From: Bacillota bacterium | Lineage (GTDB): Bacteria > Bacillota > TC1 | Reading direction: 5' to 3' | Length of the DNA: 64,000 nt | Assembly (NCBI GenBank): GCA_028683955.1 | Contig: JAQUGR010000003.1 | Location: 62,001 to 126,000 of the forward strand | The notes under the pieces: model-generated | Database searches by the model: none | What the model was told of the DNA's origin: nothing | What the model saw: only the letters and a program-made list of their open reading frames with translations | Shown: positions 1 to 64,000 of the stretch, piece by piece | Numbering within the stretch: position 1 is the stretch's first letter | How the letters are laid out: each line of letters begins with the position of its first letter | Program-made: the position numbers and the translations under genes

Positions 1-601
1 GGTTTCCACCTTGAATTATTATAAGATTTTTTATAGCGTTTACTTCTTTTGAATTAGCTATTTGATCCTCACTACCAATTATGGCCAAAACAGGTATATC
101 AAAATCATTTATTGGGTAAGCACCAAGTAATATAAGTCCATCATACTTATACTCTGTTCCTTCAATATAACTACTGGCCATAGCTCCACCCAAAGAGTGT
201 CCCCCAATATACCATTTAGTAATATTACCTAGATTACTGGGATCGTGTCTTACTTCATCTGCCGCTTTAATCTTGAAAACTGCCAAATTAAAAGGCATCT
301 CTACAATAATAGTTGTAATTCCATTATCCGCCAATTTTTTCATTAAGGGTGCATAAGCTATAGCTTCCACTTTACCCCCTGGATAAAAGATAAAACCTAT
401 ATTTTTATCATTCTTGACATCTGGTTTAAAAATATAGTAATCATCCATATTTTTAGAAATATCCGTATTCCTAGCTATATTATCAGCTCTATAATAGTCT
501 AAGGTATAAATATAAAATGATCCTATTGCTACAATTATAGCAATAAAAACTCCGATTAGTATTCTTTTAAGTATTTTCCAAAATCTGCTATTATTCTTCA
601 A
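1..601 (-). CDS. Alpha/beta hydrolase, 3'-truncated by window edge
   Basis: Open frame that runs off the left end, so only about the first 200 residues are visible. It starts with a basic stretch and one hydrophobic segment (roughly residues 9-30), suggesting a membrane anchor or uncleaved signal. The nucleophile-elbow motif GHSLGG is present near residue 137, followed by a GAYPIND-type strand and a GSED turn that in this fold carries the acidic residue. This fits the Abhydrolase_5 (dienelactone-hydrolase-like) group; the substrate cannot be told. The start is TTG at 601 or GTG at 607, both overlapping the end of the upstream methyltransferase gene, so the two genes are probably translationally coupled. 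The catalytic His lies outside the window. Confidence 0.7.
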   Translation of the reverse strand, partial: MKNNSRFWKILKRILIGVFIAIIVAIGSFYIYTLDYYRADNIARNTDISKNMDDYYIFKPDVKNDKNIGFIFYPGGKVEAIAYAPLMKKLADNGITTIIVEMPFNLAVFKIKAADEVRHDPSNLGNITKWYIGGHSLGGAMASSYIEGTEYKYDGLILLGAYPINDFDIPVLAIIGSEDQIANSKEVNAIKNLIIIQGGN

Positions 602-1070
602 TTTCACTCACAATTCTTTCTAATTCTAATAATTGTTTTTTTATATTTAATCCACCTTTATAACCTATTAAATTTCCTTTACTCCCTATTACTCTATGAC
701 AAGGTATGATTATAGGTAATGGATTATGATTATTAGCCATTCCTATGGCTCTTGCAGCCTTTGGACTACCTATGGCTATAGCTATCTCCTTATAACTTTT
801 AGTAGTACCGTAAGGAATATCGCTTAATGCAGACCAAACACTTTTCATAAAGTCAGTTCCAGTATATGATATTGGAATATTAAATTCTTTAATATCTCCA
901 TCCAGATAATTATTAATTTGATTTTTAACATCAAGTAATAAATCAGTTTCTTTCAATACTATATTAGGAGGCATAGACTCTCCTGGAAGTATTACTCCTA
1001 CTAACTTTCCATTTGATTCTAAAAGTCCAAATTCACCGATAATTGTTTTAAAATTATATCCATATACCAT
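591..1070 (-). CDS. ogt: Methylated-DNA--protein-cysteine S-methyltransferase
   Basis: A 159-residue suicide repair enzyme that moves the methyl group from O6-methylguanine (or O4-methylthymine) in DNA to its own cysteine. The active-site motif PCHRVIG is intact with Cys124, and the preceding helix-turn-helix region (IPYGTTKSYKEIA, then SPKAARAIGMANNHNP) has the usual arginine-finger and Asn layout. Length matches the small Ogt/MGMT class without an AdaA-like N-terminal part. It sits 15 bp downstream of a small membrane-protein gene and overlaps the hydrolase gene that follows. Identification is firm; whether it is inducible cannot be seen. Confidence 0.93.
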   Translation of the reverse strand: MVYGYNFKTIIGEFGLLESNGKLVGVILPGESMPPNIVLKETDLLLDVKNQINNYLDGDIKEFNIPISYTGTDFMKSVWSALSDIPYGTTKSYKEIAIAIGSPKAARAIGMANNHNPLPIIIPCHRVIGSKGNLIGYKGGLNIKKQLLELERIVSEIEE

Positions 1071-1085
1071 AATCCCTCGACTCCT

Positions 1086-1382
1086 TTATTCTTCAATTAC
1101 CATTGTTTCAACGTTATTTAAATTAATACGTTTATTATTTCTTAACCATAAAATTGCATCAACACTAACCATTAGAAAATTCAAAGCATAAAGATAAATT
1201 ACTAAATCATAGCTATAAAACATCTTATGTAATATACCTGATAAATACCCAATCATTACTACAAGAAGAAATATAAGACTTTTCCCATTATTGGATTTTG
1301 ATTTTAGGGATTTATATATGGAAAATGGCCATGCAGCACCAAAACACAAAAGCATTATTATTTCAAATAAACTCATTTTCAA
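1086..1382 (-). CDS. Small membrane protein, PQ-loop-like
   Basis: A 98-residue protein with three predicted membrane helices (about residues 5-22, 34-52 and 58-78). The first helix ends in a WPFSIYKSLKSKS stretch, which resembles the PQ-loop/SemiSWEET half-transporter signature, where a Pro sits within a helix and is followed by a polar loop. It is thus possibly a homo-oligomeric small-molecule transporter subunit, but the canonical PQ pair is not present and no substrate is implied. It lies between the SDR gene upstream and ogt downstream on the same strand and may be cotranscribed with both. Confidence 0.55.
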   Translation of the reverse strand: MKMSLFEIIMLLCFGAAWPFSIYKSLKSKSNNGKSLIFLLVVMIGYLSGILHKMFYSYDLVIYLYALNFLMVSVDAILWLRNNKRINLNNVETMVIEE

Positions 1383-1395
1383 CCTCCATTAAATA

Positions 1396-2130
1396 TTAGA
1401 TAGCTGTAAAACCACCGTCAATTACTAAATTTGCACCAGTCATAAAACTTGAATCTCCACTAGCTAAAAATACAGCACCTTTTGCTATTTCAATTGGGTT
1501 AGCCATTCTTTGCATAGGTATCATCTTGATGAATTCTTGGTCAATATTATCCAATAAAGGTGTTGCTGTAGCTCCAGGGCAAAGTGCATTAACTCTAATA
1601 TTTTCTTTAGCATATTGTGCAGCCATACTTTTTGTTAGTTGAATAATTGCGCCTTTTGTTGCACTATATGCATGAAGACCCCATGCTCCAACTAGTCCAG
1701 CTGATGAACCAATATTAATAATACTACCACTACCATTATTTCTCATTACTGGAACAATATATTTACAAATCAAATACGGTGCTTTAACATTAACTCTAAA
1801 TATTGCATCCCATTGTTCTTCATCCAGACTTTCTACAGTACCTTGAGTAGCTATACCAGCATTATTTACTAATATATCAATATTTGAATACTTTTTTATT
1901 ATATCATCCATAGTTTTCTTAATAGCTGAAGAATCATTAAGATCAATTTGATAAAATTCAGTTTTTACACCAAATTCACTGCTTATATCTTTACAAACAC
2001 TAGTCCCTCTATCAGTATTTCTTCCAAGAATAATTAATTGTGCTCCCTCTCTTGCAAACTCCCTGGCTATTGCCTCTCCAATACCTAAAGTGCCTCCTGT
2101 TACAATCGCAATTTTGTTTTTAAGCTTCAT
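1396..2130 (-). CDS. SDR-family oxidoreductase
   Basis: A classical short-chain dehydrogenase of about 244 residues. The cofactor motif TGGTLGIG is near the N-terminus, NNAG follows the fourth strand, and the catalytic Ser-Tyr-Lys set is seen as GSSAG followed by YSATK. The C-terminal MTGANLVIDGG signature is typical of the glucose/3-oxoacyl dehydrogenase subgroup, so the fold and NAD(P)-dependent alcohol/ketone chemistry are secure but the substrate is not. An in-frame ATG exists at 2145, but the GGAG at that position is better placed as the ribosome-binding site for the ATG at 2130 (8-base spacing), which is used here. Divergent from the RibD-like gene. Confidence 0.88.
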   Translation of the reverse strand: MKLKNKIAIVTGGTLGIGEAIAREFAREGAQLIILGRNTDRGTSVCKDISSEFGVKTEFYQIDLNDSSAIKKTMDDIIKKYSNIDILVNNAGIATQGTVESLDEEQWDAIFRVNVKAPYLICKYIVPVMRNNGSGSIINIGSSAGLVGAWGLHAYSATKGAIIQLTKSMAAQYAKENIRVNALCPGATATPLLDNIDQEFIKMIPMQRMANPIEIAKGAVFLASGDSSFMTGANLVIDGGFTAI

Positions 2131-2230
2131 TATTATCATCTCCATTCTTAATTCATTTACTCTTCTATTTTACCATCAATTATTCTATATAGTCTATGGT
2201 ATTTAATAATAAGGTTATAACAATATCCTC

Positions 2231-2259
2231 TAGACATTGGATGACTCAAGGAGTATAAT
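2231..2259 (+). promoter_or_regulatory. Sigma-A-type promoter of the RibD-like gene
   Basis: TAGACA (2231-2236) and a perfect TATAAT (2254-2259) are separated by 17 bp, which predicts transcription from about 2266. This is the only good promoter match in the divergent intergenic region. The transcript start lies immediately before the inverted repeat described at 2267-2289. Confidence 0.6.
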
Positions 2260-2266
2260 TTAGTAA

Positions 2267-2289
2267 CTGTTAAAAGTATTTATTAACAG
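2267..2289 (+). repeat. Inverted repeat in the 5' leader of the RibD-like gene
   Basis: Perfect 7-bp arms CTGTTAA and TTAACAG flank a 9-base loop directly at the predicted transcript start. It could be a repressor operator or a leader hairpin ahead of the strong AGGAGG ribosome-binding site. There is no U-run, so it is not a terminator. Confidence 0.4.
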
Positions 2290-2314
2290 CGAATTTTTAT
2301 TAGGAGGTTCTTAA

Positions 2315-3328
2315 ATGAACAATTTTACTTTACTAGACTTTCCAGTGGAGAAGGTCAAATTTCAAACATTAATGAGAAATGAAGAATACTTTAATGAAGT
2401 AAGAGCCATTTCTCCAGAACCAGCTACTCCAGCTAAAATTCTTGCAGGTTATGGTGAAATTCAATTTCCACCAGCACCATCTGACAGACCATATACTTTT
2501 GCTTCAATAGTGGTCTCTGTAGACGGGAAAATTTCATTTCCTGACGATAGTCACGGTGATTTAATCGCAGGTAATAATTTTAGAGATCCAGATGGTGGTT
2601 TAGGAGATTACTGGGTATTAAACATTTTGCGTTTTTATTCTGACGGTATCATTATAGGAGCAAGAACTCTAATTGATAACGAAGTAATGAATGCCAATTG
2701 TTTTGACAAAGATTTAGCTGATTTAAGATTAGATTATTTGAAGAAAAAACATTATTGTCCAGCTCATATTCTTGTCTCTTTCGATGGAACAGATATACCT
2801 TTAAAACATTCTGTCTTCGATATAGATGCACCACTGGCTATTGCAACCTCACCAGATGGAGTTGATTATGTAAGAAAAAATAGCGATATAGATTTTATTG
2901 TTATTGGACCTTATAAGAATAAAGAAGATGTTAATATAGATGAATTAAAAGGTTTATTTGAAGCAAAACCACAACAACGTCTATTAATAGGAACTGGTGA
3001 AGGTTCTAAAACCGATGGTCCTTTATTAATGTATATTCTTAAGCACCTAGGTATGGAAAGACTTCTAATTGAGTCACCTTCATATATGACTTATCTTATG
3101 AGCATAAACTCCATGGATGAGATGTTCATGAATTACTCCTCAGTTTTTGCAGCTGGGAAAATAGGTTTTGGAGCATTCTTGGACTTTGGGGTTAACGATC
3201 ATCCTCACTCAGATTTTGTCCAAATAGCCTTGCATAATGTTAACTTTATCGCTACAAGACAAAAGATGATTTATGGGTTGAAAAATGATAATGCTGTTCA
3301 TATGATAACTGGAAAACCAGTTAAATAA
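2315..3328 (+). CDS. RibD C-terminal/dihydrofolate-reductase-family reductase
   Basis: A 337-residue protein with one RibD_C-like (deaminase-reductase/DHFR fold) domain. Its central core begins with TFASIVVSVDGKISF, the strand that binds NADPH in this family, and continues with GIIIGARTL and LLIGTGEG-type segments before the C-terminal IESPSYMTYL region. The N-terminal 60 residues are not part of the usual domain and look like a lineage-specific extension. It is not in a riboflavin operon, so a role as the true pyrimidine reductase RibD is unlikely; it is best called a stand-alone NAD(P)H-dependent reductase of unknown substrate. The AGGAGG site 7 bases before the ATG makes the start certain. 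Confidence 0.75.
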   Translation: MNNFTLLDFPVEKVKFQTLMRNEEYFNEVRAISPEPATPAKILAGYGEIQFPPAPSDRPYTFASIVVSVDGKISFPDDSHGDLIAGNNFRDPDGGLGDYWVLNILRFYSDGIIIGARTLIDNEVMNANCFDKDLADLRLDYLKKKHYCPAHILVSFDGTDIPLKHSVFDIDAPLAIATSPDGVDYVRKNSDIDFIVIGPYKNKEDVNIDELKGLFEAKPQQRLLIGTGEGSKTDGPLLMYILKHLGMERLLIESPSYMTYLMSINSMDEMFMNYSSVFAAGKIGFGAFLDFGVNDHPHSDFVQIALHNVNFIATRQKMIYGLKNDNAVHMITGKPVK

Positions 3329-3433
3329 ATTTTTATAAACCATAAATATTTATAGTTATAATCGTAGTTATGTAATTAGATTTTTTTAGATATTGTTATT
3401 GATAAGTATATAGTAAAGTAATTAGATAAAAAA

Positions 3434-3461
3434 CAACTCAACAATTATGTTGAGTTGTTTT
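3434..3461. terminator. Bidirectional intrinsic terminator
   Basis: The 9-bp stem CAACTCAAC/GTTGAGTTG with a 6-base loop has T-runs on one side and A-runs on the other. It separates the converging RibD-like gene (ends 3328) and the GGDEF/HD-GYP gene (ends 3475), and can serve both. Confidence 0.85.
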
Positions 3462-3474
3462 AATTTAATATATT

Positions 3475-5766
3475 CTACCATTCGTTTGATAAACAATAAT
3501 TCCTGAAAGTAGCAACAATATATGGATCAAATTGTGTTCCAGAACATTTTTTTAATTCAGCTAAGGCCTCCTCATGAGTCATACCTTTTCTATATGACCT
3601 GTTAGCTGTCATGGCTTCATAAGAATCAGCTACATTAATTATTCTGGCAATTAATGGGATATTATCTCCAGCTAATCCTCTTGGATAACCTTTACCATCC
3701 CATCTCTCATGATGGTAAAGTATATAATCTGCAAGCTTGGTATAAGCATCAACTGACTTCATAATTTGATACCCACTCTCAGGATGTCTTTTTATTTGTT
3801 CGAATTCTATTGCAGTCAACGCACCTTTTTTATTTAAAATATTCTCATCTATGGCAATCTTTCCTATATCATGTAATAGTCCTGCTAATTCTATTTCTTT
3901 TACCACTTCTGGTTCAAACTTCATAATCTCAGCAATTTTTTTACAAATCTTACTAACATTTTGAGAATGTATTCTTTCTCTTTTGTTTTTTTCATTAAGG
4001 GTATTTAAGATAACTTGGACAGTTCTACTTCGCATACTCTGTCCTTCAGTTATTTTTTTACGATACATATGTTCTTCTGCACGTGTATAAATATCATCAA
4101 TATTTTCTATTATAAACCTTCTTGTAGCCCAACCTATTGATACAGATATTATAATATTTTCAAATTCGACTTTTTCAAGATATCTATATATACTTTTAAT
4201 AATTTCTTCAGCCGCTTGATTTTCAGTATAAGGCATAAGTATTACAAATTCATCTCCACCTACTCTAAAAACAACATCGTTAGTTCTACTTAATTTTTTA
4301 AAAGCATCTCCAACAACTCTTAACATACGATCACCAACAACATGTCCAAAAGCATCATTAGTTAGCTTTAATCCGTTCACATCAATAATTGCTAGAGTTA
4401 AAGGTAAAAATTCCTCTGAATTAAACATTACTAATTGTTCTTCAAAAAAATATCGATTATATAAACCAGTTAACTGATCATGATAGCTTAAATACTTGAT
4501 TCTTTCTAATCTTTCTTTTTTTTCTCTAATATCACGAAAAACCATAACAGCGCCTTCACTGGCTCCATTATTATCCAATATTGGTGCAATGCTATACTCT
4601 ATAGGCACTATTTCACCAGACTTAATAATTACTGATAAATCATCCCTTATTAATTTATCAGGTTCTAAGAAATCTTCTAGGAAACAAATAATTCTTTCAC
4701 CACTTTTTTCATCTACAAGATTAATCAAATCAATTATATTTTTTCCAATCACTTCTTCCGTTTTGTAGCCGGACATTATTTCAGTCGCATTATTGATAAA
4801 TTGAACCTTACCTTCAAGATCAATAGAAATAACCCCATCAATAATTGATTGTAATATGGTTTGGAAAAGATTTCTTTCATTTCTAATCGTACTTTCCAAA
4901 CTTTTCATTTTCGTTATGTTAACATTACAACCAACTACCCTTACAGGTTGATTATTCTCATCCCACTCCACTATTCGACCAGACTTTATAACCCAAACAA
5001 TTGAACCATTTTTATGTTTATATCTAGCCTCATGATAAAAAGGGATTTCGCCCAAACTCTCTACATGGTTTTCAAACATAACCACTGACTTTTTTAAATC
5101 ATCTTCATGAATAAGTTCTTTCCATAAATCAGGATTATTTTCAAGTTCATTATCATCATAACCAAACATATTTTTATAGGATGCACTATAATAAGCTGTA
5201 TTTTCTTTAAAGTTTTTATCCCAGTAACCAGACATCACTCCATCAAGAATTGTTATTAATAAGTTTTTCTCTAAATTAATTTTTTCTGCAACTCTAATCT
5301 CATTACTTATATCTGTAAATAAGGTTGCAAACTCATATTTTTTAGGACTATATACACTTACATGAAAGTGTTTCCCTAATGCTTTAGAATAATTTGAATA
5401 ATGTGTAGGAATTGATTCTATTGCAACTTCACCATATGTTTGTATCCATGAGTCTTCTGTTTCAGGTAATATTTCAGTAACGCATTTACCTAAAATATCT
5501 TCAGCTTTCAAACCTGTTATTTCCTCAAAGGCATTATTAACTTCTAAAAACATATAATCTATAGGCTGACCTGCCTCGTTACAAATTATTTTATGTAAAG
5601 CAAAACCCTCATTCATATGATCAAAGAGTTTCTTATAATTTAACTTGATTTCGTTCTCTTTTTTACTAGTAATATTAGTATGAAGCATAATAATGAACAA
5701 CATAATTAACAAGGCACTTAAAAGGCCAATAATTGTCCACTCTTCAATAAAAAAAGTGTAATTCAT
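3475..5766 (-). CDS. PAS-PAS-PAS-GGDEF-HD-GYP cyclic-di-GMP enzyme
   Basis: A 763-residue sensor that both carries a diguanylate cyclase domain and a cyclic-di-GMP phosphodiesterase domain. Order: one N-terminal membrane helix (about 8-30), three PAS domains (about 45-150, 170-290, 300-415), GGDEF (about 430-585) and HD-GYP (about 598-760). The GGDEF signature is intact at 503-507 and is preceded by an RTND inhibitory I-site with exact 5-residue spacing. The HD-GYP part has LLHDIGK and HHERWDGKGYP, so both halves look active. The frame extends upstream to a TTG at 5796, but the G-rich ribosome-binding site precedes the ATG at 5766. It is single, with its own promoter and terminator. Confidence 0.9.
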   Translation of the reverse strand: MNYTFFIEEWTIIGLLSALLIMLFIIMLHTNITSKKENEIKLNYKKLFDHMNEGFALHKIICNEAGQPIDYMFLEVNNAFEEITGLKAEDILGKCVTEILPETEDSWIQTYGEVAIESIPTHYSNYSKALGKHFHVSVYSPKKYEFATLFTDISNEIRVAEKINLEKNLLITILDGVMSGYWDKNFKENTAYYSASYKNMFGYDDNELENNPDLWKELIHEDDLKKSVVMFENHVESLGEIPFYHEARYKHKNGSIVWVIKSGRIVEWDENNQPVRVVGCNVNITKMKSLESTIRNERNLFQTILQSIIDGVISIDLEGKVQFINNATEIMSGYKTEEVIGKNIIDLINLVDEKSGERIICFLEDFLEPDKLIRDDLSVIIKSGEIVPIEYSIAPILDNNGASEGAVMVFRDIREKKERLERIKYLSYHDQLTGLYNRYFFEEQLVMFNSEEFLPLTLAIIDVNGLKLTNDAFGHVVGDRMLRVVGDAFKKLSRTNDVVFRVGGDEFVILMPYTENQAAEEIIKSIYRYLEKVEFENIIISVSIGWATRRFIIENIDDIYTRAEEHMYRKKITEGQSMRSRTVQVILNTLNEKNKRERIHSQNVSKICKKIAEIMKFEPEVVKEIELAGLLHDIGKIAIDENILNKKGALTAIEFEQIKRHPESGYQIMKSVDAYTKLADYILYHHERWDGKGYPRGLAGDNIPLIARIINVADSYEAMTANRSYRKGMTHEEALAELKKCSGTQFDPYIVATFRNYCLSNEW

Positions 5767-5832
5767 TTTATTTAATTCCCCCCATAATAAATACAAAAAA
5801 TCAAAAGTAAATTATTTATATTTATTACATTT

Positions 5833-5861
5833 ATTATACAAGTAAATTATAAAAATACCAA
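5833..5861 (-). promoter_or_regulatory. Promoter of the GGDEF/HD-GYP gene
   Basis: Read on the minus strand, TTGGTA (5861-5856) and TATAAT (5838-5833) are 17 bp apart, giving a start near 5826 and a leader of about 60 bases before the ATG at 5766. Confidence 0.5.
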
Positions 5862-5881
5862 TCAATTTAGTAAAATTAAAG

Positions 5882-5912
5882 AAAAGAGTTAAGTCTATTA
5901 CTTAACTCTTTT
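5882..5912 (-). terminator. Terminator of the kinase/aldolase/redox operon
   Basis: A 12-bp stem (AAAAGAGTTAAG with its complement) starts within the last codons of the ferredoxin-BFD gene and is followed, reading leftward, by CTTTAATTTT. It closes the operon that begins at 13005. Confidence 0.75.
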
Positions 5913-6606
5913 CCTGACTTAATTCTTTAATGCTTATTACCCCTACCGGAGGTCTTTTACTTGAAGGAAGTTGTTCTGATAAACTTATACCTAATTCTCT
6001 AACAATAATATTAGCTATTAATCTATTACAAGTTTTACCTTGACACATACCCATACCACTTCTTGTTCTTCTTTTGATAGCATCTACTGTCCTATCACCT
6101 TTTTTTATAGCATTAATAATTTCACTCTCAAATATTTCTTCACAACGACAAATTATAGGATCATCTTTTACAATATATTTTTTTATTCCTACTACACTTT
6201 TTGTAATTGAACTATCAACAATTACAAATACTAAAGTAGTTGGATCATTCTTATTTGGCTTTTTGAGTTTTTCAACTATACCATGTCCTAATTCATTACC
6301 ATTTGCATCAACCACAGTTACCTCATCACCAATCTCTGGCAATGGATAATATTCATAAGGTATAGCTACATAATCCTTATCTCCACCTGTAACCATAGCC
6401 ATAGTAATAGCTATTCCAGGACAGGCAGCTACACATATACCACAGCCTCTACATTTAGTAATGTCTAGTACTGGAATATTTGTTATATCTTCACCAATTA
6501 ATATTGCACCAAAAGGACATGATGTTTCACAAGGATTACAAGGAATTGGTTGAAAACAATTTATTCTAGCTAGATAATTACTTCTTATCATTTTATTTAA
6601 AACCAC
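5902..6606 (-). CDS. Ferredoxin plus BFD-type [2Fe-2S] subunit of a HcnAB-like redox complex
   Basis: A 234-residue electron carrier. The N-terminal half has two ferredoxin motifs, CNPCETSCPFGAI and CRGCGICVAACPG, able to hold two [4Fe-4S] clusters. The C-terminal half has a bacterioferritin-associated-ferredoxin-like (Fer2_BFD) motif: CRCEEIF, then CQGKTC about 35 residues later. Such proteins pair with FAD/NAD enzymes in hydrogen-cyanide-synthase-like and D-hydroxyproline-dehydrogenase-like complexes, which is how the three genes upstream are arranged. GTG at 6606 (GGAG 7 bases before, 14-base overlap with the upstream gene) is preferred over ATG at 6591. Last gene of the operon. Confidence 0.8.
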   Translation of the reverse strand: MVLNKMIRSNYLARINCFQPIPCNPCETSCPFGAILIGEDITNIPVLDITKCRGCGICVAACPGIAITMAMVTGGDKDYVAIPYEYYPLPEIGDEVTVVDANGNELGHGIVEKLKKPNKNDPTTLVFVIVDSSITKSVVGIKKYIVKDDPIICRCEEIFESEIINAIKKGDRTVDAIKRRTRSGMGMCQGKTCNRLIANIIVRELGISLSEQLPSSKRPPVGVISIKELSQEKS

Positions 6607-7696
6607 CTTTCATCTCCATTTGCTTTTTGATTATCTCTTCTTTGGCACTAGCTCTTTTTGAGCCAAATTGTCCACTTCTCAACTTAGCTAATCTTTTATA
6701 TATTTCTTCGATTTCTTTAACACCTTTATTTTTATCCAATTTCCCTAGTTCCATAGCAACTGCCACTCCAGCTAATGATCCTTCTTCCATTGCAGTACTA
6801 GCTTCTTCAACCCCTGATATATCACCAGCAATAAAAATATCCTCGGTTATTTTTAATCTGTTGTCATGTATTGGCAGATATCCACCTAGGGTACTCATGT
6901 AGATTATTGGAGCATTAACCATTTGTGCAAGCTCAATTCTTGGAGTTAAGCCTACAGCAAAGCAAATTGTATCACAGTCTATCAAAAAGCTTTTAGACTT
7001 ATCAACTTTAAATTTTTCATCTACAGGAGCAATTATTGCCCCATCAACTTCTATATCACCTTTAGCTTCAATTACTGTATGTCCCAAATATATTGGTATA
7101 CCGGCTCTTCTTAACTTATTAGCATGAACATCATAGCCACCTACATTTTGTGATGCTTCGACTACTCCAACGACCTCGGCTCCAGCTTGCATTAACTGAT
7201 ATGAGGTTATTAACCCCACATTGCCAGTTCCTATCATTAATATTTTTTTCCCGGGTAATACTCTATGAACATTTATAAAAGTTTGAGCCGCTCCTGCGGT
7301 CATAATACCAGGTAGAGTTGACCCTTTAAAAGCTATAGCATTTTCGCTGGCACCCGTTGCTAATATTATCTTTTGGGCTTTCACCTTTTGGGTTTTACCA
7401 TCTTTTAATATTCCAACAATATTATTATCAAATATACCCCATACTCTTGTATTTAAATATACTTCAACCCCATCTTGATCCACTTCATTTAATAGTTGTT
7501 CTCCAATTTTATAACCTCTTGTTCCTGCTTTGTGTTCCTTTGAACCAAAAAATTTATGTATTTGTTTAAACAGCTGTCCTCCTGGTAATGGATTTTCATC
7601 AACTACTATGGTTTTAACTCCACACTTTCCTGCTGCAATTCCTGCTGAAAGTCCAGCTGGACCCCCTCCAATAACTAATAGTTCAATATTTATCAT
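6593..7696 (-). CDS. FAD/NAD(P)-dependent oxidoreductase, HcnB-like
   Basis: About 367 residues with an N-terminal FAD Rossmann motif (VIGGGPAGLSAGIAAG), a central NAD motif (MIGTGNVGLITSYQLMQAGAEV) and a C-terminal IFIAGDISGVEEASTAMEEG flavin loop. This is the two-dinucleotide-binding layout of the HcnB/OoxA/SoxA-like subunits that pass electrons between a DadA-type flavoenzyme and Fe-S carriers. No redox-active CxxC is seen between the domains, so it is not a thioredoxin-reductase type. The ATG at 7696 is preferred to the GTG 12 bases upstream because a GGTGG site precedes it. It overlaps both neighbours, pointing to a tight complex. Confidence 0.85.
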   Translation of the reverse strand: MINIELLVIGGGPAGLSAGIAAGKCGVKTIVVDENPLPGGQLFKQIHKFFGSKEHKAGTRGYKIGEQLLNEVDQDGVEVYLNTRVWGIFDNNIVGILKDGKTQKVKAQKIILATGASENAIAFKGSTLPGIMTAGAAQTFINVHRVLPGKKILMIGTGNVGLITSYQLMQAGAEVVGVVEASQNVGGYDVHANKLRRAGIPIYLGHTVIEAKGDIEVDGAIIAPVDEKFKVDKSKSFLIDCDTICFAVGLTPRIELAQMVNAPIIYMSTLGGYLPIHDNRLKITEDIFIAGDISGVEEASTAMEEGSLAGVAVAMELGKLDKNKGVKEIEEIYKRLAKLRSGQFGSKRASAKEEIIKKQMEMKGGFK

Positions 7697-8009
7697 CAAG
7701 GTCACCACCCTTTCCTTTACCTACCTGAGTTTTAACTACCATTCCATCTTCAACGAGAGTAACACAAGTTCTGACATTAGAAACTCCATTAACTTCCATA
7801 ATACAATCATTACATTGTCCAATACCACAGTAAAGACCTCTTGGTTCCGCTGTTTTTATAGTCTTTCTAAAAATTCTAATACCTGCAGCTAATAGTGCTG
7901 CTGCAATCGGCTCACCTTCTATTGCTTCAATTTTCTTTCCATCTACATATATAACAACTATCTTTTTTTCTGTAATTTCACCCAATATAGGATGATGCTT
8001 AATTCTCAT
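7683..8009 (-). CDS. (2Fe-2S)-binding subunit, HcnA-like
   Basis: A small plant-type ferredoxin-fold protein of about 108 residues (Fer2_4 type). The cluster cysteines are seen in LYCGIGQCNDC followed by a distal RTCVT Cys. A short acidic/hydrophobic N-terminus and no flavin motif mark it as the small electron-transfer subunit found with HcnB- and HcnC-like partners. The frame stays open to 8063 inside the previous gene, but the ATG at 8009 has GGGAG with 7-base spacing and overlaps the upstream stop by 11 bases, so it is taken as the start. Confidence 0.85.
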   Translation of the reverse strand: MRIKHHPILGEITEKKIVVIYVDGKKIEAIEGEPIAAALLAAGIRIFRKTIKTAEPRGLYCGIGQCNDCIMEVNGVSNVRTCVTLVEDGMVVKTQVGKGKGGDLDDKY

Positions 8010-9156
8010 ACTTTTCTCCCTTTTCAAATCTGGCAGGAGAATATTCTTCAACCCTATGGTCATAAGTATCCTCTAATATCATATCTGCTGCCATCTTACC
8101 TGCTGCTGGAGCTATGGTAAAAGCTCCCTTTAAACCTGCGGCTACAAATAAGTTGTGATATTTTCCTGAAAATCCATAAATAGGTAATGAGTCAGCTACA
8201 TGTGGTGTTATAGCTGACCAAACTCTAATAATATCCAAATTGATTAATTCTGGAAAATGTTCGGAAAATAATTTGGCTAGATGAACAGTGCCTTCATAAG
8301 AAATGCCTTTGTTGTAATCATTAAAACTTCTTGTATCTTGGCCTATAGTTATAGTTCCATTTTTATGTTGTGTCAAACCTAATAAATTCCAGTCACCCTC
8401 ATAAAGAGTACCAATAGTAAAACATCCTGGTACAATAGGTCCTTTGATACATGCTTCTACTGGATTAGTAACCATTAAACTACCACGACCATAGAATATT
8501 TTATAGTCAAGATCTAATTTACTCATTAAATCTCTTGTCCATGCTCCTGTAGCAACAACAACTTTTTCCGCGTAAAAACTACCTTTATTTGTAATAACCT
8601 CTTGAATAAGATTATCTTTCACCTTAAAATCTAGAACCTTAGTTTTATTAAACAACTTTGATCCTTTTTCAACTGCATTATCTATAAAACCTAAAGTTAT
8701 TGAAAATGGATTTAATTTGCCTTCTTCTTTACAATAAGCTGCACCTTTGACAATTTCTGTGTTAATATAAGGTTCTTGTTTCTTAATATCTTCTCCTATT
8801 AATATTTCACAATGATATCCAATTTCATTATATTTTTTTATAACTTCCCTGCCTATTCTTATTTCATCTTCATTATAGAATAGAGAAATACCTCCAGTCA
8901 GCTCCAAGTCAGTTTCAAATTCATCAATTTCTTCATATTCTTTATATAATTTCATTGATTCTTTTGCCCAATCCAATTCAATTCCTGGTTCTCTATCTAT
9001 AATACTTATTTGTCCATTATTGCCACCACTTGCCCCACTTGCTGCTTCATCCTGGTCTAAAATGATAACAGATTTACCTTTTTTTGTAAGGTAATAGGCT
9101 ATTGCTCCACCAACAACACCCGCACCAATTACAATAACATCCACTTTTTTATTCAT
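7999..9156 (-). CDS. DadA-type FAD-dependent oxidoreductase (HcnC-like)
   Basis: A 385-residue flavoenzyme of the glycine/D-amino-acid oxidase (DAO) fold. The dinucleotide motif IVIGAGVVGGAIAYYL is at residues 8-24, followed by ASGASGGNNGQ, the loop over the flavin in DadA/SoxB-like enzymes; the C-terminus has GLKGAFTIAPAAGKMAADMI. It is the likely catalytic subunit of the following three-gene complex and would oxidise a small amine, imino acid or hydroxy acid. In an operon with a sugar-type kinase and aldolase, an alpha-hydroxy or polyol-derived substrate is as likely as an amino acid. Substrate not determinable by eye. Confidence 0.8.
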   Translation of the reverse strand: MNKKVDVIVIGAGVVGGAIAYYLTKKGKSVIILDQDEAASGASGGNNGQISIIDREPGIELDWAKESMKLYKEYEEIDEFETDLELTGGISLFYNEDEIRIGREVIKKYNEIGYHCEILIGEDIKKQEPYINTEIVKGAAYCKEEGKLNPFSITLGFIDNAVEKGSKLFNKTKVLDFKVKDNLIQEVITNKGSFYAEKVVVATGAWTRDLMSKLDLDYKIFYGRGSLMVTNPVEACIKGPIVPGCFTIGTLYEGDWNLLGLTQHKNGTITIGQDTRSFNDYNKGISYEGTVHLAKLFSEHFPELINLDIIRVWSAITPHVADSLPIYGFSGKYHNLFVAAGLKGAFTIAPAAGKMAADMILEDTYDHRVEEYSPARFEKGEKYEN

Positions 9157-9183
9157 AAGTAGTAAATTCTCCCTTATTTCTCT

Positions 9184-9948
9184 TTATACTTCCATAATTC
9201 CTACGTGAGAAGTTATTCCCCCATCAATATTAATTATTGAACCATTAATATATTGACCATGTTCTCCAGTTAGATAATATATTAAATTACCAATATCTTC
9301 AGGTTTAGCTAAAATTTTCACCGGGCTTTTGGCCATTACTTTCAAAGTGTAATCATCTAGTTCATCATCACGTGCTCCCATTGCTGTTAATACAAATCCT
9401 GGACAAACTGCATTACAAGTGATTCCATATCTACCCCATTCTGCCGCAATTGTTCTTGTATATCCTATTACAGCATGTTTTGTTGCAACATAAGTTGAAG
9501 AATATGGACTACCTAGCAAGCCTTGAATTGACGAAACATTTACAATTCTTCCAAATCCAGCTTCTTTCATTTTAGGTAAAAGTATTCTTGAAAACATAAA
9601 GACACTTTTTTGATTTGTACGAACTACCATGTCCCATTCATCATCTTCTACTTCATCCACTCTATGAAATGGACCACCTATTCCTGCATTATTTACAATT
9701 GTACCTATATCTCCAAACAAAGACTCTACTTTTTTTACAGCAGCTTCTACACTGTCTCTCAAACCAACATCACAAACAACAGATATTGCAGTACCACCAT
9801 TTTCTTCAATTTCTTTAACAACTTTAGCAGCATCAGTTTCCTTTATATCCAAGACACCAACTTTATATCCATTTTGAGCATATATTTTAGCTGTAGCTGC
9901 TCCAATTCCATTTCCAGCACCTGTTACTATAACTACATTATTTTTCAT
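9184..9948 (-). CDS. SDR-family dehydrogenase of the catabolic operon
   Basis: A 254-residue short-chain dehydrogenase with TGAGNGIG, NNAGIGG, a catalytic Ser (VSSIQG) and YVATK, ending in the INGSIINIDGG signature. The Asp in GVLDIKE after the second strand suggests NAD rather than NADP as cofactor (family rule). The start has a near-perfect GGAGG with 7-base spacing and overlaps the HAD gene by 11 bases, so it belongs firmly to the operon. Together with the kinase and aldolase it probably oxidises or reduces a polyol or keto intermediate. Confidence 0.87.
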   Translation of the reverse strand: MKNNVVIVTGAGNGIGAATAKIYAQNGYKVGVLDIKETDAAKVVKEIEENGGTAISVVCDVGLRDSVEAAVKKVESLFGDIGTIVNNAGIGGPFHRVDEVEDDEWDMVVRTNQKSVFMFSRILLPKMKEAGFGRIVNVSSIQGLLGSPYSSTYVATKHAVIGYTRTIAAEWGRYGITCNAVCPGFVLTAMGARDDELDDYTLKVMAKSPVKILAKPEDIGNLIYYLTGEHGQYINGSIINIDGGITSHVGIMEV

Positions 9949-10741
9949 CTCTGTTCCTCCGAGTCCATATTTTTTTTAGTTCTATTAAATCATCAACTAT
10001 TAAATCTGGGTATATTCCTTTTTTCTTTACTTCCAGTTCATCATCAACACCAGTCATAACTAGTATTGTTTTTAGGCCATAATCGCTTGCTCCTAATATG
10101 TCTGTATCTAATCTATCTCCTAGCATAACTACATTTTCCCTATTTACCCCCAATATATCTATTGCAATATCAAAGAAGTATTTATAAGGTTTACCTAAAA
10201 TTATTGGTTTAACACCAGAGCCTGCTGTAAGAGCAGCTAGAGTCATTCCTGCTTCTGGAACTAGTCCCTCTTCCGTAGGGATTAGCATGTCTCCATTACT
10301 TCCTATTAGAATAGAACCACCTTGAAGATGAAGAACAGCATTTTTTAATTTTTCATAGTTTAAGTTAAAATCTCCACCAACTATTACTGCATCAGCTACT
10401 TCATCTTGGAATGTATTAATTATCTTTACTCTAGTTTCACTAATAGCTTTTATTAAATCAGGTTTACCAATCACATAAGCACTTTTTATTTCAGGATGAT
10501 TTTCTAAATATTTTTTAGTTGTTATTGTAGTTGTAAGAATTTGAGACTCTTTTAATTTAATATTATTTTTATTAAAAATATCAATATATCTTTTCGGAGA
10601 TTTACTATTATTTGAGACTATTAAAATAGGTATATCAATAGTTTCAAGAAACTCTTTCACTCCAGGAAGTATTTTGTTACCTCGCATTAAAGTTCCATCA
10701 ATATCTATCATTATTCCTTTAATATTAATTAGGGAAAGCAT
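9938..10741 (-). CDS. HAD-IIA phosphatase (NagD-like)
   Basis: A 267-residue hydrolase with the nucleophile motif DIDGTL near the N-terminus, SNNS in motif II, the IIA cap in the middle (VIGKPDLIKAI to GGDFNLNYEKL) and LGKPYKYFF followed by GDRLDTDILGA as the metal-binding motif. Family members dephosphorylate small sugar or polyol phosphates such as glycerol phosphate or UMP. Between an aldolase and an SDR, it likely removes phosphate from a three- or four-carbon cleavage product, which is inference. It begins 1 base after the aldolase stop. Confidence 0.87.
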   Translation of the reverse strand: MLSLINIKGIMIDIDGTLMRGNKILPGVKEFLETIDIPILIVSNNSKSPKRYIDIFNKNNIKLKESQILTTTITTKKYLENHPEIKSAYVIGKPDLIKAISETRVKIINTFQDEVADAVIVGGDFNLNYEKLKNAVLHLQGGSILIGSNGDMLIPTEEGLVPEAGMTLAALTAGSGVKPIILGKPYKYFFDIAIDILGVNRENVVMLGDRLDTDILGASDYGLKTILVMTGVDDELEVKKKGIYPDLIVDDLIELKKIWTRRNRDEK

Positions 10742-10742
10742 C

Positions 10743-11519
10743 TTATTTCACCAATTCTATAGCTTCTTCTAGGGTTAATCTGCCATGTATTAAATCATTA
10801 ACTGCTTTAGCCATCAAATATGTGTCCTTAGCCTGCCAAATATTTCTCCCTATAGTTGCACCCTTACATCCTGCTTTCAAACCTTTATCCACCATTTTAA
10901 GAGTTACAGAAGGGTCTGAGTTTCCAGGTCCACCTAAGACCACAACTGGCACAGGACAGGTAGCAATTACTTCTTCATAACCTTCTACATATGGTATCTT
11001 TACCCAATCGGCTCCAAGTTCAGCTGCTATACGTGCTGCAATTTTGGTTACCCCGACATTTCTAAACTCTGTACCAGCATTAAACCCACCTGGCATAACT
11101 TCCGCCATCATAGGAATGCCCCATTTATGACCTTGATAAATTGCTTTTGCCATTACATCCCAACCATGTTCCTCATCTTTTGTTCCTGGAAAAGCAGTTA
11201 CACATAGAGCTTCAGCACCAAGTATAAGAGCTTGTTCAATATTGAAGAATTGACTGCCAACAGCAGCTACAGGGGAAAGAAAACTTGCTGCACCATCGAG
11301 TCTACAAACCCAATTAGTTTTGGCAAATAGTTCTGGAAATTGACGTACAGTACCATAGGTTGCCATAATTCCATCAACATCTGCTTTAATAACTTCTGTT
11401 AATGTTTCTTCAAGATTTCCAATACCTTTCATTGGTCCATTGATCATTCCATGATCACAAGCTACAACAAAAGCCATTCCATCATCTTTAAATATTTTTC
11501 TTAATCTTCTAGTTACCAT
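10743..11519 (-). CDS. Class I aldolase of the DhnA/LsrF family
   Basis: About 258 residues of the DhnA-type class I (Schiff base) aldolase family, a TIM barrel. The Schiff-base lysine is expected in ADWVKIPY, and the phosphate-binding GGPGN and GATIGRNIW loops are present near the C-terminus; the N-terminal VACDHGM motif is also typical. LsrF (AI-2 processing) and fructose-bisphosphate aldolases belong here. The reading frame extends to 11582 inside the kinase gene, but AGAGG precedes the ATG at 11519, one base after the kinase stop. It probably cleaves the product of the kinase/dehydrogenase steps. Confidence 0.85.
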   Translation of the reverse strand: MVTRRLRKIFKDDGMAFVVACDHGMINGPMKGIGNLEETLTEVIKADVDGIMATYGTVRQFPELFAKTNWVCRLDGAASFLSPVAAVGSQFFNIEQALILGAEALCVTAFPGTKDEEHGWDVMAKAIYQGHKWGIPMMAEVMPGGFNAGTEFRNVGVTKIAARIAAELGADWVKIPYVEGYEEVIATCPVPVVVLGGPGNSDPSVTLKMVDKGLKAGCKGATIGRNIWQAKDTYLMAKAVNDLIHGRLTLEEAIELVK

Positions 11520-11520
11520 G

Positions 11521-13005
11521 CTAATTTTCCTCTCTTTCCTTGACCATAATACTCTTAAATACTTCTTCAAATTTAATATCATACATTTCTTTCATTTTCA
11601 TGTTTGGTTCAACAACTGTAGCTTCTATTTTAAATACTTTTCTTGCTTCTTCATAATTTGGATAATCTCCTAAACTTACTCCACCAATAAGAGCAGCCCC
11701 TAGTGCTGGTCCATGAGTATAATTGGTTTTATAGACACTTACTCCTAACACATCAGCTATTATCTGAGTCCAGGCCTTACTTCTAGCTGTTCCACCAATC
11801 ATCCAGAGTTCATCAATTCTAATTCCATACTGTTCTAAATTATCCAAGGCCCAACGCACTTCAAAGGCTGAGCCTTCCATCATGGCTCTAGTGAAATCAG
11901 CTCTGTTATGTCCTGTATCAGAATTTATAAAGTTGCCAAATTCTCTAACCCCGTCTAGTTGTCTACCTCCACTATATGGTAGATATATAAGTGATTTGTC
12001 AAATTTAGTATTTTCTATTGATTCGTTCATTACAGAAAACATTGTTTTTCTATCAGTTTTACCCTGACAATCTTGCCAGAAATTGTTCATCCACCATTCA
12101 AAATTACCTCCGAAGCTTCCTAGATATTGAGATATAACCCATTTATTCTTAAGAATGTGAAAGTTAAGATCCATATTATTAGGTATGTTTTTTAATTCTC
12201 CACTATCTGTAGCACAGTTTATAACCCAAGCAGTACCACAAGCAAGCATACTTTTACCAATCCCGTTTATACCAAAAGCTAAGGCTTCAAGCGTATGGTC
12301 TTGTCCTCCATTTATAACAGGTACATTTATACTGGCTCCAATTTTGTCTGCTATTTCTTTTGTTAAATGACCAACTATTGCTTCTGCTTCTTTTATTACT
12401 GATAATTGTTCCTTTTTAATACCTAGTATTCTACAAAGTTCAGGGTCCCAGTCTGCGTCAATACTATTAGCTAAAAGCACTTCACCGGCACAAGAAAGAT
12501 TAGTTACACAGTTACCTGTAAGAACAAATCCTAAATAATCATTAAGTGATAGGAATTTATCTGTTCCCCCAAATATTTCTGGTTCATTATCTCTTAACCA
12601 AGATAGAGTAACAAAAGGTAATCCCACTTGTGGCCACCATCCACTTTTTTCTCTAACAATCTTTGCTGTACCGTCTTTTTTCATATCCTCCATTAATTTA
12701 CCTGCTCTATTATCTAGCCAGGATATGAAGGGATATATTTCTTTACCCTCTTTATTAATTGGAATAATTGCTCCACCTTGTGTTGATAAAATAATTGCTT
12801 TTATCTCATCTTTCCATTGACTGGAAAAAAGTTCTTTCAACACTTGATATATTGTTTCTTTTATTTGTTCTGGGTCTTGTTCATAGAAGTCCTTTTGTCT
12901 TATTATAGTTTCTAATGGTTTTTCTACTACTAGTAGTTCTTTACCATTTTTATTGAATAATACACCTTTGGCAATTGTTGTGCCAACATCAAGGGCTAGA
13001 TACAT
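11521..13005 (-). CDS. FGGY-family carbohydrate kinase
   Basis: A 494-residue ATP-dependent sugar or polyol kinase and first gene of the operon. The N-terminal ALDVGTTIAKGVLF phosphate-loop, the LSTQGG region, the SWLDNRAG core and the C-terminal MIGGTARSKAWTQIIADVLG adenosine motif mark the family. FGGY kinases act on glycerol, xylulose, ribulose, gluconate, erythritol or the AI-2 precursor (LsrK); nothing in the sequence fixes which. Presence of an LsrF-like aldolase recalls lsr operons, but no LsrG, LsrR or lsr transporter is nearby. It has its own promoter and an operator-like repeat in the leader. Confidence 0.87.
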   Translation of the reverse strand: MYLALDVGTTIAKGVLFNKNGKELLVVEKPLETIIRQKDFYEQDPEQIKETIYQVLKELFSSQWKDEIKAIILSTQGGAIIPINKEGKEIYPFISWLDNRAGKLMEDMKKDGTAKIVREKSGWWPQVGLPFVTLSWLRDNEPEIFGGTDKFLSLNDYLGFVLTGNCVTNLSCAGEVLLANSIDADWDPELCRILGIKKEQLSVIKEAEAIVGHLTKEIADKIGASINVPVINGGQDHTLEALAFGINGIGKSMLACGTAWVINCATDSGELKNIPNNMDLNFHILKNKWVISQYLGSFGGNFEWWMNNFWQDCQGKTDRKTMFSVMNESIENTKFDKSLIYLPYSGGRQLDGVREFGNFINSDTGHNRADFTRAMMEGSAFEVRWALDNLEQYGIRIDELWMIGGTARSKAWTQIIADVLGVSVYKTNYTHGPALGAALIGGVSLGDYPNYEEARKVFKIEATVVEPNMKMKEMYDIKFEEVFKSIMVKEREEN

Positions 13006-13027
13006 AATATCACCTCATAATTTATTA

Positions 13028-13040
13028 GTCATCCAATGAC
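13028..13040. promoter_or_regulatory. 13-bp inverted repeat, candidate GntR operator
   Basis: GTCATCCAATGAC has perfect 5-bp arms and a 3-bp centre, and lies about 10-22 bases after the predicted start of the kinase operon, where a repressor would block transcription. The divergent GntR gene begins 133 bp away. A one-mismatch version of the same design lies at 14014-14026. Confidence 0.5.
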
Positions 13041-13056
13041 TTAATGACTTTGGTTA

Positions 13057-13085
13057 ATTATAAGGTTTCGATCATGTTTAGTCAA
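13057..13085 (-). promoter_or_regulatory. Promoter of the kinase/aldolase/redox operon
   Basis: On the minus strand TTGACT (13085-13080) and TATAAT (13062-13057) are exactly 17 bp apart, predicting transcription from about 13050 and a leader of about 45 bases. Confidence 0.75.
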
Positions 13086-13172
13086 TGTAATTCATAGTTT
13101 TTTTCTCCAAGTTATGGTATATTATGTGATATTGAATGATTTAAATAAATAACAAAAACATAGGAGACTTCG

Positions 13173-13892
13173 ATGAAAGTATTAAAAAATCCACCACTAT
13201 ATAAAAAAGTTGCAGGAGCTATTTTAGATAGAATTCAAAAAAGAGATTTTGACTCACCTACCCTTCCTTCCGAAGAGAGTTTATCTGATCTTTTAGGCAC
13301 TAGTAAACATACTATCAGAGAAGCCTTGGCTGAATTGGCTTCACTTTCATATATTAGTAGACGTCATGGTCATGGTAATGTTATCTTAAATAGTGTTATA
13401 GATACTACTTTTAGAATTGATGCTAATATGAATTTCTTTAAAATACTAGAACAGGCAGGGCATGAAACAAGTATAGAATACACTAACTTGAGGATGGAAA
13501 ACAGGCAATTCACTTCATGTTCAGAGGAAGATTATTATTTTTATAACGAAATAGTTAAGGGTGATGACAAGGTAGCTTCTTTTCATGATATCTATATACC
13601 CGTAAGATTATTGCCAAGTAATTTTAATCTTGATACCAAACTTGATAAAGGTTTATTTGATTTTCTTGCCACTTATGGGGTGTATAGTCTTCACTCAATT
13701 GTTGAATTTATTCCAGAAATAGTTGATGATACTACTGCCCAGTTATTTTCTATAGAGCCTAATACTCCTATTAACACATGGGAAGAATACATTTATGATC
13801 AAGAGGATAGACTTGTATGCATAACAAAAATTAGATTTAATCCTGAACTTTTTAAATTAAGAATGGTCCGTAAAGACTTTAAGACCATATAA
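13173..13892 (+). CDS. GntR-family regulator with UTRA effector domain
   Basis: A 239-residue regulator: winged helix-turn-helix at about 5-75 (LPSEESLSDLLGTSKHTIREALAELASLSYISRRHGHG region), then a UTRA/chorismate-lyase-fold ligand domain to the end. It diverges from the kinase operon and is probably its local regulator, answering to a small phosphorylated or acidic metabolite, as is usual for HutC-subfamily members. The start has TAGGAG with 7-base spacing. Related to, but clearly distinct from, the second GntR at 16883. Confidence 0.88.
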   Translation: MKVLKNPPLYKKVAGAILDRIQKRDFDSPTLPSEESLSDLLGTSKHTIREALAELASLSYISRRHGHGNVILNSVIDTTFRIDANMNFFKILEQAGHETSIEYTNLRMENRQFTSCSEEDYYFYNEIVKGDDKVASFHDIYIPVRLLPSNFNLDTKLDKGLFDFLATYGVYSLHSIVEFIPEIVDDTTAQLFSIEPNTPINTWEEYIYDQEDRLVCITKIRFNPELFKLRMVRKDFKTI

Positions 13893-13930
13893 ATAATAAA
13901 AAACAAAATATAATTAATTAATAAAAACCT

Positions 13931-13964
13931 AAGCCATATTTCATAAATGAGATATGGCTTTTTT
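13931..13964 (+). terminator. Terminator after the first GntR gene
   Basis: AAGCCATAT and ATATGGCTT arms enclose a short loop with one imperfect pair and are followed by TTTTTT, closing the regulator gene before the Mo-hydroxylase promoter. Confidence 0.75.
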
Positions 13965-13994
13965 CTATATTATCAATAAATTAAAAAATATATC

Positions 13995-14023
13995 TTGATT
14001 TTAAAGTCATATAGTCATATAAT
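13995..14023 (+). promoter_or_regulatory. Promoter of the Mo-hydroxylase genes
   Basis: TTGATT (13995-14000) and TATAAT (14018-14023) are 17 bp apart. Transcription would start near 14030, just before a GAGGG ribosome-binding site. Confidence 0.7.
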
Positions 14024-14026
14024 GAG
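14014..14026. promoter_or_regulatory. Operator-like 5-3-5 repeat over the -10 element
   Basis: GTCATATAATGAG has the same 5-3-5 layout as the site at 13028-13040, with one mismatch in the right arm, and overlaps the -10 box. An extra direct copy of AGTCATAT lies immediately upstream. This placement predicts repression by one of the two neighbouring GntR proteins. Confidence 0.4.
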
Positions 14027-14047
14027 TTTAAGAGAGGGCGTGATTAT

Positions 14048-14518
14048 ATGGAACTAGTATCATTTGAAGTAAATGGTAAACCATTAGAAATAGCAGTTGA
14101 AAAAAATTGGACACTTTTAAAAGTATTAAGAGAGCAATTAGACTTAACAGGAGCCAAACCAGGATGTGAAACTGGAGATTGTGGAGCTTGTAAAGTTCTA
14201 TTAGATGGGAAGGCTGTAAATTCTTGCACAACAAATATAATGAAAGTACAAGGACGATCAGTAATAACTATAGAAGGCCTTAGTAAAGGCACAGAACTTC
14301 ATCCCATACAAAGTTCATTTATAGAAGCTGGTGCAGTACAATGTGGTTATTGCACTCCAGGAATGATAATAACAGCAAAATCACTGTTAGATGAAAATCC
14401 TCATCCAACAGAACAAGAAATTCGTGATAGTCTAGACAACAACTTATGTCGTTGTACAGGTTATGTGAAGATAGTTGATGCTATACAGCTAGCCGCTAAA
14501 AAAATGGAGGAATCCTAA
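14048..14518 (+). CDS. (2Fe-2S) subunit of a molybdenum hydroxylase
   Basis: A 156-residue protein of the CoxS/XdhC-like Fe-S subunit family with two [2Fe-2S] domains. The N-terminal plant-type cluster uses the Cys residues of CETGDCGACK and VNSC; the C-terminal four-helix domain uses CGYCTPG and CRCTGY. It passes electrons from the molybdenum subunit encoded 1 base downstream. In most family members a FAD subunit (CoxM type) completes the enzyme; none is encoded here, so electrons may leave through another carrier. Confidence 0.92.
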   Translation: MELVSFEVNGKPLEIAVEKNWTLLKVLREQLDLTGAKPGCETGDCGACKVLLDGKAVNSCTTNIMKVQGRSVITIEGLSKGTELHPIQSSFIEAGAVQCGYCTPGMIITAKSLLDENPHPTEQEIRDSLDNNLCRCTGYVKIVDAIQLAAKKMEES

Positions 14519-14519
14519 A

Positions 14520-16775
14520 ATGAAAGATAATTTAAATCAAATAGGAAAATCATTTCCGATACAAGATGCAGCTTTAAAAGTAACAGGTGCTTTAAGATAT
14601 ACGGCAGATCTAAAACATCCTAATGAATTGCAAGCTAAAATGTTACTTTCACCTCATGCTCATGCAAGAGTAATAAGTTTAGATACAACTGAAGCTGAAG
14701 CATTACCAGGTGTAGTATTTATTGCCCATACATTCAATGCTCCAGAAAGGGCCTTCAATGGCCAACATAAATATGTTGGTCATAAGATTATTGAAGATGA
14801 ATACCTTTTCCCTAGAATTGTTAGATTTGTAGGAGATAGAGTTGCCTCCGTTGCTGCCGAAACAGCTGAAATAGCTGCAAAAGCAGTTAAACTTATAAAA
14901 GTTGAATATGAGGTGTTACCTGCAGTATTATCTATAGATGAAGCAATCAAACCAGATGCGCCTGATATCAACGGAAACCAGAACTTACAATTTGAAATGG
15001 AGTCCAATACAGGTGACTTTGACCAAGCCATAAATAAATGCCACAAGGTTTATGAAGCAACCTATACCTTTCCAGCTCTCCATCATGCAATGATGGAAAA
15101 TCAAGCAGTTAGTGCTTCCATAGAACCTGATGGTCTATTGACAGTCTGGGCCCCTGATCAAAACAGTATTGCACATAAAGTTATAACTTCTGAGATTTTC
15201 AATATTCCAATGCACATGATTAAATGTATAACACCCGCACTTGGTGGTGGATTTGGTAATAGAACAGACTATAATAATATAGGTGTTCCAATTTTTCTAA
15301 CTTTAATGACAGGCAGGCCTGTAAAATTAAGATACAACAGAAGAGAAAATATTATTGGCACTAATACTAGACAAGGTGCTAAAGCTACCATTAAAGTAGG
15401 GGTGGATAAAGATGGTCATATTGTTGGACAGGCACTAAACATGATAACCAATACTGGTGCTTATGCAACTTGTGGAGGCCCTATAATACTAGGAGCTATG
15501 TCTGCCAAGTACTATAAAATGATTAAATGCCCAAATATGAAATTCAAAGGATCTTCAATCTATACTAATAACCCTACTGGTGGAGCTATGAGAGGTTATG
15601 GTTCTCCTCAGGTATTTGGTACAGTATGTGGAATATATAATGAAATTGCTAAGGATTTAAATATGGATATTACAGATTTTTATGAAAAAAATCTTGTTGA
15701 TCCTGATGGAATAGAACAAAGAAAAAAAACTTCCTTAGGAAATCCTAGACCTAAAGATGCAATGCACAAAGGTATGGAAATGTTCAACTGGGATAAAAAA
15801 CCAATTAGAGAAGTTCGAGAAGATGGTCGTTATTTATATGGCAAAGGAATGAGTGTTGCTTGCCATGGTAATGGAATATTCGGTGTTGGACGTGATATGA
15901 CAGCCTGTACACTAAGATTGAATGAAGATGGAACTGCTCTACTTAGTGTTTGCACCCATGAAATGGGTAGTGGTTGTGTAATTTCTCTTAAACAAATAGT
16001 AGCTGAAATATTAGGTCTTGAAGTTGATGAAGTTAGATCAATTCATGGAAATACTGATGTTGGTGGTTGGTCAAACGGAGAAAGTGCCAGCAGAGGCTTA
16101 TTTGTTGAAGGTGGGGCAGCTTACAAAGTTGCCTTGCAAATGAAACAACGTATAGCAAAATATGCAGCAGATTATTTGAGAGTTAAAGAAGATACCTTAG
16201 TATTTGGAAATAAGGAAGTTTCTACAACTCAATTAAATTGTAAACCAATCAAATACATAGATTTAGTAAGTTATGTTCACGAAAAATATCAGGAAGACTT
16301 TATTGAAGCTTGTACTTATGCTTCAGTTGCTCTTCCAGGCTCATACGGAGCTCATTTTGCTGATGTATTAGTGGATACAGTTACAGGTAAAGTAAAGGTT
16401 TTAGATTATGTAGCTGTTCACGATGTTGGTAAAGTAATAAATCCTATGATTCTTGAAGGGCAACTAGAAGGTGGTATTCATATGGGACTAGGCTATGCCT
16501 TAAGTGAAGAGATAACTTTCGATGAAAAAGGTAAAGTAACCTCAGATAATTTTAAAAAATATCATATACTACATGCTAATGAAATGCCTAATATAAAAAC
16601 TGCCTTTATTGAAGAAGGTGAGTATGGTGGGCCATATGGTGCTAAATCAATAGGTGAAGCAGCTACTGTACCAGTAGCTTCAGCTGTATTAAATGCTATT
16701 AGTAATGCTATTGGTAAGCAAATTCACCAATCACCTGCAAAACCAGAAAGAGTTTTAGCTTTATTAAAGGATTAA
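14520..16775 (+). CDS. Molybdopterin-binding subunit, xanthine-dehydrogenase family
   Basis: A 751-residue catalytic subunit of the xanthine dehydrogenase/aldehyde oxidoreductase family. Seen are the N-terminal Ald_Xan_dh alpha/beta domain (about 20-130), the GGGFGNR cofactor loop, AMRGYGSPQ (position of the substrate-orienting Arg in xanthine enzymes) and the SIGEAATVPVASAV loop that carries the catalytic Glu near the C-terminus. It hydroxylates a heterocycle or oxidises an aldehyde using water. The Arg and Glu suggest a purine-like or other N-heterocyclic substrate, and an amidohydrolase nearby fits that, but this is inference. Confidence 0.9.
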   Translation: MKDNLNQIGKSFPIQDAALKVTGALRYTADLKHPNELQAKMLLSPHAHARVISLDTTEAEALPGVVFIAHTFNAPERAFNGQHKYVGHKIIEDEYLFPRIVRFVGDRVASVAAETAEIAAKAVKLIKVEYEVLPAVLSIDEAIKPDAPDINGNQNLQFEMESNTGDFDQAINKCHKVYEATYTFPALHHAMMENQAVSASIEPDGLLTVWAPDQNSIAHKVITSEIFNIPMHMIKCITPALGGGFGNRTDYNNIGVPIFLTLMTGRPVKLRYNRRENIIGTNTRQGAKATIKVGVDKDGHIVGQALNMITNTGAYATCGGPIILGAMSAKYYKMIKCPNMKFKGSSIYTNNPTGGAMRGYGSPQVFGTVCGIYNEIAKDLNMDITDFYEKNLVDPDGIEQRKKTSLGNPRPKDAMHKGMEMFNWDKKPIREVREDGRYLYGKGMSVACHGNGIFGVGRDMTACTLRLNEDGTALLSVCTHEMGSGCVISLKQIVAEILGLEVDEVRSIHGNTDVGGWSNGESASRGLFVEGGAAYKVALQMKQRIAKYAADYLRVKEDTLVFGNKEVSTTQLNCKPIKYIDLVSYVHEKYQEDFIEACTYASVALPGSYGAHFADVLVDTVTGKVKVLDYVAVHDVGKVINPMILEGQLEGGIHMGLGYALSEEITFDEKGKVTSDNFKKYHILHANEMPNIKTAFIEEGEYGGPYGAKSIGEAATVPVASAVLNAISNAIGKQIHQSPAKPERVLALLKD

Positions 16776-16783
16776 TTAAAACC

Positions 16784-16816
16784 AAAGATCCTTCATTTAT
16801 TATGGAGGATCTTTTG
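16784..16816 (+). terminator. Terminator after the Mo-hydroxylase genes
   Basis: AAAGATCC and GGATCTTTT arms around an AT-rich loop with one internal mismatch, ending in a T-rich stretch. It separates the Mo-hydroxylase operon from the second GntR gene. Confidence 0.65.
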
Positions 16817-16821
16817 TTGTC

Positions 16822-16850
16822 TTGATTTATATTAAAATATTTGGTTTAAT
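16822..16850 (+). promoter_or_regulatory. Promoter of the second GntR gene
   Basis: TTGATT (16822-16827) and TTTAAT (16845-16850) with a 17-bp spacer lie 33 bp before the ATG, which has AAAGGGG upstream. Confidence 0.45.
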
Positions 16851-16882
16851 TAACATATCTGATTTAATGTAAAGGGGATTTA

Positions 16883-17617
16883 ATGGGGAAAATAAATTAT
16901 TCAACATATTCTGGAGTTAAAAAGAAATTACTGGAAATCTTCCGGAAAGAAAATTTCCCAAATAACAAGTTGCCTTCAGAGTCTGGACTATCTTTAAGGT
17001 TGGGTGTAAGTCTGGTAACCCTGCGTGAATCATTATTAATGCTTGCAATGGAAGGTTTTATTACAAAAAAACATGGTTCTGGAAATTATGTTCATCCTAG
17101 TGCTCTTGATCCAAATATGAGAATTGATTTAGTTAATTCATTTACTGAAATGTTGGAACAAAGCGGTTACCATGCAAAGTATATACCAATGGGGCATTTT
17201 ATTGAAGAAGTAGATGAGCTAGTTGCTAATAAATTAGGTATACCAGTTGGAGAGAAAGTTTTTACAGCAATTTGGCACTATATGGCTGATGACAAACTAG
17301 CTATAGTAGCCTATAATCGTATTCCCTTAAATCTTTTTCAAAAAGATATACCTGTTGAAATGCCTTTATTGAATCTTGATGACTTCTTGTGGGAATATTG
17401 CCATCAAGAAACGTCACACTCTTTATCTAATTATGCTCCATATTTATGTGATAATAATTTGGCTGAATTATTCAATCTAAAATCACCTTCTGCCATACTA
17501 GTCTGGAAACAGATCTTTTATAGTGTAGCTGATGAAAAATTATCCTACAATGAAGTTTTTTTTAATCCTGAAATTGGTGAGCTAATAACTCTCAGAAATA
17601 GATATTTTAGAGAATAG
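16883..17617 (+). CDS. GntR-family regulator with UTRA domain, second copy
   Basis: A 244-residue HutC-type regulator: wHTH in the first 75 residues (LPSESGLSLRLGVSLVTLRESLLMLAMEG region) and a UTRA ligand-binding domain after residue 85. It resembles the regulator at 13173 in layout (both share the HGxGN turn and NxF start of the UTRA domain) and the pair may have come from an old duplication. It is followed after 12 bp by the C_GCAxxG_C_C gene, so both are probably one transcript. Confidence 0.86.
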   Translation: MGKINYSTYSGVKKKLLEIFRKENFPNNKLPSESGLSLRLGVSLVTLRESLLMLAMEGFITKKHGSGNYVHPSALDPNMRIDLVNSFTEMLEQSGYHAKYIPMGHFIEEVDELVANKLGIPVGEKVFTAIWHYMADDKLAIVAYNRIPLNLFQKDIPVEMPLLNLDDFLWEYCHQETSHSLSNYAPYLCDNNLAELFNLKSPSAILVWKQIFYSVADEKLSYNEVFFNPEIGELITLRNRYFRE

Positions 17618-17629
17618 GAGTAGATAACT

Positions 17630-18064
17630 ATGTCAAAAGATTATGAAAAAAAAGCACTGGAATATTTTTCCAATGGCTATAACTGTTCCGAATCATCATT
17701 ATTAATTGGATGTGATATTTTAGGTATTAAAGATCCAATAATTCCTAGAGTTGCAACTTGTTTTGGTGGAGGCATCAATGGTTGTGGCAATATATGTGGT
17801 TTATATACTGGTGCAATGATGAGTATAGGTATAAAATATGGCCGTGATACTCATATTGAAAGTAGAGAAACTGCTAATAAAATTGGCAGAGAGTTTCATG
17901 ACTTCTGGATTAATAATATTGGTAAACTAAATTGTTGTGATCTGTTGGATATTGATTATCCAGAAGAACTTATTGAAATATCTGATAAAAAATCATATGG
18001 TACAGATAATTGTTGCAAGCCTATGTGTACTAAAATCACCAAATGGCTAGTAAATAAACTTTAA
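17630..18064 (+). CDS. C_GCAxxG_C_C family redox protein
   Basis: A 144-residue protein of the C_GCAxxG_C_C family (putative redox-active proteins of anaerobes). The key residues are seen as NCSESSLLIG near residue 20, CFGGGINGCGNICGLYTGAMM around 44-65 and a C-terminal cluster CC, CCKPMC. The Cys pattern suggests a metal or Fe-S centre, but the activity of the family is unknown. It is cotranscribed with a GntR regulator and lies next to a molybdenum hydroxylase and an amidohydrolase, so it may supply or accept electrons there. Confidence 0.85.
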   Translation: MSKDYEKKALEYFSNGYNCSESSLLIGCDILGIKDPIIPRVATCFGGGINGCGNICGLYTGAMMSIGIKYGRDTHIESRETANKIGREFHDFWINNIGKLNCCDLLDIDYPEELIEISDKKSYGTDNCCKPMCTKITKWLVNKL

Positions 18065-18068
18065 TATT

Positions 18069-18100
18069 AAAGGGGTACATTAAAAAATGTACCCCTTTAA
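18069..18100. terminator. Bidirectional terminator
   Basis: A 12-bp perfect stem, AAAGGGGTACAT with its complement, around TTAAAAA, flanked by A and T tracts. It lies between the converging C_GCAxxG_C_C and amidohydrolase genes. Confidence 0.85.
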
Positions 18101-18106
18101 ATTATT

Positions 18107-19456
18107 CTATAATCTACTCACTCTTTTATTAAGTTTAATCATTTGATTGTTTACATCATCAACTATCTTTTTAGGACTTAAATTGTTAAACTTGCCCTCA
18201 TTTAATACTTCTTTACCGTTAATATAAACATTTAGCACATCACTTTGGTTTGCAGAATATACTAAATTAGCAATCATATCATTGCAAGGTGTATTGTGAA
18301 GGCTATGCATATTCACCAAGACTAAATCTGCCTTTTTACCTGCTTCTATAGAACCAATCTCTCCTTCAAGTCCTACAGCCTTTGCCCCTTCTATTGTAGC
18401 CATTCGCAAAGCTTGCTTTGCAGAAACTGCGAGAGGATTAAGGTTTTCCATTCTTGGTAAAATAGCTGCAAGTTTCATACTTTCTAACATATCCTGATTA
18501 TTGTTTGGGGCATCAGTACCAAGTGAAACATTAACTCCTCTTTGTAACATACTCTCTACTGGTACAATCCCAGATGCTAAAAGAAGGTTACTGGCTGGAT
18601 TAATAATGACCTTTCCTCCTCTATCAGAAAGTATGGACATTTCTTTCTTTGACAACCATACTGAATGCACTGAATGAAATCTTTCATTAACTCCCCCATA
18701 TTCATCAATGACTTCAATAAATGTTTTACCAAAGCGAGCATTTATTTTATCTACTTCAAATTTTGCTTCAGCAACATGTGTATGAAAACAAGCTTTGTAA
18801 TAATTAGCCAGGTCTATCGTTTTCTCAAGCGAATCTACTGTTGTATAAAGTAAATTAACAGGACTTACACAAGCACTTATCTTACCTCCATTAGCACCAT
18901 GCCATTTTGAAAAAATACGTTTATATTCATTAATAATTTCTTCAGTTTCTTCCATAAATATTTCTGGAACATTAAAATTAAGATCATGAAAACCCCTGGC
19001 AACCATTCCTTTGATACCTGTATCATTCATTGCTTTAAATACTGAATCAACATTTTTTTTGGATTTTGCAGCCATATAATAATTATCTATAACATATGTA
19101 ACTCCACTTCGCAGGTTTTCCATATATCCTAAGTAAGCCCCAAGATACGCTTCTTCTTCATTTATTTCCCCTAAGTAAGGCCAAATAGTATCAGATAACC
19201 AAGTTTTCAAAGGTTTATCCATTCCAAGCCCTCTCATCAAGTAATATACTGTATGCGTATGTGCATTTATCAGGCCAGGAATCATTAAATTACCTCCACC
19301 ATCGATAACAGCATCCATGTCATGCTCATTGTATGGACAGATATATTTTTCTCCAACCCAGGCTATTTTTTCTTCTTCTACAACAATAACTCCATCGGTT
19401 ATAAGATTGTCACTTATATCCACTGTTGCAATGGTAATATTTTTAATCATAAACAT
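18107..19456 (-). CDS. Amidohydrolase, SsnA/TrzA (cytosine-deaminase-like) family
   Basis: A 449-residue metal-dependent hydrolase. The N-terminal metal motif is INAHTHT, further ligands are in FHTHVAEAKF and HSVHSVW, and the late Asp is in LGTDAPNNN, so a full mononuclear amidohydrolase site is present. Relatives deaminate or dechlorinate purine- and triazine-like rings (guanine deaminase, TrzA/AtzA) or belong to the SsnA group of selenium/molybdenum purine pathways. Proximity to a molybdenum hydroxylase supports heterocycle breakdown, as an inference. It starts at an ATG with GGAGG 8 bases upstream and follows the CrtO-CDGSH gene by 23 bases. Confidence 0.83.
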   Translation of the reverse strand: MFMIKNITIATVDISDNLITDGVIVVEEEKIAWVGEKYICPYNEHDMDAVIDGGGNLMIPGLINAHTHTVYYLMRGLGMDKPLKTWLSDTIWPYLGEINEEEAYLGAYLGYMENLRSGVTYVIDNYYMAAKSKKNVDSVFKAMNDTGIKGMVARGFHDLNFNVPEIFMEETEEIINEYKRIFSKWHGANGGKISACVSPVNLLYTTVDSLEKTIDLANYYKACFHTHVAEAKFEVDKINARFGKTFIEVIDEYGGVNERFHSVHSVWLSKKEMSILSDRGGKVIINPASNLLLASGIVPVESMLQRGVNVSLGTDAPNNNQDMLESMKLAAILPRMENLNPLAVSAKQALRMATIEGAKAVGLEGEIGSIEAGKKADLVLVNMHSLHNTPCNDMIANLVYSANQSDVLNVYINGKEVLNEGKFNNLSPKKIVDDVNNQMIKLNKRVSRL

Positions 19457-19479
19457 ATTTATTTCCTCCAGGACATAAA

Positions 19480-20652
19480 TTACTTATCTCTGAATTTACA
19501 AGTAACATGACTTGCATCACAAAAGGGCATCATTTTAGATTCTCCACATCTGCACAATACATATCTATTTCTTGTTTCATATGTAGATCCATCACTCGAT
19601 TCTAAAGTAATACCACCCTTAACAAAAATCCCACAACTTACATGTATTTGTGGATCTTGCAATATTTCAATACTTTGAGGAAACTCTGGATCTATTTCAA
19701 AACCATCCTTTTCCCTTGCCACTAATCTACCAGTTGGACATTGGTAAGCAGCAATAATTGCCTCACTCTTCAAATCAGGATCGTCAGACATGAGTGTCAG
19801 CTCCCAAACATTCCCCTCTTCTCGATGACAAAATCTAGCATAAGCACATCTATCATCATCTAACAAATCAAGCTCTGGTCCCTCTAATACAGTAGCTCTA
19901 TCATGATATGTATCTTTAGTAGCACTTTCATCACCAATAAAACCCTCACTTACATGAGAACCATCACAAAAGGGCGGAGTCTTAGTTTTACCACATCTGC
20001 ATAAAGAATAAGTTTCCTGATCTTCATATTGTTTACCTTGAGTATAAACATACCCTTTTCCTTTAGGAGTAATTTTCTTTTCAGATAGTGGAATATTTCC
20101 GGTAACTATATAAGGTCCGTCTTTTACTATTTTAATTTTACCTTTCTTATCATAACTCATAGAAACACTCCTTTTCATAAGTTTTTCCCTATTCATTCTC
20201 ACTAACCTTGGTCGGTTATATCTTTGAGTAAGAATACAAGGAAGATTTACAATTAAAGCATACCCCAACATAATCCAAATTACAAAAGTTGGACTCCAAA
20301 ATCCAAAAATAAAAAATGGTAATATCTCTAGCCAATGCATTATTTCAGCTTTTCCAGTTTCAATAATGAAAGTATTAAGATAATCATTCTCCAAACTTTC
20401 CAGATTCTTTTTTCTAAAACCATTCTTATATGTACTAGCACCATCAGGGAGATGATGCTTCCATTTATGAATCCTTAATATTTTTTTATAAAATATATTT
20501 TCCCATTTTCTAGTTTTCAACCAAAAATTATTTGGTTGAAAGTATTTATCGTCCATTCTATTAATTATGAATGCAACTACCAATTGCATAATTGGCCAGC
20601 CAATGAAATAGGATATAATCATTAACCACTCAGGTATAAAAAATATTTGCAT
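19480..20652 (-). CDS. CrtO-like acyltransferase fused to CDGSH iron-sulfur repeats
   Basis: A 390-residue two-part protein. Residues 1-155 match the CrtO glycosyl-4,4'-diaponeurosporenoate acyltransferase family: DKYF, HKWKHHLPDGA and TQRYNRPRL are recognisable, with membrane helices near 5-30 and 105-140. Residues 175-390 hold two CDGSH [2Fe-2S] motifs, CRCGKTKTPPFCDGSH and CRCGESKMMPFCDASH, around a Cys-poor Fer4_19-like segment with RCAYARFCH. The usual CrtO protein is about 165 residues and ends where this one continues. The join is in one uninterrupted frame. The upstream gene is a CrtQ-like glycosyltransferase, so a surface glycolipid/carotenoid acyl step is suggested; the role of the redox part is unknown. 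Confidence 0.82.
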   Translation of the reverse strand: MQIFFIPEWLMIISYFIGWPIMQLVVAFIINRMDDKYFQPNNFWLKTRKWENIFYKKILRIHKWKHHLPDGASTYKNGFRKKNLESLENDYLNTFIIETGKAEIMHWLEILPFFIFGFWSPTFVIWIMLGYALIVNLPCILTQRYNRPRLVRMNREKLMKRSVSMSYDKKGKIKIVKDGPYIVTGNIPLSEKKITPKGKGYVYTQGKQYEDQETYSLCRCGKTKTPPFCDGSHVSEGFIGDESATKDTYHDRATVLEGPELDLLDDDRCAYARFCHREEGNVWELTLMSDDPDLKSEAIIAAYQCPTGRLVAREKDGFEIDPEFPQSIEILQDPQIHVSCGIFVKGGITLESSDGSTYETRNRYVLCRCGESKMMPFCDASHVTCKFRDK

Positions 20653-20661
20653 AAAGTCTAC

Positions 20662-21780
20662 CTACAACTTTCTACCTTTCCAGGTTGTTGATTTTAAAAA
20701 ATATGTTCCAATTACAGAATAAAGATAAGTAAAATGAAAAGCAAGTAAATAAATTGGATAAATTATACATGTATAAAAAGGATATGAACCTAAAGTCTTA
20801 ACAACCCTATAAATCAATACTGTACTTATACCATAAATACCTAAAAGTAGCATAAGAATATTAGTTTCTGCATTTAATAATGAATTTATAATTTCAATAG
20901 GAATTAGAGTTAAAAAGGCAATCCAACTTATAATTGCAAGAAATAACCACCACTCCATGGAAAATGAAGCAATTGCAAAATTTTTAGACCAACCTTCAAT
21001 CACTTGGTTTAAAGACTCTGAATACATCCTAAAACTTATATAATCTCCACCTAAATAAAGTTCTATTTCTACTCCTTGTGTTTTTAAATATTTACCTAAA
21101 TCATAATCTTCCACTACATCATTTTTAACTTTTTCATAACCTCCATATTTATTAAATAAATCTCTTTTTATTAATAAAAGAGGTCCATAAAAACCTTGAG
21201 TTCGTCTTTTACCAATAACACTAAGGCCCGTAGAACAAATTTGTATCATATTAAAGAAAAGTGAAAAGAACTCATATTTCTTTTTCATAGTATGGAAAGG
21301 TTGTACAGATATAGGATTCCTACTTTTTAAGTAATGTTCTACCAAAACATCTATACTGTTTTCTGTTAACCTTACATCTGAATCTATAAAAAGAAGAAGA
21401 TTACCTCTTGCCACACTTGCTCCATTTTGACAGGCCCAGGTTTTTCCCTTCCAGCCTTTTGGCAGTTTTTCAACACCAATTTTTTTCACTTCATATTTAC
21501 CATTATTTGCAAAACTTTTAATAATATTTGGTGTTGCATCTGTTGAACCATCATCAACACAGATTATTTCTTTTATCGGATAGTTTTGATTTATTAAATC
21601 ATTTAAGATATTCGGCAGATTATTTTCTTCATTTCTTGCTGGTATTATTATTGATACTGTTGGTTTTTCATTACTATTAGGCAAATTATTTATTTTTTTA
21701 ATTCTAGGAAGTTTGAAAAAAAGGAAGATAGTAGCAAAAATACCTAATATTATTGTTATATAGCTTGTTAACGGCATCAT
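20662..21780 (-). CDS. Family-2 glycosyltransferase, CrtQ-like
   Basis: A 372-residue membrane glycosyltransferase. One N-terminal helix (about 4-22) precedes a GT-A domain with SIIIPARNEENNL, CVDDGSTD, the metal-binding DSDVR, and VEDYDLGKYLK; three or four helices follow at 260-365. This layout is that of CrtQ/4,4'-diaponeurosporenoate glucosyltransferase and related ceramide/hopanoid transferases. The CrtO-like gene 9 bases downstream supports the CrtQ-like call, though no carotenoid synthase is in the window. The second of two adjacent ATG codons (21777) has better spacing from GAGG. Confidence 0.82.
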   Translation of the reverse strand: MMPLTSYITIILGIFATIFLFFKLPRIKKINNLPNSNEKPTVSIIIPARNEENNLPNILNDLINQNYPIKEIICVDDGSTDATPNIIKSFANNGKYEVKKIGVEKLPKGWKGKTWACQNGASVARGNLLLFIDSDVRLTENSIDVLVEHYLKSRNPISVQPFHTMKKKYEFFSLFFNMIQICSTGLSVIGKRRTQGFYGPLLLIKRDLFNKYGGYEKVKNDVVEDYDLGKYLKTQGVEIELYLGGDYISFRMYSESLNQVIEGWSKNFAIASFSMEWWLFLAIISWIAFLTLIPIEIINSLLNAETNILMLLLGIYGISTVLIYRVVKTLGSYPFYTCIIYPIYLLAFHFTYLYSVIGTYFLKSTTWKGRKL

Positions 21781-21805
21781 ACACCTCGTAAATTTTTATT
21801 ATCAA

Positions 21806-21833
21806 CTTATACTATACCATAAAATATAGACAA
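21806..21833 (-). promoter_or_regulatory. Promoter of the glycosyltransferase/acyltransferase genes
   Basis: TTGTCT (21833-21828) and TATAAG (21811-21806) on the minus strand, 16 bp apart, predict a start near 21799. Confidence 0.5.
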
Positions 21834-21858
21834 ATGACCCCTTTAAAGGAGTCATTTT
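21831..21858 (-). terminator. Terminator after the DUF5661 gene
   Basis: AAATGAC and GTCATTT arms with inner CC/GG pairs form a hairpin around TTTAAA, followed leftward by a T-rich but broken tract. It partly overlaps the -35 element of the next promoter. Confidence 0.55.
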
Positions 21859-21870
21859 CTACTTATTTTT

Positions 21871-22152
21871 TTATTTCTTCTGCATTTTATTCCAATATGC
21901 TTCTGCTTCATCTTCCATTTTTTCTAAGCGTGTGTAGTAGTCTGGAAATTCATTTAAATGAGCCAAAGCTATCTTTGCAGTTAAAAGGGGGTCATTATCT
22001 GTTACATTTGTAGTAGGATCAACTTTTCCATGTTCTAATTCTACATCCATTCCCCTTCTAAATTCTTCCACATCAAATTTTTTCCAATCTATATTAAGTT
22101 TCGCACCATATTCTAATGCATTTTCTGTTGTAAATACTTTTTTTTCTGACAT
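21871..22152 (-). CDS. DUF5661 family protein
   Basis: About 93 residues, all alpha by appearance. It shows the typical family sequence FRRGMDVELEHG, a TNVTDNDPLLTAKIALAHL core and NEFPDYYTRLEKME. The family is widespread beside MsrA and other stress genes but has no known activity. The frame continues to a TTG at 22161, but the ATG at 22152 has GGAG 9 bases before it. It lies 15 bases behind msrA on the same strand and is probably cotranscribed. Confidence 0.8.
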   Translation of the reverse strand: MSEKKVFTTENALEYGAKLNIDWKKFDVEEFRRGMDVELEHGKVDPTTNVTDNDPLLTAKIALAHLNEFPDYYTRLEKMEDEAEAYWNKMQKK

Positions 22153-22167
22153 TATATTCAACTCCTT

Positions 22168-22680
22168 CTACTTATTTGTTTCTTTAGCTTTTTCAAATTT
22201 ATCTGGTCCTATATGACAATATCCACCTGGATTCTTATCCAGATACTTTTGATGATATTCTTCTGCAGTTGTATAATTACTTAAAGGTAACACTTCAACA
22301 GCTATTTTCTCTTCATATTTAGTTTGTAATTCTTTAATTGAAGCCATTATTTCATCCCTATCACTCTCATCCATATAGTATATTCCTGAACGATACTGAC
22401 TGCCTACATCATTGCCTTGTCTATTTATAGAAACAGGGTTAATCACATCATAATATAATTCAAGAATTTCAGATAAAGAAATAATTGAAGGATTATATAC
22501 AACTTTAACTCCTTCTGTATGACCAGTATTATTGTAGCAGACATCTTGATAGGTAGGATTTTTAGTCTTCCCATTCACATAACCAACTTCAGTACTTATA
22601 ACACCCTTTATTAATGATAAGTATTTTTCTGTACCCCAAAAACAACCTCCTGCTAGGTATATTTCTTTAACTTCTTCCAT
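22168..22680 (-). CDS. msrA: Peptide methionine-S-sulfoxide reductase
   Basis: A 170-residue repair enzyme for (S)-methionine sulfoxide in proteins. The catalytic motif GGCFWGTEKY is at residues 11-20 (nucleophilic Cys13), with YNNTGHTEGV, the GNDVGSQYRSGIYY segment and EEYHQKYLDKNPGGYC following. The Cys in the terminal GGYC could serve as resolving residue. No MsrB domain is fused. It follows the nitroreductase gene by 3 bases in an oxidative-stress style operon. Confidence 0.95.
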   Translation of the reverse strand: MEEVKEIYLAGGCFWGTEKYLSLIKGVISTEVGYVNGKTKNPTYQDVCYNNTGHTEGVKVVYNPSIISLSEILELYYDVINPVSINRQGNDVGSQYRSGIYYMDESDRDEIMASIKELQTKYEEKIAVEVLPLSNYTTAEEYHQKYLDKNPGGYCHIGPDKFEKAKETNK

Positions 22681-22683
22681 AAT

Positions 22684-23514
22684 TTACTCCTCTATCCAAC
22701 TAAACTTATAAGTTGTATTTTCTGTTGCTTTAATACCAGTTTCTTTTACCATAAATTCACCTTTTAGGCCACTTTCTTTTGCAGTTAGTTGAAAATGTGA
22801 AGCAGCTATACCCAGATCAATTCTTTGTATATCATAACTAAAAGCTTTACTATAGCCAGGTGTACTATATTCAAAAAAGTGGAAATCATTCCCACATCTT
22901 ACAATTCTCCAAGGTTGTTTATTTGAAGCTGAAGGTCCAAGTCTGACCATTTCTAGAACATCTCCATAAATACCTGCATCTTCTTTGGTTAATTTTGTAT
23001 TAAAATCATTATTGAAAAATAGTTGATCCCAGTCAACTCTATAATCACCCTTTGACATTTTACGCATCATCTTATCAGTTAATGATGTTTTTTTAGCAGG
23101 ATAACCTATAGGCGTAATTACTGGTATTATTTCACCAGCCTTTAAGTCAGCTTCCTTGGCAAATTGACCTCTATTAAATGTTCCACCTAACCAACATGTT
23201 CCAATTCCAATTTTAGCAAGATAAAGAATTAACTCCTCAAGCTCATATCCAAGTGCTTCTAGTGCAAAATCTCCATCTGTAAGAGTTGCTGCAATAAAGT
23301 TATTGGCATTTCTAATAACACCATAGGTACCTAACTTCTCATTACTATTTTTTTCCTTTGTATCTATAAAGGTGTATTTCAACTTAACATTCCAAGGATT
23401 TTCTAGACCTTCTATATATGATTCTATTTGTCTTTTTATTTCATCAGTTATTGATTTCTCATTATATGTTCTAACCGATTTTCTCTTTGTTATTATTTGT
23501 ATAAAACTATCCAT
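22684..23514 (-). CDS. Nitroreductase-family protein, TM1586 type
   Basis: About 276 residues with the FMN-binding start RKSVRTYN, a GIGTCWLGGTFNR motif and a second nitroreductase-like half (GPSASNKQPWRIV), matching the two-lobe TM1586-type nitroreductase family in which one chain makes the whole dimer-like fold. It likely uses FMN to reduce nitro or quinone compounds; the physiological substrate is unknown. ATG at 23514 is preceded by AAGGAG with 6-base spacing, so the longer frame to 23535 is not used. Confidence 0.83.
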   Translation of the reverse strand: MDSFIQIITKRKSVRTYNEKSITDEIKRQIESYIEGLENPWNVKLKYTFIDTKEKNSNEKLGTYGVIRNANNFIAATLTDGDFALEALGYELEELILYLAKIGIGTCWLGGTFNRGQFAKEADLKAGEIIPVITPIGYPAKKTSLTDKMMRKMSKGDYRVDWDQLFFNNDFNTKLTKEDAGIYGDVLEMVRLGPSASNKQPWRIVRCGNDFHFFEYSTPGYSKAFSYDIQRIDLGIAASHFQLTAKESGLKGEFMVKETGIKATENTTYKFSWIEE

Positions 23515-23564
23515 TAAAAGCTCCTTTTCAAACAAGTATATTGCAATATTGGACTTATAAAAAT

Positions 23565-23590
23565 TGCACTCTCTTATATAAGAGAGTGCA
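23565..23590 (-). terminator. Terminator of the rubredoxin-like gene
   Basis: A 26-bp perfect palindrome centred on TATA (half-site TGCACTCTCTTAT) followed leftward by AATTTTTAT. Its perfect symmetry also makes it a possible protein-binding site, but the position after 23614 favours termination. Confidence 0.7.
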
Positions 23591-23613
23591 CACTAAATTA
23601 CTATTTATTATTA

Positions 23614-23943
23614 TTACCATTTACCCTTGGTCATATGTCCAGCAATTTCAGCTTTACTTCTTTGTTTAATTACCCAAGCTTCGTCACAGGCCTTTTCAAA
23701 AACAGAAACGCAAGGAGGATCAAGATTAATCTCAATACCTTCTAAAGCAAGATCAGCAATTTTCATTGCCAAATCGATGATTTCCATATGAATATCATTT
23801 GTACGATCTGAATTATAAATTTTTTCTCCATCTTCTTCAGATAAAGCCACAAATTTTTCTTTAGGTGCTCCACATTTAGGACAAACTTCAGGTGCCTCAT
23901 TATCTTCGTGCATAAATCCACAATTAGAACATTTCCATAACAT
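23614..23943 (-). CDS. Rubredoxin-like zinc-ribbon protein
   Basis: A 109-residue protein whose first 30 residues are a rubredoxin-type knuckle pair, KCSNCGF and VCPKCGAP, as in the C-terminal domain of rubrerythrin. The remaining 75 residues are helical and acidic with two Cys (PPCVS, KACDEAW) and no ferritin-like ExxH motif, so no diiron rubrerythrin domain is present. It may be a small electron donor to oxidative-stress enzymes nearby. A promoter (TTGCTT-17-TATCAT, 24018-23990) lies in front. Confidence 0.75.
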   Translation of the reverse strand: MLWKCSNCGFMHEDNEAPEVCPKCGAPKEKFVALSEEDGEKIYNSDRTNDIHMEIIDLAMKIADLALEGIEINLDPPCVSVFEKACDEAWVIKQRSKAEIAGHMTKGKW

Positions 23944-23989
23944 AATAAATATCCCCTCTCACTAATAAGTAATCTAATCTCTAATCTTT

Positions 23990-24018
23990 ATGATACTCTT
24001 TTACTCAAAAGTAAGCAA
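23990..24018 (-). promoter_or_regulatory. Promoter of the rubredoxin-like gene
   Basis: TTGCTT (24018-24013) and TATCAT (23995-23990) with 17-bp spacing; the spacer contains a short CTTTT/AAAAG inverted repeat. Confidence 0.45.
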
Positions 24019-24029
24019 TATAAATAAAC

Positions 24030-24572
24030 TTATTTAAAACTAATTAATTCTTCAACAGTTTTATGCTCACGCATATCTGGTTTTATATCTGGATAGCCTA
24101 TAGCAATCATTGCAGCCAATTTTTGATCTTTTGGAATACCAACTGCTTCTGATACCAATTCTTCATTAAACACTCCCAAAATTACACAACCAAGACCTTC
24201 ATAATAAGCTGATAGTGAAAAAGTTTGAGAGGCTATGCCCGCATCAAACATCTCCCAACGATCCCCTTTGCTAGTTGAAAAGGAACCATCTTTTTCATAA
24301 CCACAACGTCCAGTTACATAAGTAACCAAAACAAGAGCTGGAGCTTGTTTAATTGTTTTTTCATTAAAAGTAAAACCATTTAAACAATCATTGGCAATTT
24401 TATCTAATAAAACTCTGTCCTCAACTACAATGTACCTTGCAGTTTGAGAATTTTTCCATGAAGGAGAGTATGATGCATTCTCTACAATCCTCTTAAAAAC
24501 TTCATGATCAATCTTTGTATCCTTAAACTTTCGGATACTCCTTCTACCTTTTAAACACTCTAAAAATTCCAT
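24030..24572 (-). CDS. Nitroreductase-family protein
   Basis: A 180-residue FMN-type nitroreductase with GRRSIRKFKD at the start, SPSWKNSQTARYIVV in the middle and GLGCVILGVFNEELV near the C-terminus, all typical of the small NfsA/NfsB-like group. It begins 12 bases after the EtfA-crotonase stop, with TAGGAGG ahead, and is therefore probably the last gene of the acyl-CoA dehydrogenase operon. A flavin reductase in this position could exchange electrons with the ETF, which is speculation. Confidence 0.85.
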   Translation of the reverse strand: MEFLECLKGRRSIRKFKDTKIDHEVFKRIVENASYSPSWKNSQTARYIVVEDRVLLDKIANDCLNGFTFNEKTIKQAPALVLVTYVTGRCGYEKDGSFSTSKGDRWEMFDAGIASQTFSLSAYYEGLGCVILGVFNEELVSEAVGIPKDQKLAAMIAIGYPDIKPDMREHKTVEELISFK

Positions 24573-24584
24573 TTTTACCTCCTA

Positions 24585-26396
24585 TTAAAAATCATTAAAT
24601 TTAGGCTTACGTTTTTCAACAAAAGCAGACATACCTTCTTTAGACTCTTCGTTAGTAAAACAACTAGTCCAGTCTCTATTTTCAACTGCTAATCCGTTAT
24701 CTAAATCTATACTTCCACCCTCATTAATAGATTTCTTAGCTAATTTTACAGCTTTCATTCCATTGCTCATTATTTTCATAGCTAAATCATTAACTACTCT
24801 ATTTAGAGCTTCTGGTGCAACTACACGACTTACCAGCCCAATTCTAAAAGCTTCTTCTGCACTTATCATCTCACCTGTAAAAATCAATTCTTTAGATAAT
24901 CCTTGCCCAACAATCCTTTGTAAACGTTGAGTGCCGCCAAAACCAGGAATAAGTCCCAGTTTCACTTCAGGTTGTCCAAATTTAGCTCTACTGCTAGCGA
25001 TACGTATATCACAAGCCATAGCTAATTCATTTCCACCACCTAAAGCATAACCATTAATTGCTCCTATTACAACTTGTGGCAAGTTTTTTAATCTAGAAAA
25101 TACAGATTGCGCAAGTGAAGAAATTTCTTCACCTTCTTCTTCATTCATATCTATCATTTTGGAAATATCAGCGCCGGCTACAAAAGCTCTGCCTCCAGCA
25201 CCTCTGACTATTACTACTTGAACAGATTCATCCTTTTCTAATTTTTCTACTACTGCCTCAATTTCCAATAAGGTTTTTCTATTTAATGCATTTAAAAACC
25301 TTGGTCTGTTTATTGTAAGATAAGCTATTCTATTTTTTATATTAAAGAGTATATTTTCCATACCTAAATACTTATCAGATGAAGGAGCAACATAATCCAT
25401 TCCTTCTGATTTTGCCTTGTTTATTGCAGCTATTAGAGGTGGTAGAATTGATTTAACATCCCCAACTATACCTAAATCTGCCACATCAAATATTGGTGCA
25501 GTATCATTTTTATTTATAGCAATAATTAAACCAGAATTTTCCATTCCGGCTACATGTTGTATTGCTCCTGAAATACCACAGGCAATATATAGTTCAGGTT
25601 TAACAGTTTTACCTGTTTGTCCCACTTGTTTATCTGCATCAACCCAACCTGAATCAACAGCTGCTCTTGAACCAGCCAAATCTCCCCCAATTGTCGAAGC
25701 AAGATCACCTAGTAGCTTGAAATTTTCTGCGTTACCAACACCTCTTCCACCACTAACAATATATTTAGACTTGGTTATATCAGAATTTTTTTTCTCTTTC
25801 TTGATTACTTCCAATATTTCCACATTATTTCCAATATCACTAAAATCTACAACTACTTTCCTAACAATACCTTTTCTCGACTCATCTTTTTCCAAGGTCT
25901 GCATAACCCCAGGTCTTATTGTAGCCATTTGTGGTCTATGATTCTTACATTGAATAACAGCCATCAAATTACCTCCAAAAGCAGGTCTGGTCATATGTAA
26001 GCCCTTTGTTTCAGGATCTATATATAAAGATGTACAATCTGCAGTCAGCCCTGTTCTAATACGTGCAGATATTCGTGGTCCTAAATCTCTACCAATTGAA
26101 GTAGCTCCAATAAGTAATATTTCAGGATCATTCTCTTTAATAATCTTTGTTAAAGCTTTTGTATAGGGTTCTGTCATATATTCTTTAAGAATAGCATCAT
26201 CAACTACAATTACTTCATCTGCTCCATATTTTATTAGTTTGTTGGCTTTCTCTACTATGTCACTTCCGAGTAGTACACCAACAACTCTCTGTCCAAGGTC
26301 TTCTGCCAAAGAACGAGCTTCTCCAAGAAGTTCATAACTGACATTTTGGATGTTTCCATCTCTTTGTTCTATAAAAACATAAATATCTTTACTCAA
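24585..26396 (-). CDS. Electron transfer flavoprotein alpha fused to enoyl-CoA hydratase
   Basis: A 603-residue fusion. Residues 1-335 are EtfA, with KDIYVFIEQRDG at the start, LLIGATSIGRDLGPR, and the FAD domain signature SGGRGVG, QVGQTGKTVKPELYIACG, then INKNDTAPIFDVADLGIVGD. Residues 346-603 are a crotonase: FVAGADIS (oxyanion hole), ALGGGNELAMACD (first catalytic Glu) and FGQPEVKLGLIPGFGGTQ (second Glu). Both halves look functional. The likely start is TTG at 26396 with AAGGTG 6 bases before it; the frame is open to ATG 26426. It would couple crotonyl-CoA hydration directly to the Bcd-EtfAB electron step. Confidence 0.88.
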   Translation of the reverse strand: MSKDIYVFIEQRDGNIQNVSYELLGEARSLAEDLGQRVVGVLLGSDIVEKANKLIKYGADEVIVVDDAILKEYMTEPYTKALTKIIKENDPEILLIGATSIGRDLGPRISARIRTGLTADCTSLYIDPETKGLHMTRPAFGGNLMAVIQCKNHRPQMATIRPGVMQTLEKDESRKGIVRKVVVDFSDIGNNVEILEVIKKEKKNSDITKSKYIVSGGRGVGNAENFKLLGDLASTIGGDLAGSRAAVDSGWVDADKQVGQTGKTVKPELYIACGISGAIQHVAGMENSGLIIAINKNDTAPIFDVADLGIVGDVKSILPPLIAAINKAKSEGMDYVAPSSDKYLGMENILFNIKNRIAYLTINRPRFLNALNRKTLLEIEAVVEKLEKDESVQVVIVRGAGGRAFVAGADISKMIDMNEEEGEEISSLAQSVFSRLKNLPQVVIGAINGYALGGGNELAMACDIRIASSRAKFGQPEVKLGLIPGFGGTQRLQRIVGQGLSKELIFTGEMISAEEAFRIGLVSRVVAPEALNRVVNDLAMKIMSNGMKAVKLAKKSINEGGSIDLDNGLAVENRDWTSCFTNEESKEGMSAFVEKRKPKFNDF

Positions 26397-26406
26397 TTTA
26401 TTCACC

Positions 26407-27204
26407 TTATAAAATATGCCCTTCATTTAATCTTGCCATTATAGCTTCAACTGCTTCATTGCTTGTTAGTCCCTTAAGTAGTGTTCCTTGTGTTTTTTGT
26501 TCTTTTGTATAGGATTTTACAACCTTGGTTGGGGAGCCCTTAAGACCAATGCATCCATCATCTAGTAAATCCTTAAGGTCTTCGTAATTAAAATGTTTAA
26601 CTTCTTTCTTATCAGCTTCATAAACACCTGCAACTGTTAAATATTTTGGCTCCCCATAACCACTGATTGCGGTTAATAAACAGGGAAATTTTATCCTCAT
26701 TTTATGGTATCTATCTTCAAATTGTCTTAGTACAATTAAAGCATCCTCTTCATCATCAACATCAAACTCTTCCACATAACTAACATGAGGTATACCTAAA
26801 TGTTCTGCTATTTGTGGTCCTACTTGAGCTGTGTCTCCATCAATTGCCTGTCTTCCTGTAATTATTAAGTCATATCCTATTTTCTTTAGAGCTGCGGCTA
26901 AAATTGTAGACGTTGCTAATGTATCTGATCCTCCAAATTTACGATCAGATACAAGGTAACCTTCATCACAACCCATTGCTAAAGCTTCCTTTATGGCCAT
27001 TTCTGCTTGTTGTGGCCCCATGGATACTACTGTAACAGTACAATCCTCAATTTTATCTCGTAAGGCTAAAGCTGCTTCTATTCCAGCTTTATCATCAGGA
27101 TTTATTATGCTTCTAATACCTTTTCTTATTAAAGTATTGGTTACAGGATCTAAGGTAACTTCACTTGTATCAGGTACTTGTTTCATACATACTAATATTT
27201 TCAA
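26407..27204 (-). CDS. etfB: Electron transfer flavoprotein beta subunit
   Basis: A 265-residue EtfB with KILVCMKQVPDTSEV, the conserved NPDDKAGIEAALAL stretch, AMGCDEGYLVSDRKFGGSDT and ITGRQAIDGDTAQVGPQIAEHLG. It binds AMP or the bifurcating FAD and pairs with the EtfA half of the next gene. The gene starts with TTG at 27204, GAGGGG 7 bases upstream. It lies between the dehydrogenase and the fused EtfA, the usual order of bcd-etfBA clusters in Clostridia. Whether this ETF bifurcates electrons to ferredoxin cannot be told from sequence by eye. Confidence 0.94.
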   Translation of the reverse strand: MKILVCMKQVPDTSEVTLDPVTNTLIRKGIRSIINPDDKAGIEAALALRDKIEDCTVTVVSMGPQQAEMAIKEALAMGCDEGYLVSDRKFGGSDTLATSTILAAALKKIGYDLIITGRQAIDGDTAQVGPQIAEHLGIPHVSYVEEFDVDDEEDALIVLRQFEDRYHKMRIKFPCLLTAISGYGEPKYLTVAGVYEADKKEVKHFNYEDLKDLLDDGCIGLKGSPTKVVKSYTKEQKTQGTLLKGLTSNEAVEAIMARLNEGHIL

Positions 27205-27220
27205 ATTACTACCCCTCTCC

Positions 27221-28360
27221 CTATATCTTTAAGGAACCGGCTATAATCATTTTCATAACCTCTGAAGTTCCTTCATAAATTTCTGTTATTTTAGCATCAC
27301 GCATCATTCTTTCTACAGGATATTCTCTAGAATATCCATATCCACCAAAAAGTTGAACACAACCTCTTGTTACATCATTTGCTACTTCAGAAGCAAATAA
27401 CTTACACATCGCTGCGAGTGCATTATATTCTTTTTTCTCATCTTTAGCCAGTGCTGCTCTCCAAACCATAAGTCTTGCAGCGTCTATTTTTGTTTGCATT
27501 TCGGCTATCTTAAACTTGGTGTTTTGAAATGCTGAAATTGGTCTGCCAAATTGCTTTCTTTCTTTTACATATTGTATAGCTTCATTTAGTGCTCCTTGAG
27601 CGATACCAACTGATTGTGCTCCAATTCCAATTCTTCCACCATCTAATGCTTTAAGGGCAATTTCAAATCCTTCCCCTTCTTTTCTTAACATATTTTCTTT
27701 TGGAACTCTTACATTATCAATAGCAACTTCACAATTCGAAGCGCTTCTTATTCCCATTCTTGGCATATTTGAACCAACACTAAGACCAGGGGTACCAGCT
27801 TCAACTATAAATGCTGAAATACCATCTGTGCCTGATGCTTTATCTGTTACAGCAAAAATTACAAATATATCTGCAAAGCCAGAATTTGTGGTAAATACTT
27901 TTGATCCATTCAAAACGTAATAATCTTCATCTAGGACTGCACTTGTTTGTTGTCCTCCTGCATCTGATCCTGCATTAGGTTCAGTTAAGGAAAAACAACC
28001 TATTTTTCTACCATCAATAAGTGGTCTTAAAAACTTTTGTTTTTGCTCTTCTGTTCCAAAGTCATTGATAGAAGAGCAACAAAGGGATGTATGAACTGAA
28101 ATTGTAATGCCAGAACTTGCATCTATTTTAGAAATTTCCTCCATACAAAGAACATAGGCTAGTGTATCACCATCTGCTCCTCCATATTCCTTTGAATAAG
28201 GTATGCCAAAAAATCCACATTTTTGCATTTTCCCTAACAATTCTAAATCGAATTTTTCTTCCTCATCCATTTTTCTTGCTAACGGTTTTATTTCAGTTTC
28301 AGCAAATCTTCTATAAAAGTCTTGTAATAATTTCTGGGTATTTGATAGGTTAAAATCCAT
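27221..28360 (-). CDS. Short-chain acyl-CoA dehydrogenase (butyryl-CoA type)
   Basis: A 379-residue FAD enzyme that interconverts acyl-CoA and trans-2-enoyl-CoA. It shows CFSLTEPNAGSDAGG (FAD/CoA loop), the YVLNGSKVFTTNSGFADIF segment, QLFGGYGYSREYPVERMMRDAK and EIYEGTSEVMK, which carries the catalytic Glu of the butyryl/short-chain group. With EtfB and the EtfA-crotonase fusion downstream it forms a Bcd-EtfAB-like complex. Start ATG with AAGGAG. First gene of the operon, whose leader contains a LacI-type palindrome. Confidence 0.93.
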   Translation of the reverse strand: MDFNLSNTQKLLQDFYRRFAETEIKPLARKMDEEEKFDLELLGKMQKCGFFGIPYSKEYGGADGDTLAYVLCMEEISKIDASSGITISVHTSLCCSSINDFGTEEQKQKFLRPLIDGRKIGCFSLTEPNAGSDAGGQQTSAVLDEDYYVLNGSKVFTTNSGFADIFVIFAVTDKASGTDGISAFIVEAGTPGLSVGSNMPRMGIRSASNCEVAIDNVRVPKENMLRKEGEGFEIALKALDGGRIGIGAQSVGIAQGALNEAIQYVKERKQFGRPISAFQNTKFKIAEMQTKIDAARLMVWRAALAKDEKKEYNALAAMCKLFASEVANDVTRGCVQLFGGYGYSREYPVERMMRDAKITEIYEGTSEVMKMIIAGSLKI

Positions 28361-28386
28361 ATTATATTACTCCTTGTTGTAAATCT

Positions 28387-28400
28387 TGCAAACGTTTGCA
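28387..28400. promoter_or_regulatory. LacI-type palindrome in the acyl-CoA dehydrogenase leader
   Basis: TGCAAACGTTTGCA is a perfect 14-bp palindrome with a central CpG, the shape of LacI/CcpA-family operators. It differs from the CcpA consensus at the symmetric third bases (C/G instead of A/T). It lies 27 bp before the ATG, downstream of a weak promoter, so binding would repress the operon. The LacI-family gene at 29149 is the nearest candidate; CcpA is the alternative. Confidence 0.6.
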
Positions 28401-28492
28401 TTTATTGTTAAAAAAATATTTCCAATCAAATTTAATTAGAAATTCTTTACTAATTTCTATTTAACCATATATCATTTTGTTTGTCAATTTAG

Positions 28493-28522
28493 TTGATACT
28501 ATAATTATAAATCTGATATACT
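28493..28522 (+). promoter_or_regulatory. Promoter of the unknown membrane protein gene
   Basis: TTGATA (28493-28498) and TATACT (28517-28522) are 18 bp apart, about 40 bases before the ATG at 28561. Confidence 0.5.
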
Positions 28523-28560
28523 CATTACATAAATATACTTTGAAAACAGAGGTGAATTTC

Positions 28561-29142
28561 ATGTTTCTAAGTAGAATCAAAGACCTAAAAAATATTTATA
28601 GTATTGATAGTAAAGATGATTTCATAATTGATCTTCAACTTGATAGATATCGTGATGTCTATAGTGATTGGGATTATTCACCCTATCAGAATCGTGATTT
28701 AGATGATGACCTTGTTGAATATTTACTTGAATGTTCCTATGAAATAGGCCATCATTATAAAATGAAAGTTCTTTTTCATTTACCAAAAATGATTAAAGAT
28801 AAAAATAAAGAATTAGTAAGTATAAAAGGTATACGTCATTTTTTCGCCTATCAATATAAACGCAATAAAACCCAGATGTTAAGAGTTATTCGTGATACAT
28901 TAATCTTTTTTCTTTTAGGAATTTTAATGATTACAATAGGCACAATACTTAAAAATTCCTTGACAATAAATTTGTTTAATCAAGTCTTAATCGAAGGCTT
29001 ATATATTGGTGGTTGGGTTATGATGTGGGAAATGTTTTCAACCTGGTTTTTTCAAGTAAATAAATACCGTAATAAAATTAAACATTTCAAGCGTCTGCAA
29101 AATATTGAATATGAATATTTTTATACTGATGTTGAAATATAA
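28561..29142 (+). CDS. Unknown membrane protein with two helices
   Basis: A 193-residue protein that I do not recognise. The N-terminal 100 residues are highly charged and cytoplasmic-looking, with many Asp/Tyr pairs (DLQLDRYRDVYSDWDY and a DDDLVEYLLECSY stretch) and a GHHYKMKVLFHLP segment. Two hydrophobic helices follow (about 118-135 and 148-172), then a basic tail. The frame is open from 28477, but GAGGTG with 6-base spacing precedes the ATG at 28561. It stands alone between the acyl-CoA dehydrogenase operon and a converging LacI gene. Confidence 0.6.
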   Translation: MFLSRIKDLKNIYSIDSKDDFIIDLQLDRYRDVYSDWDYSPYQNRDLDDDLVEYLLECSYEIGHHYKMKVLFHLPKMIKDKNKELVSIKGIRHFFAYQYKRNKTQMLRVIRDTLIFFLLGILMITIGTILKNSLTINLFNQVLIEGLYIGGWVMMWEMFSTWFFQVNKYRNKIKHFKRLQNIEYEYFYTDVEI

Positions 29143-29148
29143 CTTATT

Positions 29149-30147
29149 TTATCTGACTGTTTTTCTTTCAATAATATCCATTGTATAGGTTTTAGTTTCA
29201 CTTATACCCTCTGGATTGTTTATTCTTCTTATGATAGCCTCAGCTACTTCCTTACCCATGCCATAATCATCATACTCCATTGTTGTAAGAGGAGGATTCA
29301 TTGATTCACTCCCTGGTTCATTGTTAAATCCCACTACTGAAATATCACCAGGTACTAGTAATCCTTTAGAATTAATTGCACCTATTACTCCAATTCCCAA
29401 GGTGTCAGATCCTGCAATTATAACTGAAGGTAAATCTTTACCTTCTAACAATTTAATGGTTGCATTCCAACCTTCTTTAGAGGACCATAAAGCTCCTACA
29501 ATTTTCTTTTCATCAACAATTAATCCATATTTATTGATTGCTTTTTGAAAAGCTGATATTTTCTTTAGTCCCGCATAGGACTCTTTATCTCCAACAACAA
29601 ACCCTATATTTTTATGTCCCTTTGCTACTAGATATTTTATTAGTTTATCAAAGGCTCCTTCTAAATCCAGGATAAAGGTATCTATACCATCCCTAGATCC
29701 ATCTCTATCTATAAATACTTTGGCTATACCGTAGGAAAGTTCATTATAGTTGGGCATCATAGAGGAGGCGAATATTACTCCATCTATGTGTAACTCTGAT
29801 ATTTTTTTACAGATTTTTTTTTCTAGTTCTTCATCTTCATGAGAACTGAAAATTACCATTGTATAGTCTGATTGCATAAGTCTTTCTTGAATGCCTCTAG
29901 CAATGTTTGCAAAAGACAGGGTTGTAAAGTTAGGTACAACTAAAGCAACAATCTTGCTTCTTTTTGTTTGTAATCCTCTGGCAAATGGATTTGGTCGATA
30001 ATTATAGTCATTTATAAAGCTTAAGACTCTTTCTCTTGTTTTCTCATTTACCATTTCTGGGTGATTTATGACTCTTGATACAGTTGAAGGATTTACTCCT
30101 GACATCTTGGCAATTTCTAAGATTGTTATAGTATCTTTTTTAGTCAT
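29149..30147 (-). CDS. LacI-family transcriptional regulator
   Basis: A 332-residue repressor: N-terminal LacI helix-turn-helix TILEIAKMSGVNPSTVSRVI plus hinge RPNPFARGLQTKRS, then a periplasmic-binding-protein-like effector domain from about residue 60 (VALVVPNFT, IDRDGS, GDKESYAGLKK, VVGFNNE). Members usually bind a sugar or nucleoside. No sugar genes are next to it; its nearest suited operator is TGCAAACGTTTGCA in the acyl-CoA dehydrogenase leader 750 bp away. No copy of that site is seen in its own promoter region. Confidence 0.9.
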   Translation of the reverse strand: MTKKDTITILEIAKMSGVNPSTVSRVINHPEMVNEKTRERVLSFINDYNYRPNPFARGLQTKRSKIVALVVPNFTTLSFANIARGIQERLMQSDYTMVIFSSHEDEELEKKICKKISELHIDGVIFASSMMPNYNELSYGIAKVFIDRDGSRDGIDTFILDLEGAFDKLIKYLVAKGHKNIGFVVGDKESYAGLKKISAFQKAINKYGLIVDEKKIVGALWSSKEGWNATIKLLEGKDLPSVIIAGSDTLGIGVIGAINSKGLLVPGDISVVGFNNEPGSESMNPPLTTMEYDDYGMGKEVAEAIIRRINNPEGISETKTYTMDIIERKTVR

Positions 30148-30286
30148 AGTCTCACCTCTTTTCTTTACTGAATTTTATTCTACTATATATTATTTTAGAA
30201 ATACAATGTTAACTAAATATCTATATTCCTAAGTGAGTTATTAGATAATTTAAATAAAATATGATATCGCTATCTATAACACATGA

Positions 30287-30315
30287 TTGAAATTCCTACG
30301 TCTATATAGTAATAT
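30287..30315 (+). promoter_or_regulatory. Promoter of the prepilin-like gene
   Basis: TTGAAA (30287-30292) and TAATAT (30310-30315) with a 17-bp spacer, 40 bp before a GGAGG-preceded ATG. Confidence 0.5.
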
Positions 30316-30354
30316 TATAAACAATGAATACTATATAATTGCTAGGAGGATTTT

Positions 30355-31122
30355 ATGATCAAGAATCGTCAAAATGGTTTTACTCTAATTGAAGTTGTTG
30401 CTACCCTTGCCATTTTAGCTATACTTATAGCAGTTGCTATTCCAAATTTTAGTGGATTAATAGATTTTGCTAGTGAAAAAAGTGCGATTTCAGAATGTAG
30501 AAATACAGTCAATACAGCACAATCGTTATATATTAATAACAATGCCAACAGAAGTTTAGTTACAACTTCTATGATAAAAGAAAAATCCAATATCAAAGGA
30601 AATATTTCTAGTATAGAAGATAATGATGGTACTATTATTCACCTAGTTATGACTTCAGGAAAATGGACTGTTACTTATTGTAAAAATTGGGAAACTTGCA
30701 GTATTCATTCCAAACAATATACCACATTAAAGTCTGATAATTCTACAACTCCAAATGAATCAGACTCATATTTTTACATTGGAGAGAGCACAGATTTTTT
30801 AGTTAATAGTGATGGAAATTTAGCTACCTATGATTTTGGACCATATGGTTCTACTGTGTCACAAGGCACTATTTTTTACTGGGAAGGAAACTTCTATTAT
30901 ACTAGAGATAGTCAATATGTAACTAATAGTACTGACAGGACAACATATATCAATAATTATGGAGTAAAAATCAATCGTACAGGTTTTGTAGAACCAGGAA
31001 GTACAACACAACCCGGAGACTTAAAGCTTACCCTAGATGGAGTATTTATATTTTTCCCATATTCACGATTTGATGGTGATTATGCAGATCCTAATTATTG
31101 GTTCAACATTACTATTAATTAA
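30355..31122 (+). CDS. Type IV prepilin-like protein
   Basis: A 255-residue protein with a class III signal: short basic leader, cleavage after Gly8, then FTLIE with Glu at position +5 and a 20-residue hydrophobic helix (VVATLAILAILIAVAIPNF). The secreted part is longer than in major pilins, with YCKNWETCS as the only Cys pair and a C-terminal Tyr/Gly-rich region, so it may be a minor pilin or a pseudopilin. No pilus assembly ATPase, PilC or peptidase gene is in the window; the assembly machinery must be elsewhere. Confidence 0.8.
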   Translation: MIKNRQNGFTLIEVVATLAILAILIAVAIPNFSGLIDFASEKSAISECRNTVNTAQSLYINNNANRSLVTTSMIKEKSNIKGNISSIEDNDGTIIHLVMTSGKWTVTYCKNWETCSIHSKQYTTLKSDNSTTPNESDSYFYIGESTDFLVNSDGNLATYDFGPYGSTVSQGTIFYWEGNFYYTRDSQYVTNSTDRTTYINNYGVKINRTGFVEPGSTTQPGDLKLTLDGVFIFFPYSRFDGDYADPNYWFNITIN

Positions 31123-31354
31123 AAACTTCAGGTTTATAACCTGGTCTGACATATAGACTATTATCTTTCTCAATAATATCAGGTTTATACACTTTCATAG
31201 GCCAGTCTTCTTGAGAAATTTCCTCAATTCCAACTGAAACACTAGTTTCAGGAACACCTAAGACCTTAACCGTCAATTCTTTAATCCCCTCTGCTAATTC
31301 AATTTTTTTATTCTCATCTTTCCCTGGCCAAATTTTAACTATAATATGTGGCAT
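31115..31354 (-). CDS. Tautomerase-family protein
   Basis: A 79-residue protein of the 4-oxalocrotonate tautomerase superfamily. The mature N-terminus would be Pro2 (MPHIIVKIWPG), the catalytic general base of the family, and a GVPETSVSVGIEEI stretch matches the second half of the beta-alpha-beta fold. Substrate unknown. It overlaps the upstream flavodoxin-fold gene by 20 bases, so translation is coupled, and its 3' end overlaps the converging prepilin gene by 8 bases. Confidence 0.85.
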   Translation of the reverse strand: MPHIIVKIWPGKDENKKIELAEGIKELTVKVLGVPETSVSVGIEEISQEDWPMKVYKPDIIEKDNSLYVRPGYKPEVFN

Positions 31355-31895
31355 AATTAGTCCTCCAATTTTTCAGTCTATCTTGTATTACTAAATCATT
31401 TTGTAACTCATTATGTGATCCAGCATCTGCTAAAATAATTGTATCAATTACATTCATATTAAATTTCTTGTAAACTTTTTTCAAGGTCTTAAAGTAATCT
31501 TTATAGTTATCCATATCTTCTATAGCTTGACTAAATATAAGAACTGTTGGAGTATCCTTGAGCTTCGAAGAAAAATCCTTTCTTAAAAAAACATTCAATC
31601 TATCCTGGAATATTCTCATTTGAGCTGTTACTTGATCCATATACATAGGACTAGCCAAGACAATTAAATCAGAGATGGCCAATCTGTTTAAAACAGGTTG
31701 TAATTCATCATGCAAGGTACATTCTATACTATCACTTTTCTGACACTCATCACAGGCCTGACAACCTTTGCAATTTAGTTCATTGATATTGAAAATACTA
31801 ATATCATCACCTGAAAACCCAGATAAAAATAAATTAACCATTTTTTCTGAATTTCCATTTCTGATTGGGCTACCTAATACTGCTGTTACTTTCAT
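31335..31895 (-). CDS. Flavodoxin-fold NAD(P)H-dependent oxidoreductase
   Basis: A 186-residue protein with the FMN phosphate loop GSPIRNGNSEKMVN, then CKGCQACDECQKSD, the Cys-rich insertion of the iron-sulfur flavoprotein/NAD(P)H reductase group, and ASPMYMDQVTAQM lining the flavin site. The four Cys could bind a [4Fe-4S] cluster or zinc. It probably reduces small quinone-like or aromatic substrates. Start ATG with AGGAGG. Confidence 0.85.
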   Translation of the reverse strand: MKVTAVLGSPIRNGNSEKMVNLFLSGFSGDDISIFNINELNCKGCQACDECQKSDSIECTLHDELQPVLNRLAISDLIVLASPMYMDQVTAQMRIFQDRLNVFLRKDFSSKLKDTPTVLIFSQAIEDMDNYKDYFKTLKKVYKKFNMNVIDTIILADAGSHNELQNDLVIQDRLKNWRTNYATYYS

Positions 31896-31942
31896 TATTT
31901 CCTCCTAGATTTATTATGTTAATATATTTATAATTACCAATT

Positions 31943-32686
31943 TTATTGAATAATTATTTCATTATCTTCAAAAGGGCTTTTTCTGATTGCCAAGGAAAAT
32001 AGATAAGGGTATTCCATATTTAAATATGTCATATACTCAAACCATTCATTGATTAATTGGACATAAGCTCTTTTTAAGTCGATAGAAAGGTGATTCATAT
32101 CATTTTTAGGTAAATTGAGTAAATCATCTCTATTTTCTAGTTCATCAAGTACATGATAGACTGCCCATAGCATATCCGTAAAACGACTATGTTCTAAAAG
32201 ATTAGGATTTTCAAACATTCTCGCTATGTATGTTTTTTTTGATGTGAGAAATTCTTTTAAATCAGCCAAATCTCCATCATAACTGTCAATATTATAGTTG
32301 AAGTTTTTTAACATATTAAGAATATTTTTCTTATCTTTCTTTTTCAACTCATTTTCAAACTTAAATATTTCCTTGAACTCAAATAAATTTTTATCAAATT
32401 TAGATATCTTTCTTATTAATGATGTACCGATTTCAGAATAAAAAGCACTTACTATAATTTGTAATTTTTGGAAGTTCTCTTCTTTTTCCTTACTTTTCAT
32501 ATATTTTTCGAGTATATATGAAATTATTATTACAGATATTGGTAAAAATGCCAACTCTTGAAATAGCAAGAACATGGTTTCATGAATATCATGAAAATAT
32601 GATACTTGAAAATAGTATATGCTAAAAGATATAAATAATAATACTGCACAAATTACCAGGGTGTTTTTTAAATTTTTATTTTTCAT
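31943..32686 (-). CDS. Unknown protein with two N-terminal membrane helices
   Basis: A 247-residue protein that I cannot assign. Helices at about 10-28 and 42-58 anchor it, and residues 65-247 form a charged, helical cytoplasmic region with Lys/Glu-rich segments (KSKEKEENFQKLQ, ELKKKDKKNILN). A GGAGG site supports the start. It lies on the same strand between the flavodoxin gene and the pentapeptide gene, with about 50-60 base gaps, so it may be a single transcript unit. Confidence 0.6.
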   Translation of the reverse strand: MKNKNLKNTLVICAVLLFISFSIYYFQVSYFHDIHETMFLLFQELAFLPISVIIISYILEKYMKSKEKEENFQKLQIIVSAFYSEIGTSLIRKISKFDKNLFEFKEIFKFENELKKKDKKNILNMLKNFNYNIDSYDGDLADLKEFLTSKKTYIARMFENPNLLEHSRFTDMLWAVYHVLDELENRDDLLNLPKNDMNHLSIDLKRAYVQLINEWFEYMTYLNMEYPYLFSLAIRKSPFEDNEIIIQ

Positions 32687-32746
32687 TTATTCCTCCATTT
32701 TTAAATTGTCTATTCTATATAAGACCTACCCAACCTATTAGCTTAA

Positions 32747-33553
32747 TTACCATGAAATAGGATATGATAAATATTTTGGTAATTTCGTATTTTCATTTCC
32801 TATAGTTGAGTTAATTTGCATTTGTGTTAGAAAAATACTTTCAACTAAATCAGTATTTCTAATATTGGCACCTCTAAGATCTGCTCCCAAAAAATTAGTT
32901 CCTCTTAAACTACAACCTTCAAGATCAGCCCCTATAAGTAAAGACATACTAAAATCCATACCACTTAAATCAGTTTTCTTGAAATCAAAGCCTAAATAAT
33001 CTTTTCCCAAAAAATCATCTCTTTTACAAGTTGCCATAACTTTACAGGTTTGTTTAAGAACCTTATTAACTCTAAGTCTATAATTTTCAATATCTATTTG
33101 TAATAGATCCTCATGTTTTATAATAGTAATTTGTTGATATTCATTTATCAACAAATCAATTTCAGACAATAGATTATCATCCTTTATCAATGTATAAGCC
33201 TCAATTAAATACCATAACATTTGATTAAATTGAAATATAATTAAAAAAATATTGAAAATGTTAGCTGAATCCTTAGGATTATTTAACCAATCCTTATTAT
33301 AATATATATGATTAGTTACCTTTTGACCAGCACCAAAACAATCATAAGTTAAACAACCTTTCATTTTTTCTTCCATTAAATCAGGATATATTCCACAACG
33401 AAAATCATTCTTTAAGTTTTTACAGGGCTTCCCTGCTTTTTTATTTTCTGGAAACCCATCTATTTTTCTAAAGCATAAAGCAACACAGCACAATCCACTA
33501 CAGCGGGCACAATCTACTTTCAATTTTCTTCTTAATTCTTCATATTTGCTCAT
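32747..33553 (-). CDS. Pentapeptide-repeat protein with Cys-rich N-terminus
   Basis: A 268-residue protein. Residues 15-75 form a Cys cluster (CARCSGLCCVALC, GKPCKNL, FRCGIYPDL, GCLTYDCFGAGQ) that resembles the YkgJ-type zinc/iron-binding pattern. A helical middle follows, and residues 200-255 are pentapeptide repeats of the A(D/N)LxG type (TDLSG, ADLEG, ADLRG, TDLVE), forming a short right-handed beta helix. This domain pair is known as a conserved family, but its function is not known. It lies 4 bases behind rlmD. Confidence 0.78.
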   Translation of the reverse strand: MSKYEELRRKLKVDCARCSGLCCVALCFRKIDGFPENKKAGKPCKNLKNDFRCGIYPDLMEEKMKGCLTYDCFGAGQKVTNHIYYNKDWLNNPKDSANIFNIFLIIFQFNQMLWYLIEAYTLIKDDNLLSEIDLLINEYQQITIIKHEDLLQIDIENYRLRVNKVLKQTCKVMATCKRDDFLGKDYLGFDFKKTDLSGMDFSMSLLIGADLEGCSLRGTNFLGADLRGANIRNTDLVESIFLTQMQINSTIGNENTKLPKYLSYPISW

Positions 33554-33557
33554 TTAT

Positions 33558-34895
33558 CTATTTTCTCTCCAATGCTACAATGGCTTCACAATGATAAGTA
33601 TGAGGGAATAAATCCACACCTACCATATTAGTAACCTTATAATCTCCACTCCAAGTTAAAAACTCTAAATCCCTGGCTAGAGTATAAGGTCCACAAGAAA
33701 CATAAATAATTCTTTTAGGCTTAAGCTTTAGCATGGATGATAAAAACCTCTCATCACTTCCATCCCTTGGAGGATCCATTAATACTACATCAACACCAAT
33801 ACCCTCATTGGCTTGAGCAACCATATAATCAGATGCATCAGCACAAACAAAAGAAATATTATCTATATCATTTTTTCTTGCATTTATTTTGGCATCTTTT
33901 ATAGCATCAGCATTAACCTCAACACCAACTACGCTCTTAACAAACTTACTGACTGCCATACCTATAGTACCAACACCACAATAAGCATCAAGCACTAATT
34001 CCTCACCAGTAAGCTTTGCAAACTCAATTACCTTATTGTATAAAATTTCAGTCTGAATACTATTTATCTGATAAAAAGATTTTGAAGAAATACCAAATTT
34101 TAAATTGCATAAGGTATCTTCAATAAAACCTTTACCATATATCACACGCTCTTCATTAGCTAAAACAACACTAGAACGTCTCTTGTTCAAATTCAAAACA
34201 ACACATCCCACTTCAGGATGCTTTTTAACCAAAGCTTTAACAAAATTACTCTTAGATGGAAACTCAAAAGAAGAAACTACCAAAGTGACCATAACTTGAT
34301 CACTATAATGACCTCTTCTTATTACAACATGACGTAATAATCCACGCATCCGGTCTTCATCATATATTCTGATTTTAAAATCAGAAACTAGTTTTCTTAT
34401 AGTAGCTATTATCTTATCCGCAATATCATCTTCAATCAAGCAAACATCTAAACCAACCAACTTATGACTACTCTCACTATAGATTCCAGAAATTACTTTA
34501 TTACTTCTATCATAACCAAAAGTAGAAATTACCTTATTTCTATAATTCCAAGGATTTTCCATTCCTATAACACCAGAGAATTCTCCAAATTTAGATAATA
34601 GTCTTTTAACATAACCTTCTTTAAATTTAAGCTCACTTTCATAACTCATATGTTGTAATTGACAACCCCCACACTCATAAAAATATGAACAAGGTGGTTT
34701 AACCCTATCCTCTGATGCTTTTTCTACTTTAAGCAATCGACATATTTCACCAGTTCTTGTTTTTGTAACTTCTACACTCACAAATTCTCCGGGTATAACA
34801 GAAGGCACAAACAAATCACTACCTTTATGTTTAATAACTCCCTTACCCTCATCAGTTAGGTAAGCAACTTTACCCTTAACTATCATCTTTCCCAT
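33558..34895 (-). CDS. 23S rRNA (uracil-C5)-methyltransferase RlmD/RlmCD type
   Basis: A 445-residue RNA m5U methyltransferase. The N-terminal TRAM domain (residues 1-60) is followed by a [4Fe-4S] Cys set CSYFYECGGC, the SAM motif VLDAYCGVGTIGM, DPPRDG and the catalytic Cys in YVSCGP. In Gram-positive bacteria the enzyme usually modifies 23S rRNA U747 and/or U1939; which one cannot be decided here. It starts from ATG with GAGGAG and is followed 4 bases later by the pentapeptide gene. Confidence 0.9.
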   Translation of the reverse strand: MGKMIVKGKVAYLTDEGKGVIKHKGSDLFVPSVIPGEFVSVEVTKTRTGEICRLLKVEKASEDRVKPPCSYFYECGGCQLQHMSYESELKFKEGYVKRLLSKFGEFSGVIGMENPWNYRNKVISTFGYDRSNKVISGIYSESSHKLVGLDVCLIEDDIADKIIATIRKLVSDFKIRIYDEDRMRGLLRHVVIRRGHYSDQVMVTLVVSSFEFPSKSNFVKALVKKHPEVGCVVLNLNKRRSSVVLANEERVIYGKGFIEDTLCNLKFGISSKSFYQINSIQTEILYNKVIEFAKLTGEELVLDAYCGVGTIGMAVSKFVKSVVGVEVNADAIKDAKINARKNDIDNISFVCADASDYMVAQANEGIGVDVVLMDPPRDGSDERFLSSMLKLKPKRIIYVSCGPYTLARDLEFLTWSGDYKVTNMVGVDLFPHTYHCEAIVALERK

Positions 34896-34921
34896 ATACT
34901 CCTCAATTCTAATCTATCTAA

Positions 34922-35263
34922 TTATTTCTTAATATTCTCAGCTACTCTAAATTGTACAATTCTTCTAATAAGACCAAGAGGTAAATCTTCATCAAGAGGA
35001 AACTGAATTGCTCCCTTGCTGCTTTTATATCCAACTAATTCTTCCTTAAAGGCTGCCACTCCACTTGGACCAGGATATAGTCCAATATGCTTACTAAATG
35101 CAGCAAAATGGACAAGGTTTCCTTTAAAATAGAATGTTGGCATCCTATAACTTATTTTCTCCTCTGCCATCGGTGCAGTTTCTCGAATAACTTTCCTAAT
35201 TTCCATTAATTTCTTTTGTACTTCTTCTGGAAATCCAATAATATAATCATCAATTAAATTCAT
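34922..35263 (-). CDS. DUF1801/YdhG-like iron-chaperone-family protein
   Basis: A 113-residue protein with the family marks YIIGFPEEVQKKLMEIRKVI, EEKISYRMPTFYF and HIGLYPGPSG plus KGAIQFPLDEDLP. Its fold is like that of frataxin-associated YdhG/YdhF proteins, sometimes called iron chaperones, with no proven activity. It overlaps the MFS gene by 4 bases and is cotranscribed with it. Confidence 0.82.
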   Translation of the reverse strand: MNLIDDYIIGFPEEVQKKLMEIRKVIRETAPMAEEKISYRMPTFYFKGNLVHFAAFSKHIGLYPGPSGVAAFKEELVGYKSSKGAIQFPLDEDLPLGLIRRIVQFRVAENIKK

Positions 35264-36471
35264 TTCTTCAACACACCTTTCTCATCCTTACCAAAAAGGA
35301 TAAATATTAAAGTACCTATTACTCCAAATATACTTGCTGTTATAAAATTCCAGCTTGGACCAATAATCCAAAGTAAGGCACTAAAAAGAACTGCTATAGA
35401 AACTATAATATCTCTAAATAAATAATATGCCCCAAATATAGAACCTTGACTACCTTCAGGTGCTAATTTTACAATTAGTGCTTTTCTCGTTGGCTCACCA
35501 AATTCCTTCAATCCTCTGATAATAAAGGTCAGTATCAATAATGGCATATTTTTAGAAAATAATAAGAATATTGGAAATATTGTAAAGAAAATGAATGATA
35601 TCGTAATACTCAATTTACTTGATGTTTTTTCTGATAAATAAGCTACAGGAATATATATTACCATTGCAGTTATCATTTCAATCACAGTCAACACTCCAAA
35701 TGATGCAGCAGATATTCCATTATTGATAGTAACCCAGACTACTACAAATGCATATGGTATTTGTTCCGAAAATCTTATAAAAATATCGCTTAAAAGTAAA
35801 ATCCTTAGTTCTTTGCTCATTGATTGAAAGGCTAAAAAAATAGATGTAGGTTTTAGATTTTTTTCTCTTTTTTCTATAATATATTTCTTTATAAAGATAA
35901 GAGAGAAAAAACCTAAGATTAAAGCAATAAAAAAAGATATCCTGGCTCCAGTTCTTACTCCAAGCAGGGTAATTAAAAATCCTCCAAGTAAAGGACCCAG
36001 GGCCATCGGTATTCGCCTGGTAAGTGAATAAAGAGAAACCCCCATTATTTGTTTTTCTTTAACTACTGTTGCTGATATTAGTGATAAAATTGCCGGTAGT
36101 GATAAAGCAGTCCAGGAAATAAAAAATATAGCCCCTACAAATACAGCTTGCCAGACTGGAAAGATTATTATAATAGAATATCCAATCATGGCAATAATTG
36201 TATAGACATACAAAGCTTTCTTATATCCTATCTTGTCAGAAACATAACCACCTATATAGGAATATATTGCTGATAGAAAATTATCAATAGAATTAAGAAA
36301 TCCTACCGCATAAACAGAACCTCCAAGAGCCAGTAAATAAATAGGTAAAAATCTTTCACCTATTTTCTCTCCAAGTCCTAAAGAAATAACAATAACCAGC
36401 ATAGTTAACATACTATTATTAAAACCAAAAAATCTTTTTATTTTATTTTTTTTATTAGAAAAATCACTCAT
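35260..36471 (-). CDS. Major facilitator superfamily transporter
   Basis: About 403 residues with 12 hydrophobic helices and the MFS loop-2 signature GGYVSDKIGYKKALY. It probably exports or imports a small molecule by proton coupling, possibly a drug, but no substrate is suggested. The frame starts at a TTG at 36477; the ATG at 36471 has AAAGGG with 7-base spacing and is used. No dedicated regulator is adjacent. Confidence 0.85.
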   Translation of the reverse strand: MSDFSNKKNKIKRFFGFNNSMLTMLVIVISLGLGEKIGERFLPIYLLALGGSVYAVGFLNSIDNFLSAIYSYIGGYVSDKIGYKKALYVYTIIAMIGYSIIIIFPVWQAVFVGAIFFISWTALSLPAILSLISATVVKEKQIMGVSLYSLTRRIPMALGPLLGGFLITLLGVRTGARISFFIALILGFFSLIFIKKYIIEKREKNLKPTSIFLAFQSMSKELRILLLSDIFIRFSEQIPYAFVVVWVTINNGISAASFGVLTVIEMITAMVIYIPVAYLSEKTSSKLSITISFIFFTIFPIFLLFSKNMPLLILTFIIRGLKEFGEPTRKALIVKLAPEGSQGSIFGAYYLFRDIIVSIAVLFSALLWIIGPSWNFITASIFGVIGTLIFILFGKDEKGVLKK

Positions 36472-36668
36472 AATCAAGCCCTTTCCTACACTACTATTAG
36501 TTTACAATATATACCTTCTGTTAAGCAATAAGGTATTTTATTTGTAATTTTGCATATAAATTCCGATTAATTGGCTAATATCTCTTGATTTTTTAAAAAA
36601 AATCTCTATTTTATACAGTTTAAAGTTATAAAATGATATAATAAAACAAACATATAAAGGAGGTTAGT

Positions 36669-38444
36669 ATGACAAAATCAACTTATTTAAAAACCAAACT
36701 ACCTCATATTATTAGTATAGGATTTTTGGTGATATTATCATCTTTACTGTTATATAGAAGTTTGTTCGGATTTTATTGGTCTGATGAAACCTTTTATAGT
36801 ACAGCAGCTTATGTAAATCTTATGAGTGGCGACATTTTTCAAAATATTCAATATATGTCATTTTGGCCATTATTCCTTGCTCCATTTATTGACTTATATA
36901 GAATAATTGTTGGCAATACAGATGGTATTTTCCTTTTTTTAAGAATTTGTTTTAATATTCTTAATTTAAGTTTAGCTCTATATTTATATAAGACAGCTGT
37001 TAGGGTAGTTACTCCTTGGGTTGCTGCTTTAGCATCTTCTATACTGTTATTTTTTTTACCGGTCAATATACCAACTCTAAGTAATGTAACCATAGTTATT
37101 TTGATGACTTTGTTATCATTTCTTTTGATTAGTAATGGAATAACAGGGAAAAAAGTTAGTCTAATTCATATATTATTGTCTGGTTTTACTTTTGGAATTG
37201 CTGTTCTTAGTTTTCCAGCAATTAGTATAGCTATTATTGTACTACCAATTCATATCTTGACTAAAAGTTATCACATAGGTAAACCTAAATATAAATGGAA
37301 TTGGGTATTAGCCTGGATAGGTGGTTTCTTTATAATTCCTGTACTAATTTTAGGTTATGTTTTTTCAAACTATTCTTTAGCTCAAATATTGGAAAATATA
37401 AATAATGCTTTAGCTAATATAAAAACAATTGATAATGGACTAAATTTTAGCAATGTATTTATTAAATATTTTCAAAGATTACAAGAGATGTTCCCTATTA
37501 GCCTTATTTGGTTCCTTGTAGGTGGGGTTCTAGCCTTTATAAACACACTATTTAAAAAGGAAAGACTTAACTTCAATAGTAAATTAAACGAACATGAAAG
37601 GCTTACATATATTGGATCATTGATACTATTAATATTTTTTGTAATTCTAGAATTTTTAATGTTTGTTACAGTATTAAGTAATTTTAGTTTCATGTATGCC
37701 CTAATACCACTCACATTGGCAATGCCTATGTTGTATTTTATGACTAACAAATTTTCTAGTAAATATACAACTCTATATATAATGGGTATTTTATTATCTT
37801 TTGCCCTATTTATCGGATTAGATAATTCCAATTTTTACTTTGCAGGATTTCTTTTATCAACAATAGCTGTTATTCTCTATTTTGGGGAGTATCTTATAAA
37901 AGAGGATTTTGATATAAAATCAAAAATACCTATATATGGAATAATATTCTATTTTGGATTTTCAATAATTTTTTCACTAGGTACGGCTCATTTTAATTTA
38001 GTATATCATGATGAACCTATTAACCAATTAAAAACTAAGATAGAAGCTGGACCTGCAAAAGGTATATATACAACAGGAACAGCTGCTGAAAATTATGATA
38101 AACTTTATAACGCTATAAAAGAATATGTTCCAAATGAAGGCACTGTCTTCTTTACAAGATCTTTACCACTTGGTTATCTAATTACAGAAGCTGAACCAGC
38201 TTTTCCACAACTAGTTAATATGGATATTTCAACAGACTACTTAAATGAATACTTTAAATCAAATTATTATATTCTTCCGGATTGCGTCTTCCAAGTAGCT
38301 GATGGTTATGGATATTTGAATGAAGATGGTAGTTATAGTAATGATAACAACCCGGTAGAAGGATCTCTAGGTGCCATATTAAAGAGTGATGTATATAAAA
38401 AAATCAAATTAGACTGTGCAACAATTTATCTGAAAATTAAATAG
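36669..38444 (+). CDS. Polytopic membrane protein, GT-C glycosyltransferase-like
   Basis: A 591-residue protein with about eleven membrane helices and a C-terminal 120-residue extracytoplasmic domain. The first loop has SDETFYSTAAY, where GT-C transferases (GT39/PMT, ArnT) carry their catalytic Asp-Glu, so it may be a lipid-linked-sugar transferase; other family motifs are not clear. The C-terminal part begins near YHDEPINQL and has YLNEYFKSNYY. The gene stands alone between a divergent MFS gene and a strong terminator. Start with AAAGGAGG. Confidence 0.6.
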   Translation: MTKSTYLKTKLPHIISIGFLVILSSLLLYRSLFGFYWSDETFYSTAAYVNLMSGDIFQNIQYMSFWPLFLAPFIDLYRIIVGNTDGIFLFLRICFNILNLSLALYLYKTAVRVVTPWVAALASSILLFFLPVNIPTLSNVTIVILMTLLSFLLISNGITGKKVSLIHILLSGFTFGIAVLSFPAISIAIIVLPIHILTKSYHIGKPKYKWNWVLAWIGGFFIIPVLILGYVFSNYSLAQILENINNALANIKTIDNGLNFSNVFIKYFQRLQEMFPISLIWFLVGGVLAFINTLFKKERLNFNSKLNEHERLTYIGSLILLIFFVILEFLMFVTVLSNFSFMYALIPLTLAMPMLYFMTNKFSSKYTTLYIMGILLSFALFIGLDNSNFYFAGFLLSTIAVILYFGEYLIKEDFDIKSKIPIYGIIFYFGFSIIFSLGTAHFNLVYHDEPINQLKTKIEAGPAKGIYTTGTAAENYDKLYNAIKEYVPNEGTVFFTRSLPLGYLITEAEPAFPQLVNMDISTDYLNEYFKSNYYILPDCVFQVADGYGYLNEDGSYSNDNNPVEGSLGAILKSDVYKKIKLDCATIYLKIK

Positions 38445-38459
38445 AATTTAAATAAAAAA

Positions 38460-38496
38460 TACACTTTCTCAACTGGAACTGAGAAAGTGTATTTTT
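38460..38496. terminator. Bidirectional terminator
   Basis: An 11-bp perfect stem ACACTTTCTCA/TGAGAAAGTGT with an 8-base loop and flanking A/T runs, between the converging GT-C-like and Dabb genes. Confidence 0.85.
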
Positions 38497-38502
38497 AACT
38501 AA

Positions 38503-38796
38503 TTAAACTTCATCGTAAAAATCTGCAGAATAGGATTCGTCTTTTATCGTTCCAATATATTCAGCGACCTTAACATGAAATGGATGATCCAAATATATTT
38601 GTAAGTCGTCCATTTTTTCAAACACTACATGAAGACAAACATCAACAGAACGCTTCGAATGTATAACATTAAAGCCAACAGTAATTTTCTTAATAACAGA
38701 TATTTCACCCGGCATCGCTAAAAGTCTTTTTTTTAATTCCTGCATATTTTCTTTCTTGTTTTCTTTAACTCTATAAAATATTATATGATGAAACAT
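38503..38796 (-). CDS. Dabb-family (stress-responsive alpha-beta barrel) protein
   Basis: About 97 residues of the dimeric alpha/beta barrel (Dabb) family, with HHIIFYRVKENKKE at the start and SVDVCLHVVFEKMDDL plus the C-terminal HPFHVKVAEYI motif. Members bind or convert small molecules; the role here is unknown. The ATG at 38796 has GGAGG 7 bases upstream. It lies behind the TipAS-type regulator and could be in its transcript. Confidence 0.85.
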   Translation of the reverse strand: MFHHIIFYRVKENKKENMQELKKRLLAMPGEISVIKKITVGFNVIHSKRSVDVCLHVVFEKMDDLQIYLDHPFHVKVAEYIGTIKDESYSADFYDEV

Positions 38797-38839
38797 TCTC
38801 AATCCTCCTTTATAATAATTTATATTATTATCTATATTC

Positions 38840-39604
38840 TTATTTTTTGCAATAAATATTTATAGCATTTTTCAAAAATTCTGTTGAATTAGGAGCAATG
38901 TTTTCATAATAAGCTTTAAATCTTTCATCATCACAATACATTTGAGCAATACTACAATGAGCTTCATTTGTATATGTTCCCTTTGGCCAATAGAATGTTA
39001 ACCATTGCTTATGCAATTCACAAACTTCCTGGGCTATAGCACTTCCAGGATCACCAATTGTTGTTGCTTCCTTTAATTTTGCATTAAGCTCAATTTCCAA
39101 TTTTTCTATTCTACTATATTGTTCTTCTGTCATATCTCCAATTTTCTTATTAGATGCGTTAACTGCTTTATCCCCATATTTTTTTCTAATTTCTTCACCA
39201 TATTGTTTCTCATTATTTTCTATCATGGTTTTTTTAAAGCCTTCGAATTTTTCTTTATTACTCATTTCCAGATCTCCTTCTACTGATAATATTGTTTTAT
39301 TTACATTTTTAATAAGTATTTCTATCTGTTTTTTCTTTTCTTCTAGAGAGCTAAGATGTTTCTTTAATGCACCAGCTACATTAAACTCTTTTTCTTCTAA
39401 TAGTTTCTTTATACCTAATAATTCAACTCCTAGTTCCTTGTAAAATAATATTTGTTGTAATTTATCAACTTCTTTTTGACCATACAACCTATATTTAGTA
39501 GCACTAACTCTTAAAGGTTTTAGTAATCCTATTTCATCATAGTACCTTAAGGTTCTACTGCTTACACCTGATAATTTGGCTAATTTATTTATTGAATATT
39601 CCAT
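38840..39604 (-). CDS. MerR-family regulator with TipAS ligand domain
   Basis: A 254-residue regulator. The N-terminal MerR helix-turn-helix is seen as KLAKLSGVSSRTLRYYDEIGLLKP, followed by a coiled-coil dimerisation helix (about 75-110), and a TipAS antibiotic-recognition domain in residues 130-250 (globin-like, with a KQWLTFYWPKGTY segment). Such proteins detect thiopeptides or other xenobiotics and activate their own promoter. It has a textbook MerR-type promoter upstream (see 39625-39655). No dedicated efflux gene is adjacent; Dabb lies downstream. Confidence 0.9.
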   Translation of the reverse strand: MEYSINKLAKLSGVSSRTLRYYDEIGLLKPLRVSATKYRLYGQKEVDKLQQILFYKELGVELLGIKKLLEEKEFNVAGALKKHLSSLEEKKKQIEILIKNVNKTILSVEGDLEMSNKEKFEGFKKTMIENNEKQYGEEIRKKYGDKAVNASNKKIGDMTEEQYSRIEKLEIELNAKLKEATTIGDPGSAIAQEVCELHKQWLTFYWPKGTYTNEAHCSIAQMYCDDERFKAYYENIAPNSTEFLKNAINIYCKK

Positions 39605-39624
39605 TTCATTACCCCCTTATCTAC

Positions 39625-39655
39625 ATAATAAACTATAACGTAACGTCAATGTCAA
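39625..39655 (-). promoter_or_regulatory. MerR-type promoter with 19-bp spacer and repeat
   Basis: On the minus strand a perfect TTGACA (39655-39650) and TATTAT (39630-39625) are 19 bp apart, the overlong spacing that MerR proteins correct by twisting DNA. The spacer contains TGACGTTACGTTA (39648-39636), the repeat-rich site the regulator would bind. It drives the regulator's own gene. Confidence 0.65.
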
Positions 39656-39680
39656 TAAATTAATTAAATAAATTTAAATA

Positions 39681-39717
39681 AAAAAATACTGCCTCATATT
39701 TCAAGGCAGTATTTTCA
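39681..39717 (-). terminator. Terminator of the sigma/anti-sigma operon
   Basis: The AATACTGCCT/AGGCAGTATT stem is followed leftward by TTTTTTTATTT, between rsgI-like and merR on the same strand. Confidence 0.85.
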
Positions 39718-39752
39718 TTTTAAGTTATTAATAATACTAATTTAAACAACTA

Positions 39753-40715
39753 CTAATTTGTTTGTATTTGAGTTTTTATTTGAGTTTTTTGTTGTGTTTG
39801 TTGTTGTAAACTATCAGCCTCACTAGAATTATTAGTTTGTGTTTGCTGTTGTGTAGCAGTTCCATTTTCATCTTGAATTACATTATTTTTAATTTCATTA
39901 TTTTCTTGTATTTGATTTCTATTTAGTAATTCTTGAACAGTATCATTAATCATATTTTTATTTTTTTCTGTTACCTGAGCTTTATTTGCTATTCCCATTA
40001 AATCATGAGCTTTAAGCATAATTTCTGTAACCCTGGCATTCCTATATTGTTCTACAGTAATACTTGAATCCATTGCTTGTAACATTTCAATAAGTCTATA
40101 TTTACCTGGTGAAATATTATTTTCACTAGCTAGTGTTCTTAATTGTAAATTAGAATGATCAGCATAAACTATGCAATTCAAATTATCTTCATCAATTAAA
40201 GCCTCAACTTTATCTCTTATACGGTCTTGTATCTTAATAGCATCCTCTTCTTTATCAGCTAAAGCTGTTAAAGCAACTACAGTTGATCCATCTTGATAGA
40301 TATAACCATCTTTGTCAGCTTCTTTTACTAATACTTGAACTGCATCTTCAACAGACATGTTTTTAATAGCAGTTTTTGCTAAAAGACCTATACCGTCATC
40401 ATTTATTCCTTTAGTACTTACTACTCTATTCATAAAATTAAGTCCTAATTCTATACTAGGATTAATATCAAAACTAACATAAGCTACTGGTTTGTTATAT
40501 ATATTAAATCCACCTATAGCAACTAAAGCCAAAACTGTAATTGACATTAAGGTTCCTACTAATTTTTTCATGGTTAAAATCCCCTCTCCAAATTGTTTTT
40601 TCGATTCTTGTTTTTCAATATTTTTTGCTGAACTCATTCTGATGAATTTAATGGTTTTATCTTTAAGTTCTTCATCTGCTTTAATATTATCAAAATATTT
40701 AATAAATTTTTTCAT
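39753..40715 (-). CDS. RsgI-type anti-sigma factor
   Basis: A 320-residue membrane anti-sigma factor. The cytoplasmic N-terminus (1-48) would bind the sigma factor; one membrane helix lies at 50-70; the extracytoplasmic part begins with PVAYVSFDINPSIELGLN, the conserved RsgI segment. The DINPS motif (83-87) matches the Asn-Pro site where Bacillus RsgI is known to cleave itself. The end (about 265-320) is a low-complexity Gln/Thr/Asn tail and no carbohydrate-binding module is seen. It overlaps the sigma gene by 4 bases. Confidence 0.82.
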   Translation of the reverse strand: MKKFIKYFDNIKADEELKDKTIKFIRMSSAKNIEKQESKKQFGEGILTMKKLVGTLMSITVLALVAIGGFNIYNKPVAYVSFDINPSIELGLNFMNRVVSTKGINDDGIGLLAKTAIKNMSVEDAVQVLVKEADKDGYIYQDGSTVVALTALADKEEDAIKIQDRIRDKVEALIDEDNLNCIVYADHSNLQLRTLASENNISPGKYRLIEMLQAMDSSITVEQYRNARVTEIMLKAHDLMGIANKAQVTEKNKNMINDTVQELLNRNQIQENNEIKNNVIQDENGTATQQQTQTNNSSEADSLQQQTQQKTQIKTQIQTN

Positions 40716-41194
40716 AATTCTATCTCACCTAATTCCTTCCTTAATTTTGCTTTTGCTCTTCTTAATTGAGAATATATTGTGTTAATATTCTTCTTACTAG
40801 CTTCTGCAATTTCAGGTATTGTAAAGCCTTCATAGTAGTGCATATAAATAATATTTTTATATGCTGAAGGTAGTTTTAAAACTGCTGTTACAAGTTCGCT
40901 TTGCTCTTCACTTTCAAACGGGATATAAATATTTTCAACACTAATAACTTTTTTACGCCAAAAGCTTTTTTTAAGATCCTTGCAAATATTAAAGGTTACT
41001 CTACATATCCAAGCTTTTTTATGGTTTTCATCTTGGAACTCTTTCTTATTTAAAAAATACTTTAAAAATACTTCTTGAAATATATCTTCAACATCTGCTT
41101 TATTACTGAAATAGAGAAAACTTATACGCTTTACCATATCTCCGTATTTATTTATCACTATTGAAATATCCTCATTTTCAAAAGTCTTACTCAA
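40712..41194 (-). CDS. ECF-type sigma factor
   Basis: A sigma-70-family protein of about 160 residues with region 2 (DVEDIFQEVFLKYF) and region 4 (EGFTIPEIAEASKKNINTIYSQLRRAKAKLRK). Length and lack of regions 1 and 3 mark an ECF factor. It is translationally coupled to an RsgI-type anti-sigma gene, which is normally a SigI partner, so the pairing is somewhat unusual. The frame is open to ATG 41209, but that codon overlaps the best ribosome-binding site (GGAGG, 41207-41203), so TTG 41194 is chosen; GTG 41197 is possible. Confidence 0.85.
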   Translation of the reverse strand: MSKTFENEDISIVINKYGDMVKRISFLYFSNKADVEDIFQEVFLKYFLNKKEFQDENHKKAWICRVTFNICKDLKKSFWRKKVISVENIYIPFESEEQSELVTAVLKLPSAYKNIIYMHYYEGFTIPEIAEASKKNINTIYSQLRRAKAKLRKELGEIEL

Positions 41195-41220
41195 CACCTT
41201 CACCTCCATCCTACTCTAAA

Positions 41221-41246
41221 CACGATTCAAATCTTTAAATCCGTTC
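41221..41246 (-). promoter_or_regulatory. Possible ECF-type autoregulated promoter
   Basis: GAAC (41246-41243) and CGTG (41224-41221) resemble the -35 AAC and -10 CGT elements of ECF promoters, with an 18-bp gap that is 1-2 bp longer than usual. A transcript from near 41213 would match the late start codon chosen for the sigma gene. Tentative. Confidence 0.3.
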
Positions 41247-41261
41247 ATTTATTTAAAAATA

Positions 41262-41828
41262 TTATTTTCCTTTATATAGATAACAATCAATAGTGTGATC
41301 ATTGACCATGCCAACAGATTGCATAAAAGCATAAACTATTGTAGAACCAACAAAATTAAAACCCATTTTTTTTAAATCCTTACTAATATGATCTGATAGT
41401 GGTGTATTAGCAGGTACCTCTTTTAGTATAGGCCAATGGTTGATTATCGGCATATTGTCCACATATGACCATATAAATGAATCAAAACTTCCATACTTAG
41501 ACTGAACAGACTTAAAAGCTTTAGCATTTCTTATCACTGAATTTATCTTTAATCTATTTCTGATAATATCCTTGTTATTTAATAAGCTCTCAATTTTCTT
41601 ATCATCGTACTTAATTATTTCATCTATTTCAAAATTATCAAAGGCTTTTCTAAAGGCTGCCCTTTTTTTTAAGACTGTTAGCCAACTAAGACCAGCCTGC
41701 ATACCCTCAAGTATTAACATTTCAAACAATTTTTTATCATCATGAATTGGGATACCCCATTCTAAGTCATGATAGTCTTGATATATCTTATCACTATTTA
41801 CCCACTCGCACCTTTTAATTTCACTCAA
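41262..41828 (-). CDS. tag: DNA-3-methyladenine glycosylase I
   Basis: A 188-residue base-excision enzyme of the Tag family that removes 3-methyladenine. The start RCEWVNSD, DYHDLEWG, the LEGMQAGLSWLTVLKKR substrate-pocket helix and the C-terminal FVGSTIVYAFMQSVGMVNDHTIDCYLY with the zinc-binding Cys/His residues are all present. It starts with TTG (41828) 6 bases after AAGGTG. Single gene, likely with its own promoter. Confidence 0.93.
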   Translation of the reverse strand: MSEIKRCEWVNSDKIYQDYHDLEWGIPIHDDKKLFEMLILEGMQAGLSWLTVLKKRAAFRKAFDNFEIDEIIKYDDKKIESLLNNKDIIRNRLKINSVIRNAKAFKSVQSKYGSFDSFIWSYVDNMPIINHWPILKEVPANTPLSDHISKDLKKMGFNFVGSTIVYAFMQSVGMVNDHTIDCYLYKGK

Positions 41829-41940
41829 TTAAATCACCTTATATCACCTTAAATTTACTTTAATTATATCTTAACATATATTAGTTTTTTAATAGAATTA
41901 ATGTTAAAATAGGAATACAATATTTTAAAGAGGTGACAAT

Positions 41941-42828
41941 TTGTATATATTAAATTTTATTAGAGGTTTTATTATGGCGCTGGCTGATAGTGTGCCTGGA
42001 GTTTCTGGTGGTACTATTGCCTTTATACTAGGGTTTTATGATGATTTTATTAATTCACTAAATTCACTAATGTCTAAAAGTCCCTATAGTGATAAAAAGA
42101 AGGCAATGAGTTTTTTAGGTAGATTAGGTATAGGTTGGATATCAGGAATGCTGATATCCGTATTATTTCTAACATCATTTTTTGAAAGTAGCATTTATAG
42201 TATAAGCTCACTATTTACTGGGTTTGTGCTATTATCTATACCCTTGATAATCAATGAAGAAAAAGACTTTGTAATAGGTAAATATAGGAATTTAATATTT
42301 ACAGTTATTGGAATAGCTGTAGTTGTTCTTTTAACATATTTTAATCCTTCCTCTTCTGGAAGTGGTATAAGTCTTGCCGCAGGAAACTTAACCCCAGGAT
42401 TGGTTATTTATGTGTTTATAGCTGCTATGATAGCAATCTCAGCAATGGTACTACCTGGTATATCCGGATCGACTATCCTATTGATTTTCGGCCTTTATAC
42501 AGGAATAATTGGTTCAATACGACAAGTAATAACTTTTAACTTCGAATATTTACCAATTTTAATCATATTCTTTTTCGGTATAGTTACTGGTGTTGCTACA
42601 ACTATAAAACTTATACGCTACGTATTAAAAACCCATAGATCAAAAGCTATATATACAATTCTAGGCTTAATGATTGGCTCATTCTATGCTATTTTTATGG
42701 GACCAACAACACTTGAAATCCCTCATCCGGCAATGACATTTGGAACATTTAACGTCACTTTCTTCCTAATAGGTGTTGCCTTAATATTCGCCTTAGAAAA
42801 AATCAAGGTATTTTTCAAGAATAAATAA
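41941..42828 (+). CDS. DUF368 membrane protein, putative undecaprenyl-phosphate transporter
   Basis: A 295-residue protein with about eight membrane helices. It begins with the family signature RGFIMALADSVPGVSGGTIAFILG and repeats a related VLPGISGSTILLIFGLY near the middle, which suggests two inverted halves. DUF368 proteins (PopT) have been shown to return undecaprenyl phosphate across the membrane, so this is probably a C55-P flippase in cell-envelope recycling. The start is TTG at 41941 with GAGGTG upstream. It ends before a strong bidirectional terminator. Confidence 0.85.
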   Translation: MYILNFIRGFIMALADSVPGVSGGTIAFILGFYDDFINSLNSLMSKSPYSDKKKAMSFLGRLGIGWISGMLISVLFLTSFFESSIYSISSLFTGFVLLSIPLIINEEKDFVIGKYRNLIFTVIGIAVVVLLTYFNPSSSGSGISLAAGNLTPGLVIYVFIAAMIAISAMVLPGISGSTILLIFGLYTGIIGSIRQVITFNFEYLPILIIFFFGIVTGVATTIKLIRYVLKTHRSKAIYTILGLMIGSFYAIFMGPTTLEIPHPAMTFGTFNVTFFLIGVALIFALEKIKVFFKNK

Positions 42829-42865
42829 AAATCTAAAAAAGTTATATATTTATATTATTTAAAAT

Positions 42866-42905
42866 AAACACCCAAAACAATTAAATTGTTTTGGGTGTTT
42901 TGTTA
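42866..42905. terminator. Bidirectional terminator
   Basis: A long perfect stem (AACACCCAAAACAATT with complement, nearly no loop) with T-rich ends on both strands, between converging DUF368 and baeRF genes. Confidence 0.85.
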
Positions 42906-42933
42906 TCCTAAGATTTTTTGTTATTTAATATGC

Positions 42934-44016
42934 CTAATATCTATAAATAGCTGCAATACCAGTTTCACTTGGCATTTGATCCTTGGCTAGAACCACTATT
43001 TCACCTTTTTCTTTTAGTACCATTTCTACAACACTATCAATTTCTTCTGTTACCAATTTATCCTCTTCTATCATCATAATTTTAATTCTATTATCTAAAG
43101 TAGCTTTTTTAATTTTATGAAATTCATCAGATCCTAAATCTTTAGCTTTCGCTTGGTTAAAATCAGCAACTAATTGATTTATCTTTTTATCATTAATTCC
43201 TGCCATTATACCCCAGGCTAAATCAGTTAATTTTCCAATATCATCTGAATCAAAAGAATTTTTTATACCTTCTTCTAATAAATATTGATTTTTACTAACT
43301 TTTCTAAATATGCCCTGGTTTTCTGGTAAAGAAACAAGTATAAGTGGTAATTTCGAAACTTTAGAGTAGTTTTCAAAAACCAACTCATCAATATAATCAA
43401 AATACCTATGTAAATCCTCTTTAACATCATCCTTTTTAGATCCTTGACCATGAAAAGTTACATTACCTGAAGATCCGTGACCTCCATCATGATTAAGATA
43501 CTTTTCCGTATGTTCTGAGCCTAGCACTTCATCAATAGTTCTAGGTATATCTTCACCTAAAACTAATTCTTCAAGACCATATTTATTACCTTCATATATA
43601 TTGAACTCATTTCCATTAATTCCCAATAAATTGTATTTATCATTCGATCCAAATATTTTAATTAATGGAATAATATGGAATATATCATCAACTTTAAACT
43701 TATTTTCAACTTTCTCTGAAAAGACATATAGTATGCACTTTTCTTCGTTAGCTAAAATACAAATTCCATCAAGTGTTTTATTCCAAAAGTCTTTATCGTC
43801 TCTTAAAGCATAAAATGGTATTAATATATTTTCCACTTCAACTTCTTTGTATTTCTCTTTTAATTGGTTCTCGATACTTTTTATTGTATTGTTAAACTGT
43901 ACAATATCTTGTTTGTTTTCTGGTGCATGTCTATGTGTCAATTGATAAAGAGATATACAAGGCCCACTTTTATTAAATATAATATCATTAGGAAATTCTC
44001 TAACTAATTCTAACAT
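42934..44016 (-). CDS. baeRF-type (bacterial archaeo-eukaryotic release-factor-like) protein
   Basis: A 360-residue protein of the baeRF group, bacterial relatives of archaeal/eukaryotic peptide release factor aRF1/eRF1. The N-terminal part has ISLYQLTHRHAPENKQDIV, typical of baeRF family 3. The middle domain has a flexible loop NVTFHGQGSKKDD, at the place where eRF1 carries GGQ, and then DLHRYFDYIDE and LILVSLPENQG; the last 90 residues resemble the eL30-like third domain. Known data tie the group to ribosome-related stress functions only by prediction. Single gene with its own terminators. Confidence 0.75.
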   Translation of the reverse strand: MLELVREFPNDIIFNKSGPCISLYQLTHRHAPENKQDIVQFNNTIKSIENQLKEKYKEVEVENILIPFYALRDDKDFWNKTLDGICILANEEKCILYVFSEKVENKFKVDDIFHIIPLIKIFGSNDKYNLLGINGNEFNIYEGNKYGLEELVLGEDIPRTIDEVLGSEHTEKYLNHDGGHGSSGNVTFHGQGSKKDDVKEDLHRYFDYIDELVFENYSKVSKLPLILVSLPENQGIFRKVSKNQYLLEEGIKNSFDSDDIGKLTDLAWGIMAGINDKKINQLVADFNQAKAKDLGSDEFHKIKKATLDNRIKIMMIEEDKLVTEEIDSVVEMVLKEKGEIVVLAKDQMPSETGIAAIYRY

Positions 44017-44120
44017 TTTATACCACCATCCTTTAACTCTTTTCTAACTTAAGTGTAACATATTTGAGGATTTTAGCAATATTGGGTAAAACCCACTTTC
44101 TTTGCAGAAGGATAAATAAA

Positions 44121-44158
44121 AAACTGAAGGAGCTCTAAAAGCACCTTCAGTTTTTAAT
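44121..44158 (-). terminator. Terminator of the MOSC/NifX/MinD operon
   Basis: The AAACTGAAGG/CCTTCAGTTT stem extended by GCT/AGC after one mismatch, with A/T tracts at both ends, follows the MOSC gene. Confidence 0.8.
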
Positions 44159-44178
44159 ATTAGTCAAAGGATATAGAG

Positions 44179-44616
44179 TTATTGAACGACCTCGACTTTA
44201 TCACCTTTTTTTATAATACCACCTTTTATAACCTTACAAAAAAGACCTTCGGATGGTAAAAGACTCACTCCAAAAGTTTTAGAAACAATACTTGGATGAT
44301 CTTCCTTACCAATTTGAGATACTTCAATAATAACCGACAGTCCAATTATTAATTGTTCGCCAACTGTTAATTCTTTACAATTAATACCTTCTAATAAGAT
44401 ATTTTCTGCAAAATCTCCTGGTCCCATCTTTAAGTTATTTTCTTGGTTAGACTTAAGTAGACTATTAAAGTCTAAACATGTAATTTGCCTGCTCCAATCA
44501 CCTGAGTGACCATCACCTACAATACCTAGGCCAGCAACTATTTCCACCTCAGGGACTTCAGTTTTAAGTTGACCTCGTTCTTGACTAATTGCAATAGAAT
44601 GTATTATTCCAGCCAT
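44179..44616 (-). CDS. MOSC-domain protein
   Basis: A 145-residue stand-alone MOSC domain (molybdenum cofactor sulfurase C-terminal fold). Seen are GLGIVGDGHSGDWSRQ, MGPGDFAENILLEGI and the C-terminal PSEGLFCKVIKGG with the conserved Cys that carries persulfide in the family. Such domains deliver sulfur to molybdenum or other metal clusters. It is the last gene in a cluster of metal-cluster proteins, 6 bases after a NifX-like gene. Confidence 0.9.
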   Translation of the reverse strand: MAGIIHSIAISQERGQLKTEVPEVEIVAGLGIVGDGHSGDWSRQITCLDFNSLLKSNQENNLKMGPGDFAENILLEGINCKELTVGEQLIIGLSVIIEVSQIGKEDHPSIVSKTFGVSLLPSEGLFCKVIKGGIIKKGDKVEVVQ

Positions 44617-44622
44617 CTTTAA

Positions 44623-44982
44623 TTATGACTCACATTCATCATGATGTGAGTGTTCATGACATACTGAACCTGTTGACTCTAATTCACCATTTAAATATGC
44701 TTTAACAATATCTGTTGAATCACCACTGGCTCCAACAATAACTTCAATATTTTTCTCGTTGAAAATATCGACTGCTCCGCCACCCATACCTCCAGATATA
44801 ATAACATTTACGCCTAAATCATTTAAGAAATTTGGTAAAAATCCAGGTTTATGTCCAGGATTTGGAACTGAAACTTTATTTTTAATAGAATCACCTTCAG
44901 TTTCATAAATATTAAAGTTCTCACAATGTCCAAAATGCCCTGTTACTATTTCTTTTTCACATGCTACAGCAATTTTCATCAT
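44623..44982 (-). CDS. NifX/NifB-family (dinitrogenase Fe-Mo cofactor type) protein, copy 1
   Basis: A 119-residue RNase-H-like domain of the Nitro_FeMo-Co family with VACEKEIVTGHFGHC at the start, INPG-like PNPGHKPGFLPNFL and GGMGGGAVDIF. A His/Cys-rich tail (CHEHSHHDEC) probably binds metal. In non-nitrogen-fixers this family occurs with MinD-type ATPases as in the Orp complex of sulfate reducers, which has a Mo-Cu cluster. ATG 44979 is an alternative start. Confidence 0.9.
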   Translation of the reverse strand: MMKIAVACEKEIVTGHFGHCENFNIYETEGDSIKNKVSVPNPGHKPGFLPNFLNDLGVNVIISGGMGGGAVDIFNEKNIEVIVGASGDSTDIVKAYLNGELESTGSVCHEHSHHDECES

Positions 44983-45020
44983 TTTTTATTCCTCCATTTT
45001 TTAATATATTATTTTATTTT

Positions 45021-45875
45021 TTATTCTAAAAAGCTTATTGCTTCCTTAAAAACTTTTTCTACTGCTTCTTTTGCAGGACATTCAATATCTACTATAGATT
45101 TACCAGAATTTGTAGCTTCCAGAACTTTTTCATCAAATGGAATACCACCTACATACTCAATCCCTTCCTTATCACAAAATTCAATAATACTCTTTGATAT
45201 TATTTCATTACTATCATATTTATTTATACAAACTAAAGTCTTAGTATTAAAATAACTTGCAGTTTCAATAATTCTTTTCATATCACTAATGCCAGACATT
45301 GAAGGCTCAGCAACAACAAGTACCATATCTACTCCACTTAATGAAGCAATTACAGGACAACCAATACCTGGTGATCCATCTATTATAGCTAAATCAATAC
45401 CCTCTGCTCTATCTAATATTTGTTTTTTTACTTCTGTAACTAATAGACCTGAAGTTCCACTACCCATTTTTAACTGGGCTGTAGAAAAAACTGAATCATT
45501 AATAAATAGTTCTAATTCTCCTGCTATTGCGGGGTTTAGTGTTATTGCCTTTACAGGGCAAAATGCTTCACACACTCCACAACCTTCACATGCAAATTGA
45601 TCCACTTTATAACCTGAGTCCAAGGTTATGGCATCAAATTTACAAAGGTCTTTACATAGGCCACATTCAATACATGTATCAAAATCTATTTCTGCCTTTT
45701 CCATACCATAATAATCAGTTTTTATAGGCTTTTCATGAGCCATAATCAAATGTAGATTTGGTGCATCAACATCACAATCTGCATAGGCTCTAGCTTGTGA
45801 TAACTTGATAAAAGCACTAGCTATAGTAGTTTTACCAGTTCCACCTTTACCACTAAGAATTAATAATTGTTTCAT
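45021..45875 (-). CDS. MinD-type ATPase with ferredoxin insert, copy 1
   Basis: A 284-residue P-loop ATPase of the MinD/Mrp class. The deviant Walker A SGKGGTGKTT is near the N-terminus, ferredoxin motifs CIECGLCKDLCKF and CEGCGVCEAFCPV lie at about 62-105, and DGSPGIGCP is the switch region. Proteins of this type form pairs that act on metal clusters in anaerobes. It overlaps the upstream paralogue by 23 bases, so the two make a stoichiometric pair. Confidence 0.9.
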   Translation of the reverse strand: MKQLLILSGKGGTGKTTIASAFIKLSQARAYADCDVDAPNLHLIMAHEKPIKTDYYGMEKAEIDFDTCIECGLCKDLCKFDAITLDSGYKVDQFACEGCGVCEAFCPVKAITLNPAIAGELELFINDSVFSTAQLKMGSGTSGLLVTEVKKQILDRAEGIDLAIIDGSPGIGCPVIASLSGVDMVLVVAEPSMSGISDMKRIIETASYFNTKTLVCINKYDSNEIISKSIIEFCDKEGIEYVGGIPFDEKVLEATNSGKSIVDIECPAKEAVEKVFKEAISFLE

Positions 45876-46710
45876 GCTCCACCTCCTTTAAAATTGTTTC
45901 AAGAAGTGTAGAGAAGATTTGACTATATTGCTCATCTTCATCAACAACTATTAAAGCATTAGAATTTATAGTACCTAATTTTTTATCAAAAGGTATTTTA
46001 CCAATTATCTTTATATTATTTTCTATACAAAATACTTCGGAAGGATTTTCCCCTTCTACAACTTTATTCAAAACAACTCCAAAGGGTTTTTCAAATAAGG
46101 TTACCAACTCATAAACCATCTTCAGATTATGTGCTCCAAATATACTTGGTTCTGCTACTAAAACACAATAATCTGCATCTTTAATACTTTCCATAACTAT
46201 ACAAGCACTTCCAGGTGGACAGTCTATAAAAGTTAATTTATCATTATTTATATTTTCTTCTAATAATTTCTTTATAATTGGGGATCCAGAGGCTTTACCA
46301 GTATCTAATAAACCAGTATAAACATCTATATCTTTAAATTTACCAATCTGAACTTCACCAACAATCTTATCCTTCTCAGTTATTGCCTTTGTTGGACAAA
46401 TAAGTTGACAACCTCCACAAGAATGACAAATATCCTCAAAAACTTTAACCTTATTATTAACAAAGGCCAAGGCATTAAATTTACAAAAATCTATACACTT
46501 TCGACATTTAATACACTTGTCGTCATCTATAACAGGAATTTTTACTGATACATTCTTTTTTTCTATTTCTTTTGGTTTAAAGAAAAGGTGGCCATTGGGT
46601 TCTTCTACATCACAGTCAATATATGTAGAACTATTTGCTATAGTTGCTAAATTAACTGAAACAAGAGTTTTTCCTGTACCACCCTTTCCACTCAGGACGG
46701 CGATCCTCAT
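45853..46710 (-). CDS. MinD-type ATPase with ferredoxin insert, copy 2
   Basis: A 285-residue paralogue of the next gene: LSGKGGTGKTLVSVN, then ferredoxin motifs CIKCRKCIDFCKF and CHSCGGCQLICPT, and DCPPGSAC as switch. Compared with copy 1 it has a longer C-terminus. Together they resemble the DVU2103/DVU2109-type ATPases of the orange-protein (Orp) operon. The ATG has GGAGG 10 bases upstream, slightly long but plausible. Confidence 0.9.
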   Translation of the reverse strand: MRIAVLSGKGGTGKTLVSVNLATIANSSTYIDCDVEEPNGHLFFKPKEIEKKNVSVKIPVIDDDKCIKCRKCIDFCKFNALAFVNNKVKVFEDICHSCGGCQLICPTKAITEKDKIVGEVQIGKFKDIDVYTGLLDTGKASGSPIIKKLLEENINNDKLTFIDCPPGSACIVMESIKDADYCVLVAEPSIFGAHNLKMVYELVTLFEKPFGVVLNKVVEGENPSEVFCIENNIKIIGKIPFDKKLGTINSNALIVVDEDEQYSQIFSTLLETILKEVEHETIINS

Positions 46711-46713
46711 ATT

Positions 46714-47082
46714 TTAATTGCCTCCATGTCCGTGAAATCCGGCATGAAAGTTTTCTAATGCTGCTAATTCATTTTTCTCAAAAGCTTTAATATTATCAAT
46801 CATTGAAATATTTTGACTTTTATATACTTTTATACCGGCTGCATTAATTACCTCGGCAGCTTGTGTTCCACATCTAGGTGTTATTAGAACATCAGCTTTA
46901 TTATCTACTACTATTTGTGCCGCTTTAATACCTGCACCACCTTGACTAGAAGCAGCTGTATTTTCTAAGAAAACACCTTCACTACTTTGTGTATCGTAAA
47001 TTAGAAAATATGGAGCACGTCCAAAAGAAGGACATACTAAATCCTCCATATTTTTTTCATTAGCGGGTATTGCAATTCTCAT
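46714..47082 (-). CDS. NifX/NifB-family protein, copy 2
   Basis: A 122-residue Nitro_FeMo-Co domain with RIAIPANEKNMEDLVCPSFGRAPYFL, SQGGAGIKAAQIV, LITPRCGTQAAEVI and a Gly/His tail (FHAGFHGHGG). It is the first metal-cofactor gene of the cluster, 15 bases behind the DUF134 gene and 3 bases before the second ATPase. Role in the complex as scaffold or cofactor carrier is inferred from the Orp system. Confidence 0.9.
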   Translation of the reverse strand: MRIAIPANEKNMEDLVCPSFGRAPYFLIYDTQSSEGVFLENTAASSQGGAGIKAAQIVVDNKADVLITPRCGTQAAEVINAAGIKVYKSQNISMIDNIKAFEKNELAALENFHAGFHGHGGN

Positions 47083-47097
47083 AATTTTCTCCTTTCT

Positions 47098-47463
47098 TTA
47101 CTCTTTATTGATATTTTTGCTTGAACATCTGTTTTTCATACAGCCTCCACAACCAATCCTTTGCTCAGCAACGTTATAAAGCTTATAATCTCCACCTTCT
47201 ATTTTAAGAATATATCCATTAACAAGTGATTGTGCTAATTTAAAACGAGCATCAGTGTATATCTTTTGGACAGTTGCTCTTGCTACATCCATTCTTTCAG
47301 CACATTCTTCCTGGGTTAAGTTCTCAAGATCAATTAATCTTATAGTCTCATATTCATCTACAGACATTATTAACTGATTTTCTTGTACTTTTCCATTTAG
47401 AGGCCCAAAGAGATTACTTTCAGGCATACAGCATACTTTTCTCCATTTTCTAGGTCTTGGCAT
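47098..47463 (-). CDS. DUF134 DNA-binding protein
   Basis: About 121 residues of the DUF134/COG1342 family with the signature [21 protein letters not shown], the helix-turn-helix [31 protein letters not shown] and a C-terminal CGGCMKNRC metal-binding motif. It regularly leads NifX/MinD gene clusters and is probably their metal- or redox-sensing regulator, as inferred from position. ATG 47463 has GAGGTG 6 bases upstream; the longer frame to 47487 is not used. An operator-like 20-bp repeat lies in its leader. Confidence 0.85.
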
Positions 47464-47497
47464 ATCCTTCACCTCTTTCATATCCAAGGATTATCTA

Positions 47498-47517
47498 TTA
47501 ACAGCATATGCCATTAA
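47498..47517. promoter_or_regulatory. 20-bp near-palindrome, candidate DUF134 operator
   Basis: TTAACAGCATATGCCATTAA has 16 of 20 symmetric positions with a perfect GCATATGC core, located at about +3 to +22 of the predicted transcript. It would let the DUF134 protein repress its own cluster. Confidence 0.5.
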
Positions 47518-47526
47518 CTATCTTTA

Positions 47527-47554
47527 ATTATACTTTGTTTATAACATATGTCAA
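47527..47554 (-). promoter_or_regulatory. Promoter of the DUF134/NifX/MinD cluster
   Basis: A perfect TTGACA (47554-47549) and perfect TATAAT (47532-47527) are 16 bp apart on the minus strand; start near 47520. Confidence 0.75.
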
Positions 47555-47613
47555 TAACACTTCATCTAAATAATAGCTGTAATTCATTTTTAATTCAGCT
47601 TTTAATCAGGACG

Positions 47614-47642
47614 TTGTCACATTTTTAGGATATACTTATATC
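47614..47642 (+). promoter_or_regulatory. Promoter of the DUF2202 lipoprotein gene
   Basis: TTGTCA (47614-47619) and TATATC (47637-47642) with 17-bp spacing, 25 bp before the ATG. Confidence 0.5.
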
Positions 47643-47666
47643 AGATAAAGAAAAGGAGTGATTAAA

Positions 47667-48293
47667 ATGAAAATAAATAAATATCCAATATTAATCGGTT
47701 TACTAATATTTGCAGTTGGTCTAACAACTATAGGATGTAGTAATACAGATACAACCGATACAACTGATCAAAATATTAGTACAGAGGAAACAACTCAAGA
47801 TGAACATAATCTTGATATACAAGCAGATGACTTAAGTAGTAATGATCTTATTTTATCTCTTGAAGGTTATGGTGCAGTTGGTGCTTTAGCTGACAAAGAT
47901 CTTACAATTGCTGATATGTTAATGTATGCAGCACAAGATGAATATCTTGCACATGGAGAGTATGAAGCTATAATTCAAGAGTTTGGCAATAATAACCCTT
48001 ATGCAAATATAGTTAAAAGTGAGGAAACCCATTTAAGTTATCTTGAAGAAATATATACAGCTAATAATATGGCATTTCCTAAAGATGAATCAGCTGAACA
48101 ATTAATTATACCAACTAGTCTACTAGAAGCTGCCCAAACTGGAGTTCAAGCTGAAATAGATAATATAAAAATGTATGATCTATTCTTATCTTATGACTTA
48201 CCAAGTAACATTAAGACTGTTTTTGAAGAACTAAAAAATGGATCAGAAAGCCATTTAGCTGCTTTCCAAAAACAAGTAGATAAATTGTCATAG
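47667..48293 (+). CDS. DUF2202 ferritin-like lipoprotein
   Basis: About 208 residues. A signal peptide ends in the lipobox LTTIGC, so the mature protein is anchored by a lipid-modified Cys. A Thr/Asp-rich linker follows to about residue 55, then the DUF2202 domain, a four-helix ferritin-like fold with DMLMYAAQDEYLAHGEYE, KSEETHLSYLEEIY and ESHLAAFQKQV, whose Glu/His residues can bind two metal ions. Function unknown; a surface iron or redox role is possible. The ATG at 47667 is used because the earlier GTG overlaps its AGGAG site. Confidence 0.85.
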   Translation: MKINKYPILIGLLIFAVGLTTIGCSNTDTTDTTDQNISTEETTQDEHNLDIQADDLSSNDLILSLEGYGAVGALADKDLTIADMLMYAAQDEYLAHGEYEAIIQEFGNNNPYANIVKSEETHLSYLEEIYTANNMAFPKDESAEQLIIPTSLLEAAQTGVQAEIDNIKMYDLFLSYDLPSNIKTVFEELKNGSESHLAAFQKQVDKLS

Positions 48294-48313
48294 ATCGCCA
48301 ATTTAATTAAAGA

Positions 48314-48360
48314 AAAAAGAAACACCAAAATATATTTCATATTTTGGTGTTTCTTTTTTT
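48314..48360. terminator. Bidirectional terminator
   Basis: The stem GAAACACCAAAATAT with its complement, flanked by A and T runs, separates the converging DUF2202 and RIC genes. Confidence 0.9.
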
Positions 48361-48385
48361 ATTATTATCTATATTTTTTTATTTA

Positions 48386-49099
48386 TTATTTATTTGTTAA
48401 TGCCTCGAGTTTTGGAAATAATATGTTGTTTTCTAAATGAATATGTTGAAATATGTCACTTTCCATCTCTACAAGTTTTAAATAGGTTAAATCATAAGAT
48501 CTACAAGCATCATCAGGAACTAAATAATCATTTGTTACAAGTCTTAATTCTTTTAAAATATCACCTGCTGCAGTATGTTCAGCTTCTAATTCTGCAATTA
48601 TTTTAACAGCTTTAATCAAATCAACTTTATCTTTAGTCTCTAAATACCTATATATTGCCGGATATTGATTAGTTTCTTCTTTAACCAAATGCTCTTCTAA
48701 TTCCATTTTCACCATATGAAATAGTTTATGCACTTTTAAGAGTTCAGGATGATTCTCACCATGAACTCGTAATATCTTAGTTACATACTCACTCATTTTT
48801 GGTAATTCAGACCACAAATAAGCATGATGTGTATCTACAATATGCTTAACCAACTCTCCTATTGTTGCTTCATTCCAGTCTCTATCACTATTGTTATGAT
48901 TTACTTGTTGCACTTCGTAAAGTTCATTAAGTTTAGCCATAACCTTTTCTTCATCAAGTTTCTGTTCTTTTAGAGCTATAGCTAAAGGTCTATTTCCCCC
49001 ACAACAAAAGTCTATTTTAAGTTCCTTAAATAATTCTGCTGCTTTCGGAAAATCTACTACAATATCACCAATATTTTGTATGCTATTAAATCTTTTCAT
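48386..49099 (-). CDS. Iron-sulfur cluster repair di-iron protein (RIC/ScdA)
   Basis: About 237 residues. The N-terminal DUF542 part has the FCCGGNRPL motif; the rest is a hemerythrin-like four-helix bundle with conserved His/Glu residues (HIVDTHHAYLWSELPK, KEETNQYP, ELEAEHTAAGDIL, HIHLENNILFPKLE) that bind two irons. RIC proteins (YtfE/ScdA/NorA) repair Fe-S clusters damaged by nitric oxide or peroxide. ATG 49099 has GGAGG 7 bases upstream. It overlaps the methyltransferase gene slightly and shares its transcript. Confidence 0.93.
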   Translation of the reverse strand: MKRFNSIQNIGDIVVDFPKAAELFKELKIDFCCGGNRPLAIALKEQKLDEEKVMAKLNELYEVQQVNHNNSDRDWNEATIGELVKHIVDTHHAYLWSELPKMSEYVTKILRVHGENHPELLKVHKLFHMVKMELEEHLVKEETNQYPAIYRYLETKDKVDLIKAVKIIAELEAEHTAAGDILKELRLVTNDYLVPDDACRSYDLTYLKLVEMESDIFQHIHLENNILFPKLEALTNK

Positions 49100-49101
49100 A
49101 C

Positions 49102-49707
49102 TCAATCCTCCATTTTATCTTGTTTTTTAATTTCACATATATACCAAGTTGCCCTAATATCTACATTTATTTCTTTTAAATTTCCGAAAAACTCCTCCAG
49201 TTCAGGTTTAACTACTTTAATAAAATTAAAATAATCACCCTTTTCCATCCATTCGACTATACTTGTCATAATTGATCGTTCATCATTATAGTCATAGATA
49301 ATAACTATGTTCTTGGTAATTCTTGCCATTTCTTTATACATAATCTGTCTATCTAAAGGACTTAATCCGTGAGCAACATATGATGCAATTGAAATATCAA
49401 AACTCTTATCTTCAAAAGGAAGTTTATCTAGCACACTACCTTTTTTAAAAGTTATACCTTCATTTTCCGTCCGTTTAATAGCCACATCCAACATTTTTTG
49501 TGCTGTATCAATTCCAGTAACACTCAAGCCATTTTCAGCTAAAACAGAACATAAAGCACCTGTACCACAACCAATATCAATAATATTGTTGTAGGATTCC
49601 AGTTTTAAATCTTTTGGAATTTTCCCTAATGCTTTTTTATAATTTCTTACTTGAAAATCATAAAATAAACCATAAATAGGAGCTATTTTATCAAATAGTA
49701 AACTCAT
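49102..49707 (-). CDS. Class I SAM-dependent methyltransferase
   Basis: A 201-residue Rossmann methyltransferase with IDIGCGTGALCSVLAENG as motif I, VTGIDTAQKMLD and the post-I segment FDISIASYVAHGL. No substrate domain is visible. The gene ends at the start of the RIC gene and begins 20 bases after the AhpD-like gene. The group resembles UbiE-like or small-molecule methyltransferases. Confidence 0.85.
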   Translation of the reverse strand: MSLLFDKIAPIYGLFYDFQVRNYKKALGKIPKDLKLESYNNIIDIGCGTGALCSVLAENGLSVTGIDTAQKMLDVAIKRTENEGITFKKGSVLDKLPFEDKSFDISIASYVAHGLSPLDRQIMYKEMARITKNIVIIYDYNDERSIMTSIVEWMEKGDYFNFIKVVKPELEEFFGNLKEINVDIRATWYICEIKKQDKMED

Positions 49708-49726
49708 TTCAGTACTCCTAATTTCT

Positions 49727-50320
49727 TTATTTACTAAAGCTAATAATATTAAACTTAAATAATTTTGCTATTAGCATGTGCATTATAACTATTGGCATAA
49801 AAATAACAAATGATACTAACATTACTAATTCATAAATAATATTGCTTCTTTTATCACTAGTTTTGCCAAATCTATTCATAAAAGAACCAAGTGGTATTCC
49901 ATATACATTGCCTATCATGATAATTCTAATACTACCAAGAATTCCTAAGGCTTTTGTTAAACCATATTTTAATACAAGTTTATCCCAGGCTTTTTTTGAG
50001 GGCTTACCTCTATTTTCAGCATAATGTTGAGCAAATAAAATAGCTTTTAATTCTTCTGAAGGAACATTGTTAAATTCTCCATTTAATAGTTCCTTTACTT
50101 CACTATCTTCTAACCCGGCTTCCAAGGCCATTCTAGTATGAGCATAAGAACATAATGGACAACCATTAACCTCAGTGACTGCAAGCATAATTCTTTCGAA
50201 AAAATCTTGGTCTAATTCATTGTTTTTCTTAGCCAAACTTACATATCTAATTGTCCTAATCCCTTGATACATAATCATATACCCTTCAAATAATGTATAT
50301 AATCTTCTACTTTTATCCAT
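49727..50320 (-). CDS. Carboxymuconolactone-decarboxylase/AhpD-family protein with C-terminal helix
   Basis: About 197 residues. The AhpD core has the redox motif CPLCSYAHTRMALEAG with a CxxC near residue 49 of the mature reading, consistent with alkylhydroperoxidase-type activity. The C-terminus ends in one hydrophobic helix of about 22 residues (VMLVSFVIFMPIVIMHMLIA), which is uncommon in the family and anchors it to the membrane. The ATG at 50320 has a GGGG site; the longer frame to 50377 is rejected. Confidence 0.8.
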   Translation of the reverse strand: MDKSRRLYTLFEGYMIMYQGIRTIRYVSLAKKNNELDQDFFERIMLAVTEVNGCPLCSYAHTRMALEAGLEDSEVKELLNGEFNNVPSEELKAILFAQHYAENRGKPSKKAWDKLVLKYGLTKALGILGSIRIIMIGNVYGIPLGSFMNRFGKTSDKRSNIIYELVMLVSFVIFMPIVIMHMLIAKLFKFNIISFSK

Positions 50321-50387
50321 TAATATTACCCCTTTTAATTTAAAATAAAAATGCATCCCTTTATTAGGAATGCACATATTAGCTAAT

Positions 50388-50675
50388 TTATAATAATCTT
50401 TCGTAAATACGAAAATCAGAATCCTTCTCGGTGATTTCCTTTAATAAGGGAAATATTCTTATAAAATGTTCAGACACCTCATGTGCATTTAGTGCTTCTT
50501 TATTCTCCCACTCTTCTATCATCGTAAGTATTCTTGGATCATTAATATCTTGAAACAATTCGTACTTGATACAACCTTTTTCTTTAGTGGTTTTTTCTAT
50601 TAACTCCTTATAAAGAGCTATAGCATCATCCAATCTTCCTTCTAGAACGCAATTTTTAGCTACAACTTTAATCAT
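50388..50675 (-). CDS. Antibiotic-biosynthesis-monooxygenase (ABM) domain protein
   Basis: About 95 residues of the ABM/YgiN-like ferredoxin-fold family, with KVVAKNCVLEG at the start, GCIKYELFQDINDPRILTMIEEWENKEALNAHEVSEHF in the middle. Members are quinol monooxygenases or signal-breakdown enzymes. ATG 50675 has AAAGGA 11 bases before it; GTG 50684 is an alternative. A 14-bp palindrome lies upstream (50734-50747). Confidence 0.87.
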   Translation of the reverse strand: MIKVVAKNCVLEGRLDDAIALYKELIEKTTKEKGCIKYELFQDINDPRILTMIEEWENKEALNAHEVSEHFIRIFPLLKEITEKDSDFRIYERLL

Positions 50676-50733
50676 TTTACGCACATTCCTTTCATTTATA
50701 CTTTCATTATAACACTAACTATACTACTAACCT

Positions 50734-50747
50734 GTATCCTAAGATAC
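50734..50747. promoter_or_regulatory. 14-bp palindrome upstream of the ABM gene
   Basis: GTATCCTAAGATAC has GTATC/GATAC arms with 4 bp between and lies about 60 bp before the ABM start, near a TATAAT (minus strand). It resembles quinone-sensing HxlR/QsrR-type palindromes in its outer bases but no such regulator gene is close. Confidence 0.35.
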
Positions 50748-50761
50748 TTAATCTATTATTT

Positions 50762-52372
50762 TCATTTACCCTTTTTCAAATCATCCATAACTGCATCTGA
50801 AGCTAGTTTCCCAGTTAAAATGGATACTGGCATACCAGATGGACTAAATGTCCATTGACCAGCCTGAAAAACGTCAGGTATTGGCGTTTTAATACTCTGA
50901 GCTATTTGTGGAAATCTAGTCTCAGCTGGTAGTTTCTTATTTAAAAAAGCCCATCCTGTAATTGCACCACCTAAATTACCAGTCAATTTCTCTAACGTCA
51001 AAGGTGTAGAACATTGTATATCTAAAATATTATCTGACAATTCAGGAAATATTGAATCCTTTAAAACACCAATTATCTTATCTTCAACAAATGCCTTAAA
51101 TTCTTCATACCAGCCAATATCAAAAATATACTTAATCAACTTATAGTCGAAAAGAGTACTTATGATAAGTCCCGTTTGTCCTATCGGTGACAAAGAAATG
51201 TCACGTATTGAAGGTATTGATATTTCATAAGTAGTTAGAGAAAGATAATCTGCTACCCAATTTTTTAAGCTGCTCTTTTTCTCACTATCATTTAATTGCT
51301 TATCATTTAATATTTTTTCATATTCAGTATTTTTAACATTTCTAAGCCCTATCTTATTAGGTGTATAAAAAGAATGGCAACCTGTAATTTTTGCAAAATA
51401 ATCACTATCCAAATTCACTGACATAAAAATAGTCAGTAGAGAATCACAACCCTCATTACTTTGTATTATGTTTTTTTGCTCTTTAATATTATTTAGGTCA
51501 TCAACAATTATAGAAGAATACAAGGTGGTCATATCCGCACACCAAATAAGCTTCTTATATCTGAATTTTCTTCCATCTGAAGTTGTTACTTCCTTCTTTT
51601 TAACATCAACTTCAACCACCTGTGTTTTTGTTTCTATTTTACCATCCTTATCCTTTATAAAATCAGCTATTTTCTTTACTAATACACCAGTTCCACCTAT
51701 TGGATAACTGTAATCCAAATATAGACCAAAATAACTTAGGGCAAAAAAAGTTGGAGTATTTTTGAAGAAGTGCTGGGTAATCATATCTATTAATGCTTTG
51801 TTTTTAGTAAATCTACTTAAATATTCATTAATAGGTTCATTTAACTTTTTGACTTTACGAATGTTTATTTGATATTTAAAGAGCCAAGGTAAAAGAGTTT
51901 TGAATATATATTCTTTATCCTCCATATAGTTAACAAATAATGGATTATCAAGTCCATAGAGAACATCCATGTACTTCATAACCTTTTTTATTTCATTTAT
52001 TATATTCGAAATCCCTTCAACATCTTCTGGGAATTTTTCATTTAGTAAATAGTGATAGTCTTCTAGACTATCACTATTTATTAGTTTTACAAACTTATCT
52101 TCAATACCTATTGAAACTGGATTTTTTACAAAATCAATATTTATACCTAACTGTTTCAACATAGGAAATACTATCCCTGAATTTTCAAAGGCTCTTATAC
52201 CTCCATCATAAGTAAATCCCTTGTAATCGAATGAATTTACTAAACCTCCGAGTTTACTAGCTTTTTCTAATAATAGGGTATTATATCCATTTTTCGAAAG
52301 ATACGCTGTGCTAGTTAAGCCTGCAATACCTCCACCTACTACAACAACATCATATGAGTTATCTACCCTCAT
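50762..52372 (-). CDS. FAD-dependent oxidoreductase, phytoene-desaturase/CRTISO-like
   Basis: A 536-residue flavoprotein with VVVGGGIAGLTSTAYLSKNGYNT and EKASKLGG at the N-terminus, a mid-protein SYPIGGTGVLVKKIADFI stretch and a C-terminal AGQWTFSPSGMPVSILTGKLAS motif, as in phytoene desaturases, carotene isomerases and retinol saturases. It probably reduces, isomerises or desaturates a polyene or another lipid. It could belong with the CrtQ- and CrtO-like genes 30 kb away, but this is only a guess. Start with AGGAGG. Confidence 0.83.
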   Translation of the reverse strand: MRVDNSYDVVVVGGGIAGLTSTAYLSKNGYNTLLLEKASKLGGLVNSFDYKGFTYDGGIRAFENSGIVFPMLKQLGINIDFVKNPVSIGIEDKFVKLINSDSLEDYHYLLNEKFPEDVEGISNIINEIKKVMKYMDVLYGLDNPLFVNYMEDKEYIFKTLLPWLFKYQINIRKVKKLNEPINEYLSRFTKNKALIDMITQHFFKNTPTFFALSYFGLYLDYSYPIGGTGVLVKKIADFIKDKDGKIETKTQVVEVDVKKKEVTTSDGRKFRYKKLIWCADMTTLYSSIIVDDLNNIKEQKNIIQSNEGCDSLLTIFMSVNLDSDYFAKITGCHSFYTPNKIGLRNVKNTEYEKILNDKQLNDSEKKSSLKNWVADYLSLTTYEISIPSIRDISLSPIGQTGLIISTLFDYKLIKYIFDIGWYEEFKAFVEDKIIGVLKDSIFPELSDNILDIQCSTPLTLEKLTGNLGGAITGWAFLNKKLPAETRFPQIAQSIKTPIPDVFQAGQWTFSPSGMPVSILTGKLASDAVMDDLKKGK

Positions 52373-52393
52373 ATTTCACCCTCCTTAATTAGC

Positions 52394-52885
52394 TTAATTA
52401 TTGGTTTCAGTATAAGGGAGATGTCTTTTCCCACTAATTGATTTTACCCTAATGCAATAAACATTCATTGCATTTAAATATTTATCATCATAAATAGGCT
52501 TTCCCTTAAATCCATATTTTCCCATAATCAAATCCATGGCTTTTTTTCTTTCATCAAGACTTTCTATCAATGTTACAATACCTTCAAGCATTATGCTTTC
52601 ATGAAAAGCTGACCACTGACAGGCTTTTTCTCCTTTTTTTAATTCAAAAAAACTAGTCATTTCCACAGCGCACTGATTATTTTTTTTTATCATATCACAT
52701 TTTCTACCTTGTTTGGCAGAATGAAAATAAATTATTATCTCTTTATCCTCAATTTCAAAACCAAAATTTAAAGGTACAACATAGGCTTGAGTCTCATTGC
52801 ATAAACCTAAATGCATTATTTGAGCCTTTTCCATAATCTTGGCTATTTCCAATATATCCATTATTTCTTTATCTGTTCTTCTCAA
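52394..52885 (-). CDS. Pyridoxamine-phosphate-oxidase-like FMN protein (NimA-like)
   Basis: A 163-residue split-barrel flavoprotein with RRTDKEIMDILEIAKIMEKAQIMHLGLC at the start, VVPLNFGFE, and the FHSAKQGRKCDMIKKN flavin-binding loop. This is the NimA/5-nitroimidazole-resistance-like group, which reduces small nitro compounds or binds flavin or haem. It lies 21 bases behind the desaturase-like gene's upstream neighbour in the same transcript. The start TTG at 52885 has a GGAG 12 bases before; ATG 52861 is an alternative. Confidence 0.83.
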   Translation of the reverse strand: MRRTDKEIMDILEIAKIMEKAQIMHLGLCNETQAYVVPLNFGFEIEDKEIIIYFHSAKQGRKCDMIKKNNQCAVEMTSFFELKKGEKACQWSAFHESIMLEGIVTLIESLDERKKAMDLIMGKYGFKGKPIYDDKYLNAMNVYCIRVKSISGKRHLPYTETNN

Positions 52886-52901
52886 TTAAATGCACTTCTC
52901 C

Positions 52902-53465
52902 TTATACTCCCTTTTTCTCAACCATGAAAGGTTTAAGAAGCTTATATACTTCCCCTGCTTTTTTAGTTCCAAACTCTTTAACCAAAGCATTATTAACACC
53001 TTGTTTTGTTTTATACTTTTGTAAAAACCCTGAAACCATAACAAGATAATCTGGATCTATAACATTTTTCAAGTGACTTTCTAAATCCATTATTTCTTCT
53101 TCAATATTTTTACCAGTTAAACTTATAACATTATTTACAGATGCATTCTTCTTCGACCAAAACTTAGCTAAACAATCAAAGCCCTTATCTTTTGACACTA
53201 TATAAAATGTCTCCTTAGGATTTTGTGAAACTAAATAGCCTAAAAAAGTAGCTAATTGAAAATCCAAAGCATTTTTAGACCCAATACCAATTTTCATATA
53301 ATTAATTTGAGCCCTGCTTTCAGATAATCTTTTATGTAAACCAAATGTTAATCTATCAGCATTTTCGCTATAAAATATATAAATTATATCCTTTTCTATT
53401 AACTTGGTTAGACCATCTAAACCTGGCACACCAACATTTTCATAATCGATTAAAAAAGTAGCCAT
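52902..53465 (-). CDS. PIN/NYN-like domain protein
   Basis: About 187 residues. The N-terminal domain has FLIDYENVG with the metal-binding Asp, KNALDFQLATFLG and YIVSKDKGFDCLAKFW, i.e. a PIN-like nuclease fold with acidic residues of the NYN/PIN type in place. The last 50 residues form a helical tail (FLQKYKTKQGVNNALVKEFG). It may be an RNase, substrate unknown. ATG 53465 with AAAGGTG; overlaps the previous gene by frame extension only. Confidence 0.75.
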   Translation of the reverse strand: MATFLIDYENVGVPGLDGLTKLIEKDIIYIFYSENADRLTFGLHKRLSESRAQINYMKIGIGSKNALDFQLATFLGYLVSQNPKETFYIVSKDKGFDCLAKFWSKKNASVNNVISLTGKNIEEEIMDLESHLKNVIDPDYLVMVSGFLQKYKTKQGVNNALVKEFGTKKAGEVYKLLKPFMVEKKGV

Positions 53466-53472
53466 TGTATCA

Positions 53473-54618
53473 TCACCTTTCAATTGTATCTAATTTATTA
53501 TTGTTGTCTTTATCCTTATACATTAATACGTCTAAATGCTTTTGGAATTCCTTTCCATTCATTTTAGAATAATATCCATAAACTCCATAACCCATACTAA
53601 ATTCAATAACATATGGTTTTCTTTTAGCTTCATTAAATTCATCAAATTTTAGTTTGATTCTATTGACAGTTTCTCTTAAAATATCTTCATCCGAGATATT
53701 AAGTATTATAAAAAATTCATCTCCCCCAAATCTTGCTAGTATATCAGTGTCTCTAATACACTCTTTCATTAAGTTACCTGAAATTTCTAAGGCCTCATCA
53801 CCTTTATCATGCCCAAAGGTGTCATTTATTGACTTGAAATTATTCATATCAAGCATTATTCCTGAAAATGTTTTTAAAGGTGTACAACTTTTTATTTTTT
53901 TATCTAAATAGCGTTCAATTTTTTTTCTATTATATAGTCCAGTTAAATAGTCTGTGGACATAGTGTGATGTTGAATAGTCAAAAAAACTATCAATAATGA
54001 GAAAACAACACAATTTAAAACTAATGAGATTCCATAAAAATATGTTTGTAGAATAATACCTATAAAAGGTGGAATTGTAAAAAATAAAAGTGGACGAAAG
54101 TATCTCTTTTCTATATTCTTATAATTTGTAACTGTCATGATAAAAGAAACCAACATCAAAGTAACTGTAATCGCTACAGAAAACAAAAATAATGGTCCTC
54201 TATGATACACATTATTACTATCAATATAATAGAACCATCCATAAAACTGTGTTAAAAAAACCATTACCATATTTAAGATATTAATAACCAATAATGATGG
54301 AATCAACTCCTTAGTTTTTTTCTCATTATTATAGATATTGTAGTGTGCATATAGCACCCACATAGATACCAATAAGGGATTTAATAGAAAAATCAAGAAA
54401 TTGCCAGTATGGTTTAATAATACATATATTTGGCTACCATTACCGTCAAATCTACTAAAAACATCAACAAATAATAAAAAGATGGTTATTTGAATAATTA
54501 ATATGTATAACTTATTATTAAATAATTCTTTATCATTCCATTTGGTAGTCATATAATAAATGGTTAATAATATCAATAAAGAATAAATATTTAAAAAAGA
54601 ATTATTTAATAAACTCAT
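53473..54618 (-). CDS. Membrane diguanylate cyclase
   Basis: About 381 residues: seven or eight membrane helices in residues 1-215, then a GGDEF domain with LTGLYNRKKIERYL and an intact RFGGDEFFIIL, preceded by RDTD at the 5-residue distance that marks the inhibitory I-site. It should make cyclic-di-GMP in response to an unknown membrane signal; no PAS or HAMP domain is present. ATG 54618 has GGAG 6 bases before it. It is followed by the PIN-like gene (its start overlaps the GGDEF end by about 10 bases on the longer frame). Confidence 0.88.
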   Translation of the reverse strand: MSLLNNSFLNIYSLLILLTIYYMTTKWNDKELFNNKLYILIIQITIFLLFVDVFSRFDGNGSQIYVLLNHTGNFLIFLLNPLLVSMWVLYAHYNIYNNEKKTKELIPSLLVINILNMVMVFLTQFYGWFYYIDSNNVYHRGPLFLFSVAITVTLMLVSFIMTVTNYKNIEKRYFRPLLFFTIPPFIGIILQTYFYGISLVLNCVVFSLLIVFLTIQHHTMSTDYLTGLYNRKKIERYLDKKIKSCTPLKTFSGIMLDMNNFKSINDTFGHDKGDEALEISGNLMKECIRDTDILARFGGDEFFIILNISDEDILRETVNRIKLKFDEFNEAKRKPYVIEFSMGYGVYGYYSKMNGKEFQKHLDVLMYKDKDNNNKLDTIER

Positions 54619-54666
54619 ATTATGCTCCAATCTTATTTTACTATACATATGAATACTGAAATAATA

Positions 54667-54804
54667 TCAGAGTAATTCCAGTTTTTTATTTTGAGTAAAT
54701 TTATTAACTAATAAATAATCATTGATTAAAACTTCAGGTCCCTCTTCTAAATCATTAAAATCCAATTCTTCTGATAGTTTAGAGTATTCTAATCCTTCAT
54801 TCAT
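54667..54804 (-). CDS. Small acidic ORF, 45 residues
   Basis: A 45-codon ORF (start MNEGLEYSKL, end KKLELL) with a good GGAG 10 bases before ATG. It is rich in Glu/Asp/Leu with no membrane helix or Cys. It lies in the same orientation upstream of the cyclase gene, starting 93 bp after the frameshifted HAAS gene ends. I do not recognise it; it could be a real small protein or chance. The gap 54649-54895 holds nothing else that I can see. Confidence 0.35.
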   Translation of the reverse strand: MNEGLEYSKLSEELDFNDLEEGPEVLINDYLLVNKFTQNKKLELL

Positions 54805-54895
54805 TTTTATCACTCTCCGTTAATTATTCACTTCCAAAAAGTATATATGAAAAAATTATACCATTTTTATAATAAATATTACAAGAAATCGGTTT

Positions 54896-55908
54896 TTATA
54901 TTTTCTCTTTACTATAGTGTAACAATCCTTTGTATAACACCCCAATGATTTCAATTATGTTTGCCACAACTACTATTGCTAATATCCAATTTTTAATATT
55001 AATCCAGAACCTAGGAAAATCTAAACTAACTTTCATATATTTCAATAATTCAGTTGAAAAGTCTGGATTCCAAAGATTACCGTCTGTAAATATTATGATT
55101 GTTAATATTAAAGTGAAAATTGTCAATACTACATGAATTATTGAATGTTTTAAGGTCCATTTTCTATAATAAATACTAAAGACTTCTTTTAAAATACTTA
55201 AAATGAATATGCCAATTATCAAAGTCCTATATCCTTGTAATACAGCTATATTAAATAATGGTATTGTTACAAGTTCCTTACCATTATGGAAATATGCTGA
55301 GAATACTTCTGGTGCTGTATAGAGTAAAGCTAAAAAAATAGTTGCGAAAAATGTTGTAGCAATAATGCTGGCAATAGGATTTGATAACTTTATATCAGTT
55401 TTTTTATCTGGCATTTGTGGTAATTTATCCAGACTCCAATTATTTTTATTAGATAACTCTTCCTCTACATTATTATTTTTTCTTTCAATTATCATAAAGA
55501 CAATTGTTGTCCAAGCAAATGCTTGTAATGTTCCAGAAAATATACCGGCAATATAGTTTGTTGTTATATCGACCATAGCCATATTAGTAGTAAAGATACT
55601 TTCTATTAACAAGGCTATAGAAATTCCACCTATTACAGCTAAAATAACAATTTTAAGTATTAATTTATATAGATGGTAATATCTAGGGCCAATAACATAT
55701 GTTTTAGTCCCTCTATAATTATCTGCTAAGATTTCTGGATCACCTAATTCTAAAAGAATTTTTTCTACTTTTTCTTCATAAATATCTGTGCTTTGGTCCT
55801 GCCTATCATATCATCAATATTACTTTTTAGTTCTAATTCTATTTCCTTTCTTTGTGCTGAAGGGAAGCTCTTTGTCACTGCATATATATATCTATTAATT
55901 AAATCCAT
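54896..55908 (-). pseudogene. HAAS-domain membrane protein, frameshifted
   Basis: A PadR-partner membrane protein broken by one base near 55798-55803. The first frame, ATG 55908 with AGGAG 8 bases upstream, gives MDLINRYIYAVTKSF, QRKEIELELKSNIDDMIGR and then stops early. The other frame continues without a break as DQSTDIYEEKVEKILLELGD, NYRGTKTYVIGPRYYHLYK and five or six membrane helices to 54896. The pieces fit a normal HAAS-domain protein of about 337 residues. An ATG at 55612-55610 or nearby could still give the membrane part alone. Sequencing error is possible. Confidence 0.75.
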
Positions 55909-55913
55909 AACTT

Positions 55914-56261
55914 TCACTCCTGACTTTTTAATATCTTTTTCATATTATCAGTTATTTTAAACCATTCTTTACATAGTTCTTCATAAATATCTTTCCCATT
56001 TTCACTTAGTTTATAGTATTTTCTTGGTTTGGCTGTATCAACATCCCAATTGCTTTCCAAGATATTTTGTTTTTCTAGTCTTCTTAACAGTGGGTAAAGT
56101 GTTCCGGCTTCTACTGGTATCCCCTTTTCTTCTAGAGAAACTACAAGAGAATAACCATATTGTTGAGTCTCTAGTTGGCTTAATACACTTAGTATAATAT
56201 TGCCTCTTCTTAGTTCTTGGACTAGACTGTTGAATATATCTTTGTTTTGCTCTTGTTTCAC
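55914..56261 (-). CDS. PadR-family regulator
   Basis: A 115-residue PadR repressor. The winged helix is seen as GNIILSVLSQLETQQYGYSLVVSLEEKGIPVEAGTLYPLLRRLEKQ and the C-terminal helix makes the dimer. It starts with GTG (56261) behind AGGAGG and precedes the frameshifted HAAS gene by 5 bases; such pairs are common, with the membrane protein modulating the PadR response. It has an operator-like site in its own promoter. Confidence 0.9.
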   Translation of the reverse strand: MKQEQNKDIFNSLVQELRRGNIILSVLSQLETQQYGYSLVVSLEEKGIPVEAGTLYPLLRRLEKQNILESNWDVDTAKPRKYYKLSENGKDIYEELCKEWFKITDNMKKILKSQE

Positions 56262-56280
56262 TTTATCACCTCCTGCTTTG

Positions 56281-56310
56281 ATTATACTGTGTATCGCACA
56301 CTATTGTCAA
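56281..56310 (-). promoter_or_regulatory. Consensus promoter of the PadR operon with internal operator
   Basis: A perfect TTGACA (56310-56305) and perfect TATAAT (56286-56281) are 18 bp apart. TGTG-TATCG-CACA (56288-56300) sits in the spacer, fitting autorepression by the PadR protein. Confidence 0.7.
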
Positions 56311-56332
56311 TATATTAATATTAATTTATTTG

Positions 56333-57028
56333 TCATCTAATCCCTATTACTATTTTCAAATCTTTTATTGTAATAGACCTAGCATCAAAATTAATTAAAT
56401 TATCCCTCCTCATTTTATTTAATTCTCTACTTAGTGAAGATCTTTGTATCCCTAACCTTTCGGCAAAATCTTTTTTTGAAATATTAAGTTTTATAACAGT
56501 ATCTTTTTGAATATAATATTCATACTTTAAAAAATCAATAATACTTTTTCTAATAGTTTTTAGGGATATTGTATTTATCTTGTCAGCTAATACAATTGAT
56601 CTGTCAGAAATCGCTTGCATAAAACTTAACATAAACTTCTCACTTTTTTTACACATTGTAAGAATTAACTCTTTTGACATATGTAGCACTGTTGTTTTGG
56701 CTGTTGATATAACTGTCATAGTATAGAAATTACTATTTGAATAGATGAGGTTAGCACCAATAATATCACAAGCAGAAAATACACCTATAGTTAATACATT
56801 TCCATTTTCAATAATATTTTGAACACTAACCTGTCCTTCTAATATAATATCTATTTCCTTACATATTTCATTTTGCAAATGAATAATCTGTCCCTTTTCA
56901 TATATTTTTAGTTCATAATGTTCTTTTTTTAATATTTCTAATAATTCTTCTTTAGAAAAACTGCTAAAAAGATTTTGGCTAACTAAAGCGTCGATATAGT
57001 TTAAAATATTAATTGATTCCACCTCCAT
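56333..57028 (-). CDS. Crp/Fnr-family regulator
   Basis: A 231-residue regulator with a cyclic-nucleotide-binding-type beta barrel (residues 20-130: YEKGQIIHLQNE, GQVSVQNIIENG, ACDIIGANLIYS) and a C-terminal Crp helix-turn-helix (ISKKDFAERLGIQRSSLSRELNKM). No N-terminal FNR-like Cys cluster is present; the few Cys are scattered. Divergent from the cupin and NapH-like genes, it probably controls them through the palindrome at 57030-57045. The right half of that palindrome also contains the AAGG site of this gene. Confidence 0.88.
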   Translation of the reverse strand: MEVESINILNYIDALVSQNLFSSFSKEELLEILKKEHYELKIYEKGQIIHLQNEICKEIDIILEGQVSVQNIIENGNVLTIGVFSACDIIGANLIYSNSNFYTMTVISTAKTTVLHMSKELILTMCKKSEKFMLSFMQAISDRSIVLADKINTISLKTIRKSIIDFLKYEYYIQKDTVIKLNISKKDFAERLGIQRSSLSRELNKMRRDNLINFDARSITIKDLKIVIGIR

Positions 57029-57029
57029 T

Positions 57030-57045
57030 AGTTACCTTGGTAACT
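57030..57045. promoter_or_regulatory. Palindrome between crp/fnr-like and cupin genes
   Basis: AGTTACCTTGGTAACT has 7-bp perfect arms; the GTTAC-CTTG-GTAAC core has the 5-4-5 layout of FNR-type sites. It lies just before the -35 of the rightward promoter, an activator position, and overlaps the leader of the leftward gene. Confidence 0.6.
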
Positions 57046-57048
57046 TAC

Positions 57049-57077
57049 TTGAAATATGCTTCATAGTATACTATAGC
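57049..57077 (+). promoter_or_regulatory. Promoter of the cupin/NapH-like operon
   Basis: TTGAAA (57049-57054) and TATAGC (57072-57077) are 17 bp apart; start near 57084. A 12-bp palindrome ATAGTATACTAT (57063-57074) overlaps the -10. Confidence 0.5.
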
Positions 57078-57104
57078 TAATGACAAAATGAAAGGAGCTT
57101 AATA

Positions 57105-57431
57105 ATGATAGAAAAACTATATACTTTAATCAACTATACAGAAAAAAGTATTACAAAAATTATTGATGATGACAATGTAGGGGTAAACCATATGGTATTG
57201 CCAAAAGGAGATGCACTACCCGAACACTTTTCCAACTCTCATCTTTATATGATTATTCTAAAAGGGAACATGACTATAAAACTCGATGATCAAGAGCCAC
57301 ACCAATATAATGTTGGTGATATTATTAATATTCCCTTTCATACAAAAATGAATGTCTACAATACACATGATCCTATACTTGAATTTCTTGTTTTTAAAGC
57401 TCCTAATCCAAGAAATTATGTGAGGAAATAG
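57105..57431 (+). CDS. Cupin-domain protein
   Basis: A 108-residue single-domain cupin with LPKGDALPEHFSNSHLYMII (metal-binding His in motif 1, EHFSNSH) and the GDIINIPFHTKMNVYN motif 2. It could bind a metal or sense a small molecule. It is directly followed by the ferredoxin-type membrane protein, 2 bases after its stop, and is under the divergent Crp/Fnr promoter. Confidence 0.87.
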   Translation: MIEKLYTLINYTEKSITKIIDDDNVGVNHMVLPKGDALPEHFSNSHLYMIILKGNMTIKLDDQEPHQYNVGDIINIPFHTKMNVYNTHDPILEFLVFKAPNPRNYVRK

Positions 57432-57433
57432 CA

Positions 57434-58048
57434 ATGAAAAAAAATTTACAAAGAATAATTCAAGTTGCTTTTCTTGTTATATTTTTAATATTAGTAGTTA
57501 TGGGGAAACCTCAAATTTGGATGGGTTTATTTCTTATAGGTATTATAGCTTCATTTTTTTTGGGGCGTATTTATTGTGGTTGGTTTTGTTCTATCAATAC
57601 TGTTCTTAAAGGGGTTACTTGGTTCAAGAAAAAACTGCATATTAAAAATCGTAAACTTCCAACATTATTAACTAAACCATGGGTACGTTTTTTAGTTTTA
57701 GGTTTATTTATAATAATGTTTATCTTTACTATGGTATCAGGTAAAAAATTACCAGTCTTACCAATATTATTCACTACTGGTATAATACTAACCTTCTTTT
57801 TTCATGAAGAACTTTGGCACCGTTATTTATGTCCTTATGGTTCTATACTATATTTACCTGGCTCTAAATCAGCTCACAATATTTATATTGATCCTGAAAA
57901 GTGTACTAACTGTGGTGCTTGTAGAAAGGTTTGTCCTTCAAAAGCTATTGAGAAACAAGAAAAGAATCATGAAATTATAAAAGGTGAATGTCTTGTCTGC
58001 ACAGAATGTATTACAACTTGTAAGCAACAGGCTATTAGTTATAAATAG
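57434..58048 (+). CDS. NapH/MauN-type 4Fe-4S membrane protein
   Basis: A 204-residue protein with four membrane helices in the first 140 residues carrying CGWFC and CPYG, and a C-terminal ferredoxin with CTNCGACRKVCPS and CLVCTECITTCKQ (two [4Fe-4S] clusters). NapH-like proteins pass electrons from quinols or ferredoxin at the membrane; the short form here lacks the larger NapH/NosR extensions. With a Crp/Fnr regulator it may respond to redox stress. Confidence 0.87.
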   Translation: MKKNLQRIIQVAFLVIFLILVVMGKPQIWMGLFLIGIIASFFLGRIYCGWFCSINTVLKGVTWFKKKLHIKNRKLPTLLTKPWVRFLVLGLFIIMFIFTMVSGKKLPVLPILFTTGIILTFFFHEELWHRYLCPYGSILYLPGSKSAHNIYIDPEKCTNCGACRKVCPSKAIEKQEKNHEIIKGECLVCTECITTCKQQAISYK

Positions 58049-58075
58049 ATAAAGGAAATATTAATTCAATAAAGG

Positions 58076-58114
58076 AACCCCTTAAGCATGAAATATAACT
58101 TAAGGGGGTTTTTT
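58076..58114 (+). terminator. Terminator after the NapH-like gene
   Basis: AACCCCTTAAG and CTTAAGGGGGTT pair around a 12-base loop, followed by TTTTTAT. Confidence 0.85.
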
Positions 58115-58206
58115 ATATATTAAATATATCTTCTCATTATTTTTATAAGCTAAATTGTGATTAAATATTGATTATTTTTAATATATTTAGTTAAAGAATC
58201 TTCCTT

Positions 58207-58337
58207 TTATTTAATATCAACAACCAATTCTATAAATTTATCTGAGATGTTATAATTATCAGCACAGGCTTTACAAGCGTTAAATATTACTCCGCTCTCC
58301 ATCATCTCAATAATTAATTCACATATACTTTAATCAT
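58207..58337 (-). pseudogene. Short remnant resembling a DsrE-family gene
   Basis: An open stretch of about 43 codons on the minus strand, without a good start codon, reads CELIIEMMESGVIFNACK, CADNYNISDKFIELVVDIK and stops. The Cys-rich ACKACADNY part recalls the DsrE/TusD-like sulfur-relay family around its conserved Cys, and the N-terminal 50 residues and C-terminal MGVPLTEML-like end are missing. The rest of 58115-58500 shows no other coding sign. Low-to-moderate confidence. Confidence 0.35.
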
Positions 58338-58504
58338 CACTTATTAGTTTGGTGGTACCTCCCCTAGATAACAATATGAATTTCAGCCCACAAATGATTC
58401 TTTAACGTATTATAGAGATACATAGATATCATACTTGATACTTTAATGCCCTAATTTATTTAAAGGAATGTATATCATTCAATTAAAGTATTTTGAATAA
58501 GAAA

Positions 58505-58547
58505 AAGACTAACTAATATGGTGCAATCACCTTATTAGTTAGTCTTA
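58505..58547. terminator. Terminator of the RND/TetR operon
   Basis: A long stem, AAGACTAACTAATA with its complement plus GGTG/CACC, flanked by T-rich tracts, 29 bases after the RND stop. Confidence 0.85.
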
Positions 58548-58575
58548 ATTTTTAGTAATTGAATATTATTTTATT

Positions 58576-61446
58576 CTAGATAGTTTCTTTCTCTATACTT
58601 TCTAGCTTCGAAATATTTTCCTTATCCTTTTTATTAAGAATAAATCTATCTAGTAACATAATTATTGGGGGCAATACTATAAAGGTACTTAATAATGCTA
58701 AGGTTATATTTATAACCGTCATTAATCCAAAATCCCTTAAGATAATAAATTGAGAAATCATCAGAACTGAAAAACCACCTACTGTTGTAAGACCGGAGGA
58801 TACAATAGCTTTTCCTATCTTATTAACAGTAATAAGCATTGCTTCAAATTTTGCCTTACCAGATTTTCTTTCTTCTAAATATCTTTCCATAACCATTACT
58901 GTCATTTCTGTTCCCATACCTAAAACCAGCGCTCCAAGGGTTGCTGTTATTGGTGTATACTTAATACCTAATAAGTACATTATCCCACTAGACATCCCTA
59001 TAATTAAGACTACTGGAAGTAATGGAATTAAGGCTTTAAAGAAATTTCTATATATAATAAGAAGAGCCATAAATACCAACCCTAATCCGATAATTGTCAT
59101 AGTAACTCTACCTGATGTCAAACCATTTACCATTTCCACATCCAAAACACTTTTACCTGTAATCTCAACATTCATAACTGATTCTTTAGAATCTTCTTGT
59201 AAGTTTTTTACAAATGCTTGTAGTTCCTCTGTTGGTAGGTGCTTTATATTTAATAGTATTACAGATTCTGTTTTATCATCATTAATAAACATTTTGACCT
59301 GTTCTTTAGGCAAAGTACTTATCATATCTAAATATTTTTCATGACTTACATCACTTTCAGTTGCAAGATTACTAACTAATGTATCTATTGATTTTACACT
59401 AACTACTATATCTCCATACTTTTCTTCTATATTCTTGGATTCATCTTTTACCCATTCAATATTTTCACTAGTTAATACATTTTCACCCTTCATATAAATT
59501 GCAACCTGATCTGTTGAGCCAATCTTATCTCTAATCGTATGTATATCCTCTAATGCCTCCATATTTTGTGGCATAAAGGTCTCAATATCTGTTTCAACGC
59601 CCACTTTACTATCCACTAAAAATCCTGCCAAGGACAAGCCTATTGCAATAATTAATATTGGAATAGAAAATTTAATAACCGCTCTTGTCGAAAACTTCAA
59701 TATCTTATCAAGAACAGTTTCCTTGTCACTATTCTTCTTTTTAGCAGAAACTATTACATCACCCTTTGCCTGAATACTTTTCTCCCTATAATTCAAAATA
59801 GGCATAAGCAAGAAAATTGCACCTAAAAAGCTTATTATCACCCCAATAGTTAACATCTTACCAAAGTCTTGAATCATTGGTACCGGTGAAGCAAACAAGG
59901 ATATAAAACCTAATACTGTTGCAAACACAGCTATCCCAACGGCTTTCCCGATATGACTAATAGTCTTTTTCATTGATCTTTCTTCTTCAAATCTATTGTG
60001 AAATTGGATTGAATAATCAATACCTAATCCTATTAATATGGGGAACACAGCCATGGATACCATAGTTATCGGTACACTTAAAATTCCCATTAATCCTAAG
60101 GTTGCAATAACTGATACTACTATAATTAGTAGACTTAATATTCTCCATCTAACATTAAATACTATTACAAGAACAATAAGCATTATTACAACAGCCAAGC
60201 CAACCATCATCGCCATATTAGTCTTCATCTCTTCTTGTAGTGAAGAATCTAAAACAGGTTTTCCTGACACGATATATGAAATACTTTTAAAATCTTCTCC
60301 ATCTAATGATTTTTTCAAATCCTCTGTTATTTGATTTTTAGACGCATCATCTAAGTTACCTTGTAATTTCACAATCATCAAACTGCTACCATCATCTAAA
60401 ACTACATCAGAGAATATTGTCCTCAATACATGATTTTCATCATATAGTATATTATCAAGTTCTGCTTGATCACCTGGTATATCCGCTACCATCATATTAC
60501 TTTTAGTATGAAAAGTTTCTAGCCCCTTGGAAATATCACCTAGCTTATCACCCATAGTAACAAATCCAGCCGCCATTTCTTTTAATTCATCTGGAGAAAT
60601 ACCACCAGTTAGTCCATCTTTCATTGAAGCAAACTCAATTGTTAATTTATCACTAATACCCGTTAAAGCTTTTGATGTACTTGTTGTTCCATCTTGTATA
60701 TTAGCTGTTTTCTCTCCTATTGTTCTAATACCCTGTGAGCTAACATTAATATTTTCAGATAAAGCAATTAATTTAGCTTTTAATTCAAGATTTTCTCCTG
60801 TTAGATTACTTAGTTGCAATAATTGACTAGAGGCAGCACCTAGACCATCTGCTGCTGTAAGTAAGCCTCCTTCAATTTGTTTTGCTCCTTCGGTAAGATT
60901 ATCTTGTCCCATTATAAGCTTGTTAAAAACATCAGTTGTTGCTGAAAGTTCGTTTAGCTTATCGCCAATTACTTGGGGATCTTTTATATCCTTAGAGTTT
61001 AGTTCATTACCAATTTCAATCATCTTAGCACTCATCTCATCTAAGCCTTCACTTAAGCTAAGAACTTGGTTTTTTATTTCAGTACTTTGCATATCAGTCA
61101 TTTGATGAACTAAACTAGCAGGACTTATAAAGGAAAATACATTTTCCTCATATTTAAACTGCTGTTCTACATCCCACATCTTTTCAATATTTTCATGTGA
61201 TAATAGATTACCTTGTGTTTTATCTGTAAATAGCACTAAAATTGAATCTCCACCGAAGGAATCTTCCATTTCTTTATTTGAGATATATACATTATTATCA
61301 CTTTTCACTAAGGTCTCATTGCCTGTTGCCATTTTCATATTTGAAACACCAGCTAGTAGTATTACAAATAGTATTACTGTAAAAAATAGCGTTTTGATAG
61401 GTCTCCTATGTATTAACTTACCTATCCATTTTAATAATTTATCCAT
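58576..61446 (-). CDS. RND-superfamily (MMPL/HAE3) exporter
   Basis: A 956-residue exporter with 12 membrane helices in two halves. The first helix (about 15-35) is followed by a large extracellular loop (about 40-405) rich in coiled-coil helices, then a sterol-sensing-like helix set with IGLGIDYSIQFHNRFEEER; the second half (from about 595) repeats this with loop 2 and a VLGMGTEMTVMVMERYLEERKSG segment. The Asp in GIDYSIQF marks proton relay. It likely exports lipids or drugs. It is encoded right after a TetR regulator (16-base gap). Confidence 0.9.
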   Translation of the reverse strand: MDKLLKWIGKLIHRRPIKTLFFTVILFVILLAGVSNMKMATGNETLVKSDNNVYISNKEMEDSFGGDSILVLFTDKTQGNLLSHENIEKMWDVEQQFKYEENVFSFISPASLVHQMTDMQSTEIKNQVLSLSEGLDEMSAKMIEIGNELNSKDIKDPQVIGDKLNELSATTDVFNKLIMGQDNLTEGAKQIEGGLLTAADGLGAASSQLLQLSNLTGENLELKAKLIALSENINVSSQGIRTIGEKTANIQDGTTSTSKALTGISDKLTIEFASMKDGLTGGISPDELKEMAAGFVTMGDKLGDISKGLETFHTKSNMMVADIPGDQAELDNILYDENHVLRTIFSDVVLDDGSSLMIVKLQGNLDDASKNQITEDLKKSLDGEDFKSISYIVSGKPVLDSSLQEEMKTNMAMMVGLAVVIMLIVLVIVFNVRWRILSLLIIVVSVIATLGLMGILSVPITMVSMAVFPILIGLGIDYSIQFHNRFEEERSMKKTISHIGKAVGIAVFATVLGFISLFASPVPMIQDFGKMLTIGVIISFLGAIFLLMPILNYREKSIQAKGDVIVSAKKKNSDKETVLDKILKFSTRAVIKFSIPILIIAIGLSLAGFLVDSKVGVETDIETFMPQNMEALEDIHTIRDKIGSTDQVAIYMKGENVLTSENIEWVKDESKNIEEKYGDIVVSVKSIDTLVSNLATESDVSHEKYLDMISTLPKEQVKMFINDDKTESVILLNIKHLPTEELQAFVKNLQEDSKESVMNVEITGKSVLDVEMVNGLTSGRVTMTIIGLGLVFMALLIIYRNFFKALIPLLPVVLIIGMSSGIMYLLGIKYTPITATLGALVLGMGTEMTVMVMERYLEERKSGKAKFEAMLITVNKIGKAIVSSGLTTVGGFSVLMISQFIILRDFGLMTVINITLALLSTFIVLPPIIMLLDRFILNKKDKENISKLESIEKETI

Positions 61447-61462
61447 AAATATACTCCTCGTC

Positions 61463-62017
61463 TTATTTGTTAATATCTTTTATTATTTGAGTAACTATAT
61501 TACTTACATATTTTTTTAAATTTTCCGAGTCACTTTCTGGCATATATAGAAATGATAAGATAGAACCCATTAATAACCGTAAGGTGAATTCTTTATTACT
61601 ACCAGTTACTCCTATTTGTATCAACATATTTTCTAGAATCTGCAATATCCTATTCATAAAATTTTCTGCTCCTAATTCTGATAAGAGCGGGGCTTCTGTT
61701 AATATTAATCTAATAATTTTATAATTATTAGATATTAAACTGATTCTTTCATAAAGTATATACTCTAACTTAGCTGCAGGGCTTAAATCACTAGAGGTAC
61801 TAATTGATCCTTCTAAGGTACTAATAAGAATCGGCTTTATTCCTTCTAAAAATATTTCCTGTTTTGTATTAAAATATCTAAATAATGTTACCTCTGATAT
61901 TTCTGCTGCTTTTGCTATTTCTAAAGTGGTGCTTCCACTAAATCCTCTATCTACAAAAACTTTCATTGCTGATTCTAATATTTGTATCCTTCGATCTTCT
62001 TTTTTCATTCTCTCCAT
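61463..62017 (-). CDS. TetR-family regulator
   Basis: A 184-residue TetR repressor with ILESAMKVFVDRGFSGSTTLEIAKAAEISEVTLFRYFNTKQEIF as the DNA-binding helix-turn-helix and a helical ligand domain after residue 60. It leads the RND exporter and surely controls it. ATG 62017 has a GGGGG site 10 bases upstream; GTG 62023 is an alternative. Operator-like palindrome at 62042-62053. Confidence 0.9.
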   Translation of the reverse strand: MERMKKEDRRIQILESAMKVFVDRGFSGSTTLEIAKAAEISEVTLFRYFNTKQEIFLEGIKPILISTLEGSISTSSDLSPAAKLEYILYERISLISNNYKIIRLILTEAPLLSELGAENFMNRILQILENMLIQIGVTGSNKEFTLRLLMGSILSFLYMPESDSENLKKYVSNIVTQIIKDINK

Positions 62018-62041
62018 TTTCACATATCCCCCTTAATGTTA

Positions 62042-62053
62042 GTAAGTACTTAC
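62042..62053. promoter_or_regulatory. TetR operator candidate
   Basis: A perfect 12-bp palindrome GTAAGTACTTAC that overlaps the predicted transcription start of the TetR/RND operon, just downstream of the -10. Confidence 0.65.
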
Positions 62054-62055
62054 AT

Positions 62056-62084
62056 ATATTACGATAACTTTCACTACTTGTCAA
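62056..62084 (-). promoter_or_regulatory. Promoter of the TetR/RND operon
   Basis: A perfect TTGACA (62084-62079) and TAATAT (62061-62056) with 17-bp spacing on the minus strand; start near 62049. Confidence 0.7.
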
Positions 62085-62097
62085 GTATTAAATAAAA

Positions 62098-62131
62098 AAG
62101 ACGTCAACCAATATTAATTGTTGACGTCTTA
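62098..62131 (-). terminator. Terminator after the DUF1648/YwbE genes
   Basis: The AAGACGTCAAC/GTTGACGTCTT stem around a 12-base AT-rich loop has A/T tracts at both ends and follows the stop at 62140. Confidence 0.85.
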
Positions 62132-62139
62132 ATTTTAAT

Positions 62140-62349
62140 TTATTTTTTCTTATATTTATTTTGCCATAATTTATATATGATAAATGGTATTAATCCCAAT
62201 AAAAAGGAAAGTCTCTTATCAAGGTACCAGTTAACTCCACCTTGAGCATTCCATTGCATAGGTATTCTATCAGGTAATACTGGTAAAAGCAGTAACATAA
62301 TTACAACCGGGACTATTAAAATCAACAAGTCTTTTCTACTTATTTTCAT
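62140..62349 (-). CDS. DUF1648 small membrane protein
   Basis: A 69-residue protein with two membrane helices (about 8-25, 46-62) and the DUF1648 segment LLPVLPDRIPMQWNAQGGVNWY between them. Longer relatives (SdpI-like) are toxin-immunity membrane proteins; this short version covers only the core. It shares its first base with the last base of ywbE, so the two are translationally coupled. Confidence 0.8.
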   Translation of the reverse strand: MKISRKDLLILIVPVVIMLLLLPVLPDRIPMQWNAQGGVNWYLDKRLSFLLGLIPFIIYKLWQNKYKKK

Positions 62350-62540
62350 TACATAATCTCCTTAACTCTTCCAACAATACCACTTTCAAGCATCACTTTT
62401 ATTCCATGATGATGATCCAGAGAATTGGTCAATATTCTTTTCACAATTCCTGTCGTTAGTTTTCCACTTTTTTGGTCCTGTTTTTGTACTACTGCTACTT
62501 CTTGTCCGATTTTTATATTATTTCTTTTAGTACCATCCAT
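62349..62540 (-). CDS. YwbE-family protein
   Basis: A 63-residue protein matching the conserved YwbE family, with IKIGQEVAVVQKQDQKSGKLTTG, VKRILTNS and HHHGIKVMLESGIVGRV. It has the look of a small beta-barrel (KOW-like) domain. Function unknown; often next to transport or envelope genes. Start ATG with TAGGAG. Confidence 0.88.
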   Translation of the reverse strand: MDGTKRNNIKIGQEVAVVQKQDQKSGKLTTGIVKRILTNSLDHHHGIKVMLESGIVGRVKEIM

Positions 62541-62567
62541 CTTTTATCTCCTAATTATCATTTTATC

Positions 62568-63401
62568 TTATTCTAATTTATTGTTTTCTTTATCACTATC
62601 TTTATCATGAACATATTTTAAATATATTTCTGATTGTGGAAAAGGAATATCAATATTATTTTCTTTGAATTTTTTCCTGACAGTTTCTTCTAAATCATAT
62701 AAAACATCCCAATAATCCATAGTATCAACCCAAACTTTAACATCATAATCTAATGAACTTGCCCCATGGTTTGCTAGTCTTACTATAGCTTCTGGAAATT
62801 CCAAGATTTTTTTATGATCAATAACTATATTATTTAATACATTTTTAACTTTGTCTACATCACTATCATAACTTGCATTAAAAACTAAATCCACTCTTCT
62901 AATAGGTTCAGATGTGTAATTTATAACACTTGAGTTTACCAACTCTGAATTAGGTATAATAATTTTTCTATTATCTGGTGTTAATAACTGAGTATATAAC
63001 ATTTGTATATCATTAACTGTTCCAGACTTATCTTTAGATTCTATATAATCTCCTACTTTAAATGGTTTAAACATCAATATTATAAAGGCACTTGCAAAAT
63101 TTGAAAGATTACCTTGTAAAGCCAAGGCTACTGCCAAACCAACTGCCCCAAACATAGCTATAAAAGTTGTTATAGGTACTCCTAAAACATTTAATAATAT
63201 AATCACATATGAAGCATATAGAAAGAATTTTATGATTCCTCTTAAAATCCCGCTAATTGTTGGATCTATTTTTATGATCGATTTAGATTTATTGAAGAAA
63301 AACAAGGTTATTTTTATTAATATATATCCTATAACTAATATTATTAAAAATCTTATAATTTCATTCCAATTATCATTAATTAGTTTCTTGATTGTTTCCA
63401 T
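62568..63401 (-). CDS. Small mechanosensitive channel (MscS family)
   Basis: About 277 residues. Three membrane helices lie in the first 110 residues; the third is the pore helix with the AMFGAVGLAVALALQGNLSNFASAF pattern, followed by the Yggb beta domain MFKPFKVGDYIESKDKSGTVNDIQ, PNSELVNSSVINYT and the C-terminal domain. It relieves osmotic pressure. ATG 63401 has GGAGGG 8 bases upstream. Confidence 0.92.
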   Translation of the reverse strand: METIKKLINDNWNEIIRFLIILVIGYILIKITLFFFNKSKSIIKIDPTISGILRGIIKFFLYASYVIILLNVLGVPITTFIAMFGAVGLAVALALQGNLSNFASAFIILMFKPFKVGDYIESKDKSGTVNDIQMLYTQLLTPDNRKIIIPNSELVNSSVINYTSEPIRRVDLVFNASYDSDVDKVKNVLNNIVIDHKKILEFPEAIVRLANHGASSLDYDVKVWVDTMDYWDVLYDLEETVRKKFKENNIDIPFPQSEIYLKYVHDKDSDKENNKLE

Positions 63402-63456
63402 AATCACCCTCCTCTAACTAATAATATTATAACATACCTCTATCTCATAGTTTGTT

Positions 63457-64000
63457 TTAGCTAAGTATTTGGTGATTAATCTTTTTCTCATAAATTATAC
63501 TGGCTATTTTACCACAAATTACACCTAAAATAATACCAGCTAAAACATCTGTTGGATAATGCATAAATAGGTATATTCTTGAAAATCCAATCATACCTGC
63601 AATTATCCAAAATATTAGTGAATATTTCTTTAAATATCTACTTAATACATAAGCTGCAGCGAATGAAGTGGTTGTATGACCTGATGGTAATGAATAGGAA
63701 GTTAATCTATGAATGAGAAGGTTTATCTCGGAAAAATCAGTAGAAGGTCTTGATCTTTGTATAATATTCTTTAAAATACCTTCACCTAATAAAGTACTAA
63801 TAAGTAAAGCAATTATTGTTATAATCCCAACATATCGTGTTTTCTTATTATACATTAAGATAATAGCAACCGTTATCCAAATTAAACTATTATTACCTAA
63901 ATTAGTAAATAAAATCATAATATTATTTACTAATTGACTATGAAAATTAGTATGGATATAAAATATAATTGTTTTATCTATATAATAAATTTGTTCTAAC
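63457..64000 (-). CDS. PAP2-family phosphatase, 5'-truncated by window edge
   Basis: A PAP2 membrane phosphatase with KNIIQRSRPS (motif 1), SYSLPSGHTTTSFA (motif 2) and SRIYLFMHYPTDVLAG (motif 3), the full set for lipid phosphatases such as undecaprenyl-diphosphate phosphatase. The frame is open from 63918 to the right window edge with no stop, reading LEQIYYIDKTIIFYIHTNFHS before the ATG at 63918, which lacks a ribosome-binding site. The true start is therefore beyond 64000. Confidence 0.88.
   Translation of the reverse strand, partial: LEQIYYIDKTIIFYIHTNFHSQLVNNIMILFTNLGNNSLIWITVAIILMYNKKTRYVGIITIIALLISTLLGEGILKNIIQRSRPSTDFSEINLLIHRLTSYSLPSGHTTTSFAAAYVLSRYLKKYSLIFWIIAGMIGFSRIYLFMHYPTDVLAGIILGVICGKIASIIYEKKINHQILS

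Follow-up and report, generated by a model that had tools for sequence, protein, structure and literature searches.

In the 64,000-nucleotide stretch of Bacillota DNA analysed here (the window), a single gene encodes a CrtO-like acyltransferase joined to an iron-sulfur protein with two CDGSH-type motifs. This is a genuine, recent merger of two adjacent operon genes, and a single fusion event in the common ancestor of three congeneric species accounts for the data. We consider it probable that the locus as a whole is best explained by such a fusion, in which the CrtO part would acylate a glycolipid, the iron-sulfur unit would be tethered to the membrane and an internal start would probably give a further product.

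The 390-aa open reading frame contains no internal stops and both protein families lie within it, which bears out the original prediction that CrtO runs uninterrupted into a CDGSH part. In Pfam searches, the CrtO family (PF18927) matches aa 42-154 (E 1.6e-29) with 103.1 bits against a cut-off of 27.3, covering profile positions 2-121 of 123, i.e. the full-length family. The C-terminal half holds two zf-CDGSH domains (E 4e-32, 110.7 bits) with Fer4_19 between them (E 5.9e-5), the latter scoring 23.5 bits and thus slightly short of its cut-off of 24. The middle segment, predicted to be Fe-S-like, is therefore Fer4_19-like and lies just below the threshold in the window protein. Both partners are full length, since an annotated staphylococcal CrtO (plasmid NZ_CP013716) aligns to the fused protein up to aa 161, with 35% identity, and the iron-sulfur protein naturally begins at what is now aa 165. 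The features of the locus are listed in Table 1.

Table 1. Features of the fused gene and its surroundings (window positions unless a locus is named).
Feature	Position	Strand	Basis or remark
Fused gene, CrtO-like acyltransferase + CDGSH/Fer4_19/CDASH iron-sulfur protein	19480..20652	minus	390 aa, Pfam
CrtO part, aa 1-161	20170..20652	minus	Full-length PF18927; hydrophobic segments at about aa 8-32 and 107-143
AAAAGGAG, Shine-Dalgarno sequence of the iron-sulfur gene in its unfused ancestral state; codes for part of the linker	20168..20175	minus	Join alignment
Internal ATG, aa 165, candidate second start	20158..20160	minus	Counterpart, by homology, of the G001 iron-sulfur gene's start codon
Type 7 CDC-like iron-sulfur unit, aa 165-390	19483..20160	minus	Pfam, homologues
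First predicted [2Fe-2S] motif, CRCGKTKTPPFCDGSH, aa 218-233	19954..20001	minus	CDGSH
Fer4_19-like middle segment, aa 258-314	19711..19881	minus	C269, C275, C305
Second predicted [2Fe-2S] motif, CRCGESKMMPFCDASH, aa 367-382	19507..19554	minus	CDASH
GT2 glycosyltransferase, CrtQ-like	20662..21780	minus	Upstream of the fused gene, 9 bp apart
Fused nitroreductase-MsrA in congeners	L041:6568-7917, L042:9221-10576, L043:5198-6553		

The two motifs read C218-R-C220...C229-D-G-S-H233 and C367-R-C369...C378-D-A-S-H382. Each keeps the four predicted [2Fe-2S] ligands (three Cys and one His) in the pattern C-x-C...C-x3-H, so that the prediction of two CDGSH motifs stands as regards the ligands; the second is, strictly, a CDASH. 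The segment between them has the pattern C269-x5-C275...C305-P. Fer4_19 exceeds its cut-off in the fused orthologue of the congener G003 (28.7 bits) and in the homologues from G001, G038 and G044, while that of the congener G004 falls below it (20.2 bits). By its sequence, the C-terminal half thus matches a known bacterial protein type, namely the CDC subtype of the type 7 CISD proteins, in which, in excerpts of the classification, two CDGSH motifs flank DUF1271 (Lin et al. 2011, PMC3174974); we read DUF1271 as Fer4_19, which the window protein has in this position at its slightly low score. Excerpts of another study name such proteins Class II CDGSH with Fer4_19 (PMC5859297). Stand-alone relatives of 228-247 aa occur in G001, G038 and G044. 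The window genome also encodes a second CDGSH-Fer4_19-CDGSH unit (L011:250-2112, minus strand, contig G000:C6), which is fused to a glutamate synthase domain in a 620-aa protein and whose second motif ends in CNGKH.

Four genomes inform the fusion event, namely: the window species (G000), G001, G003 and G004. G003 and G004 also carry the fusion, as proteins of 391 aa (79% identity to the window protein; MAG contig JAGXHX010000022.1) and 394 aa (74% identity; MAG contig JAGXHY010000016.1), respectively, and no stop or frameshift is seen at the aligned join in any of the three species-level genomes. In G001 (WTXA01000002.1), a 158-aa CrtO and a 228-aa iron-sulfur protein are encoded by two separate genes 101 bp apart; their order is that of the fused gene, and the same GT2 gene precedes them. 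The 79%-complete genome of a fourth congener, G002, yielded neither gene. The join alignment shows that the 101-bp intergenic DNA of G001 is absent from the fused species and that the length differences between their linkers are whole codons. An assembly or sequencing error that took out a stop codon might be suspected, as the named relatives are metagenome bins. It is, however, extremely improbable and is rejected here: the fusion recurs in three species with linkers that differ in sequence and, by multiples of three, in length.

To determine how widely the arrangement occurs, we searched 399 genomes of the phylum and 400 of a second class with PF18927, and plasmids by tblastn; no CrtO-CDGSH fusion was found elsewhere. 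CrtO exceeds its cut-off in 50 genomes outside the genus (8 from the phylum sample and 42 from the second class), and its longest reading frame in these is at most 233 aa, in agreement with the prediction that CrtO is normally a stand-alone protein. No CDGSH motif was found near CrtO in any of 16 neighbourhoods, mostly of about 4 kb per side (L033-L040, L103, L105-L111). In addition, a scan of genome contigs with two peptide patterns, both from the CrtO half, gave no match outside the genus, which is weak evidence. Among the genomes searched, the CrtO-CDGSH association is limited to one genus and is thus a genus-level event. The architecture is not reported in the open-access literature that was searched. 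Its parts are familiar ones, and what is new, within the sources covered, is their combination.

The direction of the change was determined from an RpoB tree, in which G002 branches first, then G001 and then G000 together with G004; the position of G001 outside G000+G004 has a UFBoot of 83 and an SH-aLRT of 88. It should be noted that no RpoB match was obtained in the 76%-complete G003 genome, which is absent from the tree and is placed by pairwise identity only; by this measure, both its fused protein and its GT2 have their nearest counterparts in G000. Because the tree puts G001 outside and a stand-alone CrtO is the rule elsewhere, the fusion is, by parsimony, the derived state. In the ancestor of the three species, the crtO stop codon would have been lost and about 100 bp of intergenic DNA deleted.

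The start region of the ancestral iron-sulfur gene is kept, as sequence, in the window gene. The spacing there is AAAAGGAG-N7-ATG, with the ATG at aa 165, and the predicted duplex with the anti-Shine-Dalgarno sequence has an energy of -9.2 kcal/mol. Of the 440 internal ATGs of the window, 5 reach this value, which is stronger than the median for 56 ORF starts (-8.0). In G003 the internal start is weak (-5.8 kcal/mol, with 39/440 internal ATGs equally good). In G004, AAG replaces the ATG and there is no ATG, GTG or TTG at aa 152-185, so that, by standard starts, the iron-sulfur unit could be made only as part of the fusion. Since the old ribosome site and start survive in the window gene, the iron-sulfur protein may be produced in two forms, one tethered to the membrane and one free, the latter probably of about 226 aa. 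Stages of a fusion can thus be seen in the four species: the genes are still separate, or they are fused and the internal start is strong, weak or lost. Such a series would lend itself to a small study of operon-gene merging.

Among the fused species, the CrtO part and every iron-sulfur segment have a dN/dS of about 0.1, against about 0.33-1.1 for the linker of about 20 codons; these values are approximate, with dS mostly >1 and synonymous sites near saturation. Both halves are under purifying selection and the linker is much less constrained. The AlphaFold model is mediocre (pLDDT 68, pTM 0.48) and defines no reliable interdomain contact; it consists of a continuous helix to aa 165, a low-confidence linker and then the iron-sulfur unit. 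In a Foldseek search, the model matched only a type 4 CDGSH domain, and that weakly (3tbm, E 0.048); no useful match was obtained for CrtO. Residues 144-161, which follow the last helix, are positively charged; by the positive-inside rule this suggests that the iron-sulfur unit is cytosolic. It would then be tethered to the membrane through the last helix, at the cytosolic end, and would keep its own role in electron transfer or cluster carrying. We favour such a tethered but otherwise independent unit over a redox switch, because the model shows a low-confidence linker and no defined contacts between the halves.

The original suggestion of redox-controlled envelope lipid synthesis implies a functional redox switch, in which the [2Fe-2S] clusters would sense the redox state or feed electrons, and would so regulate the acyltransferase. 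Consistent with this, the fusion and its open frame have been kept in three species whose synonymous sites are near saturation, and the operon contains other redox genes, namely those for nitroreductases, a rubredoxin-like protein, MsrA and ETF. The staphylococcal crt operon is under oxygen/redox control, through AirSR, but at the level of transcription (PMC12924280). On the other hand, the linker varies and is probably flexible, the CrtO-CDGSH link was not found outside the genus in the searches above, and a simple merger of operon genes fits the fusion too. We therefore consider a redox switch unlikely. Slightly less likely still is a combined arrangement, in which the acyltransferase would be gated by or coupled to the tethered CDGSH/Fer4_19 clusters while the surviving internal site would supply a free cluster protein.

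The operon itself offers examples of ordinary gene fusion. Nitroreductase and MsrA are encoded by one gene (449-451 aa) in G001, G003 and G004 and by two genes in the window (22168-23535, minus strand), where they are split by a single in-frame TAA beside a Shine-Dalgarno sequence and ATG (GAGGAG-TAAATT-ATG). Nearby, a 613-aa protein (24585-26426, minus strand), of similar length in the congeners, combines electron-transfer flavoprotein alpha (EtfA; ETF, ETF_alpha) with an enoyl-CoA hydratase domain (ECH_1). Operon genes of this lineage thus seem to fuse and split readily, which weakens the argument from the fusion to redox control of the acyltransferase. The nitroreductase-MsrA mirror case (fused in relatives, split in the window) makes a serious rival of a near-neutral fusion through stop loss and intergenic deletion, in which the halves would be independent and no new function would arise. 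The EtfA-enoyl-CoA hydratase fusion and the internal start kept in G000 also fit this account, which is quite possible if somewhat short of an even chance. However, both halves are under strong purifying selection while fused and, in G004, the missing internal start makes tethering obligatory. As a side observation on the operon, a DUF5661 gene (21871-22161, minus strand) separates the MsrA and GT2 genes in the window species; the three congeners have no such gene at this position.

The acylated lipid is probably one other than staphyloxanthin. In staphylococci, diaponeurosporenoate receives its sugar from CrtQ and its acyl group from CrtO (PMC12924280). The window GT2 shares 32% identity with its counterpart in an annotated staphylococcal carotenoid cluster. 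Several other lineages have a GT2 gene next to CrtO, and in one of these (L036) a neighbour judged by eye is desaturase-like. A carotenoid synthase (SQS_PSY) was not found in any of the CrtO-bearing species, namely: G000 (98.4% complete), G001, G003 (incomplete) and G004; with no such synthase match in these genomes to point to a supply of glycosyl-diaponeurosporenoate, the protein does not count as a staphyloxanthin CrtO in the strict sense, and staphyloxanthin synthesis is rejected. Judging from family membership, the GT2 enzyme most likely makes a different glycolipid, which the CrtO part would then acylate. G002, which lacks CrtO, has an SQS_PSY protein (L101, G002:C62:3915-4658, E 6e-66) that its CrtO-bearing congeners lack. 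Furthermore, the window encodes a 536-aa FAD-dependent protein of the Amino_oxidase family (50762-52372, minus strand), by eye desaturase/retinol-reductase-like, in a genome without an SQS_PSY match.

To our knowledge, bacterial CDGSH proteins with Fer4_19 have no established function. The fused partner is a concrete hint to that function and provides a testable handle, namely membrane glycolipid acylation.

Compared with known systems, the N-terminal half resembles the staphyloxanthin CrtO in its full Pfam match, its 35% identity and its adjoining CrtQ-like GT2, but differs in the C-terminal iron-sulfur unit and in a genome without a carotenoid synthase match. The C-terminal half shares with the type 7 CDC proteins the order CDGSH, Fer4_19, CDGSH and the ligand residues of both motifs, but follows a complete CrtO domain within one polypeptide and has CDASH as its second motif. 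The partners given for CDGSH proteins in the excerpts of PMC3174974 and PMC5859297 are Fer4_19, Glu_synthase, ferritin-like, Rieske, Cyt-b5 and thioredoxin domains; an acyltransferase is absent from this list, and no fusion of one with CDGSH is reported in these excerpts. The closest precedent for joining a CDGSH unit to an unrelated enzyme is the CISD type 5 or CDGSH-Glu_synthase fusion, of which the L011 protein of the window genome is an example and in which CDGSH lies N-terminal to glutamate synthase, whereas in the window protein it lies C-terminal to a membrane acyltransferase.

Follow-up and report, generated by a model that had tools for sequence, protein, structure and literature searches.

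A conserved fusion of EtfA with an enoyl-CoA hydratase in a genus of Bacillota, and its possible role in a bifurcating Bcd-EtfAB-type complex

The Bcd-EtfAB complex was the first flavin-based bifurcating complex to be described, and the hydratase that precedes it in metabolism is normally a separate, free enzyme. In a 64,000-nucleotide stretch of a Bacillota genome (the window below), which belongs to a small anaerobe known here from genome assemblies only, the gene for EtfA appears to run directly into one for an enoyl-CoA hydratase. This locus raises the question of whether such a join is genuine and, if so, what a hydratase attached to an electron carrier may be doing.

The minus strand of positions 24585-26396 holds a single intact frame of 603 codons, from TTG to TAA, with no internal stop, and many stops occur on the plus strand of the same segment. 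The TTG at 26396 is the likely start codon, since AAGGTGA lies directly 5' of it and the same TTG is used in all three relatives described below, with GGGGTG upstream. A 613-residue version, beginning at an ATG 30 bases upstream, was dropped because it overlaps etfB and the conserved TTG was preferred; in the numbering of that version, the Pfam matches were ETF at 17-194, ETF_alpha at 216-296 and ECH_1 at 363-612, each near the full length of its profile. Also rejected was a separate hydratase start at the internal ATG of codon 346, which has no Shine-Dalgarno-like stretch at proper spacing. The gene is divided as follows:

24585..26396, minus strand: etfA/ech fusion gene, 603 aa, TTG start, TAA stop
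25401..26396, minus strand: EtfA part, residues 1-332, with Pfam ETF and ETF_alpha and a complete C-terminal FAD-binding domain
25362..25400, minus strand: linker, residues 333-345, about MDYVAPSSDKYLG, kept in four species, pLDDT below 50 in the model
24588..25361, minus strand: enoyl-CoA hydratase (crotonase) part, residues 346-603, with catalytic E457 and E477

In the predicted product, a linker of about 13 residues connects a complete EtfA to a complete crotonase. Claims of the first-pass annotation that EtfA, with its FAD domain entire, continues into a crotonase retaining both catalytic glutamates were borne out by the intact frame and by the alignments. The C. difficile EtfA (5OL2_A, 331 aa) aligned end to end with residues 4-332 of the fusion, and the C. 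acetobutylicum crotonase (5Z7R) with residues 346-598. The C-terminal part has the crotonase fold, the two catalytic glutamates and the oxyanion-hole loop of the family; E457 and E477, together with the oxyanion elements AGAD and GGGNE, were invariant in all aligned fusions. The glutamates are 20 residues apart, as are E144 and E164 of the rat hydratase. The AlphaFold model of the full-length fusion (pLDDT 63.9, pTM 0.36) was too poor to indicate domain arrangement; that of the hydratase domain alone (pLDDT 70.3, a moderate value) agreed with the crotonase fold, its C-terminal helices being unsure.

The fusion gene belongs to an operon which on the minus strand reads bcd, etfB, etfA/ech, a nitroreductase gene, a gene for a rubredoxin-like protein and a terminator-like hairpin, the successive genes being separated by 16, 10, 12 and 86 bp:

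29149..30147, minus strand: LacI-type regulator, upstream of bcd here and in the loci L003 and L004 of two congeners
27221..28360, minus strand: bcd-type acyl-CoA dehydrogenase, 379 aa, the sole one in the genome
26407..27204, minus strand: etfB, 265 aa, with the bifurcation-type Gly123
24030..24572, minus strand: nitroreductase-family gene, 12 bp past the fusion gene
23614..23943, minus strand: rubredoxin-like protein, 109 aa
23565..23590, minus strand: terminator-like hairpin with an 11-bp stem and a T tail, closing the operon (consensus match only)

The gene order of the operon is identical in L003 and L004. A 221-aa frame between bcd and the regulator gene (28477-29142, plus strand) gave no Pfam match and is missing at the corresponding place in both these loci. 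Elsewhere in the window, a second nitroreductase and MsrA are encoded by separate genes (22168-23535), and by one fused frame in L003:10928-12283 and L004:10921-12270. CrtO-like acyltransferase and CDGSH iron-sulfur domains, the latter with Fer4_19, form one 390-aa frame in the window (19480-20652) and in L003, and two genes in L004:13416-14680.

The solved structures nearest to the Bcd, EtfB and EtfA sequences, which are encoded together here, were all those of the C. difficile Bcd-EtfAB; for the hydratase part it was the crotonase 5Z7R. EtfB has glycine at position 123 (A. fermentans numbering), within the motif AIDGDTAQ, that is, the small residue expected where a second FAD is bound; this glycine is invariant in bifurcating ETFs and leaves room for that cofactor (PMC12630350). 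RnfC and adjacent Rnf subunits are also encoded in the genome. As far as can be judged from sequence, the redox part of the locus has the characters of a bifurcating Bcd-EtfAB.

Chance and assembly error are excluded as sources of the join, because the same fused frame, of the same length and free of stops, occurs in three other members of the genus, each assembled independently (L003/G003, L004/G001 and L027/G004), at 83-87% identity. The fusion was absent from a fifth genome of the genus, the assembly of which is only 79% complete, and the one genome of the family from outside the genus (96% complete) gave no match to it. Among the matches listed in 399 genomes of the phylum, whole-length ones were found only in the four members of the genus; EtfA matches listed from outside the genus stop near residue 340 to 400 (stop read-through counted), and hydratases match separately. 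A short-peptide-pattern scan of 84,980 species, which reaches close relatives only, returned the fusions of L003 and L004 alone. There was no EtfA-hydratase fusion among the best-ranked plasmid matches, and in the plasmid and phage collections the two genes were at most neighbours, separate in the annotated rows. Fusions of EtfA with N-terminal ferredoxin domains are already known; the join with a hydratase was not found in the open-access literature searched. A common annotation of the same fusion, which the first-pass annotation had named as a refuting case, was encountered neither in these collections nor in that literature. In the tree, the EtfA parts of the fusions formed one fully supported group, as did their hydratase parts, which is consistent with a single fusion event in the genus. 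The group of fused hydratases sits on a long stem, with open forks around its sister group, and the best unfused match to the hydratase part reached 56% identity. The join is real and is conserved in the genus.

Several enzymes that would usually accompany such an operon are lacking from this genome. The families of EtfA (PF00766), crotonase (PF00378) and acyl-CoA dehydrogenase (PF00441) had one match each in the genome, all in this operon. The genome (1.59 Mb) is estimated to be 98.4% complete, and absences were taken from whole-genome family searches that gave positive matches in control genomes; tblastn and inspection by eye, covering roughly 1.1 Mb of the 1.59 Mb, support presences and not absences. 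The family searches found no 3-hydroxyacyl-CoA dehydrogenase (PF00725) and no thiolase (PF00108) besides two weak matches to FabF and FabH; the thiolase candidates on contig C7 were rejected as being these two proteins. The absence of both enzymes from the vicinity of the operon, pointed out earlier, therefore extends to the whole genome, and the pair required by the classical butyrate pathway (thl-hbd-crt-bcd-etf) was not found. The six genomes of the family (G000-G005) contain no CoA-transferase of either PF01144 or PF13336, no AMP-forming acyl-CoA synthetase and no PF01515 Pta/Ptb, so that acetate must be made from acetyl-CoA in another way; no 2-hydroxyacyl-CoA dehydratase (HGD-D, PF06050) was found in the genus. 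In the 1.1 Mb inspected, E. coli CaiB, AckA and PatZ (ADP-forming synthetase fold) had no convincing match, and E. coli EutE had only a weak one, to a general aldehyde dehydrogenase. With thiolase, 3-hydroxyacyl-CoA dehydrogenase, CoA-transferase, synthetase, 2-hydroxyacyl-CoA dehydratase and Pta all missing, the classical butyrate pathway is very unlikely in this genome.

Several xanthine-dehydrogenase-type enzymes, nucleoside-type ABC transporters, GcvT, GcvP, and pyruvate and other 2-oxoacid:ferredoxin oxidoreductases were seen in the genome, partly by eye, which suggests that the host may live by fermentation of purines or nucleosides and glycine. A separate observation is that contig C4 of the host genome carries two methenyltetrahydromethanopterin cyclohydrolases (L074:16146-17105 and L075:605-1579, both above the TIGR03120 cut-off), flanking the E1 alpha, E1 beta and E2 genes of a 2-oxoacid dehydrogenase, beside an SDR gene. 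Such a pair is odd for a fermenting bacterium and could belong to a new one-carbon or 2-oxoacid route. Contig C5 encodes a GH3-like acyl-adenylating protein (L078:8464-10089, minus strand) with weak Pfam GH3 matches; it may activate acids in this genome, which has no AMP-binding synthetases.

The likeliest explanation of these findings, to which we would assign a probability of about 0.55, is that the polypeptide unites the alpha subunit of a bifurcating ETF at its N-terminus with an active short-chain enoyl-CoA hydratase at its C-terminus, and that it would combine with the EtfB and acyl-CoA dehydrogenase encoded beside it into a Bcd-EtfAB-type complex, operating as a self-contained 3-hydroxyacyl-CoA dehydratase and enoyl-CoA reductase coupled to Rnf. 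The C-terminal segment of EtfA is the shuttle domain (PMC9232219), and the hydratase is predicted to hang by its short flexible linker on this mobile, FAD-bearing part. The earlier suggestion of a tether to the Bcd-EtfAB complex thus holds, in that physical attachment of the hydratase to EtfA follows from the sequence, with the place of attachment more precisely the C-terminal (shuttle) domain of EtfA. On the other hand, its framing of the enzyme as a crotonyl-CoA hydratase within a crt-bcd-etf route is disfavoured by the genome-wide absence of thiolase and hydroxyacyl-CoA dehydrogenase. Since the genome has no known enzyme that oxidises or cleaves 3-hydroxyacyl-CoA, hydration would have no outlet, and dehydration would supply the adjoining reductase; the hydratase thus probably runs as a dehydratase, in the sequence short 3-hydroxyacyl-CoA to enoyl-CoA to acyl-CoA. 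NADH would be the electron donor, bifurcation delivering electrons both to enoyl-CoA and to ferredoxin, which Rnf would re-oxidise, and the tether may hold enoyl-CoA close to the reductase while its free concentration stays low. Candidate substrates are 3-hydroxypropionyl-CoA and 3-hydroxybutyryl-CoA; related crotonases are known both to dehydrate 3-hydroxypropionyl-CoA and to hydrate crotonyl-CoA (PMC7845616). Speculatively, a 4-hydroxy-2-oxoacid could give rise to the substrate by way of a 2-oxoacid oxidoreductase or dehydrogenase.

Some points speak against this proposal. A source of 3-hydroxyacyl-CoA was not found among the CoA-transferase, AMP-forming synthetase, 2-hydroxyacyl-CoA dehydratase and Pta families searched. 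Another point concerns symmetry. Crotonases are usually trimers or hexamers, and they oligomerise readily. Bcd forms a tetramer with four EtfAB (PMC5861303), so the tether must tolerate a mismatch, and joining Bcd tetramers to crotonase trimers or hexamers would be expected to yield larger assemblies. A fully specified version, in which the hydratase on the shuttle domain passes enoyl-CoA straight to Bcd, hydratase trimers link Bcd tetramers into one large particle, and, within an unrecognised fermentation branch, 3-hydroxyacyl-CoA produced otherwise than by thiolase and hydroxyacyl-CoA dehydrogenase is the electron sink that charges ferredoxin for Rnf, is rather doubtful in its entirety.

It is possible, though not likely, that the two proteins share a chain merely because equal amounts of them are needed in a small genome, the hydratase behaving as a free enzyme with no channelling. 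The linker is indeed short and looks disordered in the model, and joins arise readily in this lineage: in the same stretch, whether nitroreductase is fused to MsrA, or CrtO to CDGSH, varies from one congener to another. However, the join of EtfA with the hydratase is the one kept throughout, in four of the four operon-bearing species, with a linker of unchanged length and constrained sequence. Across these species dN/dS was about 0.07-0.14 for EtfA, 0.05-0.16 for the linker and 0.04-0.06 for the hydratase, values that are estimates, as dS is near saturation, with the linker figure (13 codons) being rough; all three segments are under purifying selection, strongest on the hydratase. Moreover, in the unfused loci examined that contain both genes, the hydratase gene is some kilobases away from etfA, in most cases upstream of it and in none directly following it, which indicates that the join did not result from plain loss of a stop codon.

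An ordinary enzyme of butyrate metabolism or beta-oxidation, hydrating crotonyl-CoA or dehydrating 3-hydroxybutyryl-CoA, would need partners, a thiolase and a hydroxyacyl-CoA dehydrogenase, that either defy recognition or were left out of the assembly. Every part of the system does match Crt-Bcd-EtfAB best, and the genome has SDR proteins for which acetoacetyl-CoA is a possible substrate; nevertheless, the nearly complete genome, searched alongside positive controls, offers only FabF and FabH, and the CoA-transferase, synthetase and Pta families are missing from all six genomes of the family, which makes this reading improbable. The ready oligomerisation known for crotonases would also suit an inactive hydratase that serves for docking or oligomerisation and gathers Bcd-EtfAB complexes into clusters, but this is highly improbable, given the invariant catalytic pair and oxyanion elements, the lowest dN/dS falling in the hydratase part, and the fact that this part is the sole crotonase of the genome.

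If the proposed dehydratase-reductase function is true, two consecutive steps of acyl-CoA reduction would be tied together, disposing of electrons and feeding ferredoxin to Rnf. The natural tie of a dehydration step to the electron shuttle would provide a test for channelling of acyl-CoA to bifurcating dehydrogenases, and of the shuttle domain as a carrier of cargo. A two-step acyl-CoA module orphaned of the usual feeder and exit enzymes searched may also point to a fermentation route yet to be identified.

The fusion can be compared with several known systems. Of the four enzymes that C. kluyveri needs to turn acetyl-CoA into butyryl-CoA (PMC5861303), thiolase and hydroxybutyryl-CoA dehydrogenase are absent here, and crotonase and Bcd-EtfAB, which follow them, are linked to each other. 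The C. difficile Bcd-EtfAB (5OL2) is similar in its bcd-etfB-etfA set, in being the closest solved structure for each of the three proteins, in the EtfB glycine and in the presence of Rnf in the host genome, but its EtfA bears no C-terminal hydratase, and the present genome is without the thiolase and hydroxyacyl-CoA dehydrogenase partners. The caffeyl-CoA reductase CarCDE and the lactate dehydrogenase complex of Acetobacterium woodii (6FAH, 7QH2), which are bifurcating or confurcating complexes, likewise have an EtfA lengthened by a fused domain; there, however, this domain is an N-terminal ferredoxin module for electron transfer (PMC9232219, PMC5861303), whereas the domain described here is C-terminal and is an enzyme for a carbon substrate. 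The hydratase part resembles C. acetobutylicum Crt (5Z7R; PRK05809) over the whole domain and in its catalytic residues, with 53% identity in the structural alignment, and differs from it in not being free-standing and in reading GGGNE where Crt has GGGCE in the catalytic turn; its score of 344.6 bits against the PRK05809 short-chain-enoyl-CoA hydratase model is below the cut-off of 394, which lowers the name that can be given rather than the likely function. The acryloyl-CoA reductase AcrABC of Anaerotignum (Clostridium) propionicum is of the same ACAD-EtfBA type, and its models NF042970, NF042971 and NF042972 were top or near-top, though below their equivalog cut-offs (388.6/600, 286.6/475 and 478/640 bits); unlike the system studied here, it has no fused hydratase, and the genus lacks the 2-hydroxyacyl-CoA dehydratase (PF06050). 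In the propionyl-CoA synthase of Chloroflexus, a crotonase-type dehydratase is covalently coupled to an enoyl-CoA reductase, to which it passes the reactive enoyl-CoA; that reductase is unrelated and NADPH-dependent, and a synthetase domain is part of the same chain. The covalent coupling of dehydratase and reductase would be alike in both cases, but in the system of this genus the reductase is a flavoprotein on a chain of its own, and it is the electron carrier of this reductase that bears the tether.
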